From positions 1 through 64,000 of the forward strand of contig NZ_JBGUAX010000012.1 in the NCBI RefSeq assembly GCF_041821065.1: DNA of 64,000 bases, given 5' to 3'. Shown piece by piece: positions 1-64,000 of this stretch (the first letter of the stretch is position 1; every line of letters starts with the position of its first letter). The notes under the pieces are model-generated. The model saw only the letters and a list, made by a program, of their open reading frames with translations. It did no database searches and was not told the origin of the DNA. Position numbers and translations under genes: made by a program. The stretch is from Egicoccus sp. AB-alg2 (GTDB taxonomy: Bacteria; Actinomycetota; Nitriliruptoria; Nitriliruptorales; Nitriliruptoraceae).

Positions 1-5
1 CCTCG

Positions 6-854
6 TTGTTCCCGCGACGACGCGCCGCGGCGAGGGCGGCGCCGCACCCATCCGAGGCGAGGTTGGACGGGCAGCACCCCGCACCGTCGGCGCCGCCGGC
101 CCAGCCGGGCGGCGGGTTCCGCTACGTCCCCGAACCGCCGGCCGGCGGCGGCGGACGCTTCCTCCTCGACGCGCTGCGCCGCCGGCGGGGCGGTCGCGTC
201 CTGCTCTCCACGCTGACCGTGACGCTGTTCGTGGCCGGTGCCGGACTCTTCGCCTACCCGCTGCTGACCGACCTCTACGCCGACCGCGTGGTCCAGCAGC
301 AACTCGCCGGCGAGTTCGAGCGCCTCGAGGCCGCCGACTGGCAGCCGGCGGCCAGCGCTGGCTCGCCGCTGACACGCATCCTGATCCCCGACCTCGACGT
401 CGACACGATCGTCGTCGCCGGCACCACCCCGGCGGCGCTGCGCGCCGGCGCCGGTCACTACCCCGACACGCCGCTGCCCGGCGCCGTCGGCAACGTCGGT
501 ATCGCCGGCCATCGCACCACCTACGGGCGGCCCTTCAACCGGATCGACGAACTGGCCGTCGGCGACGAGATCTGGCTGCTGACCCCGGCGGGGGACCACC
601 GCTACGTCGTGACCGCCCCACCCGACGACGGCGACTGCCAGCCCCTGGCGGATGGCGCGGGCTGCCTCACGCATCCCTACGACTGGAGCGTGGTCGCGCC
701 CAGCGACCAGGCACTGCTGACGCTGACCACCTGTCACCCCAAGGGCTCGGCGGCCCAGCGGCTGGTCGTGCGCGCCGAACTCGCCGACTCCCATCCCGCC
801 GGTACCCGCGCACCCGCGACGCCCGAGCAGGACGACGCGCCGGCCGGCGTGTGA
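6..854 (+). CDS. Class E-type sortase (possibly 5'-truncated)
   Basis: Membrane-bound cysteine transpeptidase that would attach secreted proteins to the cell wall. After a Pro/Arg-rich cytoplasmic N-terminus there is one membrane segment at about residues 63-90, then the sortase beta-barrel. The catalytic triad is visible: His169 in GIAGHRTTYG, Cys243 in LTLTTCHPKG and Arg252 in AAQRLVV. The TLTTC signature and N-terminal anchor fit actinobacterial class E enzymes. The first usable start is TTG at position 6, but the frame is open to the window edge, so the real start may lie upstream. The stop overlaps the next gene by 4 bp (GTGA), which suggests coupled translation with a candidate substrate. 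Confidence 0.85.
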   Translation: MFPRRRAAARAAPHPSEARLDGQHPAPSAPPAQPGGGFRYVPEPPAGGGGRFLLDALRRRRGGRVLLSTLTVTLFVAGAGLFAYPLLTDLYADRVVQQQLAGEFERLEAADWQPAASAGSPLTRILIPDLDVDTIVVAGTTPAALRAGAGHYPDTPLPGAVGNVGIAGHRTTYGRPFNRIDELAVGDEIWLLTPAGDHRYVVTAPPDDGDCQPLADGAGCLTHPYDWSVVAPSDQALLTLTTCHPKGSAAQRLVVRAELADSHPAGTRAPATPEQDDAPAGV

Positions 855-2053
855 CGACCATCGAGATCGCCGTGACCCGACGTCTGCTGCGCGCGCTGCC
901 GCCCGCCGTGCTGCTGCTCCTCGCGCTGCCGGTCGCGGCCGGTGCGGCGGGCGCCGCGCTCCGCGCCCCCGCGGACGGCGTGGTCACCGGCGCCGGCGAC
1001 CTGGTCGTGCGCGTCACCACCGACCGGATGGAGGTCCTCGAGCACATCGAGGTTTCGCTGCGGCGCGGCGACGCGGAGGTCACCGACGCCCAGCGACCGG
1101 TGCTCTGTGACGGTCGCGAGGCCTGCTCGCAGCGCGAGGCCGACCACGTGCTCGCCTTCGACCCGCGCTCGGGCGCGCCGTTCCTGACCGATACCGCCCG
1201 CATCCTGCCCAACGGCTCCTACGTCCTTCGGCTGCACCTCGCCCGGCCGCTGGCCCGAGAACGCGACACCCTCGACCTGCCGATCACCCTGTCCGCGCCA
1301 CCGAGCGCGCCCGCCGACGTCGTTGGCGACCTCGACGGCGACGAGGTGGTGCTCCGGTGGGCGCCCGCACCCGAGCCCGACGTCACGGGGTACCGGGTGG
1401 AGCACGCGCGGAATGGCGACTGGGCGGTGCTCGCCGACCTGCCCGCGGACGCCACCACCCTGGGCGACCGACCTGGTCCCGGCCGGCACGCCTACCGGTT
1501 GGTCGCCCTGCGCCCCGACGGACGCGGCGCCACCTACGAGGCCGCCTCCCCCGAGGTGGTCGTCGAGGTGGCGCCGTCCACCGGCGCCGGCCCCGCCCCC
1601 GACGACCCGGCCGCGGTCGGCGACGGCGCGAGTCGCGACGGTTCGGGCGGCGACCCGGCTGGCGGCGACGGAGAATCGCAGCCGAACCCCGAGGCCGGCG
1701 CCGGCGACGGCACCCACCGCGACGCGGACGGGCGCCCGGACGCACGGCCGCGGGCGACCCCGCCGGACGTGCCCACCGGCAGCGCCGACATCCCGTCGCT
1801 CGAAACCGACCCGCGCACCGCGACCTCGGACGGCGCCACGCAGGACGACGACTTCGGCCGCACGCTCGACTACGGCGACCGGTCCGAGGTGGAACCGGAC
1901 GGCGAGGTGGTGGTCGCCTCGCCGGAGACGCGGGCGGCCCGCGGCGGCTGGTCGGGCGGCGGCGACGCCGTGCTGCCGGTCGCGGGCGGGCTGCTGTTCA
2001 CCGCCGCCGGCCTGCGGTTGTGGCGCTGGACCCGGGCTTCCCGGCAGCCCTGA
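851..2053 (+). CDS. Secreted FnIII-domain surface protein, C-terminally anchored
   Basis: 400-residue exported protein of unknown function. It has an N-terminal signal peptide (residues about 8-32), an N-terminal beta domain, a fibronectin type III-like module at about 150-240 (WAPAPEPDVTGYRVEHA, then HAYRLVALRPDG), a long acidic Gly/Asp/Pro linker, and a C-terminal hydrophobic stretch followed by an Arg-rich tail. The sequence LPVAG at 375-379 sits directly before that stretch, in the place of an LPxTG sorting motif. The gene is translationally coupled to the sortase in front of it. I infer that it is a sortase substrate; simple membrane anchoring by the C-terminal helix is the alternative. 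Confidence 0.7.
   Translation: MTTIEIAVTRRLLRALPPAVLLLLALPVAAGAAGAALRAPADGVVTGAGDLVVRVTTDRMEVLEHIEVSLRRGDAEVTDAQRPVLCDGREACSQREADHVLAFDPRSGAPFLTDTARILPNGSYVLRLHLARPLARERDTLDLPITLSAPPSAPADVVGDLDGDEVVLRWAPAPEPDVTGYRVEHARNGDWAVLADLPADATTLGDRPGPGRHAYRLVALRPDGRGATYEAASPEVVVEVAPSTGAGPAPDDPAAVGDGASRDGSGGDPAGGDGESQPNPEAGAGDGTHRDADGRPDARPRATPPDVPTGSADIPSLETDPRTATSDGATQDDDFGRTLDYGDRSEVEPDGEVVVASPETRAARGGWSGGGDAVLPVAGGLLFTAAGLRLWRWTRASRQP
1973..1987 (+). other. Codons for putative sortase sorting motif LPVAG
   Basis: The codons CTG CCG GTC GCG GGC encode LPVAG. A short hydrophobic segment and a basic tail follow, in the order expected for a cell-wall sorting signal. The Thr of LPxTG is replaced by Ala and the hydrophobic stretch is short (about 12 residues), so this is tentative. 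Confidence 0.35.
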
Positions 2054-2087
2054 CGCCCACCGCCCCGCCGGCGGACCCCGGCGGAGG

Positions 2088-4487
2088 TCAATGCGGCCCG
2101 GGCGCGGGTGCCCGGGCGAGCAGCAGATCCAGGACCCGCACGGCGCCGATCTTGTCCAACGGGTCGTTGCCGTTTCCGCACTTCGGCGACTGCACGCACG
2201 ACGGGCAGCCACGCCGGCAGCGGCAGGTCGCGATCGTCTCGCGCGTCCGCGACAGGTGCTCGGGCAGGCGCCGATACGAGCGCTCCGCCAGTCCTGCCCC
2301 GCCGGGGTAGCCGTCGTAGACGAACACCGTCGGCCGCCCGGTGTCGGGATGCAGCGCCGTCGAGAGGCCGCCCAGATCCCACCGGTCGCACAGCGCCAGC
2401 AACGGCAGCATGCCGATGGCGGCGTGCTCGGCCGCGTGGAGCGAGCCTGGCACGGACCGGAACGGCACGCCGGCCGTCTCCAGGACGTCCTCGGGGATCG
2501 CGTACCAGACCGCCACGGTGCGCAGTTCGATCGGTGGCAGGTCCAGCTCCACCCGGTCGAGCACCTCGTCGGAGCCCAGCCGCAGCACGTCGTAGCCGGT
2601 CACCTGCGTGGTCACCTCGACCCGGGCGAGGCCGATCTCCACCTCGTCCCAGTGGTCGCCCTCGATCGTCGCGAGCACCCGGACGTCCGTGTCGCTGCGT
2701 GGCCGGGTCGTGTGGGCCAGCCGCGGCGCCTCGCTGGCCAGGGCCATCGCGCCGCCCAGATCGAGCTCCTGCACCTCGTACTGGCGGCCCTGGTGGAGGT
2801 AGACCGCACCGGTGTGGACCTGCCGGTGCGCGCGCGACTCCTCGACGTCACCGATCAGCGCGCCGGTGTCCACGTCCACGATCCGGACGTTGCGCCCGCC
2901 GGCCGAGCGCAGGTCCACCTCGCTGCTGGCGCGCCTGCGGGAGGTCCAGTAGTGCAGGCCGCCCCGCAGGCGCAGCCGGCCCGCCTCGACGTCCGCGGCC
3001 AGCAGGTCGGGGGCGCTCTCGCCGAACCAGGCGGCCGCCTCGTCCACGTCCAGCGGGAACTCCTGGCACGCGCAGCGCAGGTGCGGGCCGAGCAGGTAGG
3101 GGTTGGCCGGGTCGAGGATGGCGTCCTCGGGCGGGCGGGTCAGCAGCTCGTCGGGGTGGGTGACGAGGTAGTGGTCGAGTGGGTCCTCCTGGGCCACCAG
3201 CACCCCGGCGGCCGCGCCACCGGCCCGGCCCGCCCGGCCGAGCCGCTGCCAGAACGACGCGGTCGTCCCCGGCCAGCCCGCCAGGATGACCGCGTCCAGG
3301 CCGGCGACGTCGATCCCCAGCTCCAACGCCTCGGTGGCGGCCACGCCGCGCAGCGCGCCGGTGCGGAGGTCGGTCTCCAGCGCCCGGCGTTCCTCGGCGA
3401 GGTAGCCGGCCCGGTAGGCGGCCACCTTCTTCGCCAGCGGCTCGCCACCCGCGTCGCTCGCGTCGCCCAATCGCTCGCGGGCGTTGAGTGCGATCACCTC
3501 GGCACCCTTGCGGCTGCGGGTGAACACCAGCGTCTGCACGTCCGCCGCCACGAACGAGGCCAGCAGGTCGCCGGTCTCGCCCAGCAGCGACCGGCGCGAA
3601 TCGCGCTCGCCGTCGTCCGAGCCTGCGGACCCGCCGCGCTCGACGAAGCCGGGCTGCCACAGCCCGATGTCCATCGGCCCCCGGGGCGAGCCGTCGCGGA
3701 CGATCTCGGCCACCTCGACGCCCGTGAGCGCGGAGGCGTGCTCGGCCGGGTTGCCGACCGTCGCGCTGGTGAGCAGGAACGTCGGGTCGGCGCCGTAGCG
3801 TTCCGCGACCCGCCGTAACCGGCGCAGCACCAGTGCGACGTGGCCACCGAAGACGCCGCGTGCGACGTGCGCCTCGTCGACGATCACGTAGGCCAGGCGG
3901 TGGACCAGGTCGCGCCAGTAGCGGTGGTTGGGCAGCATCGCGTGGTGCAACAGGTCGGGGTTGGTCAGCAGCCAGTTGGCGGTCCGGCGTACCGCCTCGC
4001 GCTCCGGCGGTGGCGTGTCCCCGTCGACGACCGCGGCGCGGACCTGCGGCAGCCGGAACGAGCGCACGGCACGCAGCTGGTCGTGCGCGAGCGCCTTGGT
4101 CGGTGCGAGGTAGAGCGCGACGGCGCGGTCGTCGGTCATCAGCCGCTCGATCACCGGCAGCTGGTAGCACAGCGACTTGCCGGAGGCGGTGCCGGTCGCG
4201 ACGACGAGGTGCTCGCCGGCTCGCGCCCGCCGCCAGGCCTCGGCCTGGTGCACGTACAGGGCGGACACGCCGGCATGCTCGAGGCGGCCGCGCAGGGTCG
4301 CGGGCAGCTCGTCGGGCAGCGCCACCGTCACCGCCTGCCGGGCCGGCAGGTGCGCGAGGTGGACCAGTCCCTCCTCGTCGGTGTCGCCGCCCTCGGACGC
4401 GCGCTCGCGCACGGCCCCCGACGCCGAGGTGCGCCCGAGCAGCTCCAGCACGTCGCGCGGGTCCGTACGCGTCCTCCTGTCGGGCAC
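2088..4487 (-). CDS. DEAD/DEAH-box DNA helicase with DUF1998 zinc domain (MrfA/YprA-like)
   Basis: Superfamily 2 helicase of 799 residues, the usual size for the MrfA/Hrq1-like family that acts in DNA repair. The P-loop motif is GTASGKS near residue 100, the Walker B is VDEAH, and motif VI is QRLGRAGRAG. The C-terminal DUF1998 region ends in a four-cysteine cluster (CRCRRGCPSC then PKCGNG), the expected metal site. It starts at GTG 4487 and is divergent from the STAS gene. A role in mitomycin-type lesion repair is known for the Bacillus family member and is only inferred here. Confidence 0.88.
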   Translation of the reverse strand: MPDRRTRTDPRDVLELLGRTSASGAVRERASEGGDTDEEGLVHLAHLPARQAVTVALPDELPATLRGRLEHAGVSALYVHQAEAWRRARAGEHLVVATGTASGKSLCYQLPVIERLMTDDRAVALYLAPTKALAHDQLRAVRSFRLPQVRAAVVDGDTPPPEREAVRRTANWLLTNPDLLHHAMLPNHRYWRDLVHRLAYVIVDEAHVARGVFGGHVALVLRRLRRVAERYGADPTFLLTSATVGNPAEHASALTGVEVAEIVRDGSPRGPMDIGLWQPGFVERGGSAGSDDGERDSRRSLLGETGDLLASFVAADVQTLVFTRSRKGAEVIALNARERLGDASDAGGEPLAKKVAAYRAGYLAEERRALETDLRTGALRGVAATEALELGIDVAGLDAVILAGWPGTTASFWQRLGRAGRAGGAAAGVLVAQEDPLDHYLVTHPDELLTRPPEDAILDPANPYLLGPHLRCACQEFPLDVDEAAAWFGESAPDLLAADVEAGRLRLRGGLHYWTSRRRASSEVDLRSAGGRNVRIVDVDTGALIGDVEESRAHRQVHTGAVYLHQGRQYEVQELDLGGAMALASEAPRLAHTTRPRSDTDVRVLATIEGDHWDEVEIGLARVEVTTQVTGYDVLRLGSDEVLDRVELDLPPIELRTVAVWYAIPEDVLETAGVPFRSVPGSLHAAEHAAIGMLPLLALCDRWDLGGLSTALHPDTGRPTVFVYDGYPGGAGLAERSYRRLPEHLSRTRETIATCRCRRGCPSCVQSPKCGNGNDPLDKIGAVRVLDLLLARAPAPGPH

Positions 4488-4512
4488 GACCTGAGCCGTC
4501 GGACGGTACCGC

Positions 4513-4518
4513 TAGCGT
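4513..4518 (+). promoter_or_regulatory. Possible -10 element (TAGCGT) for STAS gene
   Basis: A TAnnnT hexamer lies 42 bp upstream of the GTG start, in the 72-bp gap between divergent genes. No convincing -35 is visible. Confidence 0.3.
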
Positions 4519-4559
4519 GCGGCCCCCATTCGCCCGGACGCCCGAGGAGGAGGTCACCC

Positions 4560-4904
4560 GTGCCCTTGCTGCGCGCGGACACGCGTGAGGACCACGGCTG
4601 GACGGTGGTGGAGGTGGCCGGGCAGCTCGACGTCGCCACCGCGCCCGAGTTCCGCCAGGTGCTGGTCGAGGCGCAGTACGGCGGTGCGTCGCAGGTCCTG
4701 GTCGACGTCGCCGGCATCGAGTTCGTCGACTCGATCGGCCTGGGCGTGCTGGTCGGCGGGCACAAGCGTGCCCGTTCGCACGACGGCCGCTTCGTGCTCG
4801 CCCGCCCGTCGGAGCGGATGTCGCAACTGCTGGCGCTGACCGGTCTCGACACCGTTCTGACGGTCGTTGCCGATCCCGCCGAGGTGGTCGGGTCCGGGGG
4901 CTAG
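4560..4904 (+). CDS. STAS-domain anti-sigma factor antagonist
   Basis: 114-residue single STAS domain, the length of SpoIIAA/RsbV-type proteins that bind anti-sigma kinases. The order is as expected: an early GWTVVEVAGQLDVATAPEFR strand-helix, then IEFVDSIGLGVLVGGHKRA, which carries the Ser that is phosphorylated in the family (DSIGLG), then MSQLLALTGLDTVL. The GTG start is preceded by a strong GAGGAGG. No partner kinase or sigma factor lies in the window. Confidence 0.85.
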   Translation: MPLLRADTREDHGWTVVEVAGQLDVATAPEFRQVLVEAQYGGASQVLVDVAGIEFVDSIGLGVLVGGHKRARSHDGRFVLARPSERMSQLLALTGLDTVLTVVADPAEVVGSGG

Positions 4905-4907
4905 CAT
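4902..4907 (+). promoter_or_regulatory. Possible -10 element (TAGCAT) overlapping the STAS stop codon
   Basis: The TAG stop of the STAS gene is also the first half of a TAGCAT hexamer located 70 bp before the methyltransferase start. Confidence 0.25.
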
Positions 4908-4977
4908 CGGTCCGCCGCGTGGCGGAGCGCGGCGGACGGGCCGCGTTGCGGAACGCGGCGACGCAGGAAGGGCACGG

Positions 4978-5601
4978 GTGGATCTCGACGAGCGGACGCT
5001 GACCAGCGTTGCGGCCTACGACGAGCACGCCGCCGCCTACCAGCAGTCCCTACGCCTCAAGCGGCCGGTCGCCGACGTGCGCCGGTTCGCCGACCGCACC
5101 CGTCGCGACGCCCTCGTGCTGGACGCCGGTTGCGGTCCGGCCAACGACCTGCGGCTGCTGCGCGACGCGGGGGTGCACCCGGTCGGCGTCGACCTGGCGA
5201 TGGGCGCCCTGCGCGAGGCCCGGATGCTGCTGCCCCGTCACCCGCTCGTGCGCGCGCCGTTGCACGCGCTGCCGTTCCGGCGCCGCTCGTTCGGTGGGCT
5301 GTGGCTGTCGGGGACGTTCACGCACCTGCCGAGGGCCGCGTGGCGGCCGGTGTTCGCCGACCTGCTGGGGCTGCTCGACCGTGGGCCGGTCTACCTCGCC
5401 TGCTACCGCGGCAACGCCGATCTGGAGCGGCTCGAGGATCCCGTGCTGGGCGAGGTGTACGTCTCCGCCGCGGTGGAGACCGAGGTGGAGGCGCTGTTCA
5501 CCTCCCACGGCCTGCAGGAGGTCACCATCGAGGTCCGCCCGGACCCGATCCACGACCGCCGGCGTCCCTGGGTCGTCGCGCTGGGCACGCTCAACCGCTG
5601 A
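4978..5601 (+). CDS. Class I SAM-dependent methyltransferase
   Basis: 207-residue Rossmann-fold methyltransferase. Motif I is VLDAGCGPANDL, with the acidic loop after strand 2 at HPVGVDLAMG. The substrate is not evident. GTG 4978 was chosen over earlier starts because AGGAAGG lies just upstream and the domain starts shortly after. Its stop overlaps the convergent antiporter by 11 bp. Confidence 0.8.
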   Translation: MDLDERTLTSVAAYDEHAAAYQQSLRLKRPVADVRRFADRTRRDALVLDAGCGPANDLRLLRDAGVHPVGVDLAMGALREARMLLPRHPLVRAPLHALPFRRRSFGGLWLSGTFTHLPRAAWRPVFADLLGLLDRGPVYLACYRGNADLERLEDPVLGEVYVSAAVETEVEALFTSHGLQEVTIEVRPDPIHDRRRPWVVALGTLNR

Positions 5602-7243
5602 ACCGGCGTCCCTCGCCGGACCCGTCGCTGTGCATGCGCTGCAGCAGCGGTCCCGCGGCGACGTGCAGCGGTCGGACGACGAGGTCGGCCCCGGCACGCA
5701 GCAACTCGATCTCGCTCGGCTCGTCGTCGGCGGCGACCGCGATGCTGCCCTGGAAGCCGTGGCTGCGGAACGCCCGCACCAGCCCCATGTTGGTGTCGTG
5801 GCCGCGGAGCGTGCTGACGACCCACCGGACGCGCTGCATGGGCAGTTGCTCGGGCAGGTCCGGGTCGTCGGCGTCGCCGTAGACGACCGGGATCGACCAG
5901 TCGTCGCGGATGCTGCGCGGATCCCAGTCGACGCCCACCACCTCGTCACCACGGCTCTCGAGCTCCGCGCAGACGGTGCGACCGAAGCGTCCCAGCCCGA
6001 CCACCACGTACTCGGGCTCGACCGCGGCCTCGTCGAGGTCGATGCTGGCGGTCGGCCGTGAGCGCTCGAACACCCGCAGCAGCGGTTCGATCCGGTCGTA
6101 GATCCGGTCGGAGCCGTAGATGAGGTAGGTCGAGGCCGTGATGGTGATCAGCCCGACGGCGGTCACCAGCCCGATCACGTCGTTGCCGACGTGGCCCTGC
6201 GCCGCGCCGAGTGCGACGAGGATGAGCGAGAACTCGCTGATCTGCGCCACGGTCAGCCCGGCCTTGAACGCGACCTTCTTGCGATAACCGAGCAGGCCCA
6301 TGATGACGAGCACGATGATGGGGTTGCCCACGAGCACGAACACGCTGAACAGCAGCGCGGCCGGGATCTGCTCGGCGGCGGCGGTCAGCTCGAAGCTGGT
6401 CCCGAGCTGGATGAAGAAGAACACCAACAGGAAGTCCCGCAGCGTGGAGAGCCGGCCGCTCAGCGCCTCCCGGTAGGGGGTGGAGGCCAGCGACATCCCG
6501 GCGAGGAAGGCGCCGACCTCCGCGCTGAAGCCCAGCAGGTGGGTCAGCGCCGCGAGCGCCACGGCCCAGCTCACGGCGGCCAGCACCAGCAGTTCGGTCT
6601 GGCGGGCCAGCACGTGCGTGACCCGCGGCATCACCCACTTGCCGACCGCGGCGACGGCGGCCAGCAGGAGCACGCCGCGCACGGCGATGCCGGCGAACTC
6701 GCGGGCCAGGCCGCCTTCGCCCGTGTCGCCGGCGGCGGTGATGGCGATCATCGCCAGCACCACGACGATGTCCTGGACGATCAGGAAGCCCAGCGCGATC
6801 CGGCCGTGGAGCTCGTCCAGTTCGCGCTTGTCGGTGAGTAGCTTCACGATGATGATCGTGCTGGAGAACGTGAGCGCCACGGCGATGTAGATCGCCTGCA
6901 CGGTGGCGAAGCCGAGCAGGACGGCGATCAGGTAGCCGAACGCCGAGGTGAAGATCACCTGGCCGAGACCCGTGGCCAGCGCCACCGGTCCCAGGCGACG
7001 AACGAGCCGCACGTCGAGCTTCAGCCCGACCACGAACAGCAGGAGGGCGATGCCGATCTCCGCCAGCAGTTCGATCTCCTCGGTGGCCTCGACCAGGCCG
7101 AGCACCTCGGGCCCGACGGCGATGCCGGCCGCGATCAACCCCACCAGCAGCGGCTGACGCAGCACCGTCGCGAGGATGCCGGCGGCCACGCAGACCACCA
7201 GGACGGCGGCGACCTGCTCGAAGACGCCCATCGCCTCGGTCAT
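5591..7243 (-). CDS. CPA2-family cation:proton antiporter with TrkA-N domain (KefB-like)
   Basis: 550-residue membrane exchanger. About twelve membrane segments occupy residues 8-390 (for example LLVGLIAAGIAVGPEVLGL and IGIALLLFVVGLKLDVRLV). A cytosolic Rossmann TrkA-N domain follows, beginning EYVVVGLGRFGRTVCAELE. It probably moves K+ or Na+ against H+ under nucleotide control. ATG 7243 overlaps the stop of the upstream lipoprotein gene by 4 bp, so the two are an operon. In the family, TrkA-N binds NAD(H) and regulates gating; ion specificity cannot be read here. Confidence 0.88.
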   Translation of the reverse strand: MTEAMGVFEQVAAVLVVCVAAGILATVLRQPLLVGLIAAGIAVGPEVLGLVEATEEIELLAEIGIALLLFVVGLKLDVRLVRRLGPVALATGLGQVIFTSAFGYLIAVLLGFATVQAIYIAVALTFSSTIIIVKLLTDKRELDELHGRIALGFLIVQDIVVVLAMIAITAAGDTGEGGLAREFAGIAVRGVLLLAAVAAVGKWVMPRVTHVLARQTELLVLAAVSWAVALAALTHLLGFSAEVGAFLAGMSLASTPYREALSGRLSTLRDFLLVFFFIQLGTSFELTAAAEQIPAALLFSVFVLVGNPIIVLVIMGLLGYRKKVAFKAGLTVAQISEFSLILVALGAAQGHVGNDVIGLVTAVGLITITASTYLIYGSDRIYDRIEPLLRVFERSRPTASIDLDEAAVEPEYVVVGLGRFGRTVCAELESRGDEVVGVDWDPRSIRDDWSIPVVYGDADDPDLPEQLPMQRVRWVVSTLRGHDTNMGLVRAFRSHGFQGSIAVAADDEPSEIELLRAGADLVVRPLHVAAGPLLQRMHSDGSGEGRRFSG

Positions 7244-7890
7244 GGCTGCCCCTGGCAGGCGGCGGTCACGGTCGCCTCGTCGACCTCCACGGCGTCGAGG
7301 ACGCGGTCGGCGAGGTCGCCGTCGGCGGTGCGTGCCTGCTGGGAGACCTCCACCAGGACCAGCGCGTCCCCGGTGTGGCCGTAGAGGCCGTCGGTGCGGA
7401 TCGTCTGGGCGTCGTCGTCCCGGCCGGCGCCGAAGGTCAGCGTCAGGCGGCGCGCCGCGTCCAGGCCGGGGACGCGCTGCTGCGCCCGGTCCTCCTGCGC
7501 CCCGGTGACCACCAGCGGCCCGCGGGGGCTCTGCAGCGTCCCGTCGACCAACTCGTCGACGGTGCCGCCGCAGCCGACGACCACCTGCAGGTTGCGGACG
7601 TCGTTCGCGCCGGGCGACCACCGGTGGGAGCCGACCACGTCGGGCGGCACCTCCGTGTCGACCGTCCGCCAGCCGTCGGGAACGGTCAGGGTGACGCCGT
7701 CGACGGTGGCCGCGTTCCCGACCATACGCACGTCGTCGCTGTCGTCACCCGCCTCGCGCGCCGCGGAAGCGCCACCGCCGTCGCCCGACGTACAGGCGCC
7801 GGCGAGCAGCAGCACGGCCAGCAGCAGCCCGCCACGGGCCGGCGCGGCACGACGGCGGCACGCCGACGGAGGGAGGGGACGACGGGGCAT
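7240..7890 (-). CDS. Secreted lipoprotein of unknown function
   Basis: 216-residue lipoprotein. It has an N-terminal signal (ARGGLLLAVLLLAGAC) with a lipobox ending in the lipidated Cys at about residue 35, then an acidic spacer and a globular domain with no recognised family. ATG 7890 is preceded by GAGAAGG; longer upstream starts lack a ribosome site and would bury the signal peptide. Coupled to the antiporter, it may be an accessory or sensor for it, which is inference from position only. Confidence 0.7.
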   Translation of the reverse strand: MPRRPLPPSACRRRAAPARGGLLLAVLLLAGACTSGDGGGASAAREAGDDSDDVRMVGNAATVDGVTLTVPDGWRTVDTEVPPDVVGSHRWSPGANDVRNLQVVVGCGGTVDELVDGTLQSPRGPLVVTGAQEDRAQQRVPGLDAARRLTLTFGAGRDDDAQTIRTDGLYGHTGDALVLVEVSQQARTADGDLADRVLDAVEVDEATVTAACQGQP

Positions 7891-8071
7891 CGCGAGGCGC
7901 CTTCTCTTGCTCGGTGCGGCAACGGTAGAGCACCACCCGTTCCGCCTCGACGCCCCGCTCGCCAATGACGCGCCGTTCGCCGACCGGGGCGGCGTGCGCA
8001 GATCGCTCGGCGCGGTGCGGGCCCCGGCGTCACCCGGCCCCCCTACGGGGGGCCCGGCATCGCCAGCGGGA

Positions 8072-8100
8072 CGGCTGTCATATGAGAGAGTTGACAGCCG
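8072..8100. promoter_or_regulatory. Perfect 9-bp inverted repeat in topA upstream region
   Basis: CGGCTGTCA at 8072-8080 and its exact complement TGACAGCCG at 8092-8100 are separated by 11 bp. The sequence TTGACA, a consensus -35, is embedded at 8091-8096. This lies in the 290-bp divergent region between the lipoprotein and topA, 81 bp before the topA start. It is a candidate operator or leader hairpin. The rest of 7891-8180 holds no gene that I can support. Confidence 0.5.
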
Positions 8101-8180
8101 GCGCGAGCGACCGCCACCTTCCCGCCCCGATCGGCCCACCCGGCCGCTTCCGTCTCCCCCGTGGAAAGTCGAGCCAGCAC

Positions 8181-10829
8181 GTGGCAGAGAACCTCGTCAT
8201 CGTGGAGTCGCCCGCGAAGGCGAAGACCATCGAGCGGTACCTCGGTGACCGCTTCAAGGTCCTCGCCTCGTACGGGCACATCCGCGACCTGCCACGCTCG
8301 GACTTCGCCGTGGAGGTCGAGGACGGCGGCGGCTGTCACCTGCGCTACGAGGTGCCGGAGAAGTCGCGCCGGCACGTCAGCGCCCTCAAGCAGGCCGCCA
8401 AGCAGGCGAGCACGATCTGGCTGGCCCCCGACCTCGACCGTGAGGGCGAGGCGATCGCCTGGCACATCGCCGAGCTGCTGAACCTCGACGTCGAACAGAC
8501 CAACCGGGTCACCTTCGACGAGATCACCGAGTCGGCGATCCGCGCCGCCTTCGAGGCGCCGCGGCGGCTGAACACCGCGCTCGTCGACGCCCAGCAGGCC
8601 CGCCGCGCCGTCGACCGGATCGTGGGCTACCGCCTGTCGCCGGTGTTGTGGCGCACGGTGGCGTCGGGGATCTCCGCCGGCCGGGTGCAGTCGGTCGCGC
8701 TGCGCATGATCGTCGACCGCGAGGACGAGATCCGCGCGTTCGTGCCCGAGGAGTACTGGAGCTTCCCCGGCGCGTTCGCCCGCGACCGGGGCGGTGCCCC
8801 GGAGATCCAGGCCAACCTCCACGCCGTGGACGGCCTGCGGCTGTCCACCCCCAAGGACCTCGAGGACAAGTCCGAGGCCCAACGGGCGAGGCTCGTGGTC
8901 GTGCGCTCCGAGCCGGAGGCCACCCGCCTGGCCGAGCGCGCCCGCTCCCTCGACTACACCGTCGCCGAGGTGCGCCGCACCGAGGCCCGGCGCAACCCCA
9001 AGCCGCCGTTCAAGACCTCCACGCTGCAGGGCGAGGCGTCCAAGTACGGCTTCTCCGCGCGGCAGACCATGGCCGTGGCCCAGCAGCTGTACGAGGGCGT
9101 CAACCTCGGCGGCGAGCAGGTCGGGCTCATCACCTACATGCGTACCGACTCGCTCAACCTGTCGGCGCAGGCGCTGGGCGAGATCGGCGGGCTCGTCCGC
9201 GAGCGGTTCGGTGAGCGCTACGCGCTGAAGGAGCCGCGCCGCTTCGCCGGCACCGCCAAGGGCGCCCAGGAGGCGCACGAGGCGATCCGGCCGACCTCGG
9301 TCAACCGCACGCCGGAGAAGGTGCGCCGCTACCTCTCGGAGGAGCAGGCCCGCCTCTACGAGCTGATCTGGAAGCGCACCGTCGCGACCCAGATGCAGCC
9401 GGCCGTGTTCGACCGGGTGTCGGCGGACGTGGTGGGTGTCGAGCGCAGCGACAGCGAGCACGCAACCCGATCCGACGCCCAGGGGGCGGTCACCTTCCGG
9501 GTCACCGGCCAGGTGGAGAAGTTCGACGGCTTCCTGCGGGCCTACCGGGCCGTGCGCGACGAGGACGAGGAGGCCGACGAGGTCACCGACCGGCTGCCGC
9601 AGCTCGAGCAGGGCCAGCGCCTGCACCTGGCCGAGCTGCTGCCGGAGCAGCACGAGACCTCGCCGCCGCCGCGCTACTCCGAGCGCACGCTCGTGGAGGC
9701 GCTCGAGGAGGAGGGCATCGGTCGCCCGTCGACCTACGCGTCGATCATCTCCACGCTCGAGCAGCGCGAGTACGTGCTGAAGGAGTCCCGCCGGTTCTTC
9801 CCGACCCCGCTCGGCGAGGTCGTCGTCAGCTTCCTGAAGGCGCATTTCGGCGAGGTGGTCGACATCGGGTTCACCGCCCGCATGGAGGAGACCCTCGACG
9901 AGATCGCGACCGGCTCGCAGCCGTGGTGCCGGACCGTGACCCATTTCCTCGACGAGGTCGACGACTGGGTCAAGGAACGCAAGCCGGAGCGCCCACGCCT
10001 ACCGCTGTACCACCCGGCCGACTGCCCGGTCTGCGGCTCGCCGATGGAACGGGTGTTCTCCGGGAAGTCGAAGCAGTGGTTCGCGTCCTGCAGCCGGTGG
10101 CCGGACTGCGAGGGCACGCTGCCGCTCAACGACGACGGCACGGTGGGTGAGCCGGAACCGGAGCCCGAACCCGACGAGGACGTGCGCTGCCCGGAGTGCG
10201 GCAAGCCGATGCTGCTGCGCGAGGGCCGCTTCGGCAGGTTCTTCGGCTGCGTCGACTACCCCAAGTGCAAGGGCATCCGGAACCTGCAGCAGCGGCTGAT
10301 GTACCGCGACACCGACGGGCAGGCCGTGCCGTTCCGCTCGCCGACCGACCCCGACAGCTTCATGGAGCTGCGCACGTCGAGGTACGGCAAGCCGTTCGTG
10401 GGCTCGACCGGCTACCCGAAGGACGAGTTCGCGGTGTGGTCGGTGCCGATCGCCACGCCGTGCCCGAAGTGCGGCGCGCCGCTGCGGCCGCCGCCGCGCA
10501 ACCGCAAGGTGCCGCTGGCGGTGTGCACGAACCCGACCGTCAACCACGTGTTCGAGGTCGACGACTTCGACCAGCCGACCGTGGCGACGTGGACGGTCGT
10601 CGAGGGCGTGGAGAAGTACGACCCGGAGCTGGGCGGCACGCCGCTGCACCAGGACGAGCTGCCGGAGCCGATCGCGCTGACCTACACGGGTGAGCAGCCA
10701 CCGCCCGCCAAGAAGACCGGGCGTAAGAAGACGGCGAAGAAGACCGCGAAGAAGACGGCCGCCAAGAAGGCGACTGGCAAGAAGACCGCCAAGAAGACGG
10801 CCAAGAAGTCGACCAGGCGCAAGTCCTGA
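8181..10829 (+). CDS. topA: DNA topoisomerase I
   Basis: Type IA topoisomerase of 882 residues that relaxes negative supercoils. The N-terminal Toprim domain starts ENLVIVESPAKAKTIERYL and carries the acidic DLDREGEAIAWHI motif. The nucleophile is Tyr319 in GLITYMRTDS. Cysteine-pair zinc ribbons follow at about residues 615-790 (CPVCGSPM, CPECGKPM, CPKCGAPL). The protein ends in a Lys/Ala-rich tail of repeated KKTAKKTAKK units, typical of actinobacterial TopA and thought to aid processive DNA contact. GTG 8181 was chosen because homologues begin at this point. Confidence 0.97.
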   Translation: MAENLVIVESPAKAKTIERYLGDRFKVLASYGHIRDLPRSDFAVEVEDGGGCHLRYEVPEKSRRHVSALKQAAKQASTIWLAPDLDREGEAIAWHIAELLNLDVEQTNRVTFDEITESAIRAAFEAPRRLNTALVDAQQARRAVDRIVGYRLSPVLWRTVASGISAGRVQSVALRMIVDREDEIRAFVPEEYWSFPGAFARDRGGAPEIQANLHAVDGLRLSTPKDLEDKSEAQRARLVVVRSEPEATRLAERARSLDYTVAEVRRTEARRNPKPPFKTSTLQGEASKYGFSARQTMAVAQQLYEGVNLGGEQVGLITYMRTDSLNLSAQALGEIGGLVRERFGERYALKEPRRFAGTAKGAQEAHEAIRPTSVNRTPEKVRRYLSEEQARLYELIWKRTVATQMQPAVFDRVSADVVGVERSDSEHATRSDAQGAVTFRVTGQVEKFDGFLRAYRAVRDEDEEADEVTDRLPQLEQGQRLHLAELLPEQHETSPPPRYSERTLVEALEEEGIGRPSTYASIISTLEQREYVLKESRRFFPTPLGEVVVSFLKAHFGEVVDIGFTARMEETLDEIATGSQPWCRTVTHFLDEVDDWVKERKPERPRLPLYHPADCPVCGSPMERVFSGKSKQWFASCSRWPDCEGTLPLNDDGTVGEPEPEPEPDEDVRCPECGKPMLLREGRFGRFFGCVDYPKCKGIRNLQQRLMYRDTDGQAVPFRSPTDPDSFMELRTSRYGKPFVGSTGYPKDEFAVWSVPIATPCPKCGAPLRPPPRNRKVPLAVCTNPTVNHVFEVDDFDQPTVATWTVVEGVEKYDPELGGTPLHQDELPEPIALTYTGEQPPPAKKTGRKKTAKKTAKKTAAKKATGKKTAKKTAKKSTRRKS

Positions 10830-10915
10830 CGATCCCCGAGGGGCTTCACTGACCGCTCCGGGACATCCCTGGTCTTCCGGCCTGCGGTCCGGAGCTGGCC
10901 GGGTACCTCGCTAGG

Positions 10916-13021
10916 GTGAGCGGCATCATGGGTCAGGCCGACGACGGGGCGTCTCCGCCCACCGCACAGGTGACGCCCGGAGGCGCCGCGCCCCGGGTCT
11001 ATGCCGCGCTGCTGCGCAACAAGGACTTTCGCAACCTCAGCGTCTCCACGTTCGCGTCGGCCCTGGGCGACTGGATCGGTTTCCTCGCCATCCTGGCGCT
11101 GACCGAGGACATCCTCGGCCAGACCCGCGCCGCCGCGTTCGCCGTGTCAGCGGTGATGGCGGCGCGCGTGCTGCCCAGCATGCTCCTCGGGCCGGTGGCC
11201 GGCGTGTTCGTCGACCGCTGGGACCGCAAGCGCCTGATGATCGCCTGCGACGTGGGCCGCGGCATCGTCATGGCGCTGATCCCGTTCAGCGACGAGATCC
11301 TGACCCTGCTGCTCGCGACCCTCGTCATCGAGGTGATGTCGTCGCTGTTCGGGCCGGCGAAGGACGCCGTGTTCCCGACGCTGGTCAAGCGCCACGAACT
11401 GGTCGCCGCCAACCAGCTCAACCTGATGCTGACCTACGGCACGCTGCCGCTGGCCGGTGTCCTGTTCGCCAGCATGATCGGGCTGGCCGGACCCCTGTCG
11501 GGGACGATCCCGTACCTGGCCGAGCGCGCCGTCGCGCTGCCGATCTGGTTCAACGCGGTGTCGTTCCTCGCCTCGGCACCGCTGATCGCGCGCCTGCGTA
11601 CCCCACACCCGCGGGGCCGGCTCGGCGACACCGCCGCACCCAGCGCCTGGGTCGAGCTGCGCGAAGGGTTCGTCTTCATCGGCCGGCACCCGGTCATCCG
11701 CGCCCTGATCCTCGGCGTCATGGTCGCCTTCGCGGCCGCCGGGGCCGTGATCTCCACCGGCCAGTTCTTCGCCCGGATACTCAACGCCGGCCAGTCCGGC
11801 TTCGGCATCCTCGTCGCCGTCGTCGGTGTCGGCCTCGTGGCGGGCCTGGCGGCCAGCTCCGTGCTGTCGGCCCGACTGGCGCCCGAGCGGCTGTTCGCAC
11901 CCGGGATCGGCGTGGCCGGCGGGGCGCTGATCGTCGCCGCGCTGATGCCGACGCTGACGCTCGCGGCGCTGCCGGCCATGGTGATGGGCGCCGGCGCGGG
12001 CGTGTCGTTCATCGTCGGCTACACGATCCTGCAGTCGCGCGCCGACGACCGGATCCGGGGCCGGACGTTCGGGGCGATGAACTCCGGCGTGCGGGCCGCG
12101 ATCTTCCTCTCGACCACCACGGCGCCGTTCCTGGTCGGCCTGATCGGGCCCGAGCGGCGCGTCGACGGGGTCTACGCGTACGCGGTCGGCGGCATCCGGC
12201 TGACACTGGTCGCGGCCGGCACCCTCGCGCTGGTCGGCGCGGTGCTGACCGGGCGGACGTTCCACCGGGCCGTGACGCAGCATCCCGAGCTCGACCGGCC
12301 GATCGGGGCGGACCTGCCGCCGCGTCCCGCCTCGCGCGGCCTGTTCGTGGTGTTCGAGGGAGGCGACGGGGCCGGCAAGTCCACGCAGATGCGGCTGCTG
12401 CGGGCCGCGGTGGAGCGCGAGGGCCACGACGTGCTGGTGACCCGTGAACCCGGCGGCACGCCGATCGGGGAGCGGGTCCGCGAGATCCTGTTGTCGCGCT
12501 CGTCCGAGGGCATGGTCGACCGTGCCGAGGCGCTGCTGTACGCCGCGGCGCGCGCGCAGCACGTCGACGAGGTGATCCGCCCGGCGCTGCAGGAGGGCAC
12601 CGTCGTGCTGTGCGACCGGTTCGTGGACTCCTCGGTCGTCTACCAGGGTGCCGGCCGCGGCCTCGGTGAAGGCGAGGTGGAACAGCTCAACCGCTGGGCC
12701 ACCGCCGAGCTCCAGCCCGACCTGGTGGTGCTGCTCGACCTCGACCCCGGCGAAGGACTGCAGCGGGTGGAGGGCGAGCCCGACCGGCTCGAGGCCGCCG
12801 GGCTGGACTTCCACCGCACGGTGGCCCGTGCCTACCGCCTGCGGGCGGCCACGGACGCCGCGCGCTACCTGGTCCTGGATGCCACCCGTCCCGTCAACGA
12901 ACTGCACGCCCAGATCCGCGCGGCCGTCGTCGCCCGCCTGCAGCAGCTGCCGTCGAACGAGGGCGAACGCATCGACGTCAGCGGCGGGCTGGCGGGCGAG
13001 ACCACGGAGGGTGGTGGATGA
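10916..13021 (+). CDS. tmk: MFS transporter fused to thymidylate kinase
   Basis: 701-residue fusion. Residues 1 to about 455 are a major facilitator-type membrane domain with multiple hydrophobic segments. Residues about 477-690 are a complete dTMP kinase: P-loop GGDGAGKST at 482-490, TREPGGT, and CDRFVDSSVVYQGAG. The kinase makes dTDP for DNA synthesis; the transporter substrate is unknown. The stop overlaps holB by 4 bp, giving the order topA, tmk, holB. GTG 10916 is used; ATG 10928 is an alternative that leaves both domains intact. There is no frameshift between the halves, so the fusion looks genuine. Confidence 0.9.
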   Translation: MSGIMGQADDGASPPTAQVTPGGAAPRVYAALLRNKDFRNLSVSTFASALGDWIGFLAILALTEDILGQTRAAAFAVSAVMAARVLPSMLLGPVAGVFVDRWDRKRLMIACDVGRGIVMALIPFSDEILTLLLATLVIEVMSSLFGPAKDAVFPTLVKRHELVAANQLNLMLTYGTLPLAGVLFASMIGLAGPLSGTIPYLAERAVALPIWFNAVSFLASAPLIARLRTPHPRGRLGDTAAPSAWVELREGFVFIGRHPVIRALILGVMVAFAAAGAVISTGQFFARILNAGQSGFGILVAVVGVGLVAGLAASSVLSARLAPERLFAPGIGVAGGALIVAALMPTLTLAALPAMVMGAGAGVSFIVGYTILQSRADDRIRGRTFGAMNSGVRAAIFLSTTTAPFLVGLIGPERRVDGVYAYAVGGIRLTLVAAGTLALVGAVLTGRTFHRAVTQHPELDRPIGADLPPRPASRGLFVVFEGGDGAGKSTQMRLLRAAVEREGHDVLVTREPGGTPIGERVREILLSRSSEGMVDRAEALLYAAARAQHVDEVIRPALQEGTVVLCDRFVDSSVVYQGAGRGLGEGEVEQLNRWATAELQPDLVVLLDLDPGEGLQRVEGEPDRLEAAGLDFHRTVARAYRLRAATDAARYLVLDATRPVNELHAQIRAAVVARLQQLPSNEGERIDVSGGLAGETTEGGG

Positions 13022-14190
13022 CCAGCTGGGACGACGTGCTCGGGCAGCCCGCCGCGGTGGCCTCGGTCCGGGCCGCGCTGCGCGCCGACGAGGTCGCCCA
13101 CGCCTGGCTGCTGGTCGGCCCGCGCGGCGTCGGCCAGCGCGAGATCACCCGCGCGCTGGCGGCGGCACTCAACTGTCCGCAGGCGACCGAGCCCGACGGC
13201 GCCTGTGGCGTCTGCTCGACCTGCGAGCGCATCGACCGTGGCACCCACCCGGCCCAGACGGACCTCGAGCCCGAGGGCAGCTTCCACCTCGTCGAGGGCG
13301 TGCGTGAGGACTGGATGCCGCTGGCCACCCGCACGCTGACCGAGGGCCGGCGACGGGTGCTGCGCGTGGTGGCGGCCGACCGCATGAACGAGGCCGCACA
13401 GAACGCCTTCCTGAAGATCCTCGAGGAACCGCCGCCATCGGTGGTGTGGGTGCTGGACGTGGAGGACGAGGGCGCCCTGCTGGAGACCGTGGTGTCCCGT
13501 TGCCGGCGCCTCGACCTCGTGCCGTGGGGGCCTGACGCGATGCTCGTGCTGGCCGAGCGGCTCGGCGTGCCGCCCGAACAGCGCACCGCCCTGGGGCGCG
13601 CCGCCCTCGGTTCGCCCGAACGGCTCCGGGACCTGGCCGACCCCGCCGTGGGGCAGGCCCGCTGGAACCACCTCGCCCTGCTCGACCGCCTCGCGACCGG
13701 GGGGCCCGGCCAGGTCGTGCCGGCCGCGAAGGAGATCGTGACCTGGGCCAGGTCGCGGATCGCGCCGCTCAAGGAACGCAACCAGGCCGAGCTGGTCCGG
13801 CTGGAGGAGGCGTTCGGGGTCGAGGGCAACAAGGGCTGGCCGCCGGGGGTGCGCCAGCGGCTGACGCGCCGGTTCGAGCGGCTCGAGCGGCAGGAGCAGC
13901 GCCGGGCGCTCGATCTGTTCCTCGACGACCTCGCCAGCTACCTGCGCGACCTGCTCGCCGCCCAGGCCGGCGCCGGCAGCGAGGTGCTGGTCAACCTCGA
14001 CCACGAGGCGGCGATCCGCCGCGACGCGCAGCGGCTGCCGGCCTCCGACGTGGTGGCCGCGTTGCACGCCGTCGCCCGCTGCCGCGAGGCACTCGACCGC
14101 AACGGCAACGCCGAACTGCAGCTCGAGCGGCTGCTGTTGCAGCTGGCCCTGCCGCTGTTCGCGGCGGCGACCCGCGAGCGGGCCAGCTGA
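13018..14190 (+). CDS. holB: DNA polymerase III subunit delta'
   Basis: 390-residue clamp-loader subunit. The AAA+ fold starts WDDVLGQPAAVASVRAAL. The P-loop position reads GPRGVGQRE with no Lys, as is normal for the non-ATPase delta' subunit. A zinc module follows (CGVCSTCERI), then the sensor region AAQNAFLKILEEPP and VVSRCRRLDL. It is translationally coupled to tmk through ATGA. It loads the beta clamp with delta and gamma/tau. Confidence 0.93.
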   Translation: MTSWDDVLGQPAAVASVRAALRADEVAHAWLLVGPRGVGQREITRALAAALNCPQATEPDGACGVCSTCERIDRGTHPAQTDLEPEGSFHLVEGVREDWMPLATRTLTEGRRRVLRVVAADRMNEAAQNAFLKILEEPPPSVVWVLDVEDEGALLETVVSRCRRLDLVPWGPDAMLVLAERLGVPPEQRTALGRAALGSPERLRDLADPAVGQARWNHLALLDRLATGGPGQVVPAAKEIVTWARSRIAPLKERNQAELVRLEEAFGVEGNKGWPPGVRQRLTRRFERLERQEQRRALDLFLDDLASYLRDLLAAQAGAGSEVLVNLDHEAAIRRDAQRLPASDVVAALHAVARCREALDRNGNAELQLERLLLQLALPLFAAATRERAS

Positions 14191-14215
14191 CCGGAAACGG
14201 GGAGGAGGTGTCGTC

Positions 14216-14560
14216 ATGTCGCAGGCGGTGCACGTCGCCGAGATCGCCCTGGAGCCGGACTCGCTGGCGCCCGAGCAGGTCGTCGCGGGCGATCCGCAGG
14301 TGCGGGCCCGGGTGCTGCACACCTCGGCCGACGGCCGGGTCGAACGCGGGGTCTGGGAGATCACGCCAGGCGTCGTGACGGACGTGGAAGCCGACGAGTT
14401 GTTCGTCGTGGTCGCCGGCCGGGCCACCATCGAGATCGAGGGTGGCGACACCCTGGAGGTGGGGCCGGGCGACGCGGTGGTGCTCGAGGAGGGGGCACGC
14501 ACCCGCTGGACCGTGCACGAGACCCTCCGCAAGGTCTACCAGGTCACCGACCACGGCTGA
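14216..14560 (+). CDS. Cupin domain protein (DUF861-like)
   Basis: 114-residue single beta-barrel cupin, similar to the small DUF861/cupin_3 group. Conserved turns are visible at TDVEADELFVVVAGRATIEI and VGPGDAVVLEEGARTRWTV. The substrate is unknown. The start is well set by GGAGGAGGT upstream. It lies 25 bp after holB and ahead of an alcohol dehydrogenase, with no functional link apparent. Confidence 0.8.
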   Translation: MSQAVHVAEIALEPDSLAPEQVVAGDPQVRARVLHTSADGRVERGVWEITPGVVTDVEADELFVVVAGRATIEIEGGDTLEVGPGDAVVLEEGARTRWTVHETLRKVYQVTDHG

Positions 14561-14714
14561 CCGGCTCGCCGTCCGCGCGGTCGTGGCTCGTCGCGCCGTC
14601 GTTCGGGACCTGTGGCCTGCGCGGATGCGCCGCCCGACCCTGCCGGACCACGCAGCCGCGGGGGAGGCTGCGGGTCGAGCGCGCCCGACCGAGGCGGGCC
14701 GGAGGAACCACATC

Positions 14715-15725
14715 ATGAGAGCTGCCGTCGTGCGCGCCTTCGGAGCGCCGCTGGAGATCGAGGAACGTCCGTTGCCGGAGCCCGGCCCGACCCAGGTGCG
14801 CGTGCGCCTGGAGGCCTCCGGACTGTGCCACACCGACATCCACGCCTGGCGCGGGGACTGGCCGGTGAAGCCGACGCCGCCGTTCGTGCCCGGCCACGAG
14901 GGCGTCGGCATCGTCGACGCGGTCGGGGCCGGCGTGACGCGGGTGGCAGAAGGTGACCGGGTCGCCGTGCCGTGGTTGCACACCGCCTGTGGGACCTGCG
15001 AGCACTGCATCACGGGCTGGGAGACGCTGTGCACCTCCCAGCAGAACACCGGGTACTCCGTCGACGGCGGTTACGCGGAGTACAGCCTCGCCGACAGCCG
15101 CTACATCGGGATCGTGCCGGAGGGCGTCGACCCGATCGACGCGGCGCCGCTCACGTGCGCCGGCGTCACGACGTACAAGGCCGTGAAGGTGGCTGGCACG
15201 CGCTCGTCGGACCTCGTGGCGGTGTTCGGCGTCGGTGGGCTCGGGCACCTCGCGCTGCAGTACGCCCGGATCGCCGGTGGCACGGTCGTGGCCGTGGACC
15301 TGCACGACGACAAGCTCGAGATGGCCAAGCAGCTGGGTGCGACCTACACGCTCAACGCCCGCGAGCAGGACGTGGCCGCGGAGATCCAGAAGCTCGGCGG
15401 TGCCGACCAGGCCATCGCGACGGCCGTGTCGCCTCGCGCGTTCGAGGCGGCCTTCGCCTCCCTGCGGCGCGGCGGGACGCTGTCCATGGTGGGGCTGCCG
15501 GCCGACAACGAGATGTCGCTGCCGATCTTCCAGACGGTGCTGCAGGGCATCACCGTCGTGGGCTCGATCGTCGGGACGCGGGTCGACCTGGCCGAGGTGT
15601 TCGAGCTGCACCGGCTCGGGCAGACGCGCGTGATCCGCGAGACACGCCGCCTCGACAGCGTCAACGAGGACTTCGCCGCCGTCGAGGCCGGCGACGTGAC
15701 GGCCCGGCTCGTCTTCACGTTCTGA
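14715..15725 (+). CDS. Zinc-dependent alcohol dehydrogenase (AdhP-like)
   Basis: 336-residue medium-chain dehydrogenase oxidising primary alcohols or reducing aldehydes with NAD(P). The catalytic zinc ligands are Cys in GLCHTD and the GHEGVG His. The structural zinc site is CGTCEHC with a later Cys in WETLC. The nucleotide-binding motif is VFGVGGLGHLALQ. ATG 14715 has GGAGGA 14 bp before it. It is convergent with the next gene. Confidence 0.93.
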   Translation: MRAAVVRAFGAPLEIEERPLPEPGPTQVRVRLEASGLCHTDIHAWRGDWPVKPTPPFVPGHEGVGIVDAVGAGVTRVAEGDRVAVPWLHTACGTCEHCITGWETLCTSQQNTGYSVDGGYAEYSLADSRYIGIVPEGVDPIDAAPLTCAGVTTYKAVKVAGTRSSDLVAVFGVGGLGHLALQYARIAGGTVVAVDLHDDKLEMAKQLGATYTLNAREQDVAAEIQKLGGADQAIATAVSPRAFEAAFASLRRGGTLSMVGLPADNEMSLPIFQTVLQGITVVGSIVGTRVDLAEVFELHRLGQTRVIRETRRLDSVNEDFAAVEAGDVTARLVFTF

Positions 15726-15755
15726 GGGGACCGGCGGTGCTGGCGGGGCGTCGGG

Positions 15756-16223
15756 TCACACGTCGTGCGGACCCGGCTCCCCGCCGGCCAGACGCGACAG
15801 GTCGTCGCCGGCCTTGCGCAGCCGTTGCGAGTCGCCGCGGGCGGCGCCGGCGAGCAGACGCTCCACGGGCTTGAAGAGCCGCGAGCGGATGTCCAGGCGC
15901 AGGGCGAACGCGACCGCGGTGTAGGCCGCCTCGTCCTGCAGGTCGAGACGTCCCGTGCCGCGCACCGGCCCGTCGACGGTCACGACGTCGAGCCGCTCGC
16001 CCGGGGTCGCCGCCGACACCGCCATCTCGATACGCAGCGGCCGTATCGGGGTGCCGAAGGTGAAGCGGGCCGCCTCCGGAGCCTCCGGGGTGCCGGCCAG
16101 CATCTCGACCTCGTCGATGGCCGGCCACCACTGCGGCCAGGTCGTGAGATCCGCCACGACGCGCCAGACGTCGTCGCGTGCTGCGGTCGTGCGCCAGGTG
16201 CCGCTGAAGTCGATCGCCGCCAT
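15756..16223 (-). CDS. SRPBCC-fold (polyketide cyclase/START-like) protein
   Basis: 155-residue helix-grip protein. It shows the usual start IDFSGTWRTTAARDDVWRVV followed by WPQWWPAIDEVEML, and a long C-terminal helix. The family binds hydrophobic ligands or acts as aromatase/cyclase; the ligand here is unknown. It is a single-gene unit divergent from the tRNA. Confidence 0.8.
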   Translation of the reverse strand: MAAIDFSGTWRTTAARDDVWRVVADLTTWPQWWPAIDEVEMLAGTPEAPEAARFTFGTPIRPLRIEMAVSAATPGERLDVVTVDGPVRGTGRLDLQDEAAYTAVAFALRLDIRSRLFKPVERLLAGAARGDSQRLRKAGDDLSRLAGGEPGPHDV

Positions 16224-16278
16224 CGGCCGGCCTCGTGAGGGGAGCGTGACCGTAGCGGGGGCCGTCGGCCTGCCCGCG

Positions 16279-16309
16279 TTGGCCGGTCGGGCGGGACGTC
16301 CGATAACCT
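16279..16309 (+). promoter_or_regulatory. Probable promoter of tRNA-Thr
   Basis: TTGGCC at 16279-16284 and TAACCT at 16304-16309 are spaced by 19 bp. Initiation about 7 bp later would fall roughly 8 bp before the mature tRNA 5' end. Confidence 0.45.
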
Positions 16310-16323
16310 GGGCGGCGCTTCGT

Positions 16324-16399
16324 GCTGGAGTAGCTCAGTTGGTAGAGCAATCGCCTCGTAAGCGATAGGTCAGGGGTTCAAGTCCCCTCTCCAGCTCCA
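16324..16399 (+). tRNA. tRNA-Thr (anticodon CGT)
   Basis: 76-nt cloverleaf. The acceptor stem GCTGGAG pairs with CTCCAGC, the anticodon arm ATCGC/GCGAT encloses loop CTCGTAA, and the T arm AGGGG/CCCCT encloses TTCAAGT. CCA is encoded at 16397-16399. The anticodon CGT reads codon ACG. It stands alone between genes, with no sign of an integrated element beside it. Confidence 0.95.
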
Positions 16400-16502
16400 C
16401 ATCTCTCGTGCGTCTTGCGCCGCTCACGGCCTACTCGCCAGGTCCGATCGTGCCGGTCGGCGCCACCTCGATGTCGGGGCAGTGACGCACGGTCGAGCCG
16501 AT

Positions 16503-16518
16503 GACGCACCGGTGCGTC
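16503..16518. repeat. 16-bp perfect palindrome downstream of tRNA-Thr
   Basis: GACGCACC is followed directly by its complement GGTGCGTC. It can fold as a 6-bp stem with a CCGG loop. A direct copy of TGACGCAC lies at 16483-16490. It is downstream of both the tRNA and the oppositely oriented hydrolase gene, so a bidirectional terminator is the simplest reading. Nothing else is evident between 16400 and 16618. Confidence 0.4.
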
Positions 16519-16618
16519 GCTGGGCCGACCGAGCGGCGCCAGCTCGACCAGCCAGGAATGCAGAGCTCCGAGCGCTACCGCGAGGACATCGGGGGCACGT
16601 GACGTCGGGTCGTCGCCG

Positions 16619-17569
16619 TCACGCGGCCAGGGCCGTGGGCGTGGCGACCTGCAGCCAGTCGTCGACGGCGGCGACGTAGTCCGCCGGCGCCTCCAGCATC
16701 GGCACGTGGCCGACCGAGGGCAGCACTTCCAGGTCCCAGGTCGGCTGCCGCTTCATGACGTGGTCGATCGCCGTGCGCGAGATGAGCCGGTCGGCATCGC
16801 CCCAGACGACGAGCACGGGCATCGCCGCGTCGTCGATGAGCTTCAGCAGGTCACCCGGCGCGAGCATCGAGCGCACCACCGACTCGGCGGCCGCCGTGAA
16901 GGCGGCGACCCGCCAGGGCGCGTCGCGTCCCAGGCTGACGTCCTCGAGTCCGACCGCCCTGGCTTCGGGCGTCACGCGGTCCGGATCGGCGTGGATGAAG
17001 CGCGCTGCCTCCTGGAAGTACCGTTCGGGTGAGACGGCCGACGACAGCAGGCGCATCGCGAACCGGCCCAGTCCCGGCAGCGCGAACGGGGCGAAGCGTG
17101 CCAGCGTCGTCGGCGGGACCCGGTGCAGCGCGGTCGGCGGCGTCGGGAACGCCGGTGCGGCCAGGACCAGCCGGGCGACACGCTCCGGCGCGAGGCCGGC
17201 GAGGTGGACCGCGAGCATGCCGCCCATCGAATTGCCGTGGACGACGGCCTCGTCCCAGCCGAGCTCGTCCAGCAGCAGCTGCAGGAACTCGGCGTTGTCC
17301 GGGACGCGGACGCGGCCGGGCTCCGTCGGTTCCGTGCGCCCGAAGCCCGGCAGGTCCGGCGCGACCACCGGGCCGTGGGCGGCGAGGTCGCAGATGACCT
17401 CGATCCAGTTGGTGGCGCAGCCGCCCAGCCCGTGGATGAGCAGCTGGGGCGTGCCCTGCGGGTCGGCGCCGTCCGTGCGAAGCACGTGAACGCGGACGCC
17501 GTCGACGTCGATCCACTCGCTGCGGATGCCGGCCCAGCGGCGGCAACGCTCGCTCCAGTCCTCGTACAC
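16619..17569 (-). CDS. Alpha/beta hydrolase
   Basis: 316-residue alpha/beta-fold hydrolase. The oxyanion HG motif is LIHGLGG, the nucleophile elbow HGNSMGG carries Ser, the acid is in VVWGDADRLIS, and the His is in SVGHVPMLEAP. It is of the esterase/C-C hydrolase type; the substrate is unknown. GTG 17569 is preceded by AGGAGCGAGG. It is probably monocistronic. Confidence 0.88.
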   Translation of the reverse strand: MYEDWSERCRRWAGIRSEWIDVDGVRVHVLRTDGADPQGTPQLLIHGLGGCATNWIEVICDLAAHGPVVAPDLPGFGRTEPTEPGRVRVPDNAEFLQLLLDELGWDEAVVHGNSMGGMLAVHLAGLAPERVARLVLAAPAFPTPPTALHRVPPTTLARFAPFALPGLGRFAMRLLSSAVSPERYFQEAARFIHADPDRVTPEARAVGLEDVSLGRDAPWRVAAFTAAAESVVRSMLAPGDLLKLIDDAAMPVLVVWGDADRLISRTAIDHVMKRQPTWDLEVLPSVGHVPMLEAPADYVAAVDDWLQVATPTALAA

Positions 17570-17670
17570 ACCTCGCTCCTGATGAAGTCAGGCAGCGACG
17601 CTACGGAGCGAGGGTCGTCGGCCCGCCCGCCGTTCGAGACCCGACGGTCAGGGTCCTGCACAGGTGGCGG

Positions 17671-17692
17671 CCGCCCGACCACGACCGGGCGG
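17671..17692 (-). terminator. GC hairpin between minus-strand genes
   Basis: CCGCCCG and CGGGCGG form a perfect 7-bp stem with an 8-nt loop. There is no T tract. It lies 150 bp past the secreted-protein gene and just upstream of the hydrolase, so its role is uncertain. Confidence 0.25.
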
Positions 17693-17746
17693 CAGGGTCC
17701 GACTGGTCGGACGGCCGGGACACGCGTCGAGGACGACCCGGTGTGC

Positions 17747-17781
17747 GGGCCGGGGAGCGTCGTCCGAGAACGTCCCGGCCC
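17747..17781 (-). terminator. Candidate terminator after secreted His/Lys-rich protein
   Basis: GGGCCGGG and CCCGGCCC form a perfect 8-bp stem with a 19-nt loop, 63 bp beyond the stop of the gene ending at 17844. No T tract is present. Confidence 0.35.
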
Positions 17782-17843
17782 CGGTGCGAGCACGCCCGGG
17801 GCCCGGGAAGGCGTTGGCTGTCAGCGCGTGGGCGAAGTTGGTG

Positions 17844-18236
17844 TCACTTGTGCTTGTCGTGGTGCTTCTTCTTGTAGATCACCACGTACGACACGTCGGG
17901 GACGTTCTTGCCGTTGCCCACCCGGATGCCGGCGTCACGGACGTACTCGTGCAGGGTGCGCTTGCCGTCCGCCTTCAGCTTGCCGGTGGCATAGGGCCCG
18001 GCCTTGACGCAGAAGATGGTGCCCTTCTTCGGCACGTAGTCGTTGAGTTTCTTGCCGTTCTCGATCTTGCCGGGGTGCCCGTGGTGGTCGGGGCAGTGGC
18101 GGGCGAAGTCCTTGTCCTTGGTGTCCTTGCCGGTCGCCAACGCGGTGCTGCTGCCGACGGTGGAGCCGAGCAGCCCCAAGGTCAGCAGCATCGCCAGCAG
18201 CAGGACCAGTCGCGCTCGCGTCCTCGTCGCGGTCAT
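17844..18236 (-). CDS. Small secreted His/Lys-rich protein, unknown function
   Basis: 130 residues. It has a clear signal peptide (RLVLLLAMLLTLGLLGSTVG), a mature region with two cysteines, a His cluster HCPDHHGHPGK, and a very basic tail YKKKHHDKHK. ATG 18236 has an ideal GGGGAGGAG upstream, so expression is likely. No family is recognised. The His-rich patches could bind metal; that is a guess from composition. Confidence 0.7.
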   Translation of the reverse strand: MTATRTRARLVLLLAMLLTLGLLGSTVGSSTALATGKDTKDKDFARHCPDHHGHPGKIENGKKLNDYVPKKGTIFCVKAGPYATGKLKADGKRTLHEYVRDAGIRVGNGKNVPDVSYVVIYKKKHHDKHK

Positions 18237-18406
18237 TCCGTCTCCTCCCCGAATTCGGCTCGCCGTGGCGAGCAGGCGGGCGAACCCCCATGGCGCGCCT
18301 CGTCATACGGTGGGAGGGCCGGCCACCGGTGATCCAGTGGCAGCCGTCCCAGGCCATGGCGCAGATACGACGAGGCAGGCCGGGAGACCGGTGTCGGATG
18401 ACCGCG

Positions 18407-18433
18407 CCGGCCGTGGCGGCACGCCACGGCCGG
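18407..18433 (-). terminator. Strong terminator hairpin of the FnIII-repeat gene
   Basis: A perfect 12-bp stem, CCGGCCGTGGCG with its exact complement, closes on a 3-nt loop. It starts 14 bp after the stop codon of the gene ending at 18447. It lacks a T tract, as do the other gene-end hairpins in this window. Confidence 0.7.
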
Positions 18434-18446
18434 GGGGCACCGGTGC

Positions 18447-21400
18447 TCAGCGCACCACGAGTCGGTCGACGTGCACCACCGTGCCGGTCGCCGCGGCGCG
18501 CTTCTTGCCGTCCACGACGATCCGGATCGTGTGCAGCCCGTCGGTCAGCGTCGGTGAGCGCCAGACCGTCGCCCCCGTCGACGCCGAACTGGCGTAGAGG
18601 TCGACGGTGCCACGGTTCACACCGTCGACGAAGACCGTCGCCGTACCCGCGTTCGGGCCCTTGGTCCCGTACCAGGTGACGCCGGTGCCGCGGAACTGCA
18701 TCATCACCTCGGGACGGCCGCCGTTGTCCCCTGACGCCCAGTGGTTGACGGCGAACTCGCCACCGCCGCTGGCGCCCGCGCGGCTCACCCGCGGGTGGCG
18801 GTGCACGACCGACGCGTGCGTCTCCTGGAAGAGGGTGGTGCCGACCTTGAACGCGTCCACCTCCACCCACGGAGCGGACGACGCGGAGGGCTTCGTCCCC
18901 AGCACCCGCACCTCGAGGCGGTGCTTGGCGTTCGGGAGTCCGCTCTTCGACCACACCGACCGCTGCCACTGTGTCGAGGTGGCGTGGAAGCTGACCGGGG
19001 CGCTGTTCTGCTTGACCCCGTCGAGGTAGATGTCGGCGTACCCGCCCGCCGTCGAGCGTCGCCCGAGGACGGTGACGTTCGTGCCGGTGAAGGTGAACGT
19101 CAGGCTCGAGTTCTTCGTCCGTGCCGCTGCGTAGCCGCCCCCGCTCGCGCTGCTGTGCGTGTCGCGGTCCCACGTCGCGCGGATGGCGGGCTCGTTCTCC
19201 TCGATGGCCAGCTTGGCGCGGGCCGTCCAGGACGTCGCGGCCAGACGGTTGCCGGCGGCGTCGCGGATGCCGTTGGTCAGCGACGCGGTGTAGGACTGGC
19301 CCGGCACCAGCGGGCTGGCAGGGGTCAACGCCGCCGTCGTCGGCGAGGTCATCTTGACGCTGGCTGCCAGCGCGGACGTCGCGGTGCCGGCCCGCAGGCT
19401 GAAGGTCGTCGTGGTCACCCCGGTGACGGGCTCACTGAACGTCACGGTCAGCGGCCCGCTCAGTGGGAAGGCCGACGTCGGCGCCTTCTGGGTGACCTTC
19501 GGTGCCGTGCCGTCCTTCGTGAACGTGCGCACCGAGGAGGTGCCGACCACGTTGCCCCGCGCGTCGAGGGCCTTGACGCGCCAGTGCAGCACTCCGTCCG
19601 GGTACTTCTTCGTCGGCGCCCAGCGCGTCATCACCGTCGTCTGCGCGTCGACGAAGGACGTGAAGGACGACGAGGTGCTGACCTCGAACCGGTACTGGGC
19701 CACCCCCTCCACGGCGCTCCATGTGAACACCGGGTCGCCGCCGGTCACGGTGAGGCCGTTGGCCGGCGACAACAGCGTCGGCGCCGCGGCCTGCAACGTG
19801 AAGGTGCGACCGGCCGACCACGGGCCCGGACGCCCGTCGGCGTCCAGGCGGCGCACCCGCCACGCATAGCCGCCGGAGGGCAGCGCCGTGGTGGACGCCC
19901 AGGCCGTCGTCTTCGTGGCCTTGGGGTTGGCGACCAGGTTGGTCGGGGAGAACTGCAGGTCGCTGTTCCTGTAGACCTCGACCTGATACTGCGCCGCGTA
20001 GGCCTGCGGCTTCCACGACAGCGACGGCATGCCACGCACGGTGGCGCCGTTGGCCGGGGCCACCGGCGCGACGCGCGGCGACTCCTTGCGGACGAGGCAG
20101 GGTTGCTGCCCTGCGGTCCCGGCGTCGCAGTCGCTGAACGTGAGGTCGTTGCCGCTGTTGTCGATGGCCTGCACGCGCCAGTACAGCGGTCCCTCCGGGT
20201 AGGTCATCTTCGCCGGCGTGTAGGTGGTCTGGTCGACGACCTGGGCGTCCAGGACGGTCTTGAAGTCGGCCGCCGTCGAGACCTGGATCCGGTACTGCCG
20301 GGCCTCCTGTGTCGCGGCACGGGGCGTGCCGGCGTCGGCCCGGTCGCCGTTCGTGTCGAGGAAGCTGCGCCAGTTGAAGGTGACCAGGTCCGGCACCGCC
20401 GCGCCGTCGTGCGCGGGCGCCGTCGTCTCGATCGCCGACGAGTGCTTCTGGAACGCGCCCGCCTTGGGATGGACACCGCTGTCGAATCGACCACACGGTG
20501 ACGTCCCGCCCTGCGTGCACGCGCGTACGAACCAGTAATAGGCCTGTCCGGCCTGGTTGTCCTTGAACGACTCGCGTGGCGTGAGCGTCGTGTAGGTCGT
20601 CCAGTACGTGCGGTAGTTGGTCGTGAAGTCGCGGTCCGTCGCGACATAGACCCAGTACCCGCCGGCGTTCGGAACGGCCTCCCACGTCAGCGTCGGCGTG
20701 TCACCGATGGTGGTGCAAGCGGTGCCGGGCTCGCACTTCGTGGGTGCCGTGATGGCGACCTGGTCGAAGGGCGTGATGGAAAACGTTCCCTCGGCGCCGG
20801 CGCCGAGGAAGCCGTCCTTCGACCAGGCTTCGACGTACCAGAAGTAGTTGCCGGCGGCCAGGGGGGTGGCGGGCGAGGTGAAGGCCGCGTACGGCGTCTT
20901 GCCCAGCAGGTGCGCGACGCCCGTGCCAGCACCGCCGTAGAAGACCCGGTACTCGGTCGCACCCGCCACGGGTCGCCATTGCAGTGAGGGCATCCGCTGG
21001 CCGGAAGGTTCCACCGGACGCGGTTCCGGCGTCGACCCGGTGGAGGTGGGCTCGGTCAGCGTGAACGTGCGCCACTGGTTCGCCGGAGGCGTCAAACCGC
21101 GTTTGCCGTGTGCGTCGAGGGTCTCGACGTACCAGCTGAACGGCCCGTCGCTCATCTTCAGGGTGTTGGTCGGCGTGAACGACGTGGCGAAGGTTTCCAC
21201 CGTCTGCGCGCTCGTCCCATTGGCCCGCAGGATCGTCACTCGGTACTTGCCGATGTCCGGTACCGGTGCCCACCGAAGCACGGGGGCATGCTCGGTGCTC
21301 CCCGTCGCGGGCGCCAGCAAGGCGGCGATCCCCGGTCGATAGATGAACGAGTGCACGTCGCTGTCCGAGAAGTTCGACCACAGGCCGTTGACGGGGCGTG

Positions 21401-22640
21401 GTGCATCCAGGGCCCGGACCCGCCAGTAATAGCGCGTACCGGGGTTCAGGCCGACGACGGTGCAAGCCGGCTCGGAGCTGATCCTCGGATAGGGCGTGTA
21501 AGTCGTGCGGTTCGTGGGGCAGGCGGAGAATGTTCCGGGAGAGAAGTTGACGTCCGTTCCGACCTGCAGTTCGTAGTGGGAGGCGTGGTCGACCGGGGAC
21601 CACCGGAAGGTCGGCTCCCGGACGTTCCAGTCCTGGTCGGCCGGCGCCAGCAGGGTCGGGCGCGTCTGCCACGAACGGGTGAAGCGGCGCGGTGGCGACC
21701 ACTCGCCGAAGTTCGGCGTGGACGCGCGCGCATCCAGGGCCCGGACGCGCCAGAAATAGGTGCCGTTGTCCAGCGTGGTCGGCGGCGAGTAGACGGTGCC
21801 CGCCAGCTTCGTCTCGTTGATGGTGACGTTGTTGGCCCAGTCACCGTTGGGGCTGACCTGCAGGTGGTAGTGCGCGGCGCCGTCGACGGCCGACCAGCGC
21901 AGGATCACGTCGGTCACCTCGGCGTCGTCGAGCGGGCTGACGAGCGTCGGCATGGCCCCCCAAGCGACCCGGAACCGGCGGACCTGCGACCAGGCGCTGT
22001 TCACTTTGCTGGTCGCGGACACGGCCTGCACGCGCCAGTAGAAGTCCTGGTCGACGGTGCGTGGCTCGCTGAGCGTGAACGACGTGTTGTCGGTCAGGTA
22101 CTCCTCGGCACCGATGAAGTCCTCGGCGTCGTCGATCTGGATGCGGTACTGCTTCGCGCCCACCACCGGATCCCAGGCGAACAGCAGCGGATCGCTGGGG
22201 AACCGCAGCGTCGCCCCCTGCGCGGGCGAGACCAGCGTCGGCGCCGCACTCCAGGCCCGCTCGAAGCTCGAGGTGGCGAACACGCCCACGACGCTCTTGG
22301 CGTCGATGCCGGCGACCCGCCAGTACAGGGTCCCCAGCGGCAGATCCTGCGGCGGCGTGGCGGCGGTGCTCGCGGTCTCGACGCTGTAGACCAGCGCGGT
22401 GAAGGTGGCGTTGGTCGCCACCTGCACCCGATAGCGCACCGCCCCCGTCACGGGCTTCCACGCCAGCAGCGGGTTGCTGCCCACGCTCGCGCCCGGCGTC
22501 GGTTCGGTGAGCGTCGGGGCCGCAGGCGCGGCCTGCGCGGGCGCGGCGCTCGCCGGCAGCAGACCGAGCACCAGCGCCACCAGCAGTGCGACGGTCACCG
22601 GCAGGCGGCGGGCAGGCGAGGACGGGTACGACGAGGACAT
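18447..22640 (-). CDS. Very large secreted multi-FnIII-like repeat protein
   Basis: 1397 residues. A signal peptide (VALLVALVLGLLPASAAPAQA) is followed by about ten divergent fibronectin III-like modules of roughly 95 residues, each with a xxLSPA...G start, a W-x-PV-x-GA-x-x-YR core and a YWRVRALDA strand. Then come one Big_5/SbsA-type Ig domain (PLTVTFSEPVTGVTTTTFSL) and two related C-terminal beta-sandwich domains of about 125 residues that resemble carbohydrate-binding modules. No catalytic domain or wall-anchor motif is visible. It is likely an adhesive or matrix protein. It is divergent from the tandem GGDEF gene 195 bp away, so c-di-GMP control of secretion or expression is worth testing. 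Confidence 0.85.
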   Translation of the reverse strand: MSSSYPSSPARRLPVTVALLVALVLGLLPASAAPAQAAPAAPTLTEPTPGASVGSNPLLAWKPVTGAVRYRVQVATNATFTALVYSVETASTAATPPQDLPLGTLYWRVAGIDAKSVVGVFATSSFERAWSAAPTLVSPAQGATLRFPSDPLLFAWDPVVGAKQYRIQIDDAEDFIGAEEYLTDNTSFTLSEPRTVDQDFYWRVQAVSATSKVNSAWSQVRRFRVAWGAMPTLVSPLDDAEVTDVILRWSAVDGAAHYHLQVSPNGDWANNVTINETKLAGTVYSPPTTLDNGTYFWRVRALDARASTPNFGEWSPPRRFTRSWQTRPTLLAPADQDWNVREPTFRWSPVDHASHYELQVGTDVNFSPGTFSACPTNRTTYTPYPRISSEPACTVVGLNPGTRYYWRVRALDAPRPVNGLWSNFSDSDVHSFIYRPGIAALLAPATGSTEHAPVLRWAPVPDIGKYRVTILRANGTSAQTVETFATSFTPTNTLKMSDGPFSWYVETLDAHGKRGLTPPANQWRTFTLTEPTSTGSTPEPRPVEPSGQRMPSLQWRPVAGATEYRVFYGGAGTGVAHLLGKTPYAAFTSPATPLAAGNYFWYVEAWSKDGFLGAGAEGTFSITPFDQVAITAPTKCEPGTACTTIGDTPTLTWEAVPNAGGYWVYVATDRDFTTNYRTYWTTYTTLTPRESFKDNQAGQAYYWFVRACTQGGTSPCGRFDSGVHPKAGAFQKHSSAIETTAPAHDGAAVPDLVTFNWRSFLDTNGDRADAGTPRAATQEARQYRIQVSTAADFKTVLDAQVVDQTTYTPAKMTYPEGPLYWRVQAIDNSGNDLTFSDCDAGTAGQQPCLVRKESPRVAPVAPANGATVRGMPSLSWKPQAYAAQYQVEVYRNSDLQFSPTNLVANPKATKTTAWASTTALPSGGYAWRVRRLDADGRPGPWSAGRTFTLQAAAPTLLSPANGLTVTGGDPVFTWSAVEGVAQYRFEVSTSSSFTSFVDAQTTVMTRWAPTKKYPDGVLHWRVKALDARGNVVGTSSVRTFTKDGTAPKVTQKAPTSAFPLSGPLTVTFSEPVTGVTTTTFSLRAGTATSALAASVKMTSPTTAALTPASPLVPGQSYTASLTNGIRDAAGNRLAATSWTARAKLAIEENEPAIRATWDRDTHSSASGGGYAAARTKNSSLTFTFTGTNVTVLGRRSTAGGYADIYLDGVKQNSAPVSFHATSTQWQRSVWSKSGLPNAKHRLEVRVLGTKPSASSAPWVEVDAFKVGTTLFQETHASVVHRHPRVSRAGASGGGEFAVNHWASGDNGGRPEVMMQFRGTGVTWYGTKGPNAGTATVFVDGVNRGTVDLYASSASTGATVWRSPTLTDGLHTIRIVVDGKKRAAATGTVVHVDRLVVR

Positions 22641-22835
22641 TCCAGGAAGCTCCCCCGTGGGCGGACTGGTCCGAGCCTGAGAATCCCCTGAACGGCGTGG
22701 TGCCGGCCATCGCCAGGATTGATGAAAGACCGCGCCGATCCGCCACCGTCACCGTCCACAAGTTGCCGCGCCGACACGTGCGGGCGGAGCGGCGCCTGCT
22801 AGAAACGGCCGGATACACGGGGGAAGGGACGGCGG

Positions 22836-23981
22836 GTGTGGTGGCAGTGGTTGCGTGGCCGGCGATGGCCCGGTGGCGTCGTCGTCTTCGATCAGCGCGG
22901 CCACGTGCTGCTGCGGCTCGGACGCGAGGGCATCGACGGGCGCGGCCAGGACACGCTGACCGGCCTGCCCGGCCGCTGGGCGTTCGAGGAGGCGCTCGAC
23001 CGTGAGCTGCACCGCATCGACCGGGGCGGCCCGCCCGGCTGCGTCGCGGTCCTCGACCTCGACGAGTTCAAGCTCTTCAACGACCGCTACGGCCACGGGG
23101 CCGGTGACCGGCTCCTGAGTACGGTCGGGGCCCGCATCGCCACCAGCCTGCGCACGGCCGACCAGGCGGCACGACTCGGAGGTGACGAGTTCGCCGTCCT
23201 GATGCCCGCCACGACGGCGGAGGAGGGGGCCGCCGCCATGCGACGGCTCGTGGCGGAGATCGGGGCCCTGCGTGTGCACGGCGCCCGGCCGGTGACCGTC
23301 TCGGTCGGCGTGGCCGAGGTCGGCTCCTCGCGCCGGGGCACGACCGCGACGGTGCTGGGCTTCGCCGACAACGCGCTGTACTACGCCAAGGTCCACCGCC
23401 GTGGCGGCGTGGTGATCGCCCGGCCGGGCATGATGCGCGAGTTGCGGGCGGAACGTGACCAGCTGTCCGCGGCGGCACGGCAGGACGCCCGCACGGGTCT
23501 GCGCAACCACGCGAGCTTCGAGGAGGACGTCGCCCGCCTCCACGACCAGTCGCGACGGGCTGGCCATCCCTACGGGCTGCTCATGGCCGACATCGACCAT
23601 TTCCACGAGTACAACCGCGTACACGGCCAACTCGCCGGACACCGCGCCCTGCGCAAGGTCGGGCAGACGCTGACGGCCGCGCTGCCCGGCGCCACGGTGT
23701 ACCGCTACGGCGGTGAGGAGTTCACGGCGCTGTTGCCGGGGGCGCGCAGCCCCGGCGACGTGGACGCCGCGGGGGCCCGGCTCGTCGAGCGGATCCGCGA
23801 CCGCGCGCTGCCGCACCGCGGCCGCCCCGCGCCACCGGAGGTGATCACCGTCACCGTCGCCGGCGTGCTGGTCGCGCCGTCGCAGGAGAGCACCGACGAC
23901 GCCGTCGACCGGGCCGACCGGGCCCTGATCGCCGGCAAGGCCCAGGGGCGCGACCGCTACGTGGCCGCGCCCCCGGACTGA
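22836..23981 (+). CDS. Tandem GGDEF protein (probable diguanylate cyclase)
   Basis: 381-residue soluble protein with two GGDEF domains in series and no recognisable sensor domain. Domain 1 (about 40-195) has DTLTGLPGRWAFE, DLDEFKLFNDRYGHGAGD and LGGDEF with the motif at 115-119. It also has RTAD exactly five residues before GGDEF, matching the inhibitory I-site. Domain 2 (about 215-375) has DARTGLRNHASFE, DIDHFHEYN and YGGEEF at 292-296 but no I-site. Both active-site signatures are acceptable, so one or both halves may make c-di-GMP from GTP, perhaps as an intramolecular dimer. A very short N-terminus (MWWQWLRGRRW) might touch the membrane. It ends 9 bp from convergent arcC. Confidence 0.88.
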   Translation: MWWQWLRGRRWPGGVVVFDQRGHVLLRLGREGIDGRGQDTLTGLPGRWAFEEALDRELHRIDRGGPPGCVAVLDLDEFKLFNDRYGHGAGDRLLSTVGARIATSLRTADQAARLGGDEFAVLMPATTAEEGAAAMRRLVAEIGALRVHGARPVTVSVGVAEVGSSRRGTTATVLGFADNALYYAKVHRRGGVVIARPGMMRELRAERDQLSAAARQDARTGLRNHASFEEDVARLHDQSRRAGHPYGLLMADIDHFHEYNRVHGQLAGHRALRKVGQTLTAALPGATVYRYGGEEFTALLPGARSPGDVDAAGARLVERIRDRALPHRGRPAPPEVITVTVAGVLVAPSQESTDDAVDRADRALIAGKAQGRDRYVAAPPD

Positions 23982-23990
23982 GCAGCACGC

Positions 23991-24959
23991 TCACCCGGCG
24001 CGTCGGGCCGGGCCGCGGGTGGGGCTGAGGTCGCCCGGTCCGCCGTACTGCCCGGCCGGCGTCACGATCGTTCCCGCCTTGCCGGCGAGGATCGCCTCGG
24101 CGTCGTCGAGGCGGCCGATGGCGGCCATGTCGCCGGTCACCTCGACGAACCGGCACGCCGCGTCGACCTTCGGGCCCATCGACCCGGCCGGCAGGTCCTC
24201 GCGGCGCAGGGCCGCCGGCGTCGCCCGCAGGATCGGCTCCTCGCCTGGCGTGCCGTAGCCGCGGTACACGTGGGGTACGTCGGTGAGGATCAGCAGCACG
24301 TCGGCGTCCAGCGCCTCGGCCAGCACGGCGGCGGTGAGGTCCTTGTCGACCACCGCCTCCACGCCCTGCAGTCGGCCGTGCTCGTTGCGGATGACCGGCA
24401 CGCCGCCGCCGCCGGCGCACACCACCACCGCGTCGCTGTTGAGCAGCAGCCGGATCAGCCGCGTCTCCACGACCCGTTGGGGCCGGGGTGAGCCGATCAC
24501 CCGGCGCCAGCCGGCACCGTCCTGGCGTACCGTCCAGCCGCGTTCGGTCGCCAGCTGGTGGGCCCGCTGCTCGTCGTAGACCTCGCCGATGAACTTGGTC
24601 GGGTTGGCGAAGGCGGGGTCGTCGGCCGACACCAGTGTCTGGTTGATGATGCTGGCGACCTGCCGTCCGGGCAGCTCGTTCTGGAGCGACTGCAACAGCC
24701 AGTAGCCGATCATCCCCTGCGTCTGTGCGCCGAGCACGTCGAAGGGGTATGGGGTCGTCAGGCTCGGGTCCGAGGCGCTCTGCAGCGCCAGCACGCCGAC
24801 CTGCGGGCCGTTGCCGTGGGTGAGCACGAGTTCGTGCTCCTCGGCCAGCGGCGCAAGGGCGCGGACGGCCCGCGCGACGTTGGCGGCCTGGACCGACGCG
24901 TCGGGACGCTGCCCGCGCTCGAGCAGGGCGTTGCCTCCCAGGGCGGCGACGATGCGCAT
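23991..24959 (-). CDS. arcC: Carbamate kinase
   Basis: 322-residue enzyme converting carbamoyl phosphate and ADP to ATP, CO2 and ammonia, the energy-yielding last step of arginine deiminase fermentation. Signature stretches are MRIVAALGGNALLERGQRP, LTHGNGPQVG, CAGGGGVPVI and GSMGPKVDAACRFVE. It starts 1 bp after arcB stops and is preceded by GGGGAG inside arcB. Confidence 0.96.
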   Translation of the reverse strand: MRIVAALGGNALLERGQRPDASVQAANVARAVRALAPLAEEHELVLTHGNGPQVGVLALQSASDPSLTTPYPFDVLGAQTQGMIGYWLLQSLQNELPGRQVASIINQTLVSADDPAFANPTKFIGEVYDEQRAHQLATERGWTVRQDGAGWRRVIGSPRPQRVVETRLIRLLLNSDAVVVCAGGGGVPVIRNEHGRLQGVEAVVDKDLTAAVLAEALDADVLLILTDVPHVYRGYGTPGEEPILRATPAALRREDLPAGSMGPKVDAACRFVEVTGDMAAIGRLDDAEAILAGKAGTIVTPAGQYGGPGDLSPTRGPARRAG

Positions 24960-24960
24960 G

Positions 24961-25980
24961 TCAGCGCTCCCCGGGCTCGCGGTCGCCGAGCGTGGCGACC
25001 ATCACGGCCTTGATCGTGTGCATCCGGTTCTCGGCCTGGTCGAACACGATCGAGTGCGATGACTCGAACACCTCGTCCGTGACCTCCAGCGCCGTCAGTC
25101 CCGTGCGCTCGTAGAGCGCCGCGCCGACCGTCGTCTCCCGGTCGTGGAAGGCCGGCAGGCAGTGCAGGAACCTCACCTCGGGGTTGCCGGTGGCGCGGAT
25201 GGTGTCCATGGAGACCTGGTAGGGACGCAGCAGCGCGATGCGCTCGTCCCAGGTCTCGGCCGGCTCGCCCATCGACACCCACACGTCGGTGTAGAGGAAG
25301 TCCGCCCCGGCGACGCCGGCCGCGACGTCCGTGGTGTGGGTGATCCGGGCACCCGTCTCCGCGGCGATCTTGCCGGCCTGCTCGATGATGGCCGGCTCGT
25401 TCCAAAGCTCCTCGGGTGCCACCATGCGGACGTCCATGCCCATCATGGCGCCGGCGATCAGCAGCGAGTTCCCGACGTTGTTGCGGGCGTCGCCGAGGTA
25501 GGCGAACACGATCTCGCCATCCGGCTTGGCACGGTGCTCCCGCATCGTCAGCATGTCGCACAGCATCTGGGTCGGGTGCCACTCGTCGGTGAGCCCGTTC
25601 CAGACCGGGACACCGGCGTACGCGCCCAGCGTCTCCACGTGCTGCTGGGACGAGCCGCGGTACTCGATGCCGTCGTAGTAGCGGCCGAGCACCCGGGCGG
25701 TGTCCTTCATCGACTCCTTGTGCCCGATCTGGGACCCGGACGGGTCGAGGTAGGTCACGTGGGCGCCCTGGTCGAAGGCGGCCACCTCGAAGGCGCACCG
25801 GGTGCGGGTCGAGGTCTTCTCGAAGATCAGTGCGATGTTGCGGCCGGTCAGGTGCCGGCGCTCGTCACCCGCCCGCTTGGCGGCCTTCAGCTCGGCCGCC
25901 AGGTCGAGCAGGTGCTTCCACTCGGCCGGCGTGAAGTCGAGTTCCTTCAGGAAATTGCGCCGGCGCAGGTCGATGGTCAT
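24961..25980 (-). CDS. arcB: Ornithine carbamoyltransferase, catabolic
   Basis: 339 residues. The carbamoyl-phosphate site is [20 protein letters not shown], with WHPTQMLCD, and the ornithine/catalytic loop is [10 protein letters not shown]. In this operon it runs in the phosphorolytic direction, citrulline to ornithine plus carbamoyl phosphate. It is flanked by arcA 48 bp upstream and arcC 1 bp downstream, so it is a catabolic rather than biosynthetic copy. Confidence 0.96.
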
Positions 25981-26028
25981 CGGGTCTGCCTTGTTCGCGT
26001 CGTGAGCCCGCGGGCTCGTCGAGGGGGT

Positions 26029-27252
26029 TCAGATGCCGTCGCGCCGGGTCGGGCACGACATGCACCGTGGGCCGCTACGTCCACGGCCGAGTTCGTTGCC
26101 GGTGATCGTGATCACCTCGAGGCCGTTGCGGCGCAGGAACGTATTGGTCGTGACGTTGCGTTCGTAGGCGACGACCATGCCCGGGGCCACGGCCAGCACG
26201 TTGCACCCGTCGTCCCACTGCTCGCGTTCGGCCGCGTGGACGTCCTGCGTCGCCGTCAGGACCCTGATCCGCTCGAGGCCCATTGCATCGGCGATCGCCT
26301 GGTGCATGTCCTCCGCGGGGTGCGGGGTGACCTTCATCTCCTTGTCGTTGTCGCCCGGCTCGATCGTGAACGACGGCAACGAGCCGAGGCCGGCGTACTG
26401 GGTGAAGGTCTCCTCGTCGAGCATCGTCATGACCGTGTCGAGGTGCATGAACGCCCGCTTCTCCGGCAGTTGCAACGCGACGATGCGCTTCGCGGCACCG
26501 GCGGCGAACAGCGACGCGGCCAGGCGTTCGACCCCTGCGGGGCGGGTGCGCTCGCTCATGCCGACCAGCACGGCGCCGCGGCCGAGCACGAGCAGGTCAC
26601 CGCCCTCGGTCGTCGCCACGCCGTTGGCCGACCCGGGCGACCAGACGTCGAAACCGGCGTCCGCGAACCGCGGGTGCCAGCGGTAGATCGCCTCGTAGTG
26701 GACCGTCTCGCGCATGCGCGCCTTCTTGCGCATCGAGTTGATGGACACCCCGCCGTAGATCCACGCCGAGGTGTCCCGCGTGAACAGGTGGTTGGGCAGG
26801 GGCGGCAGCACGAACCCGTCGAGGTCCAGCGCCCGGAAGGCCACCGAGGCGGGCTCCTCCACCCGCTCCAGCAGTTCCCGCTTGGTGATGCCGCCGATGA
26901 GGTAGCGGGTCAGCGTCTCCTCGTCCATCGCGTCGAAGGTGTTGCGCAGCGCGTCGACCGCCAGCGGGCCGTGCACGCGCTCGTCGAAGACCGCGTCGAG
27001 GATGTGCTTTCTGGCCTCGGGTGCGTGCACGGTCTCGGTGAGCAGGTCGCGGAACAGCAACACCTCGATGCCGAGGTCCCGCAGCGTGTCGGCGAACGCG
27101 TCGTGCTCGTGGCGGGCCTTCTTGACCCAGAGCACGTCGTCGAACAGGAACTCGTCCTTGTTCGAGGGGGTGAGCCGCTGCAACTCGAGGTCGGGGCGGT
27201 GCAGGATGACCTGCCGGAGCCTGCCGACCTCCGAACCGACGTGGTACGTCAT
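26029..27252 (-). CDS. arcA: Arginine deiminase
   Basis: 407-residue guanidino-modifying enzyme hydrolysing arginine to citrulline and ammonia. Family landmarks are [15 protein letters not shown] at the start, ARxHDAFA-type [12 protein letters not shown], the [13 protein letters not shown] loop, and the C-terminal nucleophile Cys397 in [11 protein letters not shown] 27252 is supported by AGGAG 10 bp before it; an in-frame earlier start would add an unconserved leader. It is the first gene of arcABC. Confidence 0.96.
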
Positions 27253-27342
27253 GGCGTGGGTGCTCCTGTGAGGGTCGCAAGCGACGGTCCGCTGCGCCGG
27301 GGGCACGGTCCCACGTCGGCCGGCTCACGCGCGCCGGGCGAT

Positions 27343-27362
27343 GGACATGCAAACCGATGTCC
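27343..27362. promoter_or_regulatory. Inverted repeat in the arcA/carrier divergent promoter
   Basis: GGACAT at 27343-27348 and its complement ATGTCC at 27357-27362 are separated by 8 bp (14 bp centre to centre). It lies near the middle of the 204-bp gap between arcA and the carrier gene. A candidate operator controlling both sides. Confidence 0.4.
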
Positions 27363-27456
27363 GTTGGACCCTCTCCGCCGTGCCCAGCGGCCCTACGGCC
27401 CGGGGCGGGCGTCCCCAATGATCGGTGGCGACATCCCTGCCCGTTCGGAGGCCCCC

Positions 27457-28983
27457 ATGAGCACCGCCACCACCCCGACCCCGGCCAGGACGGAACCACC
27501 TCCGCCCCCGAAGCGCCTACGTTTCCCGAGCGCGTTCACCGTGCTGTTCGGCGTGACCGTCGCCGTCTGGCTCCTCGCCTTCCTGATCCCCACCGGCCGC
27601 TACGCGGTCGACCCCGCCACCGGCGGTCCTGTCCCGGGCAGCTACGAACGCGTCGACGTGGGCCTGTCGTTCACCGACCGCCTCTACGAGCTGTTCATGG
27701 CGCCGGTCAACGGCCTGTACGGCGTGCAGAGCAGCGAGACCGGCTACATCGGCGCCTACGAGGCCGGTGAGCTGTTCGGCGCCGCCGGCGTGTTCCTGTT
27801 CGTGCTGGCCATCGGCATCTTCATCACGATGACGATGCGCTCGGGCGCGATCGAGGCCGGCATCTCCCGCATCGGCGAGCGCTTCGGCGGCCGGGCCGTG
27901 CCCCTCATCGTCGTGCTGATGGTCATCTTCGCCATCGGTGGGACGACCGAGGGCATGGCGGAGGAGACGCTGGGCTTCTACGGGCTGGTGGTGCCCTTGG
28001 TGCTCAGCCTGGGCTACGACCGCCTGACGGCCGCCGGCGTCATCATCCTGGGTGCCGGCGTCGGCACGCTGGCCTCGACCGTGAACCCGTTCGCGACCGG
28101 TGCGGCCTCGGCCGCGGCCGGCATCTCGATCAGTGACGGCATCGGCCTGCGGGCCCTGATGTTCGTCGTGCTGACGGCGGTCACGATCGCCTACGTCGTC
28201 CGCTACGCCCGGCGCGTCGGGGCGGACCCGAGCCGTTCGCTGGTCGGGTTCCGCGAGGAGGACGCCCACGTGGTCGCCTCCGCGGAGAAGATCGAGATGA
28301 CCCGCCGGCACCGCCTCGTGCTGTGGCTGATGGGCGGAACCTTCGCGATGATGGTCTTCGCGATCGTGCCGTGGGCGCAGATCCTGGTCGGCCCGGAGGC
28401 CGACTCCTACACCTGGCAGCTCGACTGGTACTTCCCCGAGCTCGCGGCGCTGTTCCTGGTCATGGCGGTCGTCATCGGGCTCGTCTCCGGATTGGGCGAG
28501 AAGGGCATGACCGACACCATCGCGGCCGGTGCCGGTGACTTCATCGCCGCCGGGCTGATCATCGTGCTGGCCCGGGGCGTCACCGTGATCATGAACAACT
28601 CGATGATCACCGACACCATCCTCAACACCTTCGAGAGCGCCGTCAGCGGCACCTCCTCGGCGTTGTTCGGGGCCGTCATGTTCGTCGTGAACGTCCCGTT
28701 GGCGTTCCTGGTCCCGTCGAGCTCCGGTCACGCCACGCTGGCCATGCCGGTCCTGGCGCCACTGGCCGACTTCGCCGGCGTCGGACGCGAGATCGTGGTC
28801 ACCGCCTACCAGTCGGCGTCCGGCTGGATGAACCTGTTCACGCCCACCTCGGCGGTCGTGATGGGCGGTCTGGCGCTGGCCGGTGTCGGCTACCACAAGT
28901 TCCTGCGGTTCATCGCCCCACTGCTCGGGATCCTGTTCGTCCTGGTCCTGGCCTTCGTGGCGATCGGCGCGGCGATCGGCTGA
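27457..28983 (+). CDS. YfcC-family carrier, likely arginine/ornithine transport
   Basis: 508-residue membrane protein with about a dozen hydrophobic segments. Its features are those of the YfcC/DcuC-like family: FPSAFTVLFGVTVAVWLLAF near the N-terminus, GGTTEGMAEETLGFY, and LVPSSSGHATLAMPVLAPLAD near residue 420. The family includes basic amino acid carriers found in arginine deiminase loci. Its place divergent from arcABC, where no arcD is seen, argues for arginine/ornithine exchange. That substrate is inferred. GGAGG lies 9 bp before ATG 27457. Confidence 0.85.
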   Translation: MSTATTPTPARTEPPPPPKRLRFPSAFTVLFGVTVAVWLLAFLIPTGRYAVDPATGGPVPGSYERVDVGLSFTDRLYELFMAPVNGLYGVQSSETGYIGAYEAGELFGAAGVFLFVLAIGIFITMTMRSGAIEAGISRIGERFGGRAVPLIVVLMVIFAIGGTTEGMAEETLGFYGLVVPLVLSLGYDRLTAAGVIILGAGVGTLASTVNPFATGAASAAAGISISDGIGLRALMFVVLTAVTIAYVVRYARRVGADPSRSLVGFREEDAHVVASAEKIEMTRRHRLVLWLMGGTFAMMVFAIVPWAQILVGPEADSYTWQLDWYFPELAALFLVMAVVIGLVSGLGEKGMTDTIAAGAGDFIAAGLIIVLARGVTVIMNNSMITDTILNTFESAVSGTSSALFGAVMFVVNVPLAFLVPSSSGHATLAMPVLAPLADFAGVGREIVVTAYQSASGWMNLFTPTSAVVMGGLALAGVGYHKFLRFIAPLLGILFVLVLAFVAIGAAIG

Positions 28984-28995
28984 CCCCAGCACCAC

Positions 28996-29040
28996 CGTCG
29001 GCGGGCCCGGGCGCAGTCCACGCGTCCGGGCCCACCGACG
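28996..29040 (+). terminator. Terminator of the YfcC-family gene
   Basis: Two 15-nt arms (28996-29010 and 29026-29040) pair with a single mismatch around a 15-nt loop, starting 12 bp after the stop codon. No T tract is seen. Confidence 0.6.
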
Positions 29041-29194
29041 TCGATGCTCGGCGGCGCGTGTGCGCGGCCGTTGTGCCGGAGCCGGGCGAAGCGGGCACAT
29101 CCGGCTGCGCCGATCGGACGCTGGTTCGTTCGGGTCAGGGATGAACGGCGAACCTGTCCGGGACATCCGTCATCCACGAGGACATCCGCGCCCG

Positions 29195-29647
29195 ATGTAC
29201 GCCGCCCGTTACCGCCATCCGTCGCTCCGCCGGGTGTGGACGTTCCCGGCCGGCCTCGTCACCGCGCTGAGCCTGGCGACGGTCCCGCTGGTGGCGCGCC
29301 ACGCCCGGCCCGCCCTGCTGCTGGCCACGGCTCTCGCCCTCGGCGCCGCCATGACGCTGGTCGCGATCCGGCGCTCGCACGTGGCCGTGGAGCCGAGCGG
29401 CCGCCTGGTGGTGTGCAACGGGCTGCGGACCCGCCGGATCGATGCGGCCGAGGTGCTCGACGTCCGCGTCGAGGCGTTCGTCTGCAACACCTGGCGGACC
29501 CGCATCCTGTTGGCCGACGGGGTGCGGCTGACCGCATGGGGGCTCGTGTTCCATCCCGGCCCCGACGGGCGGCGCTGGCGGCGGGTGCCCAACAGCCTGC
29601 ATGCGCTGGTCACCTCGCTGCGACGCCACCTCGTGCTCACCATCTGA
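29195..29647 (+). CDS. PH-domain-like membrane protein
   Basis: 150 residues. Two membrane segments at about 12-55 (FPAGLVTALSLATVPLVARH and ALLLATALALGAAMTLVAI) are followed by a bacterial PH-like domain with SHVAVEPSGRLVVCNGLRTR and a Trp-rich strand. This layout is common in actinobacterial bPH2/DUF2581-type proteins of unknown function. ATG 29195 is used; ATG 29141 would add 18 residues with a weaker ribosome site. Confidence 0.6.
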   Translation: MYAARYRHPSLRRVWTFPAGLVTALSLATVPLVARHARPALLLATALALGAAMTLVAIRRSHVAVEPSGRLVVCNGLRTRRIDAAEVLDVRVEAFVCNTWRTRILLADGVRLTAWGLVFHPGPDGRRWRRVPNSLHALVTSLRRHLVLTI

Positions 29648-29838
29648 GCCCGTCCATCTCCATCCCCGCTGCGGACGAGGCCGGCGCGCTGGCCGGGCGG
29701 ACGTGCGCCCCCGGGCCGACCGGCGTCGGTGCCCGTGACGTGGGAGCTGGGTGATCGCGAGCGCCGAGGTGGGTAGGTGTCGCCGAGGTGCCCACGGGCC
29801 GGGCGGCGCACGGTGGTCACGACCCGGAGGTGACCGCG

Positions 29839-30543
29839 GTGACGACCATCGCCCTGCCACGCGAACGCCGACGCCCACGCGTCGACGTCCGCGCCGCCCG
29901 TGACATCCTGCCCGTCGCGCTAGCCGTGCTGCCGTTCGCGACCGTGCTCGGGGTGGCACTGGGCGCGCTCGCCGTGCCGGCCGGTCCGGCACTGGTGGCC
30001 AGCGGGCTGGTGTACGCCGGCTCGGCCCAGCTGGCGGCCATGACTGCACTCGACGAGGGGGTCGTGCTCCTCGGCGCCGTCGGGGTGGCCACGCTGATAA
30101 ACGCCCGCCTGCTGCTCTACGGTGCGGCGATGGCCGGACGCTTCGCGGGCCAACCGACCTGGTTCCGCTGGCTCGGGCCCCTCGTGCTGGTCGACCAGAC
30201 CTACGCCACCGCGTCGGCCGGCGCCCCCGACGAGCCGTCGTCGTTCCGGCGCTACTGGCTGACCGCCGGCGCGGTCCTGGGCGTGATCTACCTCACCGGG
30301 ATCGGCCTCGGGATGGGACTGGGCGCCGTCGTGCCCCCGCACCCCGCCCTGGGGATGGCGGTGCCCTGCACGTTCCTGGCCCTGCTGGCGCCGAAGTTCA
30401 CGGACCCGCGCGCCCGCCGGGTCGCGTTGGTCGCCGCCGGCGTGGCGGTCGCAGGACGTGCCCTGCCGGCCGGCCTCGGCATCGTGCTGGCGATCATGGT
30501 CGGCGTCGCCGCCGCCCCACGTCACGAAAAGGAGACCTCGTGA
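29839..30543 (+). CDS. azlC: AzlC family amino acid exporter, large subunit
   Basis: 234-residue integral membrane protein. The characteristic N-terminal segment is DILPVALAVLPFATVLGVALG, followed by GLVYAGSAQLAAM, INARLLLYGAAM and PLVLVDQTYATAS. With AzlD it exports branched-chain or related amino acids. GTG 29839 was chosen for the GGAGG 8 bp before it. Its stop overlaps azlD by 4 bp. Confidence 0.9.
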   Translation: MTTIALPRERRRPRVDVRAARDILPVALAVLPFATVLGVALGALAVPAGPALVASGLVYAGSAQLAAMTALDEGVVLLGAVGVATLINARLLLYGAAMAGRFAGQPTWFRWLGPLVLVDQTYATASAGAPDEPSSFRRYWLTAGAVLGVIYLTGIGLGMGLGAVVPPHPALGMAVPCTFLALLAPKFTDPRARRVALVAAGVAVAGRALPAGLGIVLAIMVGVAAAPRHEKETS

Positions 30544-30851
30544 AGGTCGTCCTGGTCCTGCTGCTGGTCGCCGTGGCGACCTGGATGCTGCGCGTCGCCC
30601 TGATCGCGGTCGTGCCCCCCGAACGGCTGCCCGAGTGGGTCCGCACCCGACTCGGCGACGTGGCGCCGGCAGCCTTCGCCGCGATGATCGCCGTGCACCT
30701 CGGCAACAGCGCCGCCGTCGCCCCCGCGCCGACCCTGGTGGCCGGGGGCGCCGCCGCGCTGGCCGGCTGGCGCACCCGCAACCCGATCGTCACGGTCACC
30801 GTCGGGCTCGCGACGTTCGTGCTCGTCGACCTGCTGGCCGTCGCGACCTGA
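30540..30851 (+). CDS. azlD: AzlD family small subunit of amino acid exporter
   Basis: 103 residues with four hydrophobic segments. It has WMLRVALIAV near the start and the family PxxFAAMIAV-type stretch (APAAFAAMIAVHLGNS). It starts GTG within the azlC stop, so the two subunits are co-translated. Confidence 0.9.
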   Translation: MKVVLVLLLVAVATWMLRVALIAVVPPERLPEWVRTRLGDVAPAAFAAMIAVHLGNSAAVAPAPTLVAGGAAALAGWRTRNPIVTVTVGLATFVLVDLLAVAT

Positions 30852-30857
30852 GGGCGG

Positions 30858-30885
30858 CCCGGGCCGGACCACCGGACGGCCCGGG
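30858..30885. terminator. Bidirectional terminator between azlD and pspA
   Basis: CCCGGGCC and GGCCCGGG form a perfect 8-bp stem around a 12-nt loop in the 63-bp gap between converging genes. Confidence 0.5.
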
Positions 30886-30914
30886 TACCACCTCGAATCG
30901 CGGTCGCCGGGCGG

Positions 30915-31625
30915 CTACTGCGAGGGATTGCGCAGCGCCTGGAGCCGGCGCTCCACCTCGAGGTCGTCGCCGAGCTCGTCGAGCTCCGCGAACTGCGCGT
31001 CCAGCGAGGACGCCGCGACCTCGTCCATGCCGCGCACCCGCGCCTCCTCACGGCGGATGCGGTCCTCGAAGCGGCCGAGCTCCGTGGTCGGGTCGAGGAC
31101 CGACACGCTGCGCACCGCTTCCTGCACGCGGCTCTGGGCCTCGGCCATCTTGGCGCGGCTGACCAGCTCGTTGCGCTTCTGGACCAGCTCCTCGCGCTTG
31201 CGGCGGATCTTCTCCAGACCGTCCTTCAGCTTGTCGACCATCTCGGTCTGCTGCGCGATCTGCCCGTCGAACGTGTCGGCCTGCTGCTCGAAGGAGATCT
31301 GCTTGCGCAGGGCGACCTTCGCCAGCTCTTCGAACCGGTCGGCGTCGGACGAGCCCTCGGTACGCATCTGGTCCGCACGCGCGGCCGCCGCTGCCGCCTT
31401 GCGGCCCCACTCCTCGGCAGCCGAGCGGGCTTCGTCGCGGTCCTCCTCGAGCATGCGCAGGTTGCCGATGCTCTGCGCCACGGCCGCCTCGGCCTCGGTG
31501 ATGCTGGCGGTGAAGTCACGCACCAGTTGGTCGAGCATCTTCTCGGGGTCCTCGGCGCTGTCGATCAGCGCGTTGACGTTCGCCCGGAGCAACTGCCCGA
31601 GCCGTCCCAGGATCGTGCGTGCCAC
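30915..31625 (-). CDS. pspA: PspA/IM30 family membrane-stress protein
   Basis: 236-residue, almost wholly coiled-coil protein. The N-terminal amphipathic part is TILGRLGQLLRANVNALIDSAEDPEKMLDQL, then heptad-rich helices (for example QQTEMVDKLKDGLEKIRRKR). PspA assembles on stressed membranes. GTG 31625 is preceded by AAGGAGGA at 5 bp, stronger than the upstream ATG. It lies 54 bp after the TPM gene on the same strand, probably one transcript. Confidence 0.92.
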   Translation of the reverse strand: MARTILGRLGQLLRANVNALIDSAEDPEKMLDQLVRDFTASITEAEAAVAQSIGNLRMLEEDRDEARSAAEEWGRKAAAAAARADQMRTEGSSDADRFEELAKVALRKQISFEQQADTFDGQIAQQTEMVDKLKDGLEKIRRKREELVQKRNELVSRAKMAEAQSRVQEAVRSVSVLDPTTELGRFEDRIRREEARVRGMDEVAASSLDAQFAELDELGDDLEVERRLQALRNPSQ

Positions 31626-31679
31626 CGCGTTCCTCCTTGTCACGACGCCCGCTCGGGCGCGAATCGATGTGTTGCACGT

Positions 31680-33803
31680 CTAGAAGCGTCCGCCGGCGCC
31701 GCGGCCTCCGCCGCCGAAGCCGCCGCCCATGCCACGGCCACCGCCGAAGCCGCCCCCGAAACCGCGGCCGCCGCCGAACCCGCCGCCGATGCCGCGGCCG
31801 CCACCGGGGGAGCCCCACACGCTCCCGCCGAAGCCACCACCGCCGCGGCCGCTGCCGCCGAGCGGTATGGGGAAGCCACCGATCACGATCGTGGGCCCGC
31901 CGCGCCCGCCGTAGGGTCCGCGTCCGAACGGGCCCCGGTAGCGGTCGTACTGGTCGAAGTCGCGGCTGGCGAGCCGATAGGCCTCACCGGCGAGCCGCTC
32001 GGCCTCGCGGGCCTCCCGGGTGGCCTCGGCCGGGTCGGGATCCAGCAGTGCCCGGGCACGGTCGAGGTGGCGCTCGGCCTCGTGGAGCCGGGTCCGGGCC
32101 TCGCGACCGACGCCCTGCCGCCGGGTCGCGAGGTAGTCCGCGGCGCGGTCGTACACGGCCGTGGCGGTCCGCAGGGCGGCCTGGGCCGCGGCGGTGTCCC
32201 GCTCGCGCCGCTCGTGGGCGGCGTGCACGAGGGCGAGCGCCTGGTTGGCGGCGGCCTCGGCGCCGCGGGCGTGCTCGTGGGCGAGCAGCACGTCGTCGTC
32301 CCGGTGCGCCCGCGCCCGCTCGAGCAGGCCGCGCGCCTCGGTGAGCAGCGCCGGCGGCGACGGCGGCGGGGGCGGCGTCGCGCTGGCACGAGACGCTGTC
32401 GCACCGTCGCGCACCGTCGCAGCCGCGGCGCGGGCCGGGGTGGCCGGCGGCGCCTGCGCGGCGGCCGTGGCCGCCTCGTCCACGGCCGCGGCCGCGGCGC
32501 GCAGGGCGGCGTCGATGTCGCTGCTGGCCACGTCGAGCTGCTCGGCCGCGTGCTCCACGGCCGTGATCAGCTGATCGGCCGCGGCCAGCGCGACCTGCAC
32601 CTCGCGGACCGCCCGGGCGGCCTCGGCGGTCGCGCCCAGCTCCACGGCCTCCAGGCCGGTCGCCAGCGATCGGCTGGCGCCGCGCAGGTGCTTCGTCGCC
32701 TCGGTCAGGTTGCCCTTGGTCGCCTCGCGCGCGGTCGGCGACGCGGCGGCGACCCGTTGCTGGAGGGGCTCGGCGGCCTCGCGCCGTTCGTCGGCCGTCG
32801 CGACCTGCCCGCGCATCTGCTCGAGCACCTCCGGCGCGCGCTTTTCTAGGTCACGCAGCGCCTCCAGGCGCCGGTACTCGGCGGCCAGGAGCTGATCGAT
32901 CCGGTCGGTGTGGCCGAGCACCTGCTGCAGCATCTGCTCGCGCTGCTCGACGGTCTCCGGGACGTCGTCGTCGAGCCGCTGCCGGATCTCGAAGGCGGCG
33001 TGGAGCTCCTGCCGCGCGTTCGTCACGGCGGTACGGAGCGGCGCGACGTCGTCGGGATGGAACTGCGCCTCGGCGAACCCGAGCTCGGTCGTGGCCTCAC
33101 GCACCGCCTCGTCGCTGGCGACCAGGCGGGCGTTGGCCCGGCGTGCCAGCTCACCGAGCCGCCGGTCGCGTTCCTCGGCCGTGCGGCGCCGGCCGCGACG
33201 CTCGTTGCCCCAGGACAGCAGCGCCAGCGCCCCGAACGCCAGCAGCGGGACCACCAAAAGCCAGGGAATTCGTGACCCGCCGTCCGCGGGCTCGGGCGCC
33301 GGCGGCGGTGCCGCCGCGCCACCCGGCCCATCCGCTTCCGCGGCCGCGAGTGCCCGTGCCGCCTCGATCGCCGCGTCGGCGAACGCGCCCTCGGCCAGGC
33401 GGGGCTCGACCACGTCGACGGCGATGCGCTGGACGTCCGCGTCGGTCACGCCGCTGAGACCCTCGGCGGCCCACAGGTAGTAGCTGCGGTCGTCGATCGC
33501 CACCACGAGCAGCGCGTCGTCGCCGCCCAGCGAGTTGGCCTCCGCGACGGCATTGGTGTACTCGTCGATGGTGCGCGTGCCGGTGGTGTCGGTGGTGAGG
33601 ACGAACAGCTGGACGCGGTCGCGCACCTCGGCCAGCGCCTCGCGGACGGCGTCCTCGTCGTCGCCCAGCAGCCCGGCGTCGTCGGTCACCTCGTCCGACA
33701 GCCGTGGCAGGTCCTGGGCGCCGGCCGCGACCAGGAGCCCCGGCGCCGCCAGGAGCCCGAGCAGCAGGACGAGGAGCGTGGGGAGGCGCAGACGCACGGT
33801 CAT
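31680..33803 (-). CDS. TPM-domain membrane protein with coiled coil and Gly-rich tail
   Basis: 707 residues. A signal peptide (TLLVLLLGLLAAPGLLVAAG) is followed by a TPM domain at about 35-150 (LGGDDALLVVAIDDRSYYLW), a membrane segment near 175-195 ([19 protein letters not shown]), some 400 residues of Ala/Glu/Arg-rich helices, and a C-terminal tail of about 85 residues made almost only of Gly, Arg and Phe (GGGFGGGRG units). TPM proteins are linked to membrane protein quality control and stress. Its place before pspA suggests a joint envelope-stress unit. Confidence 0.85.
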   Translation of the reverse strand: MTVRLRLPTLLVLLLGLLAAPGLLVAAGAQDLPRLSDEVTDDAGLLGDDEDAVREALAEVRDRVQLFVLTTDTTGTRTIDEYTNAVAEANSLGGDDALLVVAIDDRSYYLWAAEGLSGVTDADVQRIAVDVVEPRLAEGAFADAAIEAARALAAAEADGPGGAAAPPPAPEPADGGSRIPWLLVVPLLAFGALALLSWGNERRGRRRTAEERDRRLGELARRANARLVASDEAVREATTELGFAEAQFHPDDVAPLRTAVTNARQELHAAFEIRQRLDDDVPETVEQREQMLQQVLGHTDRIDQLLAAEYRRLEALRDLEKRAPEVLEQMRGQVATADERREAAEPLQQRVAAASPTAREATKGNLTEATKHLRGASRSLATGLEAVELGATAEAARAVREVQVALAAADQLITAVEHAAEQLDVASSDIDAALRAAAAAVDEAATAAAQAPPATPARAAAATVRDGATASRASATPPPPPSPPALLTEARGLLERARAHRDDDVLLAHEHARGAEAAANQALALVHAAHERRERDTAAAQAALRTATAVYDRAADYLATRRQGVGREARTRLHEAERHLDRARALLDPDPAEATREAREAERLAGEAYRLASRDFDQYDRYRGPFGRGPYGGRGGPTIVIGGFPIPLGGSGRGGGGFGGSVWGSPGGGRGIGGGFGGGRGFGGGFGGGRGMGGGFGGGGRGAGGRF

Positions 33804-33836
33804 GGCGGCAAAGTAGCCGTGCCGGTCGGCCCGTGA

Positions 33837-33860
33837 GCCCCGTCCGGATGGCGTCGGGGC
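33837..33860 (-). terminator. Weak hairpin after the subtilase gene
   Basis: GCCCCG and CGGGGC form a 6-bp stem with a 12-nt loop, 38 bp beyond the subtilase stop and just upstream of the TPM gene. Confidence 0.25.
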
Positions 33861-33897
33861 ACCGGGTACGCCCGCCGACCGAGGCGCGCTCAGCCGG

Positions 33898-35790
33898 TCA
33901 CCCGCGCACGAAAACCGGCGGGGCAGCGGCTGGCGGACACGCCTCGGTGGTGCAGCCCTCGCCCGGCACGACGACACGTATCGGCGCGCTGGTGCCGGCG
34001 ACGTTCCGGGTCGTGGCGAGGGCACGGACCCGGAGCCGGTGCTCACCGGACGGCGGCTTGGCCGCGGACCAGGCGAGGGACCCGTCGGTGGCCGTGCCGC
34101 GCCAGTCGCTGCGGTCTACCTCGACCCAGGTGCCGGTCGAGGGGTCCTGCCACTCGAGCAGCACCGTGACGCGGTCCCCACTCGCCGGTTGGGGCCGGAT
34201 CGTGGCGCCGATCTTCAGTCCGTCGACGGCGCTCGCGTTCGCGACGACGCTCTGCCGGACCTTCACGGTGCGGACCTGGCTGGTCGCGGCCTGCGTGAGG
34301 GCCGTGCCGCCGTGCGAGAGCCGGTACTCGGTGCTCCGGCCGGGCTGGTGCGAGAAGGCCACCTCGCCCCGGGCGTCGGTGTTCTTCGACGTGACCGACG
34401 ACCACGAGGTGGCGCCGACGCGCCGGGACTGCAGCACCACGGTGCGGCCCGCGAGCACCGTGCCGCTGACCCGGTTCGTCAGGGCGCCGCGGATCGCGAT
34501 GGGCTCGTCGACCGTGGTCGTGCTGGCACTCGCCGAGGCGGCGAGACGCGTCGGCACCGCCCCCTTGACCAGCAGCAGCCGGTTCGGGGTCGAACTGCCC
34601 GGGTTGGACACGCGGCCCGTGGCGGCCGACTTCACGATGGCGGCATGGACCGTCTTCGGCGAGGCGCCGGGTCGTCCCTGCAGGTAGCGGGCGACGGCGC
34701 CGGTCACGTGCGGCGCCGCCATCGAGGTGCCGTCGTACACGACGGTGCCGGTGCGGGAGGTGTGTGCCGCGGACCGGATGCCGACCCCGGGGGCGAAGAG
34801 GTCGACGCAGCTGCCGTAGTTCGACCACATCGGCGAGTAGTCGCTCTTGTCGGTCGCGGCGACGGTGAGGGCGGCGCCGACCCGGCCGGGGGAGTAGTTA
34901 CAGGCCCAGTCGCCGGTGTTGCCGGCCGCCGCCACGACGCTCACGCCGTCCGAGACGACCCGACGGACCGCGGCGTCGACGTCCGGGTCGGCCCAGCCGC
35001 CGAGGCTCAGGTTGGCGACGGCGGGCTGACCGGCCTTGTGGTGGTCGACGACGAAACGCAGGGCCGCGTGGAGACGGTCGGTGTCGACCGCGCCGCAGAT
35101 CCCGCTGCTGTTCGGGCGCCCGACCCGCAGCGGGATGATCGTGGCCCGCTTCGCGACGCCGTGGGTCGCGCCGGCGATCGTGCCGGCGACGTGCGTGCCG
35201 TGACCGAAGCAGTCGCTGCTGGCGCCCTACCCGCGCAGCCCGGTGACGACCCGGCCACCGAACTCGGCGTGGTCGGCCCGCACGCCGCTGTCGATCACGT
35301 AGACGTGGACGCCCTTGCCGGTCTCGGCATAGGTGTAGGTGCGGTCGAGTGGCCGCTTCGGCTGGTCGATGCGGTCGAGGTTCCACGGCGCCGACGCCTG
35401 CGTGGCCGCGAAGGCGATGCGCTGGACGGGACGGACCGATTGCACCGACGGTTCGGCGCGCAGTCGCGTCGCGAGCCGCTCGTTCCCGGTCGCGGCGAAG
35501 CCGTTGATGGTCGACGCGAAGTGGTCGTCGACCCCGACGCCGAGGCCGCGCGCGGCGGCCAGCGCCTCGTCGAGGCGACCGTCGACGGCGCGCACGATCC
35601 AGCGGCCCGGGACCGTCGTGACCTCGGTGTCGAGGCTCGCGGCCGCGGCGCGCCGCGCGTCGTCGTCTGCGGCCCAGGCCGCGGCCTCCGTCCCCGTGAC
35701 GGCCGACGCCGCCGGTGGCGCCACCAGTGCACAGGCCAGGACCGCGGCGCCCCAGCGCGCGGCTCGACGCGACGACCCCACGTGCCCCAT
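33898..35790 (-). pseudogene. Subtilase (S8) protease gene interrupted by an in-frame TAG
   Basis: Conceptual 630-codon secreted subtilisin. It has a signal peptide (AARWGAAVLACALVAPPAASA), an I9-type propeptide (GRWIVRAVDGRLDEALAAAR), catalytic Asp167 in YVIDSGV, His197 in GHGTHVAGT, oxyanion Asn291 and Ser356 in GTSMAAPH. Two C-terminal Ig-like regions follow, probably for substrate or wall contact. Codon 188 (35227-35229) is TAG, between Asp and His. Reading frame and protein similarity continue unbroken on both sides, so a single base change explains it. It is either a recent pseudogene, a sequencing error, or a site of read-through. No start codon with a signal peptide exists after the stop, so the downstream half cannot be exported alone. 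Confidence 0.85.
35227..35229 (-). other. Premature amber codon in the subtilase frame
   Basis: Read on the minus strand the context is CTG CGC GGG TAG GGC GCC AGC AGC GAC TGC. Single-base neighbours of TAG include TAC (Tyr), CAG, GAG, AAG, TGG, TTG and TCG. Confidence 0.9.
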
Positions 35791-35909
35791 GTCGTTCCCC
35801 GCTGTCCGTGCCGGCAGCCCCGCCGGCGGGAGCGGAAGTCTCGCCGGCCGGCGGCGGGCCGTCCCGGAATTCGGGCGACCGGGCGGTCGACGCTCGTCGT
35901 TGCGTCCCG

Positions 35910-36371
35910 TCAGTGCGCGTGGCGCCAGCCGGGTCCGGCGATGGCGGCGATCACCGTGTCGTCGTCGGCGCGCTGGTCGATGAAGACGTCGGCGCCCAGC
36001 TCGAAGACCGCTTCGAATCCATCCGTGCCGCGCGCGGCGACCACCAGGCGGACGAGCGGATGGGCGCGGTGCAGCCACGGCACGAGGTCGAGCAGGGTGG
36101 CCGTGTCCCCCTCGTCCGGGGCCACGACGACGACCGTGGTCCCCTCGGGCAGCACCGGCGGCGATCCATCACCGACGGCGGCCGAGCTGACGCGGTAGCC
36201 GCACTGCCGGGCCAGCCGGTGCAGACGACTCGTGAACGGCGACGCGGAGCCGACGATCGCGACGGCCGGCCGGCGACCGGCCTCGACGGCGGCCGCGGCG
36301 CCCGGACCGGTCCCCGGCGTCGTCCCTCGCCGGCCACGGAGGGGGCCGCGGTGACGGAAGCGAAGGTGCAT
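35910..36371 (-). CDS. Receiver-like (flavodoxin-fold) protein, unknown
   Basis: 153 residues. After a basic N-terminus there is a Rossmann/CheY-like alternation: PAVAIVGSASPFTSRLHRLA, TTVVVVAPDEGDTATLLDL, VRLVVAARGTDGFEAVFELGADVFIDQ. It resembles a response-regulator receiver without an obvious phospho-acceptor Asp at the end of strand 3 (the position reads VVVVAPDEGD). ATG 36371 is preceded by GGGAGG. It lies 45 bp after the GreA-like gene and may share its transcript. Confidence 0.5.
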   Translation of the reverse strand: MHLRFRHRGPLRGRRGTTPGTGPGAAAAVEAGRRPAVAIVGSASPFTSRLHRLARQCGYRVSSAAVGDGSPPVLPEGTTVVVVAPDEGDTATLLDLVPWLHRAHPLVRLVVAARGTDGFEAVFELGADVFIDQRADDDTVIAAIAGPGWRHAH

Positions 36372-36416
36372 GACGGACCTCCCGCCCGCGTCGGACACGA
36401 CGCGGACAGCTGCCGC

Positions 36417-36869
36417 TCAGTCCAGGCGCGAACGGCCGACGATGACGCAGCGGTACGACCCGGCCGGCGAGACCACGGTCACCTCGTCGCCGGGACGGTG
36501 CCCGAGGACGGCCTGCGCCAGCGGCGAGTCGAACGAGGTGCGATGGTCGTCCATCGGCGCTTCGACCGGATGCACGACGAGGAACGACTCCCGGCTGCCG
36601 TCGTCGAACTCGACCTCGACCTCGTCGCCGAGCTCGATGACCGAGGGGTCCTCGGCGACGTCACCCGGCGAGACCGCGACGCGCAGCAGCTGGCGCAGCT
36701 CCTCGACCTGGGCCTCGGCGTGTCGGCAATCCTCGAGCAGCGCGTCGCTGCGCTCGCTGGCCAGGTCGGCGTTGAGCCGCGCGAGCCGTTGCTCGGCCCG
36801 CTCCAGGCGGCCCTCCACCCACCGACGGCCGGCGGCGGTCAGGATCGGCGACGTCGTGTTGGTCACCAT
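36417..36869 (-). CDS. GreA/GreB-family transcription elongation factor-like protein
   Basis: 150 residues, close to the GreA length of about 158. The N-terminal half is a predicted coiled coil (RLERAEQRLARLNADLASE). The C-terminal half is an FKBP-like GreA domain with VIELGDEVEVEFDDGSRESF, SFDSPLAQAVLGHRPGDEV and VTVVSPAGSYR. GreA factors stimulate RNA cleavage by stalled polymerase. The tip acidic pair cannot be assigned with confidence, so it could be a regulatory paralogue. ATG 36869 has GAGGA in front. The palindrome at 36928-36946 lies just upstream. Confidence 0.8.
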   Translation of the reverse strand: MVTNTTSPILTAAGRRWVEGRLERAEQRLARLNADLASERSDALLEDCRHAEAQVEELRQLLRVAVSPGDVAEDPSVIELGDEVEVEFDDGSRESFLVVHPVEAPMDDHRTSFDSPLAQAVLGHRPGDEVTVVSPAGSYRCVIVGRSRLD

Positions 36870-36927
36870 GGCGTCCTCGGCGGCGAATCGTCTCGGCACG
36901 TCCCGCCCCCCGCTCGTCGGGACGCGC

Positions 36928-36946
36928 CGTGAAGCAGAGCTTCACG
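36928..36946. promoter_or_regulatory. Operator-like palindrome, copy 1 (upstream of greA-like gene)
   Basis: CGTGAAGC and its exact complement GCTTCACG surround a 3-bp centre (AGA). It is 59 bp before the greA-like start and 8 bp after the regulator stop. The same element recurs at 39567-39585 and I find it nowhere else in the window. Confidence 0.6.
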
Positions 36947-36954
36947 ATACAGCA

Positions 36955-38160
36955 TCACCGTGAACTCGCGGGCCCCACCTGCCAGAGCACCTCGGTCGGT
37001 TCGGCCCCGGGATTGCGCCAGCCCGAGACGCTCGCCTCCGTCGCCACCAGCGCGTCGCCCTCGTGCAGCGTCTCCGTGCGTCCGCCCACCGTGACGTCGA
37101 GCACGCCGCGCACGACGGTGGCCACCTCGGGGCCCTTGACGGCGAAGGGCGCGCGGTCGCCGGCGGCACCCGCGGCGACCTCGAGGTGCCACACCTCGCC
37201 GACCCGTGTGTCCGCGACCACGCGCTCGCCGACGAGGCCGTCCTGGAGGCGGCTGCGGTCGCGTCCGCTTCGACGGGCGACGACGTAGCCGGCGGGCGCG
37301 TCCGCCTCGGGTCCGAACGGGACGCCGAGCACCTCCCACAGCCGTACCAGGGTGTCACCGGAGGGCCCCCGGACCCCGCGTTCGACCTGGGACAGGGCGG
37401 ACGGGCTGATGCCGACCCGGCGCGCCACCTCCGCCTGCGACAGGCCGTGGCGGAGCCGCTGGTCACGCAGGACCGTGCCCAGCTTCTCCCGGGCGCTGAC
37501 CGGTGCATCCGTCGCGACCAGGTCGCCGTCGACGACGTGCGCGCGAACGCTGCGCCCGACCACCCCGGCGCGGCGGCCGTCGGCCTTGCGCACGGTGAGA
37601 CGCAGGTCGCCGTCCTCCTCCTGGTCGACCTCGACGACGACCTGCGTGATCTCCTGCAGCCGTCGCAGGAAGGAGGGCCGGTGGCGCTCGCGCTCCACCG
37701 GCCACAGCGCGAGGCTGCGCCGGCGGTACAGCCGCGGGCACGCGGCCAGGAACAGGTCGAGTCCCCGGCCGCGGCCCCACGCGTCCTCGACGGCCGTCAG
37801 CCGGTCGAAGACGAACGCCGCGCCGGCGCCGACCCGCTCGTCCGCGGCCCGGAGCGAGGTCAGGGCGTCGTCGAAGCTGGCACCGGGCGTCAGCGCGTCC
37901 GGTACCGGTGAGGTCCGGCCGGTGACGACCGGTGACCAATCCAGGACGGCCGCCGTGACCGGTACACGCGCGTCCCAGGGCCGGCCGACGTTCACGACGA
38001 CCAGCGGGGTGGTGTCACCGACGGCCGCGGTGAACCGGTCGACCAGCAGGTCGAGCGGCGGCGAGCCGGCGCCCAGCAGGACGAGGTTGTCGCCGATGCG
38101 CACGTCGTCCACGAGCTCGTCCAGCAGCGCCGTCCCGCTCGTCGGTCCCTGCACCGTCAT
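36955..38160 (-). CDS. Transcriptional regulator: KaiC-like domain, XRE HTH, cupin
   Basis: 401 residues in three parts. Residues 1 to about 200 look like a RecA/KaiC-fold domain with a degenerate P-loop (RIGDNLVLLGAGSPPLDLL, no GK[ST]) and a Walker B-like FVFDRLTAVED. Residues 227-280 are an XRE-type helix-turn-helix (LRHGLSQAEVARRVGISPSALSQVERG). Residues 300-401 are a cupin ligand barrel (GPEVATVVRGVLDVTVGGRT). XRE-cupin proteins usually control amino acid or alcohol metabolism through a small-molecule ligand; the extra KaiC-like part is unusual. It follows gdh by 37 bp on the same strand, and paired palindromes flank the operon. ATG 38160 chosen, with AGGTGGG before it. Confidence 0.75.
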   Translation of the reverse strand: MTVQGPTSGTALLDELVDDVRIGDNLVLLGAGSPPLDLLVDRFTAAVGDTTPLVVVNVGRPWDARVPVTAAVLDWSPVVTGRTSPVPDALTPGASFDDALTSLRAADERVGAGAAFVFDRLTAVEDAWGRGRGLDLFLAACPRLYRRRSLALWPVERERHRPSFLRRLQEITQVVVEVDQEEDGDLRLTVRKADGRRAGVVGRSVRAHVVDGDLVATDAPVSAREKLGTVLRDQRLRHGLSQAEVARRVGISPSALSQVERGVRGPSGDTLVRLWEVLGVPFGPEADAPAGYVVARRSGRDRSRLQDGLVGERVVADTRVGEVWHLEVAAGAAGDRAPFAVKGPEVATVVRGVLDVTVGGRTETLHEGDALVATEASVSGWRNPGAEPTEVLWQVGPASSR

Positions 38161-38197
38161 CACCCACCTGGCCCGGGGTGCGCACGCTAGGCGAGGC

Positions 38198-39454
38198 TCA
38201 GGACGCCAACGCCTCCTCGACGACGCCGGCGCGCTCGGCAAGGGCGGCGGCGATGCGTCCCACGCCCAGCACCGCCGCCGCGGCACGCAGCGGCAGGCGG
38301 CGCGACTCCGACACCCGCCACAGGTCGTCGAGCGCGGCGCTCATCCGCTCGTCCAGGCGGCGTGCCACCTCGGCGGCGCTCCACTGCTCGCCGCCCAGGT
38401 TCTGTTGCCATTCGAAGCAGGACACCGTCACGCCTCCGGCGCTGGCCAGCACGTCGGGGACCACGGTGACGCCCCGTTCCTGCAGCACCGCGTCGGCCTC
38501 GGGGGTGCACGGGCCGTTGGCGGCCTCGGCGACCAGCCGTGCGCGTACGCGCTCGGCGAGGCGGGCGTCGATCGCGCCCTCGAGCGCCGCCGGGACCAGC
38601 ACGTCGCAGTCGACGGTCAGCACCTCCTCGGGGCCGATCTCCGTGGCGCCGTGGGCGACGACCGAACCGCTGCGGGCCTTGGCCGCGGCGACGGCCGCGA
38701 CGTCCAGCCCGTCCGGGTCGTGGATGGCGCCGCCGCTGTCCGACACGGCCACGACCCGCAGGCCGTCGGCCGCCAGCAACCGGGCGAGGTGCGCGCCGGC
38801 ATTGCCGAAGCCCTGGATCGCGACCCGGGCGTCCGCCGGCAGACCGAGACGGTGGGCGCTCGCGAGCACGACGGTGCGGCAGCCGGCCGCCGTCGCGGTG
38901 TCGCGGCCGAGCGACCCGCCCGCGGCGAGCGACTTGCCGGTGACGACCGCGGGTGCGGGTGCGCCGGTCACGCGCGCGTACTCGTCGGCGATCCAGTCCA
39001 TGTGCCGCGTGTCGGTGTTGACGTCCGGCGCCGGCACGTCCACGTCGGGGCCGATGCTTCCGGCGATGGCCCGGGTGTAGCTGCGGGTCAACGACTCCAG
39101 CTCGCGTTCGCTCAGCCGCTTGGGATCGACCGTGATGCCGCCCTTCCCGCCTCCCAGCGGCAGGTCGACGACCGCGGTCTTGACGCTCATCAGCGTCGCC
39201 AGGCCGGCGACCTCTTCGGCGGTCACGTCGGGGTGGAAGCGCGTGCCGCCCTTGGCGGGGCCCCGTGCGGTCGAGTGCGCGATGCGGTAGCCGGGCACGA
39301 CGCGCATCTCGCCGTCGTCACCGACGTAGGGCACCTGGACGGCGATGGCGCGCTCGGGGCGGTGCAGCAGCGCCCGCATCCAGTCGTCCAGCCGCAGCTC
39401 GTCCGCCGCGGCGTCGATGGTGGCCAGGGCCTGCTGGTGCAGGTCGAGGGTCAC
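38198..39454 (-). CDS. Glu/Leu/Phe/Val-type amino acid dehydrogenase (probable glutamate dehydrogenase)
   Basis: 418 residues, the usual size for NAD-type GluDH. The substrate-binding core [14 protein letters not shown] precedes [14 protein letters not shown], which holds the catalytic Lys. The Rossmann motif is [17 protein letters not shown], followed by [14 protein letters not shown] and [11 protein letters not shown]. It interconverts glutamate with 2-oxoglutarate and ammonia. GTG 39454 is set by GAGGAAGGA upstream. It is the first gene of an operon with the KaiC-like/XRE/cupin regulator. Confidence 0.92.
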
Positions 39455-39558
39455 GTGGAGTCCTTCCTCGTCGGGGACCCGCACGCGACCAGGCACGACG
39501 GCATGCGTCGACCGGCCCCGCACGGGGGAGGTGCCGACGCGCCGTTGCGTCACCGGGA

Positions 39559-39564
39559 AGGGTA
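39559..39564 (-). promoter_or_regulatory. Possible -10 (TACCCT) of the gdh operon
   Basis: A TAnnnT hexamer on the minus strand immediately downstream of the palindrome at 39567-39585. A regulator bound there would cover the spacer and -35 region. Confidence 0.3.
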
Positions 39565-39566
39565 GA

Positions 39567-39585
39567 CGTGAAGCACGGCTTCATG
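39567..39585. promoter_or_regulatory. Operator-like palindrome, copy 2 (gdh/flavin oxidoreductase intergenic region)
   Basis: CGTGAAGC and GCTTCATG surround a 3-bp centre (ACG). It differs from copy 1 only in the centre and one outer base. It is 113 bp before gdh and 135 bp before the divergent LLM oxidoreductase. Confidence 0.6.
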
Positions 39586-39719
39586 CCGCCGTTCGCCGCG
39601 TCGTCCCGGCAGGCGCACGTGGCGGCGGCACGCGTCCGGACCCGCGGCGGGAATGCCCCGGGCGCGGTCGACCGTTGTGCCTGGTCGCCCCTGGACCCGC
39701 ACGAGACGAGAGACCGCCG

Positions 39720-40715
39720 GTGACGTCGCTCCCCCTGTCGATCCTGGACCTGGCCGAGATCGGCCCGGAAGAGACCGCCGGCGACGCCCTTGCCGGGGCG
39801 GTCGACGTCGCCCGCCGCGCCGAAGGGCTCGGCTTCCGGCGGGTCTGGTACGCCGAGCACCACAACATGCCCACCATCGCGTCGGCGGCCACCAGCGTCC
39901 TGATCGCGCACGTCGCGGCCCACACCCGCACGATCCGCGTCGGGGCCGGCGGCATCATGCTGCCCAACCACTCGCCGCTGACCATCGCCGAGCAGTTCGG
40001 CACCCTGGCCTCGCTGCACCCCGGCCGGATCGACCTCGGGCTCGGGCGTGCGCCGGGTGGCGACCAGGCCACGTTCCGGGCGCTGCGCCGCGACCTCGCG
40101 GCGGCCGACCGCTTTCCAGAGGACGTGCTGGAACTGCAGGGTTACCTGTCCGAGACCTCCCGGATCCCCGGCGTCGAGGCGATCCCCGGACGGGGCACCG
40201 AGTTGCCGCTCTACATCCTCGGCTCGTCACTGTTCGGGGCGCAGCTGGCCGCCGTGCTGGGCCTGCCCTACGCGTTCGCGTCGCACTTCGCGCCACAGGC
40301 GCTCGAGCAGGCGGTCGCGCTCTACCGTCGCGAGTTCCGGCCCTCCGAGCAGCTGCGCGAGCCCTACGTCATCGCCGGCATGAACGTCATCGCGGCGGAC
40401 ACCGACGAGGAGGCCCAGGCCCACCTGCTCGCGGCGCGCCGGCGCCGGGCGAAGCTGCTGCTCGGACGCGGGCGTCGGCTGTCCCCCAAGGAGCTGGACG
40501 CGCTGCTGGCCTCGCCCGCCGGTCAACAGGTGGAGGTCATGCTGCGCCACACGGCGGTGGGCACGGCAGCGGACGTCGCCGAGCAGTTGACGGCCTTCGC
40601 GAGTCACGCACGTGCCGACGAGCTGATCCTCGCCGCCGCCGGCCCCGACCGGCAGGCCAAGCTGCGGGCGCTGGATCTGGTCGCGCAGGCGCACGGACTC
40701 CCCGCCGCCGCCTGA
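39720..40715 (+). CDS. LLM class flavin-dependent oxidoreductase
   Basis: 331-residue luciferase-like TIM-barrel monooxygenase. Signatures are [64 protein letters not shown] and the C-terminal [15 protein letters not shown]. It uses FMN or a related flavin; the substrate is unknown. The GTG start has only a weak ribosome site. It is divergent from gdh. Confidence 0.9.
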
Positions 40716-40745
40716 CGCCGCCGCCCGACGCCGCCGCCTGACGCC
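40707..40745 (+). repeat. Three 13-bp tandem repeats at the end of the LLM gene
   Basis: GCCGCCTGACGCC occurs at 40707, 40720 (one C/T change) and 40733. The stop codon lies in the first unit. Probably slippage in a GC-rich stretch. Confidence 0.75.
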
Positions 40746-40848
40746 GGCCCGGACGGGGACCGCTGCGGGCAGGACGGGTCGGTGGACTCTGGTCCTCCGA
40801 CCGGCTTCGGCCCATGCTCGAGGCAGGTGCCGAGCAGGTGGGTGGCAC

Positions 40849-42264
40849 GTGCGCGCGCAGCGTGGGGGGAAGCGGTCGTGGCTGTCGCGGGCCGGGGGCG
40901 TGGCCCTGGCCGCGCTGCTGGTCGGGCCTGTGGCGGCCGGTGCCCCGCCGGCGGCCGCGGCGACGCCCGACCAGCCGGTGCTCGTCCGCGACCGGACGTG
41001 GTCCGTGCGCGGCGGCCCGTCGTTCGCGTTCGGCCGGACCGGCGACGTCCAGGTGATGGGCGACTGGAACGGTGACGGGACCGCGACTCCGGGCGTGTTC
41101 CGCGACGGACGCTGGCACCTGCGCAACCGCCTGGCCACCGGGGCGACGGAGCTCTCGTTCACGTTCGGTCGCGCGGGCGACGTACCCGTCGTCGGAGACT
41201 GGGACGGCGACGGCCGGGACGGCGTCGGCGTCGTACGCCGCGCCCGCTGGCTGCTGCGCGACCCGCTCTCGGCCGGCCCGGCGAGCCACGACTTCACCTA
41301 CGGGCGCATCGGCGACGTGCCGGTGACCGGTGACTGGAACGGCAACGGTCGCACCGGCATCGGCGTCGTGCGCAACAACCGGTGGCTGCTGCGCAACGCC
41401 CGGTCCGCCGGTGCCCCCAACCACGACTTCCGGTTCGGCAACGTCGGTGACGTCCCCGTGACCGGCGACTGGAACGGCACCGGCCGCAGCGGCGTCGGCG
41501 TCGTGCGCGGACGCTCGTGGTACCTGCGCAACCCGCTCAGCGCCGGCGCGGCCAGCCAGTCGTTCGCGTTCGGCGCCTGCGGCGACGCGCCGCTCAGCAC
41601 CGGCTCGGCCCGGACGGAACCCGGCGTGCCAACCTCGATGCGCGGTACCGAATGGACCCGGCTGCCGACCTCCGAGCGGGTCGTGGCGCTGACCTTCGAC
41701 GCCGGCGCCAACGCGGACGCGTTGCCGTCGATCCTGCGGACCCTGCGGAACACCGGCACGCCGGCGACGTTCTTCCTGACCGGCGACTGGGTGACGGAGT
41801 TCCCGGCGCAGGCCCGCGCGATCGCTGCCGCCGGCCACCCGATCGGCAACCACACCGTCTCGCATCCCGACCTGACCACCCGCAGCGACACCGAGGTGCG
41901 CTCGCAGGTCGTCCGCGCGGACCGCACGATCCGGGCGGCCACCGGTGTGGACCCGCGGCCGTGGTTCCGCTTCCCCTTCGGCGCCCGCGACGCCCGCACG
42001 ATCGGCATCGTCAACTGCACCAACTACGGCTCGGTGCGCTGGACGGTGGACACGCTGGGCTGGCAGGGGACCTCGGGCGGCCAGTCGAAGGCCACGGTCA
42101 CCAGGCGGGTGCTGGACACGCTGCAACCCGGCCAGATCGTGCTCATGCACGTCGGCTCGCATCCGCGCGACCGCTCCATGCTGGACGCGGCGGCGCTGCC
42201 GGACGTGATCGCCCGGATCGAGGCGCGCGGCTACCGCTTCGTGGACCTCGACGACTACCGCTGA
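40849..42264 (+). CDS. Secreted polysaccharide deacetylase with four N-terminal repeats
   Basis: 471 residues. A signal peptide (GGVALAALLVGPVAAGAPPAAAA) is followed by four tandem units of about 48 residues at roughly 45-240, each of the form FGxxGDVPVxGDWNGDGRxGxGVVRxxxWLLRN. These are Asp-rich turns like those of FG-GAP/VCBS-type calcium-binding blades. The C-terminal NodB domain at about 270-470 has TFDAGANAD (motif 1), HTVSH (motif 2), RFPFG (motif 3), DTLGW and LMHVG. It would deacetylate peptidoglycan or a surface glycan outside the cell. Motif 1 reads TFDAG rather than TFDDG, a variant seen in divergent NodB proteins. Confidence 0.88.
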   Translation: MRAQRGGKRSWLSRAGGVALAALLVGPVAAGAPPAAAATPDQPVLVRDRTWSVRGGPSFAFGRTGDVQVMGDWNGDGTATPGVFRDGRWHLRNRLATGATELSFTFGRAGDVPVVGDWDGDGRDGVGVVRRARWLLRDPLSAGPASHDFTYGRIGDVPVTGDWNGNGRTGIGVVRNNRWLLRNARSAGAPNHDFRFGNVGDVPVTGDWNGTGRSGVGVVRGRSWYLRNPLSAGAASQSFAFGACGDAPLSTGSARTEPGVPTSMRGTEWTRLPTSERVVALTFDAGANADALPSILRTLRNTGTPATFFLTGDWVTEFPAQARAIAAAGHPIGNHTVSHPDLTTRSDTEVRSQVVRADRTIRAATGVDPRPWFRFPFGARDARTIGIVNCTNYGSVRWTVDTLGWQGTSGGQSKATVTRRVLDTLQPGQIVLMHVGSHPRDRSMLDAAALPDVIARIEARGYRFVDLDDYR

Positions 42265-42272
42265 CGTCCTGG

Positions 42273-42306
42273 CCGGTCGGTCGCCGCCATCGCGGCAGCC
42301 GACCGG
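42273..42306 (+). terminator. Terminator of the polysaccharide deacetylase gene
   Basis: CCGGTCGG and CCGACCGG form an outer 8-bp stem; GCCGC and GCGGC extend it inside after a 2-nt mismatch, with a 4-nt loop. It begins 8 bp after the stop codon. Confidence 0.65.
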
Positions 42307-42404
42307 GGTCCCCGGCTGTCGGTCCGATCCGCCCGCCGCCGGCCACGGTCGGGGGACCGCAGGCTCACGGCCCCGACCACCTCGACCAGGAGCGCGGACA
42401 CCGG

Positions 42405-43511
42405 ATGGGCACGGCGCAGGAACCCCTCACCCTCGGAGCCGAGGAGGAGTACCAGCTCCTCGACGCGCGGACGGGCGCGCTGGTCTCGGTCGCCGACGCG
42501 GTCCTCGAGCAGCTCGACGGCGACGTGTACGAGCACGAGCTGCAGCGCTCCATGGTCGAGACCCACAGCGGCGTGCACGAACGGCTGGCCGACCTGCGGG
42601 CCGACCTCGCCGCCCGGCGGCGGGCCCTGCGCGCCGCCGCGGAGAACCAGGGTGCGTGGCTGGTGGCCAGCGGCACCGTGCCGCTGAGCGACTGGCGGGA
42701 CCAGTCCATCACCTCGCAGCCGCGCTACGAGCGGATGTCCCGCGAGCACGGCCGGGTCGCGAGCGAGCAGATCGTGTGCGGCTGCCACGTCCACGTCGGC
42801 GTGCCGGACCGCGCCACGGGGCTGCGCGCGATGCGCCACGTCGTGCCGTGGCTCCCGGTCCTGCTGGCACTCTCCACCAGCTCGCCGTACTGGCAGTGTC
42901 GCGACACGGGCTACTGCAGTTACCGCACCCAGGTGTGGAGCCGCTGGCCCACGGCCGGGTTCCCGCCCGAGTTCGCGGGCCCGGAGGACTACGCGGAGCT
43001 GACGCAGCGGCTACTGCGCACCGGCACGGTCCTCGACGCGGCCCAGCTCTACTGGTACGTGCGCCCGTCCGAGGACTTCCCGACCCTGGAGTTCCGCATC
43101 GCCGACTCGTGCACGCGTCTCGACGAGACCGTGCTGCAGGCCGCCCTGTGCCGCGGGCTGGTGGCGACCGCCCTCGAGCGCGACGCGACCGGCGTCCCGC
43201 CACCGGCGGCCCATCCGACCCTGCTGGAGGCCGCGGCCTGGCGCGCCGCGCGCTCGGGACTCGGCGACCTGCTCGTCGATCCCGTCGCCGGCGATGCCCG
43301 CCCCGCCCGCGAGCTCGTCGAGGCGCTGCTGGAGGACGTCGGGCCGGCGCTCGAGCGGCACGGCGACCACGAGGCGGCCCGCGACCTGCTCGACGACCTC
43401 CTGACGGGCGGCACGAGTGCCCACCGGCAGCGCGAAGCGGTCGCGCGCCGCGGCCGGCTCGAGGACGGCGTGACCCGGCTCGTTCGCGAGACCGATCCCG
43501 ACTTCCGCTGA
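42405..43511 (+). CDS. Carboxylate-amine ligase of the GCS2 (YbdK/EgtA) family
   Basis: 368 residues, typical for the YbdK-type glutamate-cysteine ligase group. The ATP-grasp-like core begins LTLGAEEEYQLLDARTGALV, with ELQRSMVETHSG, QIVCGCHVHVGVPDR, PYWQCRDTGYCSYRTQVWSRWP and FPTLEFRIADSCTRLDETV. It forms a gamma-glutamyl or similar amide from ATP. The natural substrate in actinobacteria is not settled. ATG 42405 has AGGAG at a long 12-bp spacing. Confidence 0.9.
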   Translation: MGTAQEPLTLGAEEEYQLLDARTGALVSVADAVLEQLDGDVYEHELQRSMVETHSGVHERLADLRADLAARRRALRAAAENQGAWLVASGTVPLSDWRDQSITSQPRYERMSREHGRVASEQIVCGCHVHVGVPDRATGLRAMRHVVPWLPVLLALSTSSPYWQCRDTGYCSYRTQVWSRWPTAGFPPEFAGPEDYAELTQRLLRTGTVLDAAQLYWYVRPSEDFPTLEFRIADSCTRLDETVLQAALCRGLVATALERDATGVPPPAAHPTLLEAAAWRAARSGLGDLLVDPVAGDARPARELVEALLEDVGPALERHGDHEAARDLLDDLLTGGTSAHRQREAVARRGRLEDGVTRLVRETDPDFR

Positions 43512-43644
43512 ATGGCCGTCGGGCGGCGGCCGTGACCGCACCGTCCGAACGGCCACGGGCCCGGCTCGCTCGGATGACGTACCGGTTCCTAGCGTCGGCC
43601 CGCCTCGGATCCTCCGCGGCCGGCTCCGACGTCCAGGACTCCGC

Positions 43645-44367
43645 GTGCCCACCGTTCGACCCGCCGCGCCCGACGACCTGCGCGCGACCTCGCGGCTGCA
43701 CCGTCAGCTGCTGCCCGACGGGTTCTTCGCCCGGCTCGGCCGCGGTTTCCTGTGCAGCTACCACCGCACCTTCGCACGCAGCCCCCACGCGGTGGCGTTC
43801 GTGACCGGACCCGCCGGCGACGCGGACGGGTTCCTCGTCGGCACGCTGAGCAACCGGCAGCACTACCGCTTCGTGGTGCGCTGCTGCGGGGTGCGTCTCG
43901 CGGCACGCGGTCTGCTGGCACTGGCGGCCCGTCCGCGGCTGGCCTGGACGTTCCTGCGCACCCGGGCCGGCCGCTACCTGCGCTGGGCCCTGCGCTACCC
44001 GCTCCGGCCCGCGCGACGGCCTTCGACAGCCGAGGACCTGACGGCGCCGGCCGCCGAAACGCGACCGGACCCCGCCGGCGAGGACGCGCCCGCTGAACCC
44101 GCGGCCGCGCCCGTGGCCGTGCTCACCCACGTGGCCGTGGGCACCCGCGCCCAGGGCAACGGCACCGGGCGTGCGCTCGTGGAGGCTTTCGTCGCCGCCG
44201 CGCGCGAGGCCGGTGTCACCGAGGCACGGCTGGTCACCGACGCGGGCGGCCCGGCCGAGGCGTTCTACCGGCGGCTGGGATGGACACCCGGCCAGGTCCG
44301 TCACGGCTCCGGCGGTAGCCTCGTGCGCGAATTCCGGCTGTCGCTGCACGAGAACGCGCCTTCGTGA
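43645..44367 (+). CDS. GNAT-family N-acetyltransferase with a central insert
   Basis: 240 residues. The GNAT N-terminal half (TVRPAAPDDLRATSRLHRQL) and the acetyl-CoA half (VLTHVAVGTRAQGNGTGRALVEAF, ending FYRRLGW) are separated by about 80 residues of basic and Pro/Ala-rich sequence. The Q/RxxGxG/A signature reads AQGNGTG. The acceptor is unknown. It overlaps the next gene by 4 bp (GTGA). Confidence 0.8.
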   Translation: MPTVRPAAPDDLRATSRLHRQLLPDGFFARLGRGFLCSYHRTFARSPHAVAFVTGPAGDADGFLVGTLSNRQHYRFVVRCCGVRLAARGLLALAARPRLAWTFLRTRAGRYLRWALRYPLRPARRPSTAEDLTAPAAETRPDPAGEDAPAEPAAAPVAVLTHVAVGTRAQGNGTGRALVEAFVAAAREAGVTEARLVTDAGGPAEAFYRRLGWTPGQVRHGSGGSLVREFRLSLHENAPS

Positions 44368-45470
44368 AGTCCACCCGCACGCTCGCCGGTCTCGGCGTCG
44401 CCGTCCTGCTGGCCGGGTGCGGACTCGCCGACGAGCCGGTGACCGTGGAGCCGCCGCCGACGACGGCCCCCACCGAGGAACCGGCGCCGTCCGCGCCCGG
44501 GGACGAAGAGGCGGAGGCGCCGGCGCCCGAGGAGGTCGAGGCGCCCGGCGACGACGAACGGGCCGAGGACGCCCCGCCGGAGCTGCCGGCCGCGCCCGAG
44601 GTGGCCCCGCCGTACGAGCCGTCCGACGACGAGACCCATCCCAACGCCAAGCAGCTGGCGGCCGAGGTCGTGCAGGCGCTGACCAACTACGGACCCGAGG
44701 ACGGCCTGCGCGACCTCGCGTCCCGGGTGGCCGACGGCGACGACCGCGACGCACTGGTGGAGGCGGCCGGCCCACTCCACCACGAGGGCGCGTGGTCGCG
44801 CGGCGTCGTGGAGTACCCGCAGTTCGGTGGCCTCACCGAGGAGCGCACCTCCCAGATGGTCGTGGTGCGCCAGACCGTCGGGCTGCCTGACGGCAGCATC
44901 CTCGAGGAGGTCCGCACCCTGGACGTGCGGCTGCGGCTGCGCGACGGCGCGTGGGTGTTCGACCAGCTCGCCGACGCCGGCGGTGAACCCGTCGAGCGGC
45001 CCGACGACCTGCCCGACGAGGCGGTCGCCGTCCTGGACGACGAGCGGATCGACCTGCCCGACTCGGCCCGCTGGGACATCCACCGCGGCGCGATCGTGCC
45101 GGAGCTGCTCGCCCTGATGAGCGAGCTCGCCGACGAGTTCGGCCCGTACGGGGTCATCGTGCTGGAGACCGGCCACCCCTACCACGTGTTCGGCACCGAC
45201 CGCATGAGCGACCACCTGCGCGGGCGGGCGGTCGACGTGCACCGGGTCGGCGAGGAACTGGTCGTCGAGGCGCGCGAGGAGGGCTCGACCGTGCACCGCA
45301 TGGTCGAGTGGCTCTACGACCACGACGCGCGCCCCATCATCGGCAGCCCGTGGGCGCTGGACGGCTTCGGCGGCCGTTCCTTCACCGACGCCGTGCACCT
45401 CGACCACCTGCACATCGCCGTGCCGGCGCCGCGCGACCGCGGCGAGGTACCCGACGAGGAGCAGGCGTAG
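44364..45470 (+). CDS. Lipoprotein with C-terminal M15/hedgehog-type peptidase-like domain
   Basis: 368 residues. The lipobox LLAGC at residues 15-19 precedes an acidic Pro/Glu linker to about 80. The C-terminal domain at about 245-360 has the metal-site pattern of the DD-peptidase M15/hedgehog fold: SDHLRGRAVDV (His284, Asp291) and DHLHI (His348, His350). It is probably a zinc DD-carboxypeptidase or a non-catalytic relative acting on peptidoglycan. It lies just before the zinc protease-tilS cluster, where mycobacteria have dacB, so a cell-wall peptidase role at this locus is plausible. Confidence 0.75.
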   Translation: MKSTRTLAGLGVAVLLAGCGLADEPVTVEPPPTTAPTEEPAPSAPGDEEAEAPAPEEVEAPGDDERAEDAPPELPAAPEVAPPYEPSDDETHPNAKQLAAEVVQALTNYGPEDGLRDLASRVADGDDRDALVEAAGPLHHEGAWSRGVVEYPQFGGLTEERTSQMVVVRQTVGLPDGSILEEVRTLDVRLRLRDGAWVFDQLADAGGEPVERPDDLPDEAVAVLDDERIDLPDSARWDIHRGAIVPELLALMSELADEFGPYGVIVLETGHPYHVFGTDRMSDHLRGRAVDVHRVGEELVVEAREEGSTVHRMVEWLYDHDARPIIGSPWALDGFGGRSFTDAVHLDHLHIAVPAPRDRGEVPDEEQA

Positions 45471-45524
45471 GGCGCCACGGGCGCGTCCACGGCCCGCGGC
45501 TTCGGGGCCGGGGCGGCGCTCGGC

Positions 45525-45530
45525 TAGCAT
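45525..45530 (+). promoter_or_regulatory. Possible -10 element (TAGCAT) for the small membrane protein
   Basis: TAnnnT hexamer 54 bp before the ATG at 45584, beyond the end of the preceding operon. Confidence 0.35.
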
Positions 45531-45583
45531 TCGGCCGAACGTCTCGCGCAACGCCGTTCTCGCATCTGGGAGGTTCCCGACCC

Positions 45584-45913
45584 ATGCGCCGCCTTCTCGG
45601 GCTGCTGGTGCCCGTGCTGCTCCTCGTCAGCCTGCTGGCGGCTCCCACGGTGGCGTTCGCCGACACGCCCGACACCGCGATCGTGCTCGCGGCCGAGGCC
45701 GGCGAACCGACGGGCCCGGACCCGGCGCCCCGCGAGCAGGAGGACAATCCTGCCCGTACGTTGGCTGGCTACGAGGACCGCGAGCTGCAGTTCACCTGGG
45801 GCGCCGCGTGGATCCTGCTGGTCGCCGGTGTGGCCGGGCTGACGGTCCTCGGTGGTCTGTACTACCTGCTGGTGCACCGGCCCCAGCGCGAGGCTGCTGC
45901 CGGCCGGCGCTAG
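45584..45913 (+). CDS. Small exported single-pass membrane protein
   Basis: 109 residues. Signal peptide (LLGLLVPVLLLVSLLAAPTVAFA), an acidic extracellular stretch of about 45 residues, and a C-terminal membrane helix (AWILLVAGVAGLTVLGGLYYLLV) with a basic tail. GGGAGG precedes ATG 45584. No family recognised. It lies 24 bp before the zinc protease gene and is probably co-transcribed. Confidence 0.7.
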   Translation: MRRLLGLLVPVLLLVSLLAAPTVAFADTPDTAIVLAAEAGEPTGPDPAPREQEDNPARTLAGYEDRELQFTWGAAWILLVAGVAGLTVLGGLYYLLVHRPQREAAAGRR

Positions 45914-45937
45914 AGCCGACGGACAAAAGGCGCGCCC

Positions 45938-47002
45938 GTGCCCACGCCCTTCTCGGCCACGACGGAGGGCGATCCCTCTGCCGTGCCGCTGCTCGACGAG
46001 CGCGCCGCACTGTGGGCCGCCTCGCTGGTCGCCCCGCGCCGACGGGACCGTCCCGACGCCGCCCGTGCCCTGCGTGCCGAGGTTGCGGCCGACGTGCCGG
46101 ACCTCGACGCGGCCGCACGTCGCTGGACGCGGCTGGGGCACGGGCTGCCCCCGACCGAGGCCCGAGTGGTCGGCCGGCTCGGGTGGGTCAAGATCAACCT
46201 GTCCAGCCTGCGCGGTGCCTTCGAGCCGCTGCGGGACAAGCTGACCGGCAACCGGGTCCTGGCCTCGCGGGTGGTCGGCGTGCAGATCGGCGCGCTGCTG
46301 GGCCTGCTGTCGGCCAAGGTGCTCGGCCAGTTCGTGCTGCCCTTCGGCGGTCCCGGCGGGGGCCAGCTGCTGGTCGTCGGCCCGAACGTGCTGGAACTCG
46401 GCGAGCGGCACGGTGACCTGGCTACCGACATCCGGCGCACCGTGGTGCTGCACGAGATCACCCACCGGCTGCAGTTCGACGGCACCCCGTGGCTCGCCGA
46501 CCACCTGCGCGGGCTCGTCGACCGGTACCTGGCCGACGCCCGCCTGGACCGCGAGGCGGTGCGTCAGATGGCGCCGCAACTGCCGCGCTTGGTCGCCGAG
46601 GTCCGTGACACTGGCACCATCCAGCCACTGGTGGACGCCGTGCTCACCGAGGAGCAGGCCCGCGTCGTGGCGGAGGCCCAGGGGCTGATGAGCCTGCTGG
46701 AGGGTCACGGCAACACCGCCATGTTCGACGCCGCCGCCAGGGACCTGATCCGCGATCCGGACGCTGTCCGCGAGGCGCTGGCCGAGCGGCACGGCGACGT
46801 CACCTCGAAGGTCCTCACGGCCGTCGCCGGGCTCGAGCTCAAGCGCCGGCAGTACCGCGAGGGCGAGGAGTTCGTACGCGGCGTGCTGGACCTGGGTGGC
46901 ATCGAGGCGCTCAACCTCGCCTTCCATGCCGCCGAACACCTGCCCGCCGGCCACGAGGTCGCCGATCCGGCCGCCTGGCTGGCCCGGGTCCGGGCCGCCT
47001 GA
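45938..47002 (+). CDS. Zinc-dependent metalloprotease-like protein (DUF2342/TIGR03624 type)
   Basis: 354 residues with HEITH at about residue 173, a zincin HExxH site, in the context TVVLHEITHRLQFDG. A downstream Glu that may be the third ligand occurs in the helix MSLLEGHGNTAMFDAA. This is the conserved actinobacterial protein encoded directly before tilS (the Rv3626c position). Its substrate is unknown. It was once annotated as F420-biosynthesis associated from co-occurrence only. Confidence 0.87.
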   Translation: MPTPFSATTEGDPSAVPLLDERAALWAASLVAPRRRDRPDAARALRAEVAADVPDLDAAARRWTRLGHGLPPTEARVVGRLGWVKINLSSLRGAFEPLRDKLTGNRVLASRVVGVQIGALLGLLSAKVLGQFVLPFGGPGGGQLLVVGPNVLELGERHGDLATDIRRTVVLHEITHRLQFDGTPWLADHLRGLVDRYLADARLDREAVRQMAPQLPRLVAEVRDTGTIQPLVDAVLTEEQARVVAEAQGLMSLLEGHGNTAMFDAAARDLIRDPDAVREALAERHGDVTSKVLTAVAGLELKRRQYREGEEFVRGVLDLGGIEALNLAFHAAEHLPAGHEVADPAAWLARVRAA

Positions 47003-47003
47003 G

Positions 47004-48467
47004 GTGGAGCCGCCGTTCGGTCCGCTGCCGCCCGACGGGCCACGTGACGACCTGGTTACTGCGGTGCGGGCCGGGCTGAGCGACGTCCCGCAGGGGGCCG
47101 CGGCCGTCGTGGCGGTCTCCGGCGGGCCCGACTCGACGGCGGTGGCGTACCTGGTCGCCGAGGCCCGTCCGGACCTGCGGCTCACGCTCGTGCACGTCCG
47201 GCACGGCCTGCGCCCCGACGAGCAGGAACAGGCCGTGCTGGAGGTCCACGCCGGCTGGCTCGGGTTGGACCTGCACCGCATCGACGTCGAGGTTGCGGTG
47301 GGTGGCAGGGGCGTGGAGGCGGCGGCACGGGACGCCCGCTACGCCGCGCTGACGGCTTCGGCCGCGGAGCTCGGCGCGGACTGGGTGGTCGTGGGCCACA
47401 CCGCCGACGACCAGGCCGAGACGGTGCTGCTGCGGGCGGCCCGCGGGACGGGCACCGACGGGCTGGCCGCCATGCCGGTCCGCCGACCGCTGGACGCCCG
47501 CCGGCAGCTGGTCCGACCCGCTCTGCGCCTGCGCCGGGCGGCGCTGCGGGCGTTCCTGACGGCCGAGGGCCTGCCGTGGGTCGACGACCCGACCAATGTC
47601 GACCCGCGGGTGCGACGGGCGGTGGTCCGTCACGAGGTGCTGCCGGCGCTGTCGCGCGCGGCCGGGGACCCGGTTGGCGCGCTGGGACGGCTCGCCGAGC
47701 TCAGCCGCGCCGACGCGACCGCGCTGGACGACCTCGCGGAGACGCACGTCCGCGAGCTGGTGGTGCGCACCGGCCCGGTCCGCAGTCTCCCCGACGCCGC
47801 CCTCGCCCGCCTGCCCGAGGCGCTGCGCCGCCGCGTCGTGCGCCGGGTCCTGGCCGAACTGCTCGACGAACCGGTCGGCGCCGTCGCCGTCGAACGGATC
47901 CTCGCGCTCCTCCCGGGCGCCGCGCTCGACCTGCCGGGCGGTCTGCGGGCGACCGCCGGCGGTGGCTGGCGCACGCTCGGTCCGCCGGTCGCACCGGCCG
48001 AGGCGCCGCGCGGCATCGTCGTGCCGGGCGACACCACCTGGGCGCCGACGGCCGCCCGGATCGTTGCGCTCACCCCGGACGTGACGCCGCCGCCGGCCGC
48101 GGACGGCGGGCAGATCGCGTTCGAACTGGCCGGGGCCTGGAGCCCGCCCGCCGTGCGGGTGCCCCAGCGGCTGGTCCCGCCGGGCGGGCGCACCGAGCGC
48201 ATGTCGCTCGCGCTCGGTCCCGACCTGCCGCCGCTGCGACTGCGACACCGCCAGCCCGGCGACCGTCTGCGCACCGGCGGTGGGACGCGACGTCTGCAGG
48301 ACGTGCTCGTGGACGCCGGCGTGCCGCGCCCGGTACGCGACCTGTGGCCGGTGGTGGCGACCGGGGACCGGGTGGTGTGGGTTCCCGGTGTCGCCGCCGA
48401 CGTCGAGGTCGTCCGGGCGGGCCGTGAGGCCCCTCGGGCACTGCTCGTCGTGCAGCCGGCCGTCTAG
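47004..48467 (+). CDS. tilS: tRNA(Ile)-lysidine synthase
   Basis: 487 residues, longer than the short actinobacterial forms. The PP-loop ATP motif SGGPDST is at 39-45, then VHVRHGLRPDEQEQAVLEV and VVGHTADDQAETVLLRAARGTG. The C-terminal TilS domain has RHRQPGDRLRTGGGTRRLQDVL. It converts C34 of the CAU anticodon of tRNA-Ile2 to lysidine. GTG 47004 begins 1 bp after the preceding stop. Confidence 0.95.
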   Translation: MEPPFGPLPPDGPRDDLVTAVRAGLSDVPQGAAAVVAVSGGPDSTAVAYLVAEARPDLRLTLVHVRHGLRPDEQEQAVLEVHAGWLGLDLHRIDVEVAVGGRGVEAAARDARYAALTASAAELGADWVVVGHTADDQAETVLLRAARGTGTDGLAAMPVRRPLDARRQLVRPALRLRRAALRAFLTAEGLPWVDDPTNVDPRVRRAVVRHEVLPALSRAAGDPVGALGRLAELSRADATALDDLAETHVRELVVRTGPVRSLPDAALARLPEALRRRVVRRVLAELLDEPVGAVAVERILALLPGAALDLPGGLRATAGGGWRTLGPPVAPAEAPRGIVVPGDTTWAPTAARIVALTPDVTPPPAADGGQIAFELAGAWSPPAVRVPQRLVPPGGRTERMSLALGPDLPPLRLRHRQPGDRLRTGGGTRRLQDVLVDAGVPRPVRDLWPVVATGDRVVWVPGVAADVEVVRAGREAPRALLVVQPAV

Positions 48468-48470
48468 GCT
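48465..48470 (+). promoter_or_regulatory. Possible -10 element (TAGGCT) overlapping the tilS stop
   Basis: The tilS TAG stop forms the first half of TAGGCT, 41 bp before the hpt ATG. Confidence 0.3.
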
Positions 48471-48511
48471 CCGCGCCCCCGCGCCCCCGGTCACGAAAGC
48501 GCGCTGCCGCC

Positions 48512-49084
48512 ATGGACGAACTCGCCTCGATCCCGCCGGCGTTCCGCGACGACGTGGAGTCGGTCCTCATTCCCCAGGCCAGGCTCGACGCGCGGCTGGC
48601 CGAACTCGCCGCCGAGGTCGACCGCGACTACGCCGGGCGGGAACTGCTGCTGGTGGGGGTCCTGAAGGGCGCGATCTTCGTCATGGCCGATCTGGCCCGG
48701 CACCTGACGCTGTCCACGGCCATGGACTTCATGGCCGTCTCCTCGTACGGCGCCTCGACGTCGTCGTCCGGCGTCGTGCGGATCCTGAAGGACCTGGACA
48801 CGGAGATCGAGGGCCGCGACGTCCTGATCGTGGAGGACATCGTCGACTCCGGCCTGACGCTGGACTACCTGACGAAGAACCTGCGCTCGCGCCGCCCCGC
48901 CAGCGTGGAGATCCTGTCGCTGCTGACCAAGCCCAGCCGGCGTGAGGTGGACCTGCCGGTCAAGTACGTCGGCTTCGAGGTCCCCGACGTGTTCGTCGTC
49001 GGCTACGGGCTCGACTTCGCGGAGCGCTACCGCTCGCTGCGCGACATCGTCACCCTGCGCCCCGAGGTGTACCGGGGGGCCTGA
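48512..49084 (+). CDS. hpt: Hypoxanthine phosphoribosyltransferase
   Basis: 190-residue type I PRTase for purine salvage. The PRPP-binding motif VLIVEDIVDSGLTLDYL is intact, with LLVGVLKGAIFVMADLAR before it and VGYGLDFAERYRSLRDI at the end. Position after tilS matches other actinobacteria. Confidence 0.96.
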   Translation: MDELASIPPAFRDDVESVLIPQARLDARLAELAAEVDRDYAGRELLLVGVLKGAIFVMADLARHLTLSTAMDFMAVSSYGASTSSSGVVRILKDLDTEIEGRDVLIVEDIVDSGLTLDYLTKNLRSRRPASVEILSLLTKPSRREVDLPVKYVGFEVPDVFVVGYGLDFAERYRSLRDIVTLRPEVYRGA

Positions 49085-49106
49085 AGCGCCGGTCACGTGC
49101 ACGGAC

Positions 49107-49133
49107 GGGGCTGCGGGTACCCGACGCAGGCCC
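49107..49133 (+). terminator. Hairpin between hpt and ftsH
   Basis: CTGCG pairs with CGCAG around a 9-nt loop, extended by GGG/CCC after one mismatch, 22 bp past the hpt stop. Confidence 0.4.
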
Positions 49134-49156
49134 GGGGATCCCGTCTGCGGCGGTGG

Positions 49157-49162
49157 TAGCAT
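49157..49162 (+). promoter_or_regulatory. Possible -10 element (TAGCAT) of ftsH
   Basis: TAnnnT hexamer 92 bp before the ftsH GTG in a 170-bp gap. No clear -35 is seen. Confidence 0.35.
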
Positions 49163-49254
49163 CGAACCTTCAGTGAGATGCTCGTCCGCGCGCGTCCACG
49201 GCCACTCGGGCGTCGAACGAACGCTCCCCGCCGCGTCGGACAGGTGGAGGAATC

Positions 49255-51264
49255 GTGAAGCCAGGCCAGCGCCTACTCCGCGGCCCCTTGCCCTGGGTGC
49301 TCGCGCTCGCCGCCGCCCTCTGGCTCGGTGTCAGCTTCGTCCAGGGGCAGGCCGCCCCGGACGAGCTGACCTGGACCCAGTTCGCACAGGCGGTGGAGAA
49401 CGGCGAACTCCAGGGGCAGGACCTCGAGGCGACGATCGGCAACCGGTCCGAGCAGATCGAGGGTGAACGTCGCGTCGGCGACTCGACCGAGCCCTTCACG
49501 GTCTTCTACAGCCCGTCGATCAACCGCGAACAGCTCGCCAACTGGATCGACCAGGGCCAGATCGGCTCCGTGCAGTTCGACCCGGAACAGCCGGGTGCGC
49601 TGACGTCGATCCTCGCGACCGTCCTGCCGTTCCTGCTCATCCTGGTCGTGTTCTTCCTGCTCATGCAGAACATGCAGGGTGGCGGCGGCCGCGTCATGCA
49701 GTTCGGCAAGTCCAAGGCCAAGATGGTCTCCAAGGACGCGCCGAAGGTCACCTTCTCCGACGTCGCGGGCGCCGACTCCGCCATCGAGGAGCTCCGCGAG
49801 ATCAAGGAGTTCCTGGAGAACCCGACCAAGTTCCAGCAGATGGGCGCCAAGATCCCCAAGGGCGTGCTGCTGTTCGGACCCCCCGGCACCGGTAAGACGC
49901 TGCTCGCCCGCGCCGTGGCCGGCGAGGCCGGGGTGCCGTTCTTCTCCATCTCCGGCTCGGACTTCGTCGAGATGTTCGTCGGGGTCGGTGCCTCGCGCGT
50001 GCGTGACCTGTTCGAGCAGGCCAAGGCCAACGCGCCGGCGATCATCTTCATGGACGAGATCGACGCCGTCGGCCGCCACCGCGGCGCCGGCATGGGCGGC
50101 GGCCACGACGAGCGCGAACAGACCCTCAACCAGCTGCTGGTCGAGATGGACGGCTTCGACGTCCGTAGCTCGGTGATCCTGATCGCGGCCACGAACCGCC
50201 CTGACATCCTCGACCCGGCCCTGCTGCGCCCGGGCCGGTTCGACCGTCAGATCGTGGTCGACCGCCCGGACCTCATCGGCCGCGAGGCGATCCTGAAGGT
50301 GCACGCCCGCGGCAAGCCGCTGGCCGCCGACGTCGACCTGTCCGTGCTGGCCCGCCAGACGCCGGGCTTCACGGGCGCCGACCTCGCCAACCTCATCAAC
50401 GAGGCCGCGCTGCTCGCCGCCCGCTTCGGCAAGAAGGAGATCGGCCACGCGGAGCTCGAGGAGTCCATCGAGCGCGTCATCGCCGGTCCGGAGCGCAAGA
50501 CCCGCCTGATGGGCGAGAACGAGAAGCGCACCGTCGCCTACCACGAGGCCGGTCACGCGATCGTCGGGCACGCGCTGCCCAACGCCGACCCGGTCCACAA
50601 GATCACGATCATCCCGCGCGGCCAGGCGCTGGGCTTCACGATGCAGCTGCCGACCGAGGACAAGTACCTCATCTCGCGCAGCGAGCTCATCGACCGCCTG
50701 GCGGTCATGCTCGGGGGCCGGGTCGCCGAGGAGATCAAGATCGGCGACATCACCACGGGCGCCGGTGACGACATCCGCAAGGCCACCGCGACCGCCAAGG
50801 AGATGGTGACCCAGTACGGCATGAGCTCGAAGCTGGGTCCGATCACGCTGGGCCAGCGCGACTCGCAGCCGTTCCTCGGCAAGGAGTTCGGCCACGCGCC
50901 CGACTACTCGGGCCAGGTCGCGTTCCAGATCGACGAGGAGGTCCGCCACCTGCTCGACGAGGCCCACGACGAGGCCCTGGAGATCCTGGTCGAGAACGAC
51001 CACGTGCTGGAGAACCTCGCCACCAAGCTGCTCGAGGTGGAGACGGTCGACGGCGGGCTGCTCGAGGAGATCTTCGCGCCGATCAGCAAGCGGCCCACCC
51101 GCGCCGTGTCGGCCCCGGAGGCGGAGGAGCCGACCGCCGTCATCCGCAAGCTGCGGCGCCTGACGGGCGCCAGCACCGGCAACGGCCAGGGCAACGGTCA
51201 CGGACCACAGGGCTCGCTCGGCGCGGGCGCCGGGACCACCGGCAGCGAGCGCGACGAGTCGTGA
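49255..51264 (+). CDS. ftsH: ATP-dependent zinc metalloprotease FtsH
   Basis: 669-residue membrane AAA+ protease for quality control. Two membrane segments lie at about 12-30 and 122-141 ([20 protein letters not shown]). AAA module: P-loop GPPGTGKT at 208-215, Walker [15 protein letters not shown] region [19 protein letters not shown]. The M41 domain has HEAGH with zinc ligands His430 and His434. The tail is Gly/Asn-rich. GTG 49255 has GTGGAGGAATC upstream. Its stop overlaps folE by 4 bp, leading the folate genes. Confidence 0.97.
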
Positions 51265-51920
51265 GCGAGCTGCCCAGCCGCCACGAGCTCGACGAGGAGG
51301 CGAACTCGGTCGCCGAGCTCGCCCGCGTCGATCCCGCCCGCACGTTCGACCACGCCAAGATCCAGCAGGCCGTTCGCATGATCTTCGAGGCGATCGGGGA
51401 GGACCCCGACCGCCCCGGGATCGTGGAGACCCCGGCGCGGGTCGCCCGCGAGTACGACGAGATCTTCGCCGGGTTGCTGATCGACGATCCGTCCGACGTG
51501 CTGTCGGTCGTGTTCGACGAGAACCACGACGAACTCGTGCTGATTCGCGACATCCCGTTCCACAGCCAGTGCGAGCACCACCTGGTCCCGTTCGTCGGGC
51601 ACGCGCACGTCGGCTACCTGCCCAACGAGGAAGGCCAGGTGACGGGGCTGTCCAAGCTCGCCCGGCTGGTCGACGTCTGCGCCAAGCGGCCCGGCCTGCA
51701 GGAGCGCATGACCACCATGATCGCCGACGCACTGGAGCGCGCGCTCGACCCGCGGGGCGTCATCGTCGTCGTGGAGGCCCGCCACTTCTGCATGGAGATG
51801 CGGGGCGTGCGCAAGCCCGGAGCAGAGACGGTCACCTCGACCGTCCGCGGCATCTTCCGCCAGGATCCCCGCACGCGCGCCGAGGCGCTGACCCTGCTGC
51901 GCGGCGACCCGCGTCGCTGA
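51261..51920 (+). CDS. folE: GTP cyclohydrolase I
   Basis: 219 residues. First step of folate synthesis, GTP to dihydroneopterin triphosphate. Visible are [24 protein letters not shown] with zinc ligands Cys and His, [10 protein letters not shown], and [16 protein letters not shown] with the third zinc Cys. Translation is coupled to ftsH. Confidence 0.97.
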
Positions 51921-51962
51921 GATCCGTCGCCGTTCGGGGACCTTTCACCGCGGTGTGTGCCG

Positions 51963-51968
51963 TAGGCT
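51963..51968 (+). promoter_or_regulatory. Possible -10 element (TAGGCT) before folP
   Basis: TAnnnT hexamer 69 bp upstream of the folP GTG, in the 116-bp folE-folP gap. Confidence 0.3.
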
Positions 51969-52036
51969 CGCGGCGCGCGACCCCTCCCCGCTGTCGACGG
52001 CGAGGCGCGCCCGTCCACGGACAGGGCATTTCGAAC

Positions 52037-53173
52037 GTGACCGAACCCCCCATCACGCGCGTCGAGGACGCCGGGCTGGTGCCCGCCGGCGGGCCGGCGC
52101 GCCTGTCGTTGTCGCGACTGCCACGCGCCGGCGAGATCGCCGACGCGGCCGCCGCCGCGCGAGGTGTGTCGGTGTGGGTCGACGGCCGCCTGGTCGTGAC
52201 GGCCGTGCCGTCCCGGCTGGTGGACGCCGCCGGACGGGTCGGCGGTCGTGAACTGGCCGATCTCGTCGGTGCGAGCGTGGACCCGGCCGTGGCGGCCTGG
52301 CTGCGGCCGGCACCCGACCTGCCCCTGCCCGGCCTGGACCCGCTGCCGACCTCGCAGCGTCCGGTCGTCATGGGCATCGTCAACGTGACCCCCGACTCCT
52401 TCTCGGACGGCGGGGTCGGCTACGACCCGAACGACCATCCCGGTGCGGCCATCCGCCACGCCCGGGCGCTGTTGAAGGCTGGCGCCGACCTCCTGGACGT
52501 CGGCGGCGAGTCGACCCGCCCCGGCGCCGCGCCGGTCGGCACGGACGAGGAGCTGCGTCGGGTCCTGCCGGTCGTCGAGGAGCTCGCCGGCGAGGGCGCC
52601 GTCGTCTCGGTCGACACCACCAAGGCCCGCGTCGCGCGCGAGGCCGTGGCGGCCGGCGCCGCGATCGTCAACGACGTGTCCGCCGGGACCTACGACGAGG
52701 AACTGCTGCCGACCGTCGCCGACCTCGGCGCGACGTACGTGCTGATGCACCTGCGCGGCACGCCGCAGACGATGCAGCAGGAGGCCAGCTACGACGACGT
52801 CGTCGGGGAGGTGTTCGACTTCCTGGCCGACCGCCTCGACGCGCTGGAACGGATCGGGGTCCCCCGTGAGCGGGTCGCCGTCGATCCCGGCATCGGGTTC
52901 GCGAAGACCGCCGACCACAACCTCGTGCTCCTGCGCCGCCTCCGCGAGTTCACCTCCCTCGGCCGGCCGCTGCTGGTCGGCACCTCGCGCAAGTCGTTCC
53001 TCGGCCGGGTCACCGGCGTGGACGACCCCGCCGCACGCCAGATCGGCTCGGTCACCACGGCGGCGCTGGCGGTCGCGGCCGGCGCACGCATCGTGCGGGT
53101 CCACGACGTGGCCGAGACGCGGCAGGCCGTGGCACTGGCCCACGCCACGGCGACGGCCGGCGACGAGGCCTAG
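52037..53173 (+). CDS. folP: Dihydropteroate synthase with N-terminal extension
   Basis: 378 residues against about 270-290 for the family. The DHPS barrel starts near 108: VMGIVNVTPDSFSDGG, LDVGGESTRPGA, VSVDTTKARVAREAV, VNDVSAG, GIGFAKTADHN, LLVGTSRKSFLG. It joins dihydropterin pyrophosphate and p-aminobenzoate and is the sulfonamide target. The first ~105 residues are an extra region without recognised family (RLSLSRLPRAGEIADAAAAA). A start nearer the core cannot be excluded because the GTG 52037 ribosome site is weak, but the frame is open and of coding character throughout. Confidence 0.93.
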   Translation: MTEPPITRVEDAGLVPAGGPARLSLSRLPRAGEIADAAAAARGVSVWVDGRLVVTAVPSRLVDAAGRVGGRELADLVGASVDPAVAAWLRPAPDLPLPGLDPLPTSQRPVVMGIVNVTPDSFSDGGVGYDPNDHPGAAIRHARALLKAGADLLDVGGESTRPGAAPVGTDEELRRVLPVVEELAGEGAVVSVDTTKARVAREAVAAGAAIVNDVSAGTYDEELLPTVADLGATYVLMHLRGTPQTMQQEASYDDVVGEVFDFLADRLDALERIGVPRERVAVDPGIGFAKTADHNLVLLRRLREFTSLGRPLLVGTSRKSFLGRVTGVDDPAARQIGSVTTAALAVAAGARIVRVHDVAETRQAVALAHATATAGDEA

Positions 53174-53184
53174 GAGCGCACCGG

Positions 53185-53562
53185 ATGGGGGACCGCATCA
53201 CGCTGACCGGGATCGAGGTCTTCGGTCACCACGGCGTGCTCCCGCACGAGCGCGAACTCGGGCAGCGCTTCCGGGTCGACGTCGTTCTCGAACTCGATCT
53301 GTCCGCGGCCGCCGCGTCGGACGACCTCACCCAGACCGTCCACTACGGCGAGCTGGCCGGGGACGTCGCGGCCATCGTCGGCGGGGAACCGGTCGACCTG
53401 ATCGAGACGTTGGCCGGCCGCATCGCCGACCGGTGCCTCGCCGACCCGCGGGTCACGGCGACCGAGGTGACCGTGCACAAGCCGGCCGCTCCGCTGCCCG
53501 TCGTCGCCGCCGAGGTCGCCGTGACGCTGCGCAGGCAACGGAGCGGCGGTGAAGGCCCGTGA
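53185..53562 (+). CDS. folB: Dihydroneopterin aldolase
   Basis: 125 residues. ITLTGIEVFGHHGVLPHERELGQ is the family N-terminus, with the pterin-binding Glu in DLIETLAGRIADRCL and the catalytic Lys in VTVHKPAAPLP. It starts 11 bp after folP. The last codons (SGGEGP and stop) lie inside the first 64-bp tandem repeat. Confidence 0.94.
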   Translation: MGDRITLTGIEVFGHHGVLPHERELGQRFRVDVVLELDLSAAAASDDLTQTVHYGELAGDVAAIVGGEPVDLIETLAGRIADRCLADPRVTATEVTVHKPAAPLPVVAAEVAVTLRRQRSGGEGP

Positions 53563-53732
53563 TGGGGTTGGTGGGGCCTTCAGCGGTCTCGGAGGATCGG
53601 TCAGGAGCGGCGGTGAAGGCCCGTGATGGGGTTGGTGGGGCCTTCAGCGGCCTCGGAGGATCGGTCATGAGCGGCGGTGAAGGCCCGTGATGGGGTTGGT
53701 GGGGCCTTCAGCGGTCTCGGAGGGTCGGTCAT
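53541..53732 (+). repeat. Three 64-bp tandem repeats spanning the folB end and folK start
   Basis: Units 53541-53604, 53605-53668 and 53669-53732 are identical in length with only 3-4 base differences. Each contains codons for SGGEGP and a stop, a 9-bp perfect hairpin (TGAAGGCCC with GGGCCTTCA, 15-nt loop), and CGGAGGRTCGGTC followed by a start-like triplet. Stems are at 53550-53582, 53614-53646 and 53678-53710. The folB stop falls in the loop of the first hairpin; folK begins at the end of the third unit. Confidence 0.97.
53667..53690 (+). other. Seven-codon minicistron inside the repeat array
   Basis: ATG 53667, 9 bp after GGAGGA-like sequence, encodes MSGGEGP then TGA. It duplicates the folB C-terminal codons behind a copy of the folK ribosome site. 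The equivalent triplet at the end of unit 1 is AGG, not ATG. Confidence 0.35.
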
Positions 53733-54351
53733 GAGCAGCGAGCAGGTCCTGCTCGGGCTCGGCGCCAACGTCGGTGACCGCCTGGAGACCCTGGCGGCGG
53801 CCGTGCACGCGATCGACGACCTCGACGGTGTGGCCGTGGAGGACGTCTCGGCCGTCTACGAGACGCCGCCCTGGCCGCCGCCGGACGACCCTCGATCCGT
53901 GACGCAGGAGCCCTACTACAACCTGGTCGTCAAGGCGGTGACCAACCTGGCGCCGCACGCCCTGCTGGCCGAGACACAGCTGCTGGAACGCGCCTTCGGT
54001 CGCGACCGTGCCCGCGAGGCGCGATGGGGGCCACGCACCCTCGACATCGACCTGCTGCTGTTCGGTGACCGGCAGATCGACACGCCGGACCTGGTCGTCC
54101 CGCACCCGCGCATCGCCGAGCGCGCGTTCGTCCTGGTGCCGCTGCTCGAGCTCCTGCCCGGCGGTGCGCTGCCCGACGGGCGCCGGCTGACCGGCCTGCT
54201 GGCCGCGCTCGCCCCCATCGAGGGCATCGAGCTCGTCGTCCGCCTCGAGGACCTGCCCGGCCGCCGCCTCGAGCGTCCCGAAGGCCCCACGGCGCCCCCA
54301 GCGTCATTCGAGCGCCCCGACGTCGGCGACGGCCGAGCGGGTGGCCGGTGA
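53731..54351 (+). CDS. folK: 2-amino-4-hydroxy-6-hydroxymethyldihydropteridine pyrophosphokinase
   Basis: 206 residues. VLLGLGANVGDRLETLAAAV is the HPPK start, followed by AVYETPPWPP, YYNLVVKAVT, WGPRTLDIDLLLFGD and VVPHPRIAERAFVLVPLLEL. About 40 extra C-terminal residues are Pro/Arg-rich. ATG 53731 is preceded by GGAGGG; an earlier in-frame start would translate repeat sequence. The stop overlaps the next gene by 4 bp. Confidence 0.94.
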   Translation: MSSEQVLLGLGANVGDRLETLAAAVHAIDDLDGVAVEDVSAVYETPPWPPPDDPRSVTQEPYYNLVVKAVTNLAPHALLAETQLLERAFGRDRAREARWGPRTLDIDLLLFGDRQIDTPDLVVPHPRIAERAFVLVPLLELLPGGALPDGRRLTGLLAALAPIEGIELVVRLEDLPGRRLERPEGPTAPPASFERPDVGDGRAGGR

Positions 54352-55214
54352 GGTACCGGATCGCCGTCGTCGGGCCCGGCCGGGTCGGCACGCTGCTCGC
54401 CGTCGCGCTCGCCCGCGCCGGCCATCGCGTCACCGCCGTGGCCGGCGGCCGGCCCGAGGCAAGGGCGCGGGTCGCCGCCGCGGTTGCCGGCGTCCGCGGG
54501 TTCGACACGCCCGTCGAGGCCGTCCCGCACGCCGACCTGCTGGTCCTGGCCGTCCCGGACGACGCCCTGGAGGCCGTCGTCCGCGACCTCGCCCGCGCGG
54601 ACGGCCTGCACGCGGCGCTCCACCTCGTGCACGTCGCCGGCTCGCGGGGGCTCGCACCGCTGGACCTGGCCCGGCGCGCCGGGGCGCGCGTGGCCGCGTG
54701 CCACCCGGCGATGACGGTCCCGTCCGAGGCGGTCGAGCCCGAACGCCTCCACGGCGTCGCCTGGGCGGTGACGGCGGCGCCCGCGGACCGGGACTGGGCC
54801 CACGACCTCGTGCGCGATCTCGGCGGCGACCCGGTCGACGTGCCCGAGTCGGCCCGCGTGCTCTATCACGCCGGCCTGACCCTCGGTTCCAACGCGGCGG
54901 CCGCTGCCGTGGCCGCGGCCCGCCAGGCGCTGCTGGCCGCCGGGATCCGGCACCCGGAGACCTTCCTCGCCCCGCTGGCGGAGGCGAGCGTCGCCAACGT
55001 GCTGCGCGACGGCGCGGCCGCGCTGACCGGGCCGGTGGTGCGCGGTGACACCGGCACGATCGCCCGGCACCTCGACACCCTCGCTGCCGACCTGCCGGGG
55101 CTGGCGGCGACCTACCGTCGCCTCACCGCCGCGGTCCTCGACCAGGCCGCCCCCGCCGTGGACCCGGCCACCGTCGTCGCGCTGCGTCAGTTGCTGGAGG
55201 AGGAGTCGACGTGA
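54348..55214 (+). CDS. Rossmann-like/DUF2520 oxidoreductase-like protein
   Basis: 288 residues. The N-terminal NAD(P)-binding motif is IAVVGPGRVGTLLAVALARAGH. The C-terminal DUF2520 helical domain has LYHAGLTLGSNAAAAAVAAARQ. It resembles ketopantoate reductase-like proteins and is conserved at this place (the Rv3603c position) before panC, which hints at a step in pantothenate supply. That role is unproven. Confidence 0.85.
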   Translation: MRYRIAVVGPGRVGTLLAVALARAGHRVTAVAGGRPEARARVAAAVAGVRGFDTPVEAVPHADLLVLAVPDDALEAVVRDLARADGLHAALHLVHVAGSRGLAPLDLARRAGARVAACHPAMTVPSEAVEPERLHGVAWAVTAAPADRDWAHDLVRDLGGDPVDVPESARVLYHAGLTLGSNAAAAAVAAARQALLAAGIRHPETFLAPLAEASVANVLRDGAAALTGPVVRGDTGTIARHLDTLAADLPGLAATYRRLTAAVLDQAAPAVDPATVVALRQLLEEEST

Positions 55215-56191
55215 GGCGCGTGACCACCATCGCGGCGCTGCGCCAGGACCTCGCCGCGGAACGCCGTCACGGGCACACGGTGGCGTTGGTGCCGACCCTC
55301 GGTGCCCTGCACGACGGCCACCTCGCCAACGTGCGGATCGCCGCCGGCCTCGCCGACGTGGTCGTCGTCAGCATCTTCGTCAACCCGACCCAGTTCGACC
55401 GGCCCGACGACCTGGCGGCCTACCCGCGCACGCTCGCCGCCGACGAGGCGGCGCTGCGCGCCCTCGGCGAGCACACGCCGGCGTACGTGTTCGTCCCGGA
55501 GGAGCGGGAGATGTACCCCCGCCCGCCCCGCACCACCGTCCACGTCAGCGGCATCACCGAGGTCCTCGAGGGGGCCTCACGCGCCGGTCACTTCGACGGG
55601 GTCGCGACCGTCGTGACCAAGCTGTTCAACATCGTCCAGCCCGACGTCGCCGTCTTCGGGCGCAAGGACTTCCAGCAGAACGTCGTGATCCGCCGCTTCG
55701 TCGAGGACCTGGACCAACCCGTCCGGCTGGTGTTCACCCCGACCGTCCGCGAGGACGACGGACTGGCCCGCTCGTCGCGCAACCAGCGCCTGGACGCCGA
55801 CGGCCGGGCCACGGCCGCGGCGATCCCGCGGGCGCTGCGGGCGGCCGTGTCGGCAGCACGCCGGGCGCGGGCCGAGGGCCGGGCACCCGACCCGGTCCGG
55901 GTACGCGAGGCGGCCCTCGCTACCCTCACGGGCGGCCCGGACCTGGACGTCGACTACGTCGAGGTGGTCGATCCCGACACGCTGGCACCCCCCGACGCAC
56001 CGCGCGGGGAGGAGGCCGGCGGCACCTCGACCGAGCCGACGTCCGCGCCGGGCCCGTCACGGCGGCTGCTCGTGGCGGTGGCCGCCTTCGTGGGTGACGT
56101 CCGGCTGATCGACAACGTGGAGATCGGCGACCCGGACGACGAGGAACGGCTGCTCGCCGCGACCGAGCCCACCGCGACGCCGCACGACTGA
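55211..56191 (+). CDS. panC: Pantothenate synthetase
   Basis: 326 residues. Joins pantoate and beta-alanine using ATP. The first ATP motif reads [18 protein letters not shown] (usual PTMGALHxGH), with [10 protein letters not shown], the second ATP region [17 protein letters not shown], and [11 protein letters not shown] Pro/Ser/Glu-rich insert of about 25 residues precedes the last conserved strand [17 protein letters not shown]. It is coupled to the DUF2520 gene. Confidence 0.95.
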
Positions 56192-56261
56192 CCGGTTGGA
56201 ACCACGCCGGCCACGGCCGCCGATCCCGGCGCGTGGACGGCAGGAACGACACGGAGCCCTG

Positions 56262-56642
56262 ATGCGCCGCACCATGATGAAGTCCAAGATCCACCGTGCC
56301 ACCGTGACCGAGGCGAACCTGCACTACGTCGGCTCGATCACCATCGACCGCGACCTCATGGAGGCCGCCGACCTGCTGCCCAACGAGAAGGTGCAGGTGG
56401 TCGACAACGACAACGGCGCCCGGCTGGAGACCTACGTGATCGAGGGCCCGCGGGGCACCGGCACGATCTGCCTCAACGGCGCGGCCGCACGGCTCGTGCA
56501 GCCGGGCGACACGGTCATCATCATCAGCTACGCCGAACTCGACGACGCCGAGGCCCGCACCTGGGAGCCGACCGTGGTGTTCGTCGACGGTGACAACCGC
56601 CCGACCTCCACGGGGAGCGAGATCCATGGCGCCGTCGCCTGA
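56262..56642 (+). CDS. panD: Aspartate 1-decarboxylase
   Basis: 126 residues. A pyruvoyl enzyme making beta-alanine for PanC. The self-cleavage site is Gly-Ser in [17 protein letters not shown], with [20 protein letters not shown] and [23 protein letters not shown] precedes ATG 56262. Its end overlaps nadC by 17 bp. Confidence 0.97.
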
Positions 56643-57576
56643 GTCGACCACCATCACCCCGCCGCGCCACGCGCAGCCACCGCTGGACGCGCGCGGGCTG
56701 GCCGCTGCCAGCCGCGACGCCGTGCGGCGCGCGCTGCAGGAGGACCTCGGGGCCCACGGGGACGTGACCAGCGTCGCGACCGTGTCCGCCGACGCGACCG
56801 GCCGCGCCGACCTCGTGGCCCGCGCCGAGGGCGTCGTGGCCGGCACCTCGCTGGTGCCGGCGGTCTACGAACAGGTCGACCCGCGTGTCGAGGTGGCGCT
56901 GGAGGTCCGCGAGGGCGACGTCGTCTCGGCCGGGCAGCGGCTCGGGCAGGTGACCGGCCCGCTGCGCTCGATCCTCACCGGCGAGCGCACGGCGCTGAAC
57001 TTCCTCACCCACCTGTCGGGCATTGCGACGCACACGTTCGCGTACGCCCGGGCCGTGGCCGGCACCGACTGCGTGGTCCGCGACACCCGCAAGACGACCC
57101 CCGGCCTCCGGCTGCTGGAGAAGGCCGCCGTGCGGGCCGGCGGCGGGGTCAGCCACCGCGTCGGACTCTACGACGCGCTGCTCGTCAAGGACAACCACGT
57201 CGCCGCGGCCGGGTCGGTGGCGGCCGCCACGCGCCGTGCCATCGCCCGCAGCGGTGGCCGCCCGGTGCAGGTCGAGGTCGACTCGCTGGAGGAGCTGGAG
57301 GAGGCCGTCACGGCGGGTGCCCGCGACCTGCTCCTCGACAACTTCGGCCTCGAGGACACCCGCACGGCGGTCGCCCGCGTGCGTGAGCTGGAGGCCCGGC
57401 ACGGCCGGATCCTGCTGGAGTCGTCTGGACGCGTGACGCTGGCGACGGCCGGTGACTACGCCCGCACCGGCGTCGACCGGATCGCCGTCGGGGAGATCAC
57501 GCACTCCGCGCCGCAGCTCGACATCGGCCTGGACATCCACCTCGGTGGCGCCGGCGGCGACGGAAGCGGAGCCTGA
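56626..57576 (+). CDS. nadC: Nicotinate-nucleotide pyrophosphorylase (quinolinate PRTase)
   Basis: 316 residues. Converts quinolinate and PRPP to nicotinate mononucleotide. Landmarks are [63 protein letters not shown] and [15 protein letters not shown] 56626 has GGGGAGCGAG upstream. nadA and nadB are not in the window. Confidence 0.96.
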
Positions 57577-57577
57577 C

Positions 57578-58345
57578 GTGCTGCTGGCCATCGACGTCGG
57601 CAACTCGAACACCGTGGTCGGCGTCTTCGACGGCGAGGAGCTGCTCGAACACTGGCGCCTGTCGACCGACGTCGAGCGCACCCCGGACGAGCTGATCCTG
57701 TCGCTGGCCGGCTTCCTCGGCTTCGCCGGGCTGGACCTGCACCGGCAGGTCGACGGGCTGGTCGCGGGCAGCGTCGTGCCGACGGTCACCGAGGTGGTCC
57801 GCGACATGGCCCACCGCTACCTGCCGTTCCGACCGGTGATCGTGGAACCGGGGGTGCGTACCGGCATCTCGCTGCGCCACGACCACCCGCAGGACATCGG
57901 CGCGGACCGGATCGTCAACGCCGTCGCCGCACACGCACGCTACGACGGTGCCGCCATCGTCGTCGACTTCGGCACGGCCACCAGCTTCGACGCGGTCAGC
58001 GCCGACGGCGCGTTCGTCGGCGGCGCGATCGCCCCCGGCGTCCACGTCGCCTCCGAGGCACTGGTCCAGCGCGCGGCCCGGTTGCCGAAGGTGGAGACCG
58101 TCACGCCGCCGTCGCCGATCGGGCGCTCGACCGTGACGGCCCTGCAGTCCGGCATCGTCTACGGCTTCGCCGGGCAGGTCGACGGGATCGTGCGCCGCAT
58201 CGCGGCCGAGCTCGGCGGCGACGTCACGACGGTCGCGACGGGCGGCTGCGCACCCGCCGTGCTGGCGGCTTGCGAGACGATCGACGACTACGACCCGTGG
58301 CTGACACTCGACGGCCTGCGCCTGATCTGGCACCGGAATCAGTGA
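57578..58345 (+). CDS. coaX: Type III pantothenate kinase
   Basis: 255 residues. Phosphorylates pantothenate, the first step to CoA. The ASKHA motifs are LLAIDVGNSNTVVGVFDG, GADRIVNAVAAHARY, VVDFGTATSFDAVSADGAFVGGAIAPG and the C-terminal VATGGCAPAV. GTG 57578 begins 1 bp after nadC stops. Confidence 0.95.
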   Translation: MLLAIDVGNSNTVVGVFDGEELLEHWRLSTDVERTPDELILSLAGFLGFAGLDLHRQVDGLVAGSVVPTVTEVVRDMAHRYLPFRPVIVEPGVRTGISLRHDHPQDIGADRIVNAVAAHARYDGAAIVVDFGTATSFDAVSADGAFVGGAIAPGVHVASEALVQRAARLPKVETVTPPSPIGRSTVTALQSGIVYGFAGQVDGIVRRIAAELGGDVTTVATGGCAPAVLAACETIDDYDPWLTLDGLRLIWHRNQ

Positions 58346-58358
58346 CCTGCCGAGCGGG

Positions 58359-58364
58359 TAGCGT
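58359..58364 (+). promoter_or_regulatory. Possible -10 element (TAGCGT) of lysS
   Basis: TAnnnT hexamer 39 bp before the lysS GTG, in the 57-bp gap after coaX. Confidence 0.35.
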
Positions 58365-58402
58365 TGCGAGTCCGTTCCCGCCGACCGCGAGAGGTCGTCC
58401 TC

Positions 58403-59929
58403 GTGACCGACGACGCCACCCCGGAGCTGCCCGAACCCACCCGCGAGGGCGAGTCCAAGCTCGACGAGATCGTCGCGACCCGCCGCGCCAAGGTCGCGCA
58501 GCTGCGCGAGGCGGGCGTCGAACCCTACCCCGTGCGGTTCGCGCCGTCCGTGACCGTGGCGCAGGTGCGTGAGCGCTACCCGGATCTCGAGCCGGGCACG
58601 GAGACCGGTGACGAGGTGACCGTCGCCGGCCGGGTCGTGGCCAAGCGCGAGATGGGCCGGCTGCGGTTCCTCGTCGTGCGCGAGGACGGCCAGGACCTGC
58701 AGCTGTTCTGCCCCGTCAAGGCGCTCGACGGGCCCTCGCGCGAGCTCGTCGATCTCCTCGACGTCGGCGACTGGGTGGGTGCAACGGGTGAGGTGCTGGC
58801 GACCAAGACCGGCGAGCTGTCGGTCAAGCCGGCCACGCTGACGCTGCTGGGCAAGGGCCTGCGACCGCTGCCGTCGTCCTGGTACGGCCTGTCCGACACC
58901 GAGGCCCGCTTCCGGCAGCGAGAGCTCGACCTGACCGTCAACGCGGACGCCCGCCGGGTGTTCACCATCCGGGCGCGGGCGCTCAAGGCACTGCGCGCGG
59001 AGCTCGACGAACGCGGCTACGTCGAGGTGGAGACGCCGATGCTCCACCCGATCCCCGGCGGCGCGGCGGCCAAGCCGTTCGTGACCCACCACAACGCGCT
59101 GGACACCGACCTGTACCTGCGCATCGCGCCCGAGCTCTACCTCAAGCGGCTGATCGCCGGCGGCATGCGGCGCGTGTACGAGATCAACCGCAGCTTTCGC
59201 AACGAAGGGATGTCGCCGCGGCACAACCCCGAGTTCACGATGCTGGAGTCCTACGAGGCCTACGCCGACTACCACGACGTCATGGACCTCACCGAGGCGC
59301 TGTTCCGCCGCGCCGCGAACGAGGCGTTGGGCACGCTCGAGCTCACCTACCAAGGCCGTCCCGTGTCGCTGGCCGGTCCGTTCCGGCGTGCCAGCCTGCT
59401 CGACCTCACCCGCGAGGCGACCGGCCGCGACGACCTGTCCTACGAACTGCCCGTCGACGAGCTGCGCAAGCTGTGCCGCGAGCACGAGGTGCCGGTCGAG
59501 GACGCGTGGGGGGCCGGCAAGCTGGTGCTGGAGCTGTACGAGGCGCTGGTCGAGCACACCCTGTGGGACCCGACGTTCGTGATCGACTATCCCGTCGAGG
59601 TGTCACCGCTGGCGCGCCGGCATCGCGCGGACCCGCACGTCACGGAGCGTTTCGAACTGATCCTGGTCGGCCGTGAGCACGCCAACGCGTTCTCCGAGCT
59701 CATCGACCCCGACGACCAGCGGTCCCGCCTCGAGGCACAGGCCCGCGCGAAGGCGGCCGGGGACGAGGAGGCGATGGTCGTCGACGACGCGTACCTGCGC
59801 GCCATGGAGCTGGGCATGCCGCCGACCGGCGGGCTGGGCATCGGCGTCGACCGGCTCGTGATGCTGCTCGCCGACGTGGCCAACATCCGCGACGTCATCC
59901 TGTTCCCGACCCTGCGGCCCGAGGGATGA
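58403..59929 (+). CDS. lysS: Lysyl-tRNA synthetase, class II
   Basis: 508 residues. The N-terminal OB fold (DEVTVAGRVVAKREMGRLRFLVV) precedes the class II core: motif 1 YVEVETPMLHPIPGGAAAKP, motif 2 YEINRSFRNEGMSPRHNPEFTMLE, motif 3 GLGIGVDRLVMLLAD. GTG 58403 chosen with GAGAGG upstream. It overlaps the next gene by 4 bp. Confidence 0.97.
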   Translation: MTDDATPELPEPTREGESKLDEIVATRRAKVAQLREAGVEPYPVRFAPSVTVAQVRERYPDLEPGTETGDEVTVAGRVVAKREMGRLRFLVVREDGQDLQLFCPVKALDGPSRELVDLLDVGDWVGATGEVLATKTGELSVKPATLTLLGKGLRPLPSSWYGLSDTEARFRQRELDLTVNADARRVFTIRARALKALRAELDERGYVEVETPMLHPIPGGAAAKPFVTHHNALDTDLYLRIAPELYLKRLIAGGMRRVYEINRSFRNEGMSPRHNPEFTMLESYEAYADYHDVMDLTEALFRRAANEALGTLELTYQGRPVSLAGPFRRASLLDLTREATGRDDLSYELPVDELRKLCREHEVPVEDAWGAGKLVLELYEALVEHTLWDPTFVIDYPVEVSPLARRHRADPHVTERFELILVGREHANAFSELIDPDDQRSRLEAQARAKAAGDEEAMVVDDAYLRAMELGMPPTGGLGIGVDRLVMLLADVANIRDVILFPTLRPEG

Positions 59930-60405
59930 CGGACGCGTTCGAGGTGCGCCCGCTCGGGCGGGTGCACGGCGGCCGCGCCGAGGTCGCCGACGACGACTGG
60001 GGCGACGTGCGGGCCGACCTGGTCCTGGACCCCGACGCCGTCGGTCCGGACGCGACCGCCGGGCTCGAGGCCTTCAGCCATCTCGAGGTGGTGTTCCTGT
60101 TCGACCGCGTCGATCCGCAGCACGTCACCACCGGTGCCCGCCACCCGCGCGGCAACACGGCGTGGCCGCGGGTCGGCATTCTCGCCCAGCGCGGGAAGAA
60201 CCGTCCCAACCGGCTGGCGATCTCACGGTGCCGGCTGGTGGCGGTCGACGGTCTGCGCCTCACCGTCGAGGGGCTCGACGCGGTCGACGGCACCCCGGTG
60301 CTGGACGTCAAGCCGTGGATGGAGGAGTTCGCGCCGCAGGGACCGGTGCGTCAGCCGGCGTGGAGCCGCGAGTTGATGGCCGGCTACTGGCGGGCCGACG
60401 CATGA
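59926..60405 (+). CDS. TrmO-type tRNA (t6A37) N6-methyltransferase family protein
   Basis: 159 residues, a UPF0066/TrmO beta-barrel SAM enzyme. The family signature appears as ARHPRGNTAWPRVGILAQRG then KNRPNRLAISRCRLV and DGTPVLDVKPWMEEF. Members methylate t6A37 of threonine tRNAs; the usual NP-[IL]-G motif reads PNRLAIS, so specificity may differ. Coupled to lysS and to the next gene. Confidence 0.82.
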   Translation: MTDAFEVRPLGRVHGGRAEVADDDWGDVRADLVLDPDAVGPDATAGLEAFSHLEVVFLFDRVDPQHVTTGARHPRGNTAWPRVGILAQRGKNRPNRLAISRCRLVAVDGLRLTVEGLDAVDGTPVLDVKPWMEEFAPQGPVRQPAWSRELMAGYWRADA

Positions 60406-60971
60406 CGACCTTCACGGTCTACACGTCGTCCTCGGACGCGATCGACCCGCGCTATCCGCAGGTCGCCGCCACGTTCGGCCGTCGCATCGGCGAGCGCGGT
60501 GACCGGCTGGTCTACGGCGGCACGGCCGTGGGGGTCATGGGCGTACTCGCCCGGGCGGTGCGCGAGGCCGGTGGACACGTCACGGGCGTGCTGCCGAGGC
60601 TGATGCACGAGCGCGGGATCGCCGACGAGGCCTGCGACGAGCTGCTGGTCACCGACGGCATGAGCGACCGCAAGCAGCACATGGTCGCCCGGGCGGACGC
60701 GTTCGTGGCACTGCCCGGCGGTTTCGGCACGCTCGAGGAGCTCCTCGAGGTGCTGACGTTGAAGCAGCTCGGCTACCACGACAAGCCGATCGTGCTGCTC
60801 AACGTCGACGGGTTCTACGACCCGCTGCTGGCCTTCTTCGAGGAGCTGTACGACACCGCGTTCGCAGCACCGGTCTACCGGGCCCTGTACGCCGTCGTTT
60901 CCGATGTGGACGCCCTGTTCGCGCACGTCGACACGTACGCTGGCACGAGCGTGCCGGCGAAGTGGGCCTGA
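60402..60971 (+). CDS. LOG-family nucleoside 5'-monophosphate phosphoribohydrolase
   Basis: 189 residues. The LOG/TIGR00730 signatures are GDRLVYGGTAVGVMG, RKQHMVARADAFVALPGGFGTLEEL and HDKPIVLLNVDGFYDPLL. The family releases bases from (cytokinin) nucleoside monophosphates. ATG overlaps the previous stop by 4 bp. Confidence 0.92.
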   Translation: MTTFTVYTSSSDAIDPRYPQVAATFGRRIGERGDRLVYGGTAVGVMGVLARAVREAGGHVTGVLPRLMHERGIADEACDELLVTDGMSDRKQHMVARADAFVALPGGFGTLEELLEVLTLKQLGYHDKPIVLLNVDGFYDPLLAFFEELYDTAFAAPVYRALYAVVSDVDALFAHVDTYAGTSVPAKWA

Positions 60972-60996
60972 CCGCGTGACGGGTGAGGAGGCGGCG

Positions 60997-62217
60997 ATGT
61001 TCGACGACCTCCCCACCGCACAGAAGCGGCTCGACGCCGCGACGGCCGAGCTGGACGCGCCCTTCGCGGTCCTCGACCTGGCCGCGTTCGACGCGAACGG
61101 TCGTGACCTGACGCGGCGGGCGGCCGGCAAGCCGATCCGGGTGGCGTCGAAGTCGCTGCGGTGCCGGTGGACCCTGGACCGGGCGCTGGCGTCCGTGCCG
61201 TCGGCCGGCGTCCTGGCGTACACGCTCGCGGAAGCGCTCTGGCTGGCCGAGCACGGCCGCGACGACCTGCTGGTCGCCTACCCGTGCGCGGACCGCGGTG
61301 CGCTGCGGGCCCTGTGCGGGGACGAGGACCTCGCGCGCCGCATCACCGTGACCATCGACGCGGTGGAGCAGCTCGACCTCGTCGACGCGGTGGCGCCGGC
61401 GGCGGCACGGCCCGCGGTGCGGGTGTGCCTCGACGTCGACGCCTCGCTGCCGCTCGCGGGCGGGCACGTGCGCATCGGCGCTCGGCGGTCCCCGGTGCGC
61501 TCACCCGCCGAGGCCGCCGCGCTGGCCCGCGCGGTCGTGACCCGTCGCGGGTTCGTGCTCGACGGGATGATGGCGTACGAGGCGCAGGTCGCCGGCGTCG
61601 GCGACGACCCCACGTACGGCCGCTGGCGCACGCCGGCGATCCGGGCGCTGCGCCGCCGGTCGGTGACCGAGTTCGCCCGTCGGCGCGCCGCGATCGTCGC
61701 CGCCGTCCGTGCCGTCGCCTCGGATGCCGGCCAGCCGCTGCGCTTCGTGAACGGCGGTGGCACCGGCTCGCTGGAGACCACCGCCGCCGAGCGCGCCGTC
61801 ACCGAGGTCGCCGCCGGCTCCGGGTTCTACGGCCCGGCGCTGTTCGACGACTATCGCGACTTCACGCCGCGGCCGGCGGTGCTGTTCGCGCTGCCGGTGG
61901 TGCGCCGTCCGGGCCCGGGCGTCGCGACCGTGCTCGGTGGCGGCTACGTCGCCTCCGGCCCAGCCGGGCCGGACCGGCTGCCCCGCCCGGTGCTACCGGC
62001 CGGCCTGTCGCTCACCGGGACGGAGGGCGCGGGCGAGGTGCAGACACCGGTGCGCGGGCCGGCCGCCGACGGGCTACGCGTCGGCGATCGGGTGTGGTTC
62101 CGGCATGCGAAGGCCGGCGAGTTGTGCGAGCACTTCGAACGCCTGCACGTGATCGCCGACGACGCGGCCCCGTTCGCGGTGCCCACCTACCGCGGCGAGG
62201 GGCAGCGCTTCCTGTGA
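60997..62217 (+). CDS. Alanine racemase-fold PLP enzyme (amino acid deaminase/aldolase type)
   Basis: 406 residues. The N-terminal alanine-racemase barrel has FAVLDLAAFDANGRDLTRRA and the PLP Lys in KPIRVASKSLRCR. The C-terminal part resembles D-threonine aldolase/D-serine dehydratase-like domains, with GDRVWFRHAKAGELCEHFERLHVI giving the C-terminal metal ligands. The substrate is unknown. ATG 60997 has GAGGAG 7 bp before; GTG 60976 is an alternative. Pairing with an aldonolactone oxidase gene is common in actinobacteria. Confidence 0.85.
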   Translation: MFDDLPTAQKRLDAATAELDAPFAVLDLAAFDANGRDLTRRAAGKPIRVASKSLRCRWTLDRALASVPSAGVLAYTLAEALWLAEHGRDDLLVAYPCADRGALRALCGDEDLARRITVTIDAVEQLDLVDAVAPAAARPAVRVCLDVDASLPLAGGHVRIGARRSPVRSPAEAAALARAVVTRRGFVLDGMMAYEAQVAGVGDDPTYGRWRTPAIRALRRRSVTEFARRRAAIVAAVRAVASDAGQPLRFVNGGGTGSLETTAAERAVTEVAAGSGFYGPALFDDYRDFTPRPAVLFALPVVRRPGPGVATVLGGGYVASGPAGPDRLPRPVLPAGLSLTGTEGAGEVQTPVRGPAADGLRVGDRVWFRHAKAGELCEHFERLHVIADDAAPFAVPTYRGEGQRFL

Positions 62218-62305
62218 CGCTCACGCCTCGGTCGCCGGCTCCTCGGCGAGGGCTGCGGCAACCGTCGCAGGCCGCGGCGCCACGGTTCGGTGCCAGCGCG
62301 TCGCT

Positions 62306-63631
62306 TCAGCCGACCAGGCCGAGGACGCGGTCGAGGTGGGGGTTGCGGAAGCGGCCATGCGGGTCGAGGCGGGACCGGACGGCGGCGAAGCGGTCCCAGG
62401 CCGGGTAGCGCGGCCGCAGGTCCTTCGCGGTGGCGGGGTGTCGCTTGCCCCAGTGCGGCCGCGCGCCATGGTGACGCGCCCGTTCCCAGACGCCGGCGAA
62501 GTAGTCGGCGAACGGCATGCCGGCGTAGGCGTGGACGGCGACGTAGACGGTGTCACGCCCGTACGCCGGCGACAGCAGGGCGTCGTCACCCGCCGACGTC
62601 CGGATCTCGATGGGGAAGTTCACCGGCAGCCGCCGCCGGCGGACGAACCGCAGGACCTCGCGGACCAGCGGGATGCCGGCTTCCCGGGGCAACGCCAACT
62701 CCATCTCCGTGAACCGCACGTCGCGGGGGCTCGCGAAGATGCGGTGCGCCTCGTCGACACGGGGCGCGTCGCCCGCCAGCCGCGACACGGTGCGGTTCAG
62801 TGTCGGGATCGCACCCGGCAGGCGACGGCCCAGGCGGCAGGTGGCGTCCAGCAGGTGCGTCGCCAGCAGCCGGTCGTACGCCCACCGCGTGACCGCCGGG
62901 CGCGGCCGGGACGGCCCTTCGGCCGGATCGTTGGTGCGGGTGAGCGCGTGCCCGCTGTACGGGAAGGCGTAGGCCTCGAAGTGGCGGTGGGCGTGCGCGC
63001 GGTCGAGGAAGCCGTCGAGCACCTCGTCCACCGGCTCGACACGGTCGTGACCGTGCAGCCGGTAGGCGGCGGTCGCCTGCAGCGTGACCTCGGTGACGAC
63101 CCCGAGCGCGCCGAGGCCCACCCGTGCAGCCAGGAACGGGTCGCCGTCGGCAGCCGTGAGCTCGTGCACCGCGCCGACCCCGTCGACGAGCTGCAGCGCG
63201 ACGACCTGGGTGGCCAGGTTGCCGAGGCTCGCCCCGGTGCCGTGGGTGCCCGTCGCGATCGCCCCCGCCACGGTCTGGCGGTCGATGTCGCCGAGGTTCT
63301 GGAAGGCGAGGTCCGCGCCGAGGAGGAGCTCGGCGAGGCGGCCGAGGCGCACGCCGGCCTGTAGGCGCACCTGCTGGCGGTCGACGTCGACGGCGAGGAT
63401 CCGGTCCATCGCACCGAGGTCGACCAGCACCCCGTCGGTGGGCACCAGCGGCGTGAACGAGTGCCCGGAGCCGGCGGGCCTGACGGCGAGCCCCTCACCG
63501 GCGGCCCGGTCGACGAGCCGCGTGACGTCCCGGGTCGTGCGCGGCCGCTCGATCCGGCCGGGCGTGCACGTGAGCTCCCGCGACCAGTTCGACCAGGCCG
63601 CGAGTCGCGGCTCAGTCGTCGGCGCGCTCAC
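62306..63631 (-). CDS. D-arabinono-1,4-lactone oxidase/alditol oxidase-type flavoprotein
   Basis: 441 residues of the VAO family. The FAD domain has WSNWSRELTCTPGRIERP, then VRPAGSGHSFTPLVPTDGVLVDL and GAIATGTHGTGASLGNLATQVV. The cap domain has the ALO-type EAYAFPYSGHA, and the C-terminus HWGKRHPATAKDL then DPHGRFRNPHLDRVLG. It oxidises a sugar lactone or alditol to give H2O2. A His after GSG (GSGHS) fits covalent FAD attachment. GTG 63631 overlaps the upstream gene by 20 bp. Confidence 0.9.
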   Translation of the reverse strand: MSAPTTEPRLAAWSNWSRELTCTPGRIERPRTTRDVTRLVDRAAGEGLAVRPAGSGHSFTPLVPTDGVLVDLGAMDRILAVDVDRQQVRLQAGVRLGRLAELLLGADLAFQNLGDIDRQTVAGAIATGTHGTGASLGNLATQVVALQLVDGVGAVHELTAADGDPFLAARVGLGALGVVTEVTLQATAAYRLHGHDRVEPVDEVLDGFLDRAHAHRHFEAYAFPYSGHALTRTNDPAEGPSRPRPAVTRWAYDRLLATHLLDATCRLGRRLPGAIPTLNRTVSRLAGDAPRVDEAHRIFASPRDVRFTEMELALPREAGIPLVREVLRFVRRRRLPVNFPIEIRTSAGDDALLSPAYGRDTVYVAVHAYAGMPFADYFAGVWERARHHGARPHWGKRHPATAKDLRPRYPAWDRFAAVRSRLDPHGRFRNPHLDRVLGLVG

Positions 63632-64000
63632 GGAGCCATCGTGCCAGGTCGCGTGCCGCGTCGGCCGGGTTCTCCTCCGCGGGGTCGTCGTCCGCCGCGG
63701 GGTCGTCGTCGGTCGCCTCGACGTCCTCGCCGCCACCCGGCTCCGGCGGCGGCGTGTCCGCGCCACCGTCGACCAACTGCAGCAGCACGACGACCGCCAG
63801 CACGGCGAGCCCCAGCAGCGCCACCAACCGCCACGCCCGTGACCCACCGCCGGGCGCGCCCGGCGCGGGCGCGGTCGCGTCCGGGGCCGCGTCCAGCGGC
63901 GCGACCGGGGTGTCGGCGGCCGCGCCGGCGGGCAGCAGCGCCGTCGTCTCGCGCGGCTCGCGCGGCGTGGTGGTCTTCCGCCGGGGCGGGGGCCCGGCCG
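63612..64000 (-). CDS. C-terminal part of a single-pass membrane protein (runs off the window)
   Basis: The minus-strand frame is open from the window edge to TGA 63612-63614. Its last 129 codons encode a Pro/Thr/Arg-rich cytoplasmic stretch (PRRKTTTPREPRETTALLP), one membrane helix (LVALLGLAVLAVVVLLQLV), and an acidic outer tail ending DLARWLRERADD. This layout is like the C-terminus of actinobacterial Ser/Thr protein kinases, but no kinase residues are in view, so the identity is open. A GTG at 63827 is not needed as a start. Confidence 0.6.
   Translation of the reverse strand, partial: AGPPPRRKTTTPREPRETTALLPAGAAADTPVAPLDAAPDATAPAPGAPGGGSRAWRLVALLGLAVLAVVVLLQLVDGGADTPPPEPGGGEDVEATDDDPAADDDPAEENPADAARDLARWLRERADD

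Follow-up and report, generated by a model that had tools for sequence, protein, structure and literature searches.

In Pseudomonas, the XRE-cupin regulators PsdR, PauR and ErfA are presented, in the parts of PMC7901475 on which we draw, as local repressors that act at palindromic sites in core promoters, and regulators of this type are assigned mostly one or two targets located beside their own gene. A second relevant group is formed by the iKaiC domains, which the parts of PMC5847659 used here describe as inactivated KaiC-like signaling domains (for example, DUF835 and MEDS) in archaeal response regulators. In the literature that we surveyed, mainly as titles and abstract openings, we recognized no regulator that combines a KaiC domain with a cupin.

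Here we analyze a stretch of 64,000 nucleotides from Egicoccus sp. AB-alg2 (class Nitriliruptoria, phylum Actinomycetota), referred to below as the window, which contains the gene for a variant of the known XRE-cupin regulator type. Our overall reading, to which we assign a probability of about 0.62, is that the encoded protein is an XRE-cupin regulator that acts locally, probably as a repressor, on a glutamate dehydrogenase gene (gdh) and a neighboring greA-like gene, and that it carries an inactivated KaiC domain.

A three-domain regulator and its genomic neighbors

The regulator gene, its domains, and its two partner genes are laid out in the window as follows:

36955..38160, minus strand: three-domain regulator gene (ATG at 38160, stop at 36955-36957, 401 amino acids)
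37516..38160, minus strand: KaiC/RecA-like domain without the Walker A Lys/Thr, residues 1-215 (profiles, fold search, alignments)
37315..37470, minus strand: XRE helix-turn-helix (HTH_3), residues 231-282 (Pfam, E 1.7e-15)
36982..37134, minus strand: Cupin_2, residues 343-393 (Pfam, E 4.2e-8)
38198..39454, minus strand: glutamate dehydrogenase gene gdh (ELFV_dehydrog, Pfam; GTG start set from an alignment of relatives)
36417..36899, minus strand: greA-like gene, the downstream partner with its own candidate operator (GreA_GreB C-terminal domain)

The three-part architecture put forward in the original prediction is real: an open reading frame on the minus strand encodes a KaiC-like domain together with HTH_3 and Cupin_2. 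The HTH_3 match reaches 57.2 bits against a Pfam cut-off of 23, and that of the cupin, which lies C-terminal to the XRE helix-turn-helix (HTH), reaches 33.2 bits against a cut-off of 27.2; residues 1-215 have no Pfam match. The closest named relative of the regulator comes from a Nitriliruptorales MAG (70% identity over residues 6-395), and because relatives in the class are full-length at 58-70% identity, the open reading frame is not a chance one. Among 66 genomes of the class, 36 gave a match, of which three (G005, G020, G029) have the HTH-cupin part only, so that 33 are counted as carrying the regulator including its N-terminal domain. At the level of the phylum (396 genomes), the N-terminal domain has 35 carriers by the class profile or 37 by a wide profile. 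The same three parts occur in members outside the class (L096, L098, L099, L101, L102); in L099 and L101 the cupin match does not reach its cut-off.

The gdh gene directly precedes the regulator, as had been noted, on the same strand and with its end 37 bp before the regulator ATG, and is likely the first gene of a gdh-regulator operon. All 22 close gdh orthologs in the class (67-100% identity) adjoin the regulator, in the order gdh then regulator in 21 cases and regulator then gdh in the remaining one (G015); the distant GDHs of the class, at no more than 53% identity, are not found beside it. That the regulator always neighbors gdh thus holds for 22 of the 33 regulator-bearing class genomes, but it fails for distant members, which adjoin other genes. 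An ELFV dehydrogenase is the neighbor of the distant regulators L099, L100, L167 and L168, amiS plus formamidase of L101, L159 and L160, formamidase with no amiS detected of L158 and L163, COX1 of L096, L097 and L169, and an ABC transporter of L102. In three loci from different lineages (L098, L105, L162), a NiFe hydrogenase large-subunit gene lies divergent from the regulator.

In most class loci, the regulator is followed by the greA-like gene. Pfam recognizes only the GreA C-terminal domain in its product, leaving the N-terminal part without a match, and the protein also has a below-cut-off match to the NCBIfam nucleoside diphosphate kinase regulator. Where the window has a GreA-like protein, a DksA/TraR zinc-finger gene adjoins the regulators L100, L102, L168, L169, L170 and L171; GreA and DksA/TraR proteins both act via the secondary channel of RNA polymerase. 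At L161, L165 and L166, none of these types of neighbor is present.

The palindrome TGAAGC-N3-GCTTCA and its predicted role

Four short elements in the two promoter regions are considered below:

39569..39583, no strand assigned: candidate operator 1, TGAAGC-N3-GCTTCA, within the gdh promoter and shortly before the predicted -10
36930..36944, no strand assigned: candidate operator 2, TGAAGC-N3-GCTTCA, before the greA-like gene
39559..39564, minus strand: predicted gdh -10 hexamer TACCCT (TATGCT in relatives), from alignment
39536..39551, minus strand: second conserved element, GACGCAACGGCGCGTC, after the gdh -10 and near the expected transcription start

The palindrome is specific for the regulator locus. 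Exactly two copies occur in the window, with none in 100 shuffles, and exactly two in the entire 4.84-Mb genome, one at the gdh promoter and one before the greA-like gene. Of the 40 exact copies in the 66 class genomes, the regulator locus accounts for 30, with 12 on the gdh side and 18 on the greA side; a reversed control pattern has 36 copies in these genomes, as summed over the control column, and they are scattered. Of 18 gdh upstream regions, 11 contain the palindrome exactly and four others contain it with one mismatch (L108, L179, L181, L185). When arms were permuted over 30 class loci, 27 exact sites were counted for TGAAGC and the mean over 180 arms including TGAAGC was 0.15, which means that no other permuted arm gave any site. 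Exact copies are missing at some class regulator loci, for example those of G018, G019, G013, G015 and G052.

Outside the class, the palindrome with no more than one mismatch is seen at three of ten regulator loci of family f41, before amiS (L101, L159) or a hydrogenase gene (L162); permuted arms average 0.09 sites here, and two of 180 arms, TGAAGC among them, reach three. In 146 whole f41 genomes, exact copies are mostly background, and one lies at a regulator locus. The regulator promoters of f27, f70, f15, f44 and g16 have no palindrome with one mismatch or fewer, and the recognition helices differ in some of these members; the single match at L096 falls inside the COX1 gene. We therefore rejected the palindrome as a feature of the phylum as a whole.

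The position of the palindrome relative to promoter elements bears on how it might be used. In the gdh upstream alignment, it is followed within a few bases by a TATGCT-like -10, and the gdh promoter combines this good -10 with no clear -35. At the greA-like promoter, the first T of the palindrome is the last base of the predicted TAnnnT -10. Since the window fits the pattern of the Pseudomonas XRE-cupins closely, we propose repression of both transcription units: the HTH of the regulator would bind the palindrome at two promoters, that of the gdh-regulator operon and that of the adjacent greA-like gene, and would shut off both by covering the core promoter. Repression of the gdh-regulator operon by its own product would mean that the regulator also controls itself. 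A small metabolite bound to the cupin, the KaiC-like domain, or both would release or modulate the protein.

The opposite sign of regulation, with the same protein and sites, appears unlikely to us. Here, the HTH would recruit RNA polymerase, as that of lambda cI does, at least at amiS-formamidase, and at gdh would do so from within the spacer. Activation is possible in f41 in that the palindrome of L101 and L159 lies just upstream of the -35 (6-7 bp from TTGACC or TTGACA), and the lack of a clear -35 at gdh points in the same direction. However, the greA-like site overlaps both the -10 and the expected start, and the gdh site nearly abuts its -10, each of which is a position suited to occlusion; moreover, the Pseudomonas XRE-cupins repress.

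We also considered whether the palindrome belongs to some other, unlinked transcription factor, such that the three-domain protein merely shares the locus, and regard this as improbable. Of the ten copies away from the locus, three directly precede detached greA-like genes (L186, L201 and L202, in genomes G003, G049 and G050), and one of these genomes, G050, has no detected regulator and has the palindrome before its greA-like gene. The other seven exact copies, which lie away from both the locus and greA-like genes, have no explained neighbor, and the six that were read (all except the second G022 copy) have no tested partner gene nearby; these copies and G050 are what an unlinked factor would account for. 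Against it, 35 of the 40 exact copies fall in the 33 regulator-bearing class genomes, and the palindrome stays with the regulator where the neighbors are amiS or hydrogenase. At those f41 loci the presumed target genes differ, and what the loci have in common with the window is the regulator, an argument in favor of the regulator as the reader of the palindrome.

A second conserved element, GACGCAACGGCGCGTC, accompanies the palindrome upstream of gdh. Its GACGC-N6-GCGTC pattern is found in 16 of the 18 gdh upstream regions, with a central AACGGC in nearly every case; in the other two, the core is kept and the outer pair is changed (GGCGC...GCGCC in L032). This element could act as a second protein site or form a hairpin in the 5' mRNA. 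Rfam gave no match up to E 1 over positions 36000-40500 of the window, and a simple fold of the gdh leader does not favor the hairpin.

If the local repressor reading is correct, the 15-bp palindrome with its two genomic copies would provide a concrete target for a regulator family built on an ATPase fold without a P-loop. It would also join gdh and a GreA-like polymerase factor in a predicted two-promoter regulon that is readable from sequence.

The KaiC-like N-terminal domain and the cupin

The RecA/KaiC-like nature of the N-terminal domain, suggested in the original prediction, is supported by profile comparison and by a model of modest quality. A narrow profile built from the class only matched KaiC weakly (probability 43%) and found no KaiC match in a further profile search, which left the question unsettled; it was settled by a wider profile, A7, made from 27 N-terminal domains of the phylum. 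In hhalign, A7 matches a set of 11 true KaiC domains from the class with E 1.3e-9 and a probability of 96% over 175 columns, and the top matches in a PDB profile search are KaiC (E 0.0024), SSO2452 (E 0.0057) and PH0284 (E 0.09). An AlphaFold2 model built on two sequences, of low to modest confidence (pLDDT 59.8, pTM 0.59), has KaiC 7s67_A as its best PDB match in Foldseek (E 2.2e-6), where most of the matches listed belong to the KaiC family, and in VIA-align it matches Elp456 (Z 10.9), KaiC (10.6), PH0321 (10.5) and FlaH (10.2). With this modest model, the fold check thus pointed to a RecA/KaiC relationship rather than to an unrelated fold. The Pfam profile of the KaiC family ATPases (PF06745) does not match the N-terminal domain of the window regulator, and one f41 member matches it below the cut-off (E 0.0084). 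Similarity to MEDS (PF14417) is weak, and we set it aside as the parent family, as the profile comparison covers only 26 columns (E 0.003); one of the 27 N-terminal domains matches MEDS below the cut-off (E 0.0083), and the MEDS and KaiC profiles match each other (E 1.5e-6).

Alignment to the KaiC profile sets Walker A at GDNLVLLGAGS (residues 23-33) and Walker B at FVFDRLT (residues 116-122), the places where both had been proposed. GAGSPPLD of the regulator aligns over the Walker A sequence GSAGSGKT of true KaiC domains, and GxxxxGK[ST] is absent, with L36 at the K position and D37 at the T position. The missing P-loop Lys, already remarked on for this protein, proves to be a family-wide loss: no Lys occurs at this position in three overlapping alignments of 29, 27 and 18 rows (the residue lists give the eight commonest per position, and the printed alignments cover the remainder for two of the three), nor does any alignment show a conserved Gly-rich loop there. 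The Walker B Asp (D119) is present in all 29 class rows (A1) and in 26 of the 27 wide rows (A7); the catalytic Glu pair of KaiC is not conserved. Six residues (D24, N25, V27, C141, P142, Q173) are invariant in all rows of the three alignments. We dropped H160 as a universal residue, as it is found in only 14 of 18 rows, although it is kept in most. Judged from these alignments, the N-terminal domain is KaiC-like and not an ordinary ATPase, the ATP-binding loop having been lost across the family. That it still binds nucleotide in the manner of KaiC and couples energy status to transcription, as the fold and the retained Walker B Asp might suggest, is very improbable given the absence of both Lys and Gly-rich loop at the Walker A place and the unconserved Glu pair, and we rejected this reading of the P-loop region. 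Possible roles for the domain are to form oligomers or to bind a second signal; the original prediction had suggested that it may sense nucleotides or a partner without hydrolysis.

In the cupin, the F339-x2-K342-x2-E345 stretch of the first motif is invariant in 29 rows, and no His, which would be expected as metal ligand, is among the commonest residues at 378-382; His metal ligands are a feature of metal-binding cupin motifs. With no metal His of the usual kind and with this invariant Phe-x2-Lys-x2-Glu, the cupin could plausibly take a ligand of carboxylate type.

The same P-loop-less KaiC-like domain also begins proteins of approximately 860-890 residues in families f9, f19 and f26 (L088-L095); L088, the one of these that was tested, contains a PPDK_N domain. 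Regulators and a PPDK_N-containing protein thus share a domain for which Pfam has no model. It is conceivable, though we hold this as a doubtful proposal, that it constitutes a sensor-domain family of its own, which arose from KaiC as the P-loop was lost and the GDN-V ... CP ... Q signature became fixed, and which is common to Actinomycetota XRE-cupin regulators and PPDK_N-containing proteins, and that an oligomer could loop together the two operators, which lie approximately 2.6-2.8 kb apart and flank gdh and the regulator. If so, the looped operators would switch ammonia assimilation as one unit with an RNA polymerase factor of the secondary-channel type.

Comparison with known systems

GdhR of Neisseria gonorrhoeae is reportedly a dedicated, GntR-type regulator associated with gdhA; both it and the window regulator are gdh-associated, but GdhR is not known to have a KaiC-like domain or cupin. 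KaiC, FlaH, the RadA-type ATPases and the Elp4-5-6 subcomplex have the same fold as the N-terminal domain, which differs from them in lacking Walker A and in being fused to a DNA-binding part. The regulator resembles the iKaiC proteins, as far as they are described in the source used here, in retaining a KaiC fold, in the loss of ATPase motifs, and in fusion to signaling modules; unlike them, it is bacterial and fused to XRE and cupin domains, and its match to the MEDS profile is weak. A parallel in overall design is seen with PsdR, PauR and ErfA as portrayed in the account on which we draw: all join an XRE HTH to a cupin, and the few targets adjoining the regulator gene and the palindromic core-promoter sites of the Pseudomonas regulators have counterparts at our locus that are predicted from sequence. 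The window regulator departs from these three in its approximately 215 additional N-terminal residues of KaiC fold, in its different candidate operator, and in its predicted targets, gdh and a Gre-type factor.
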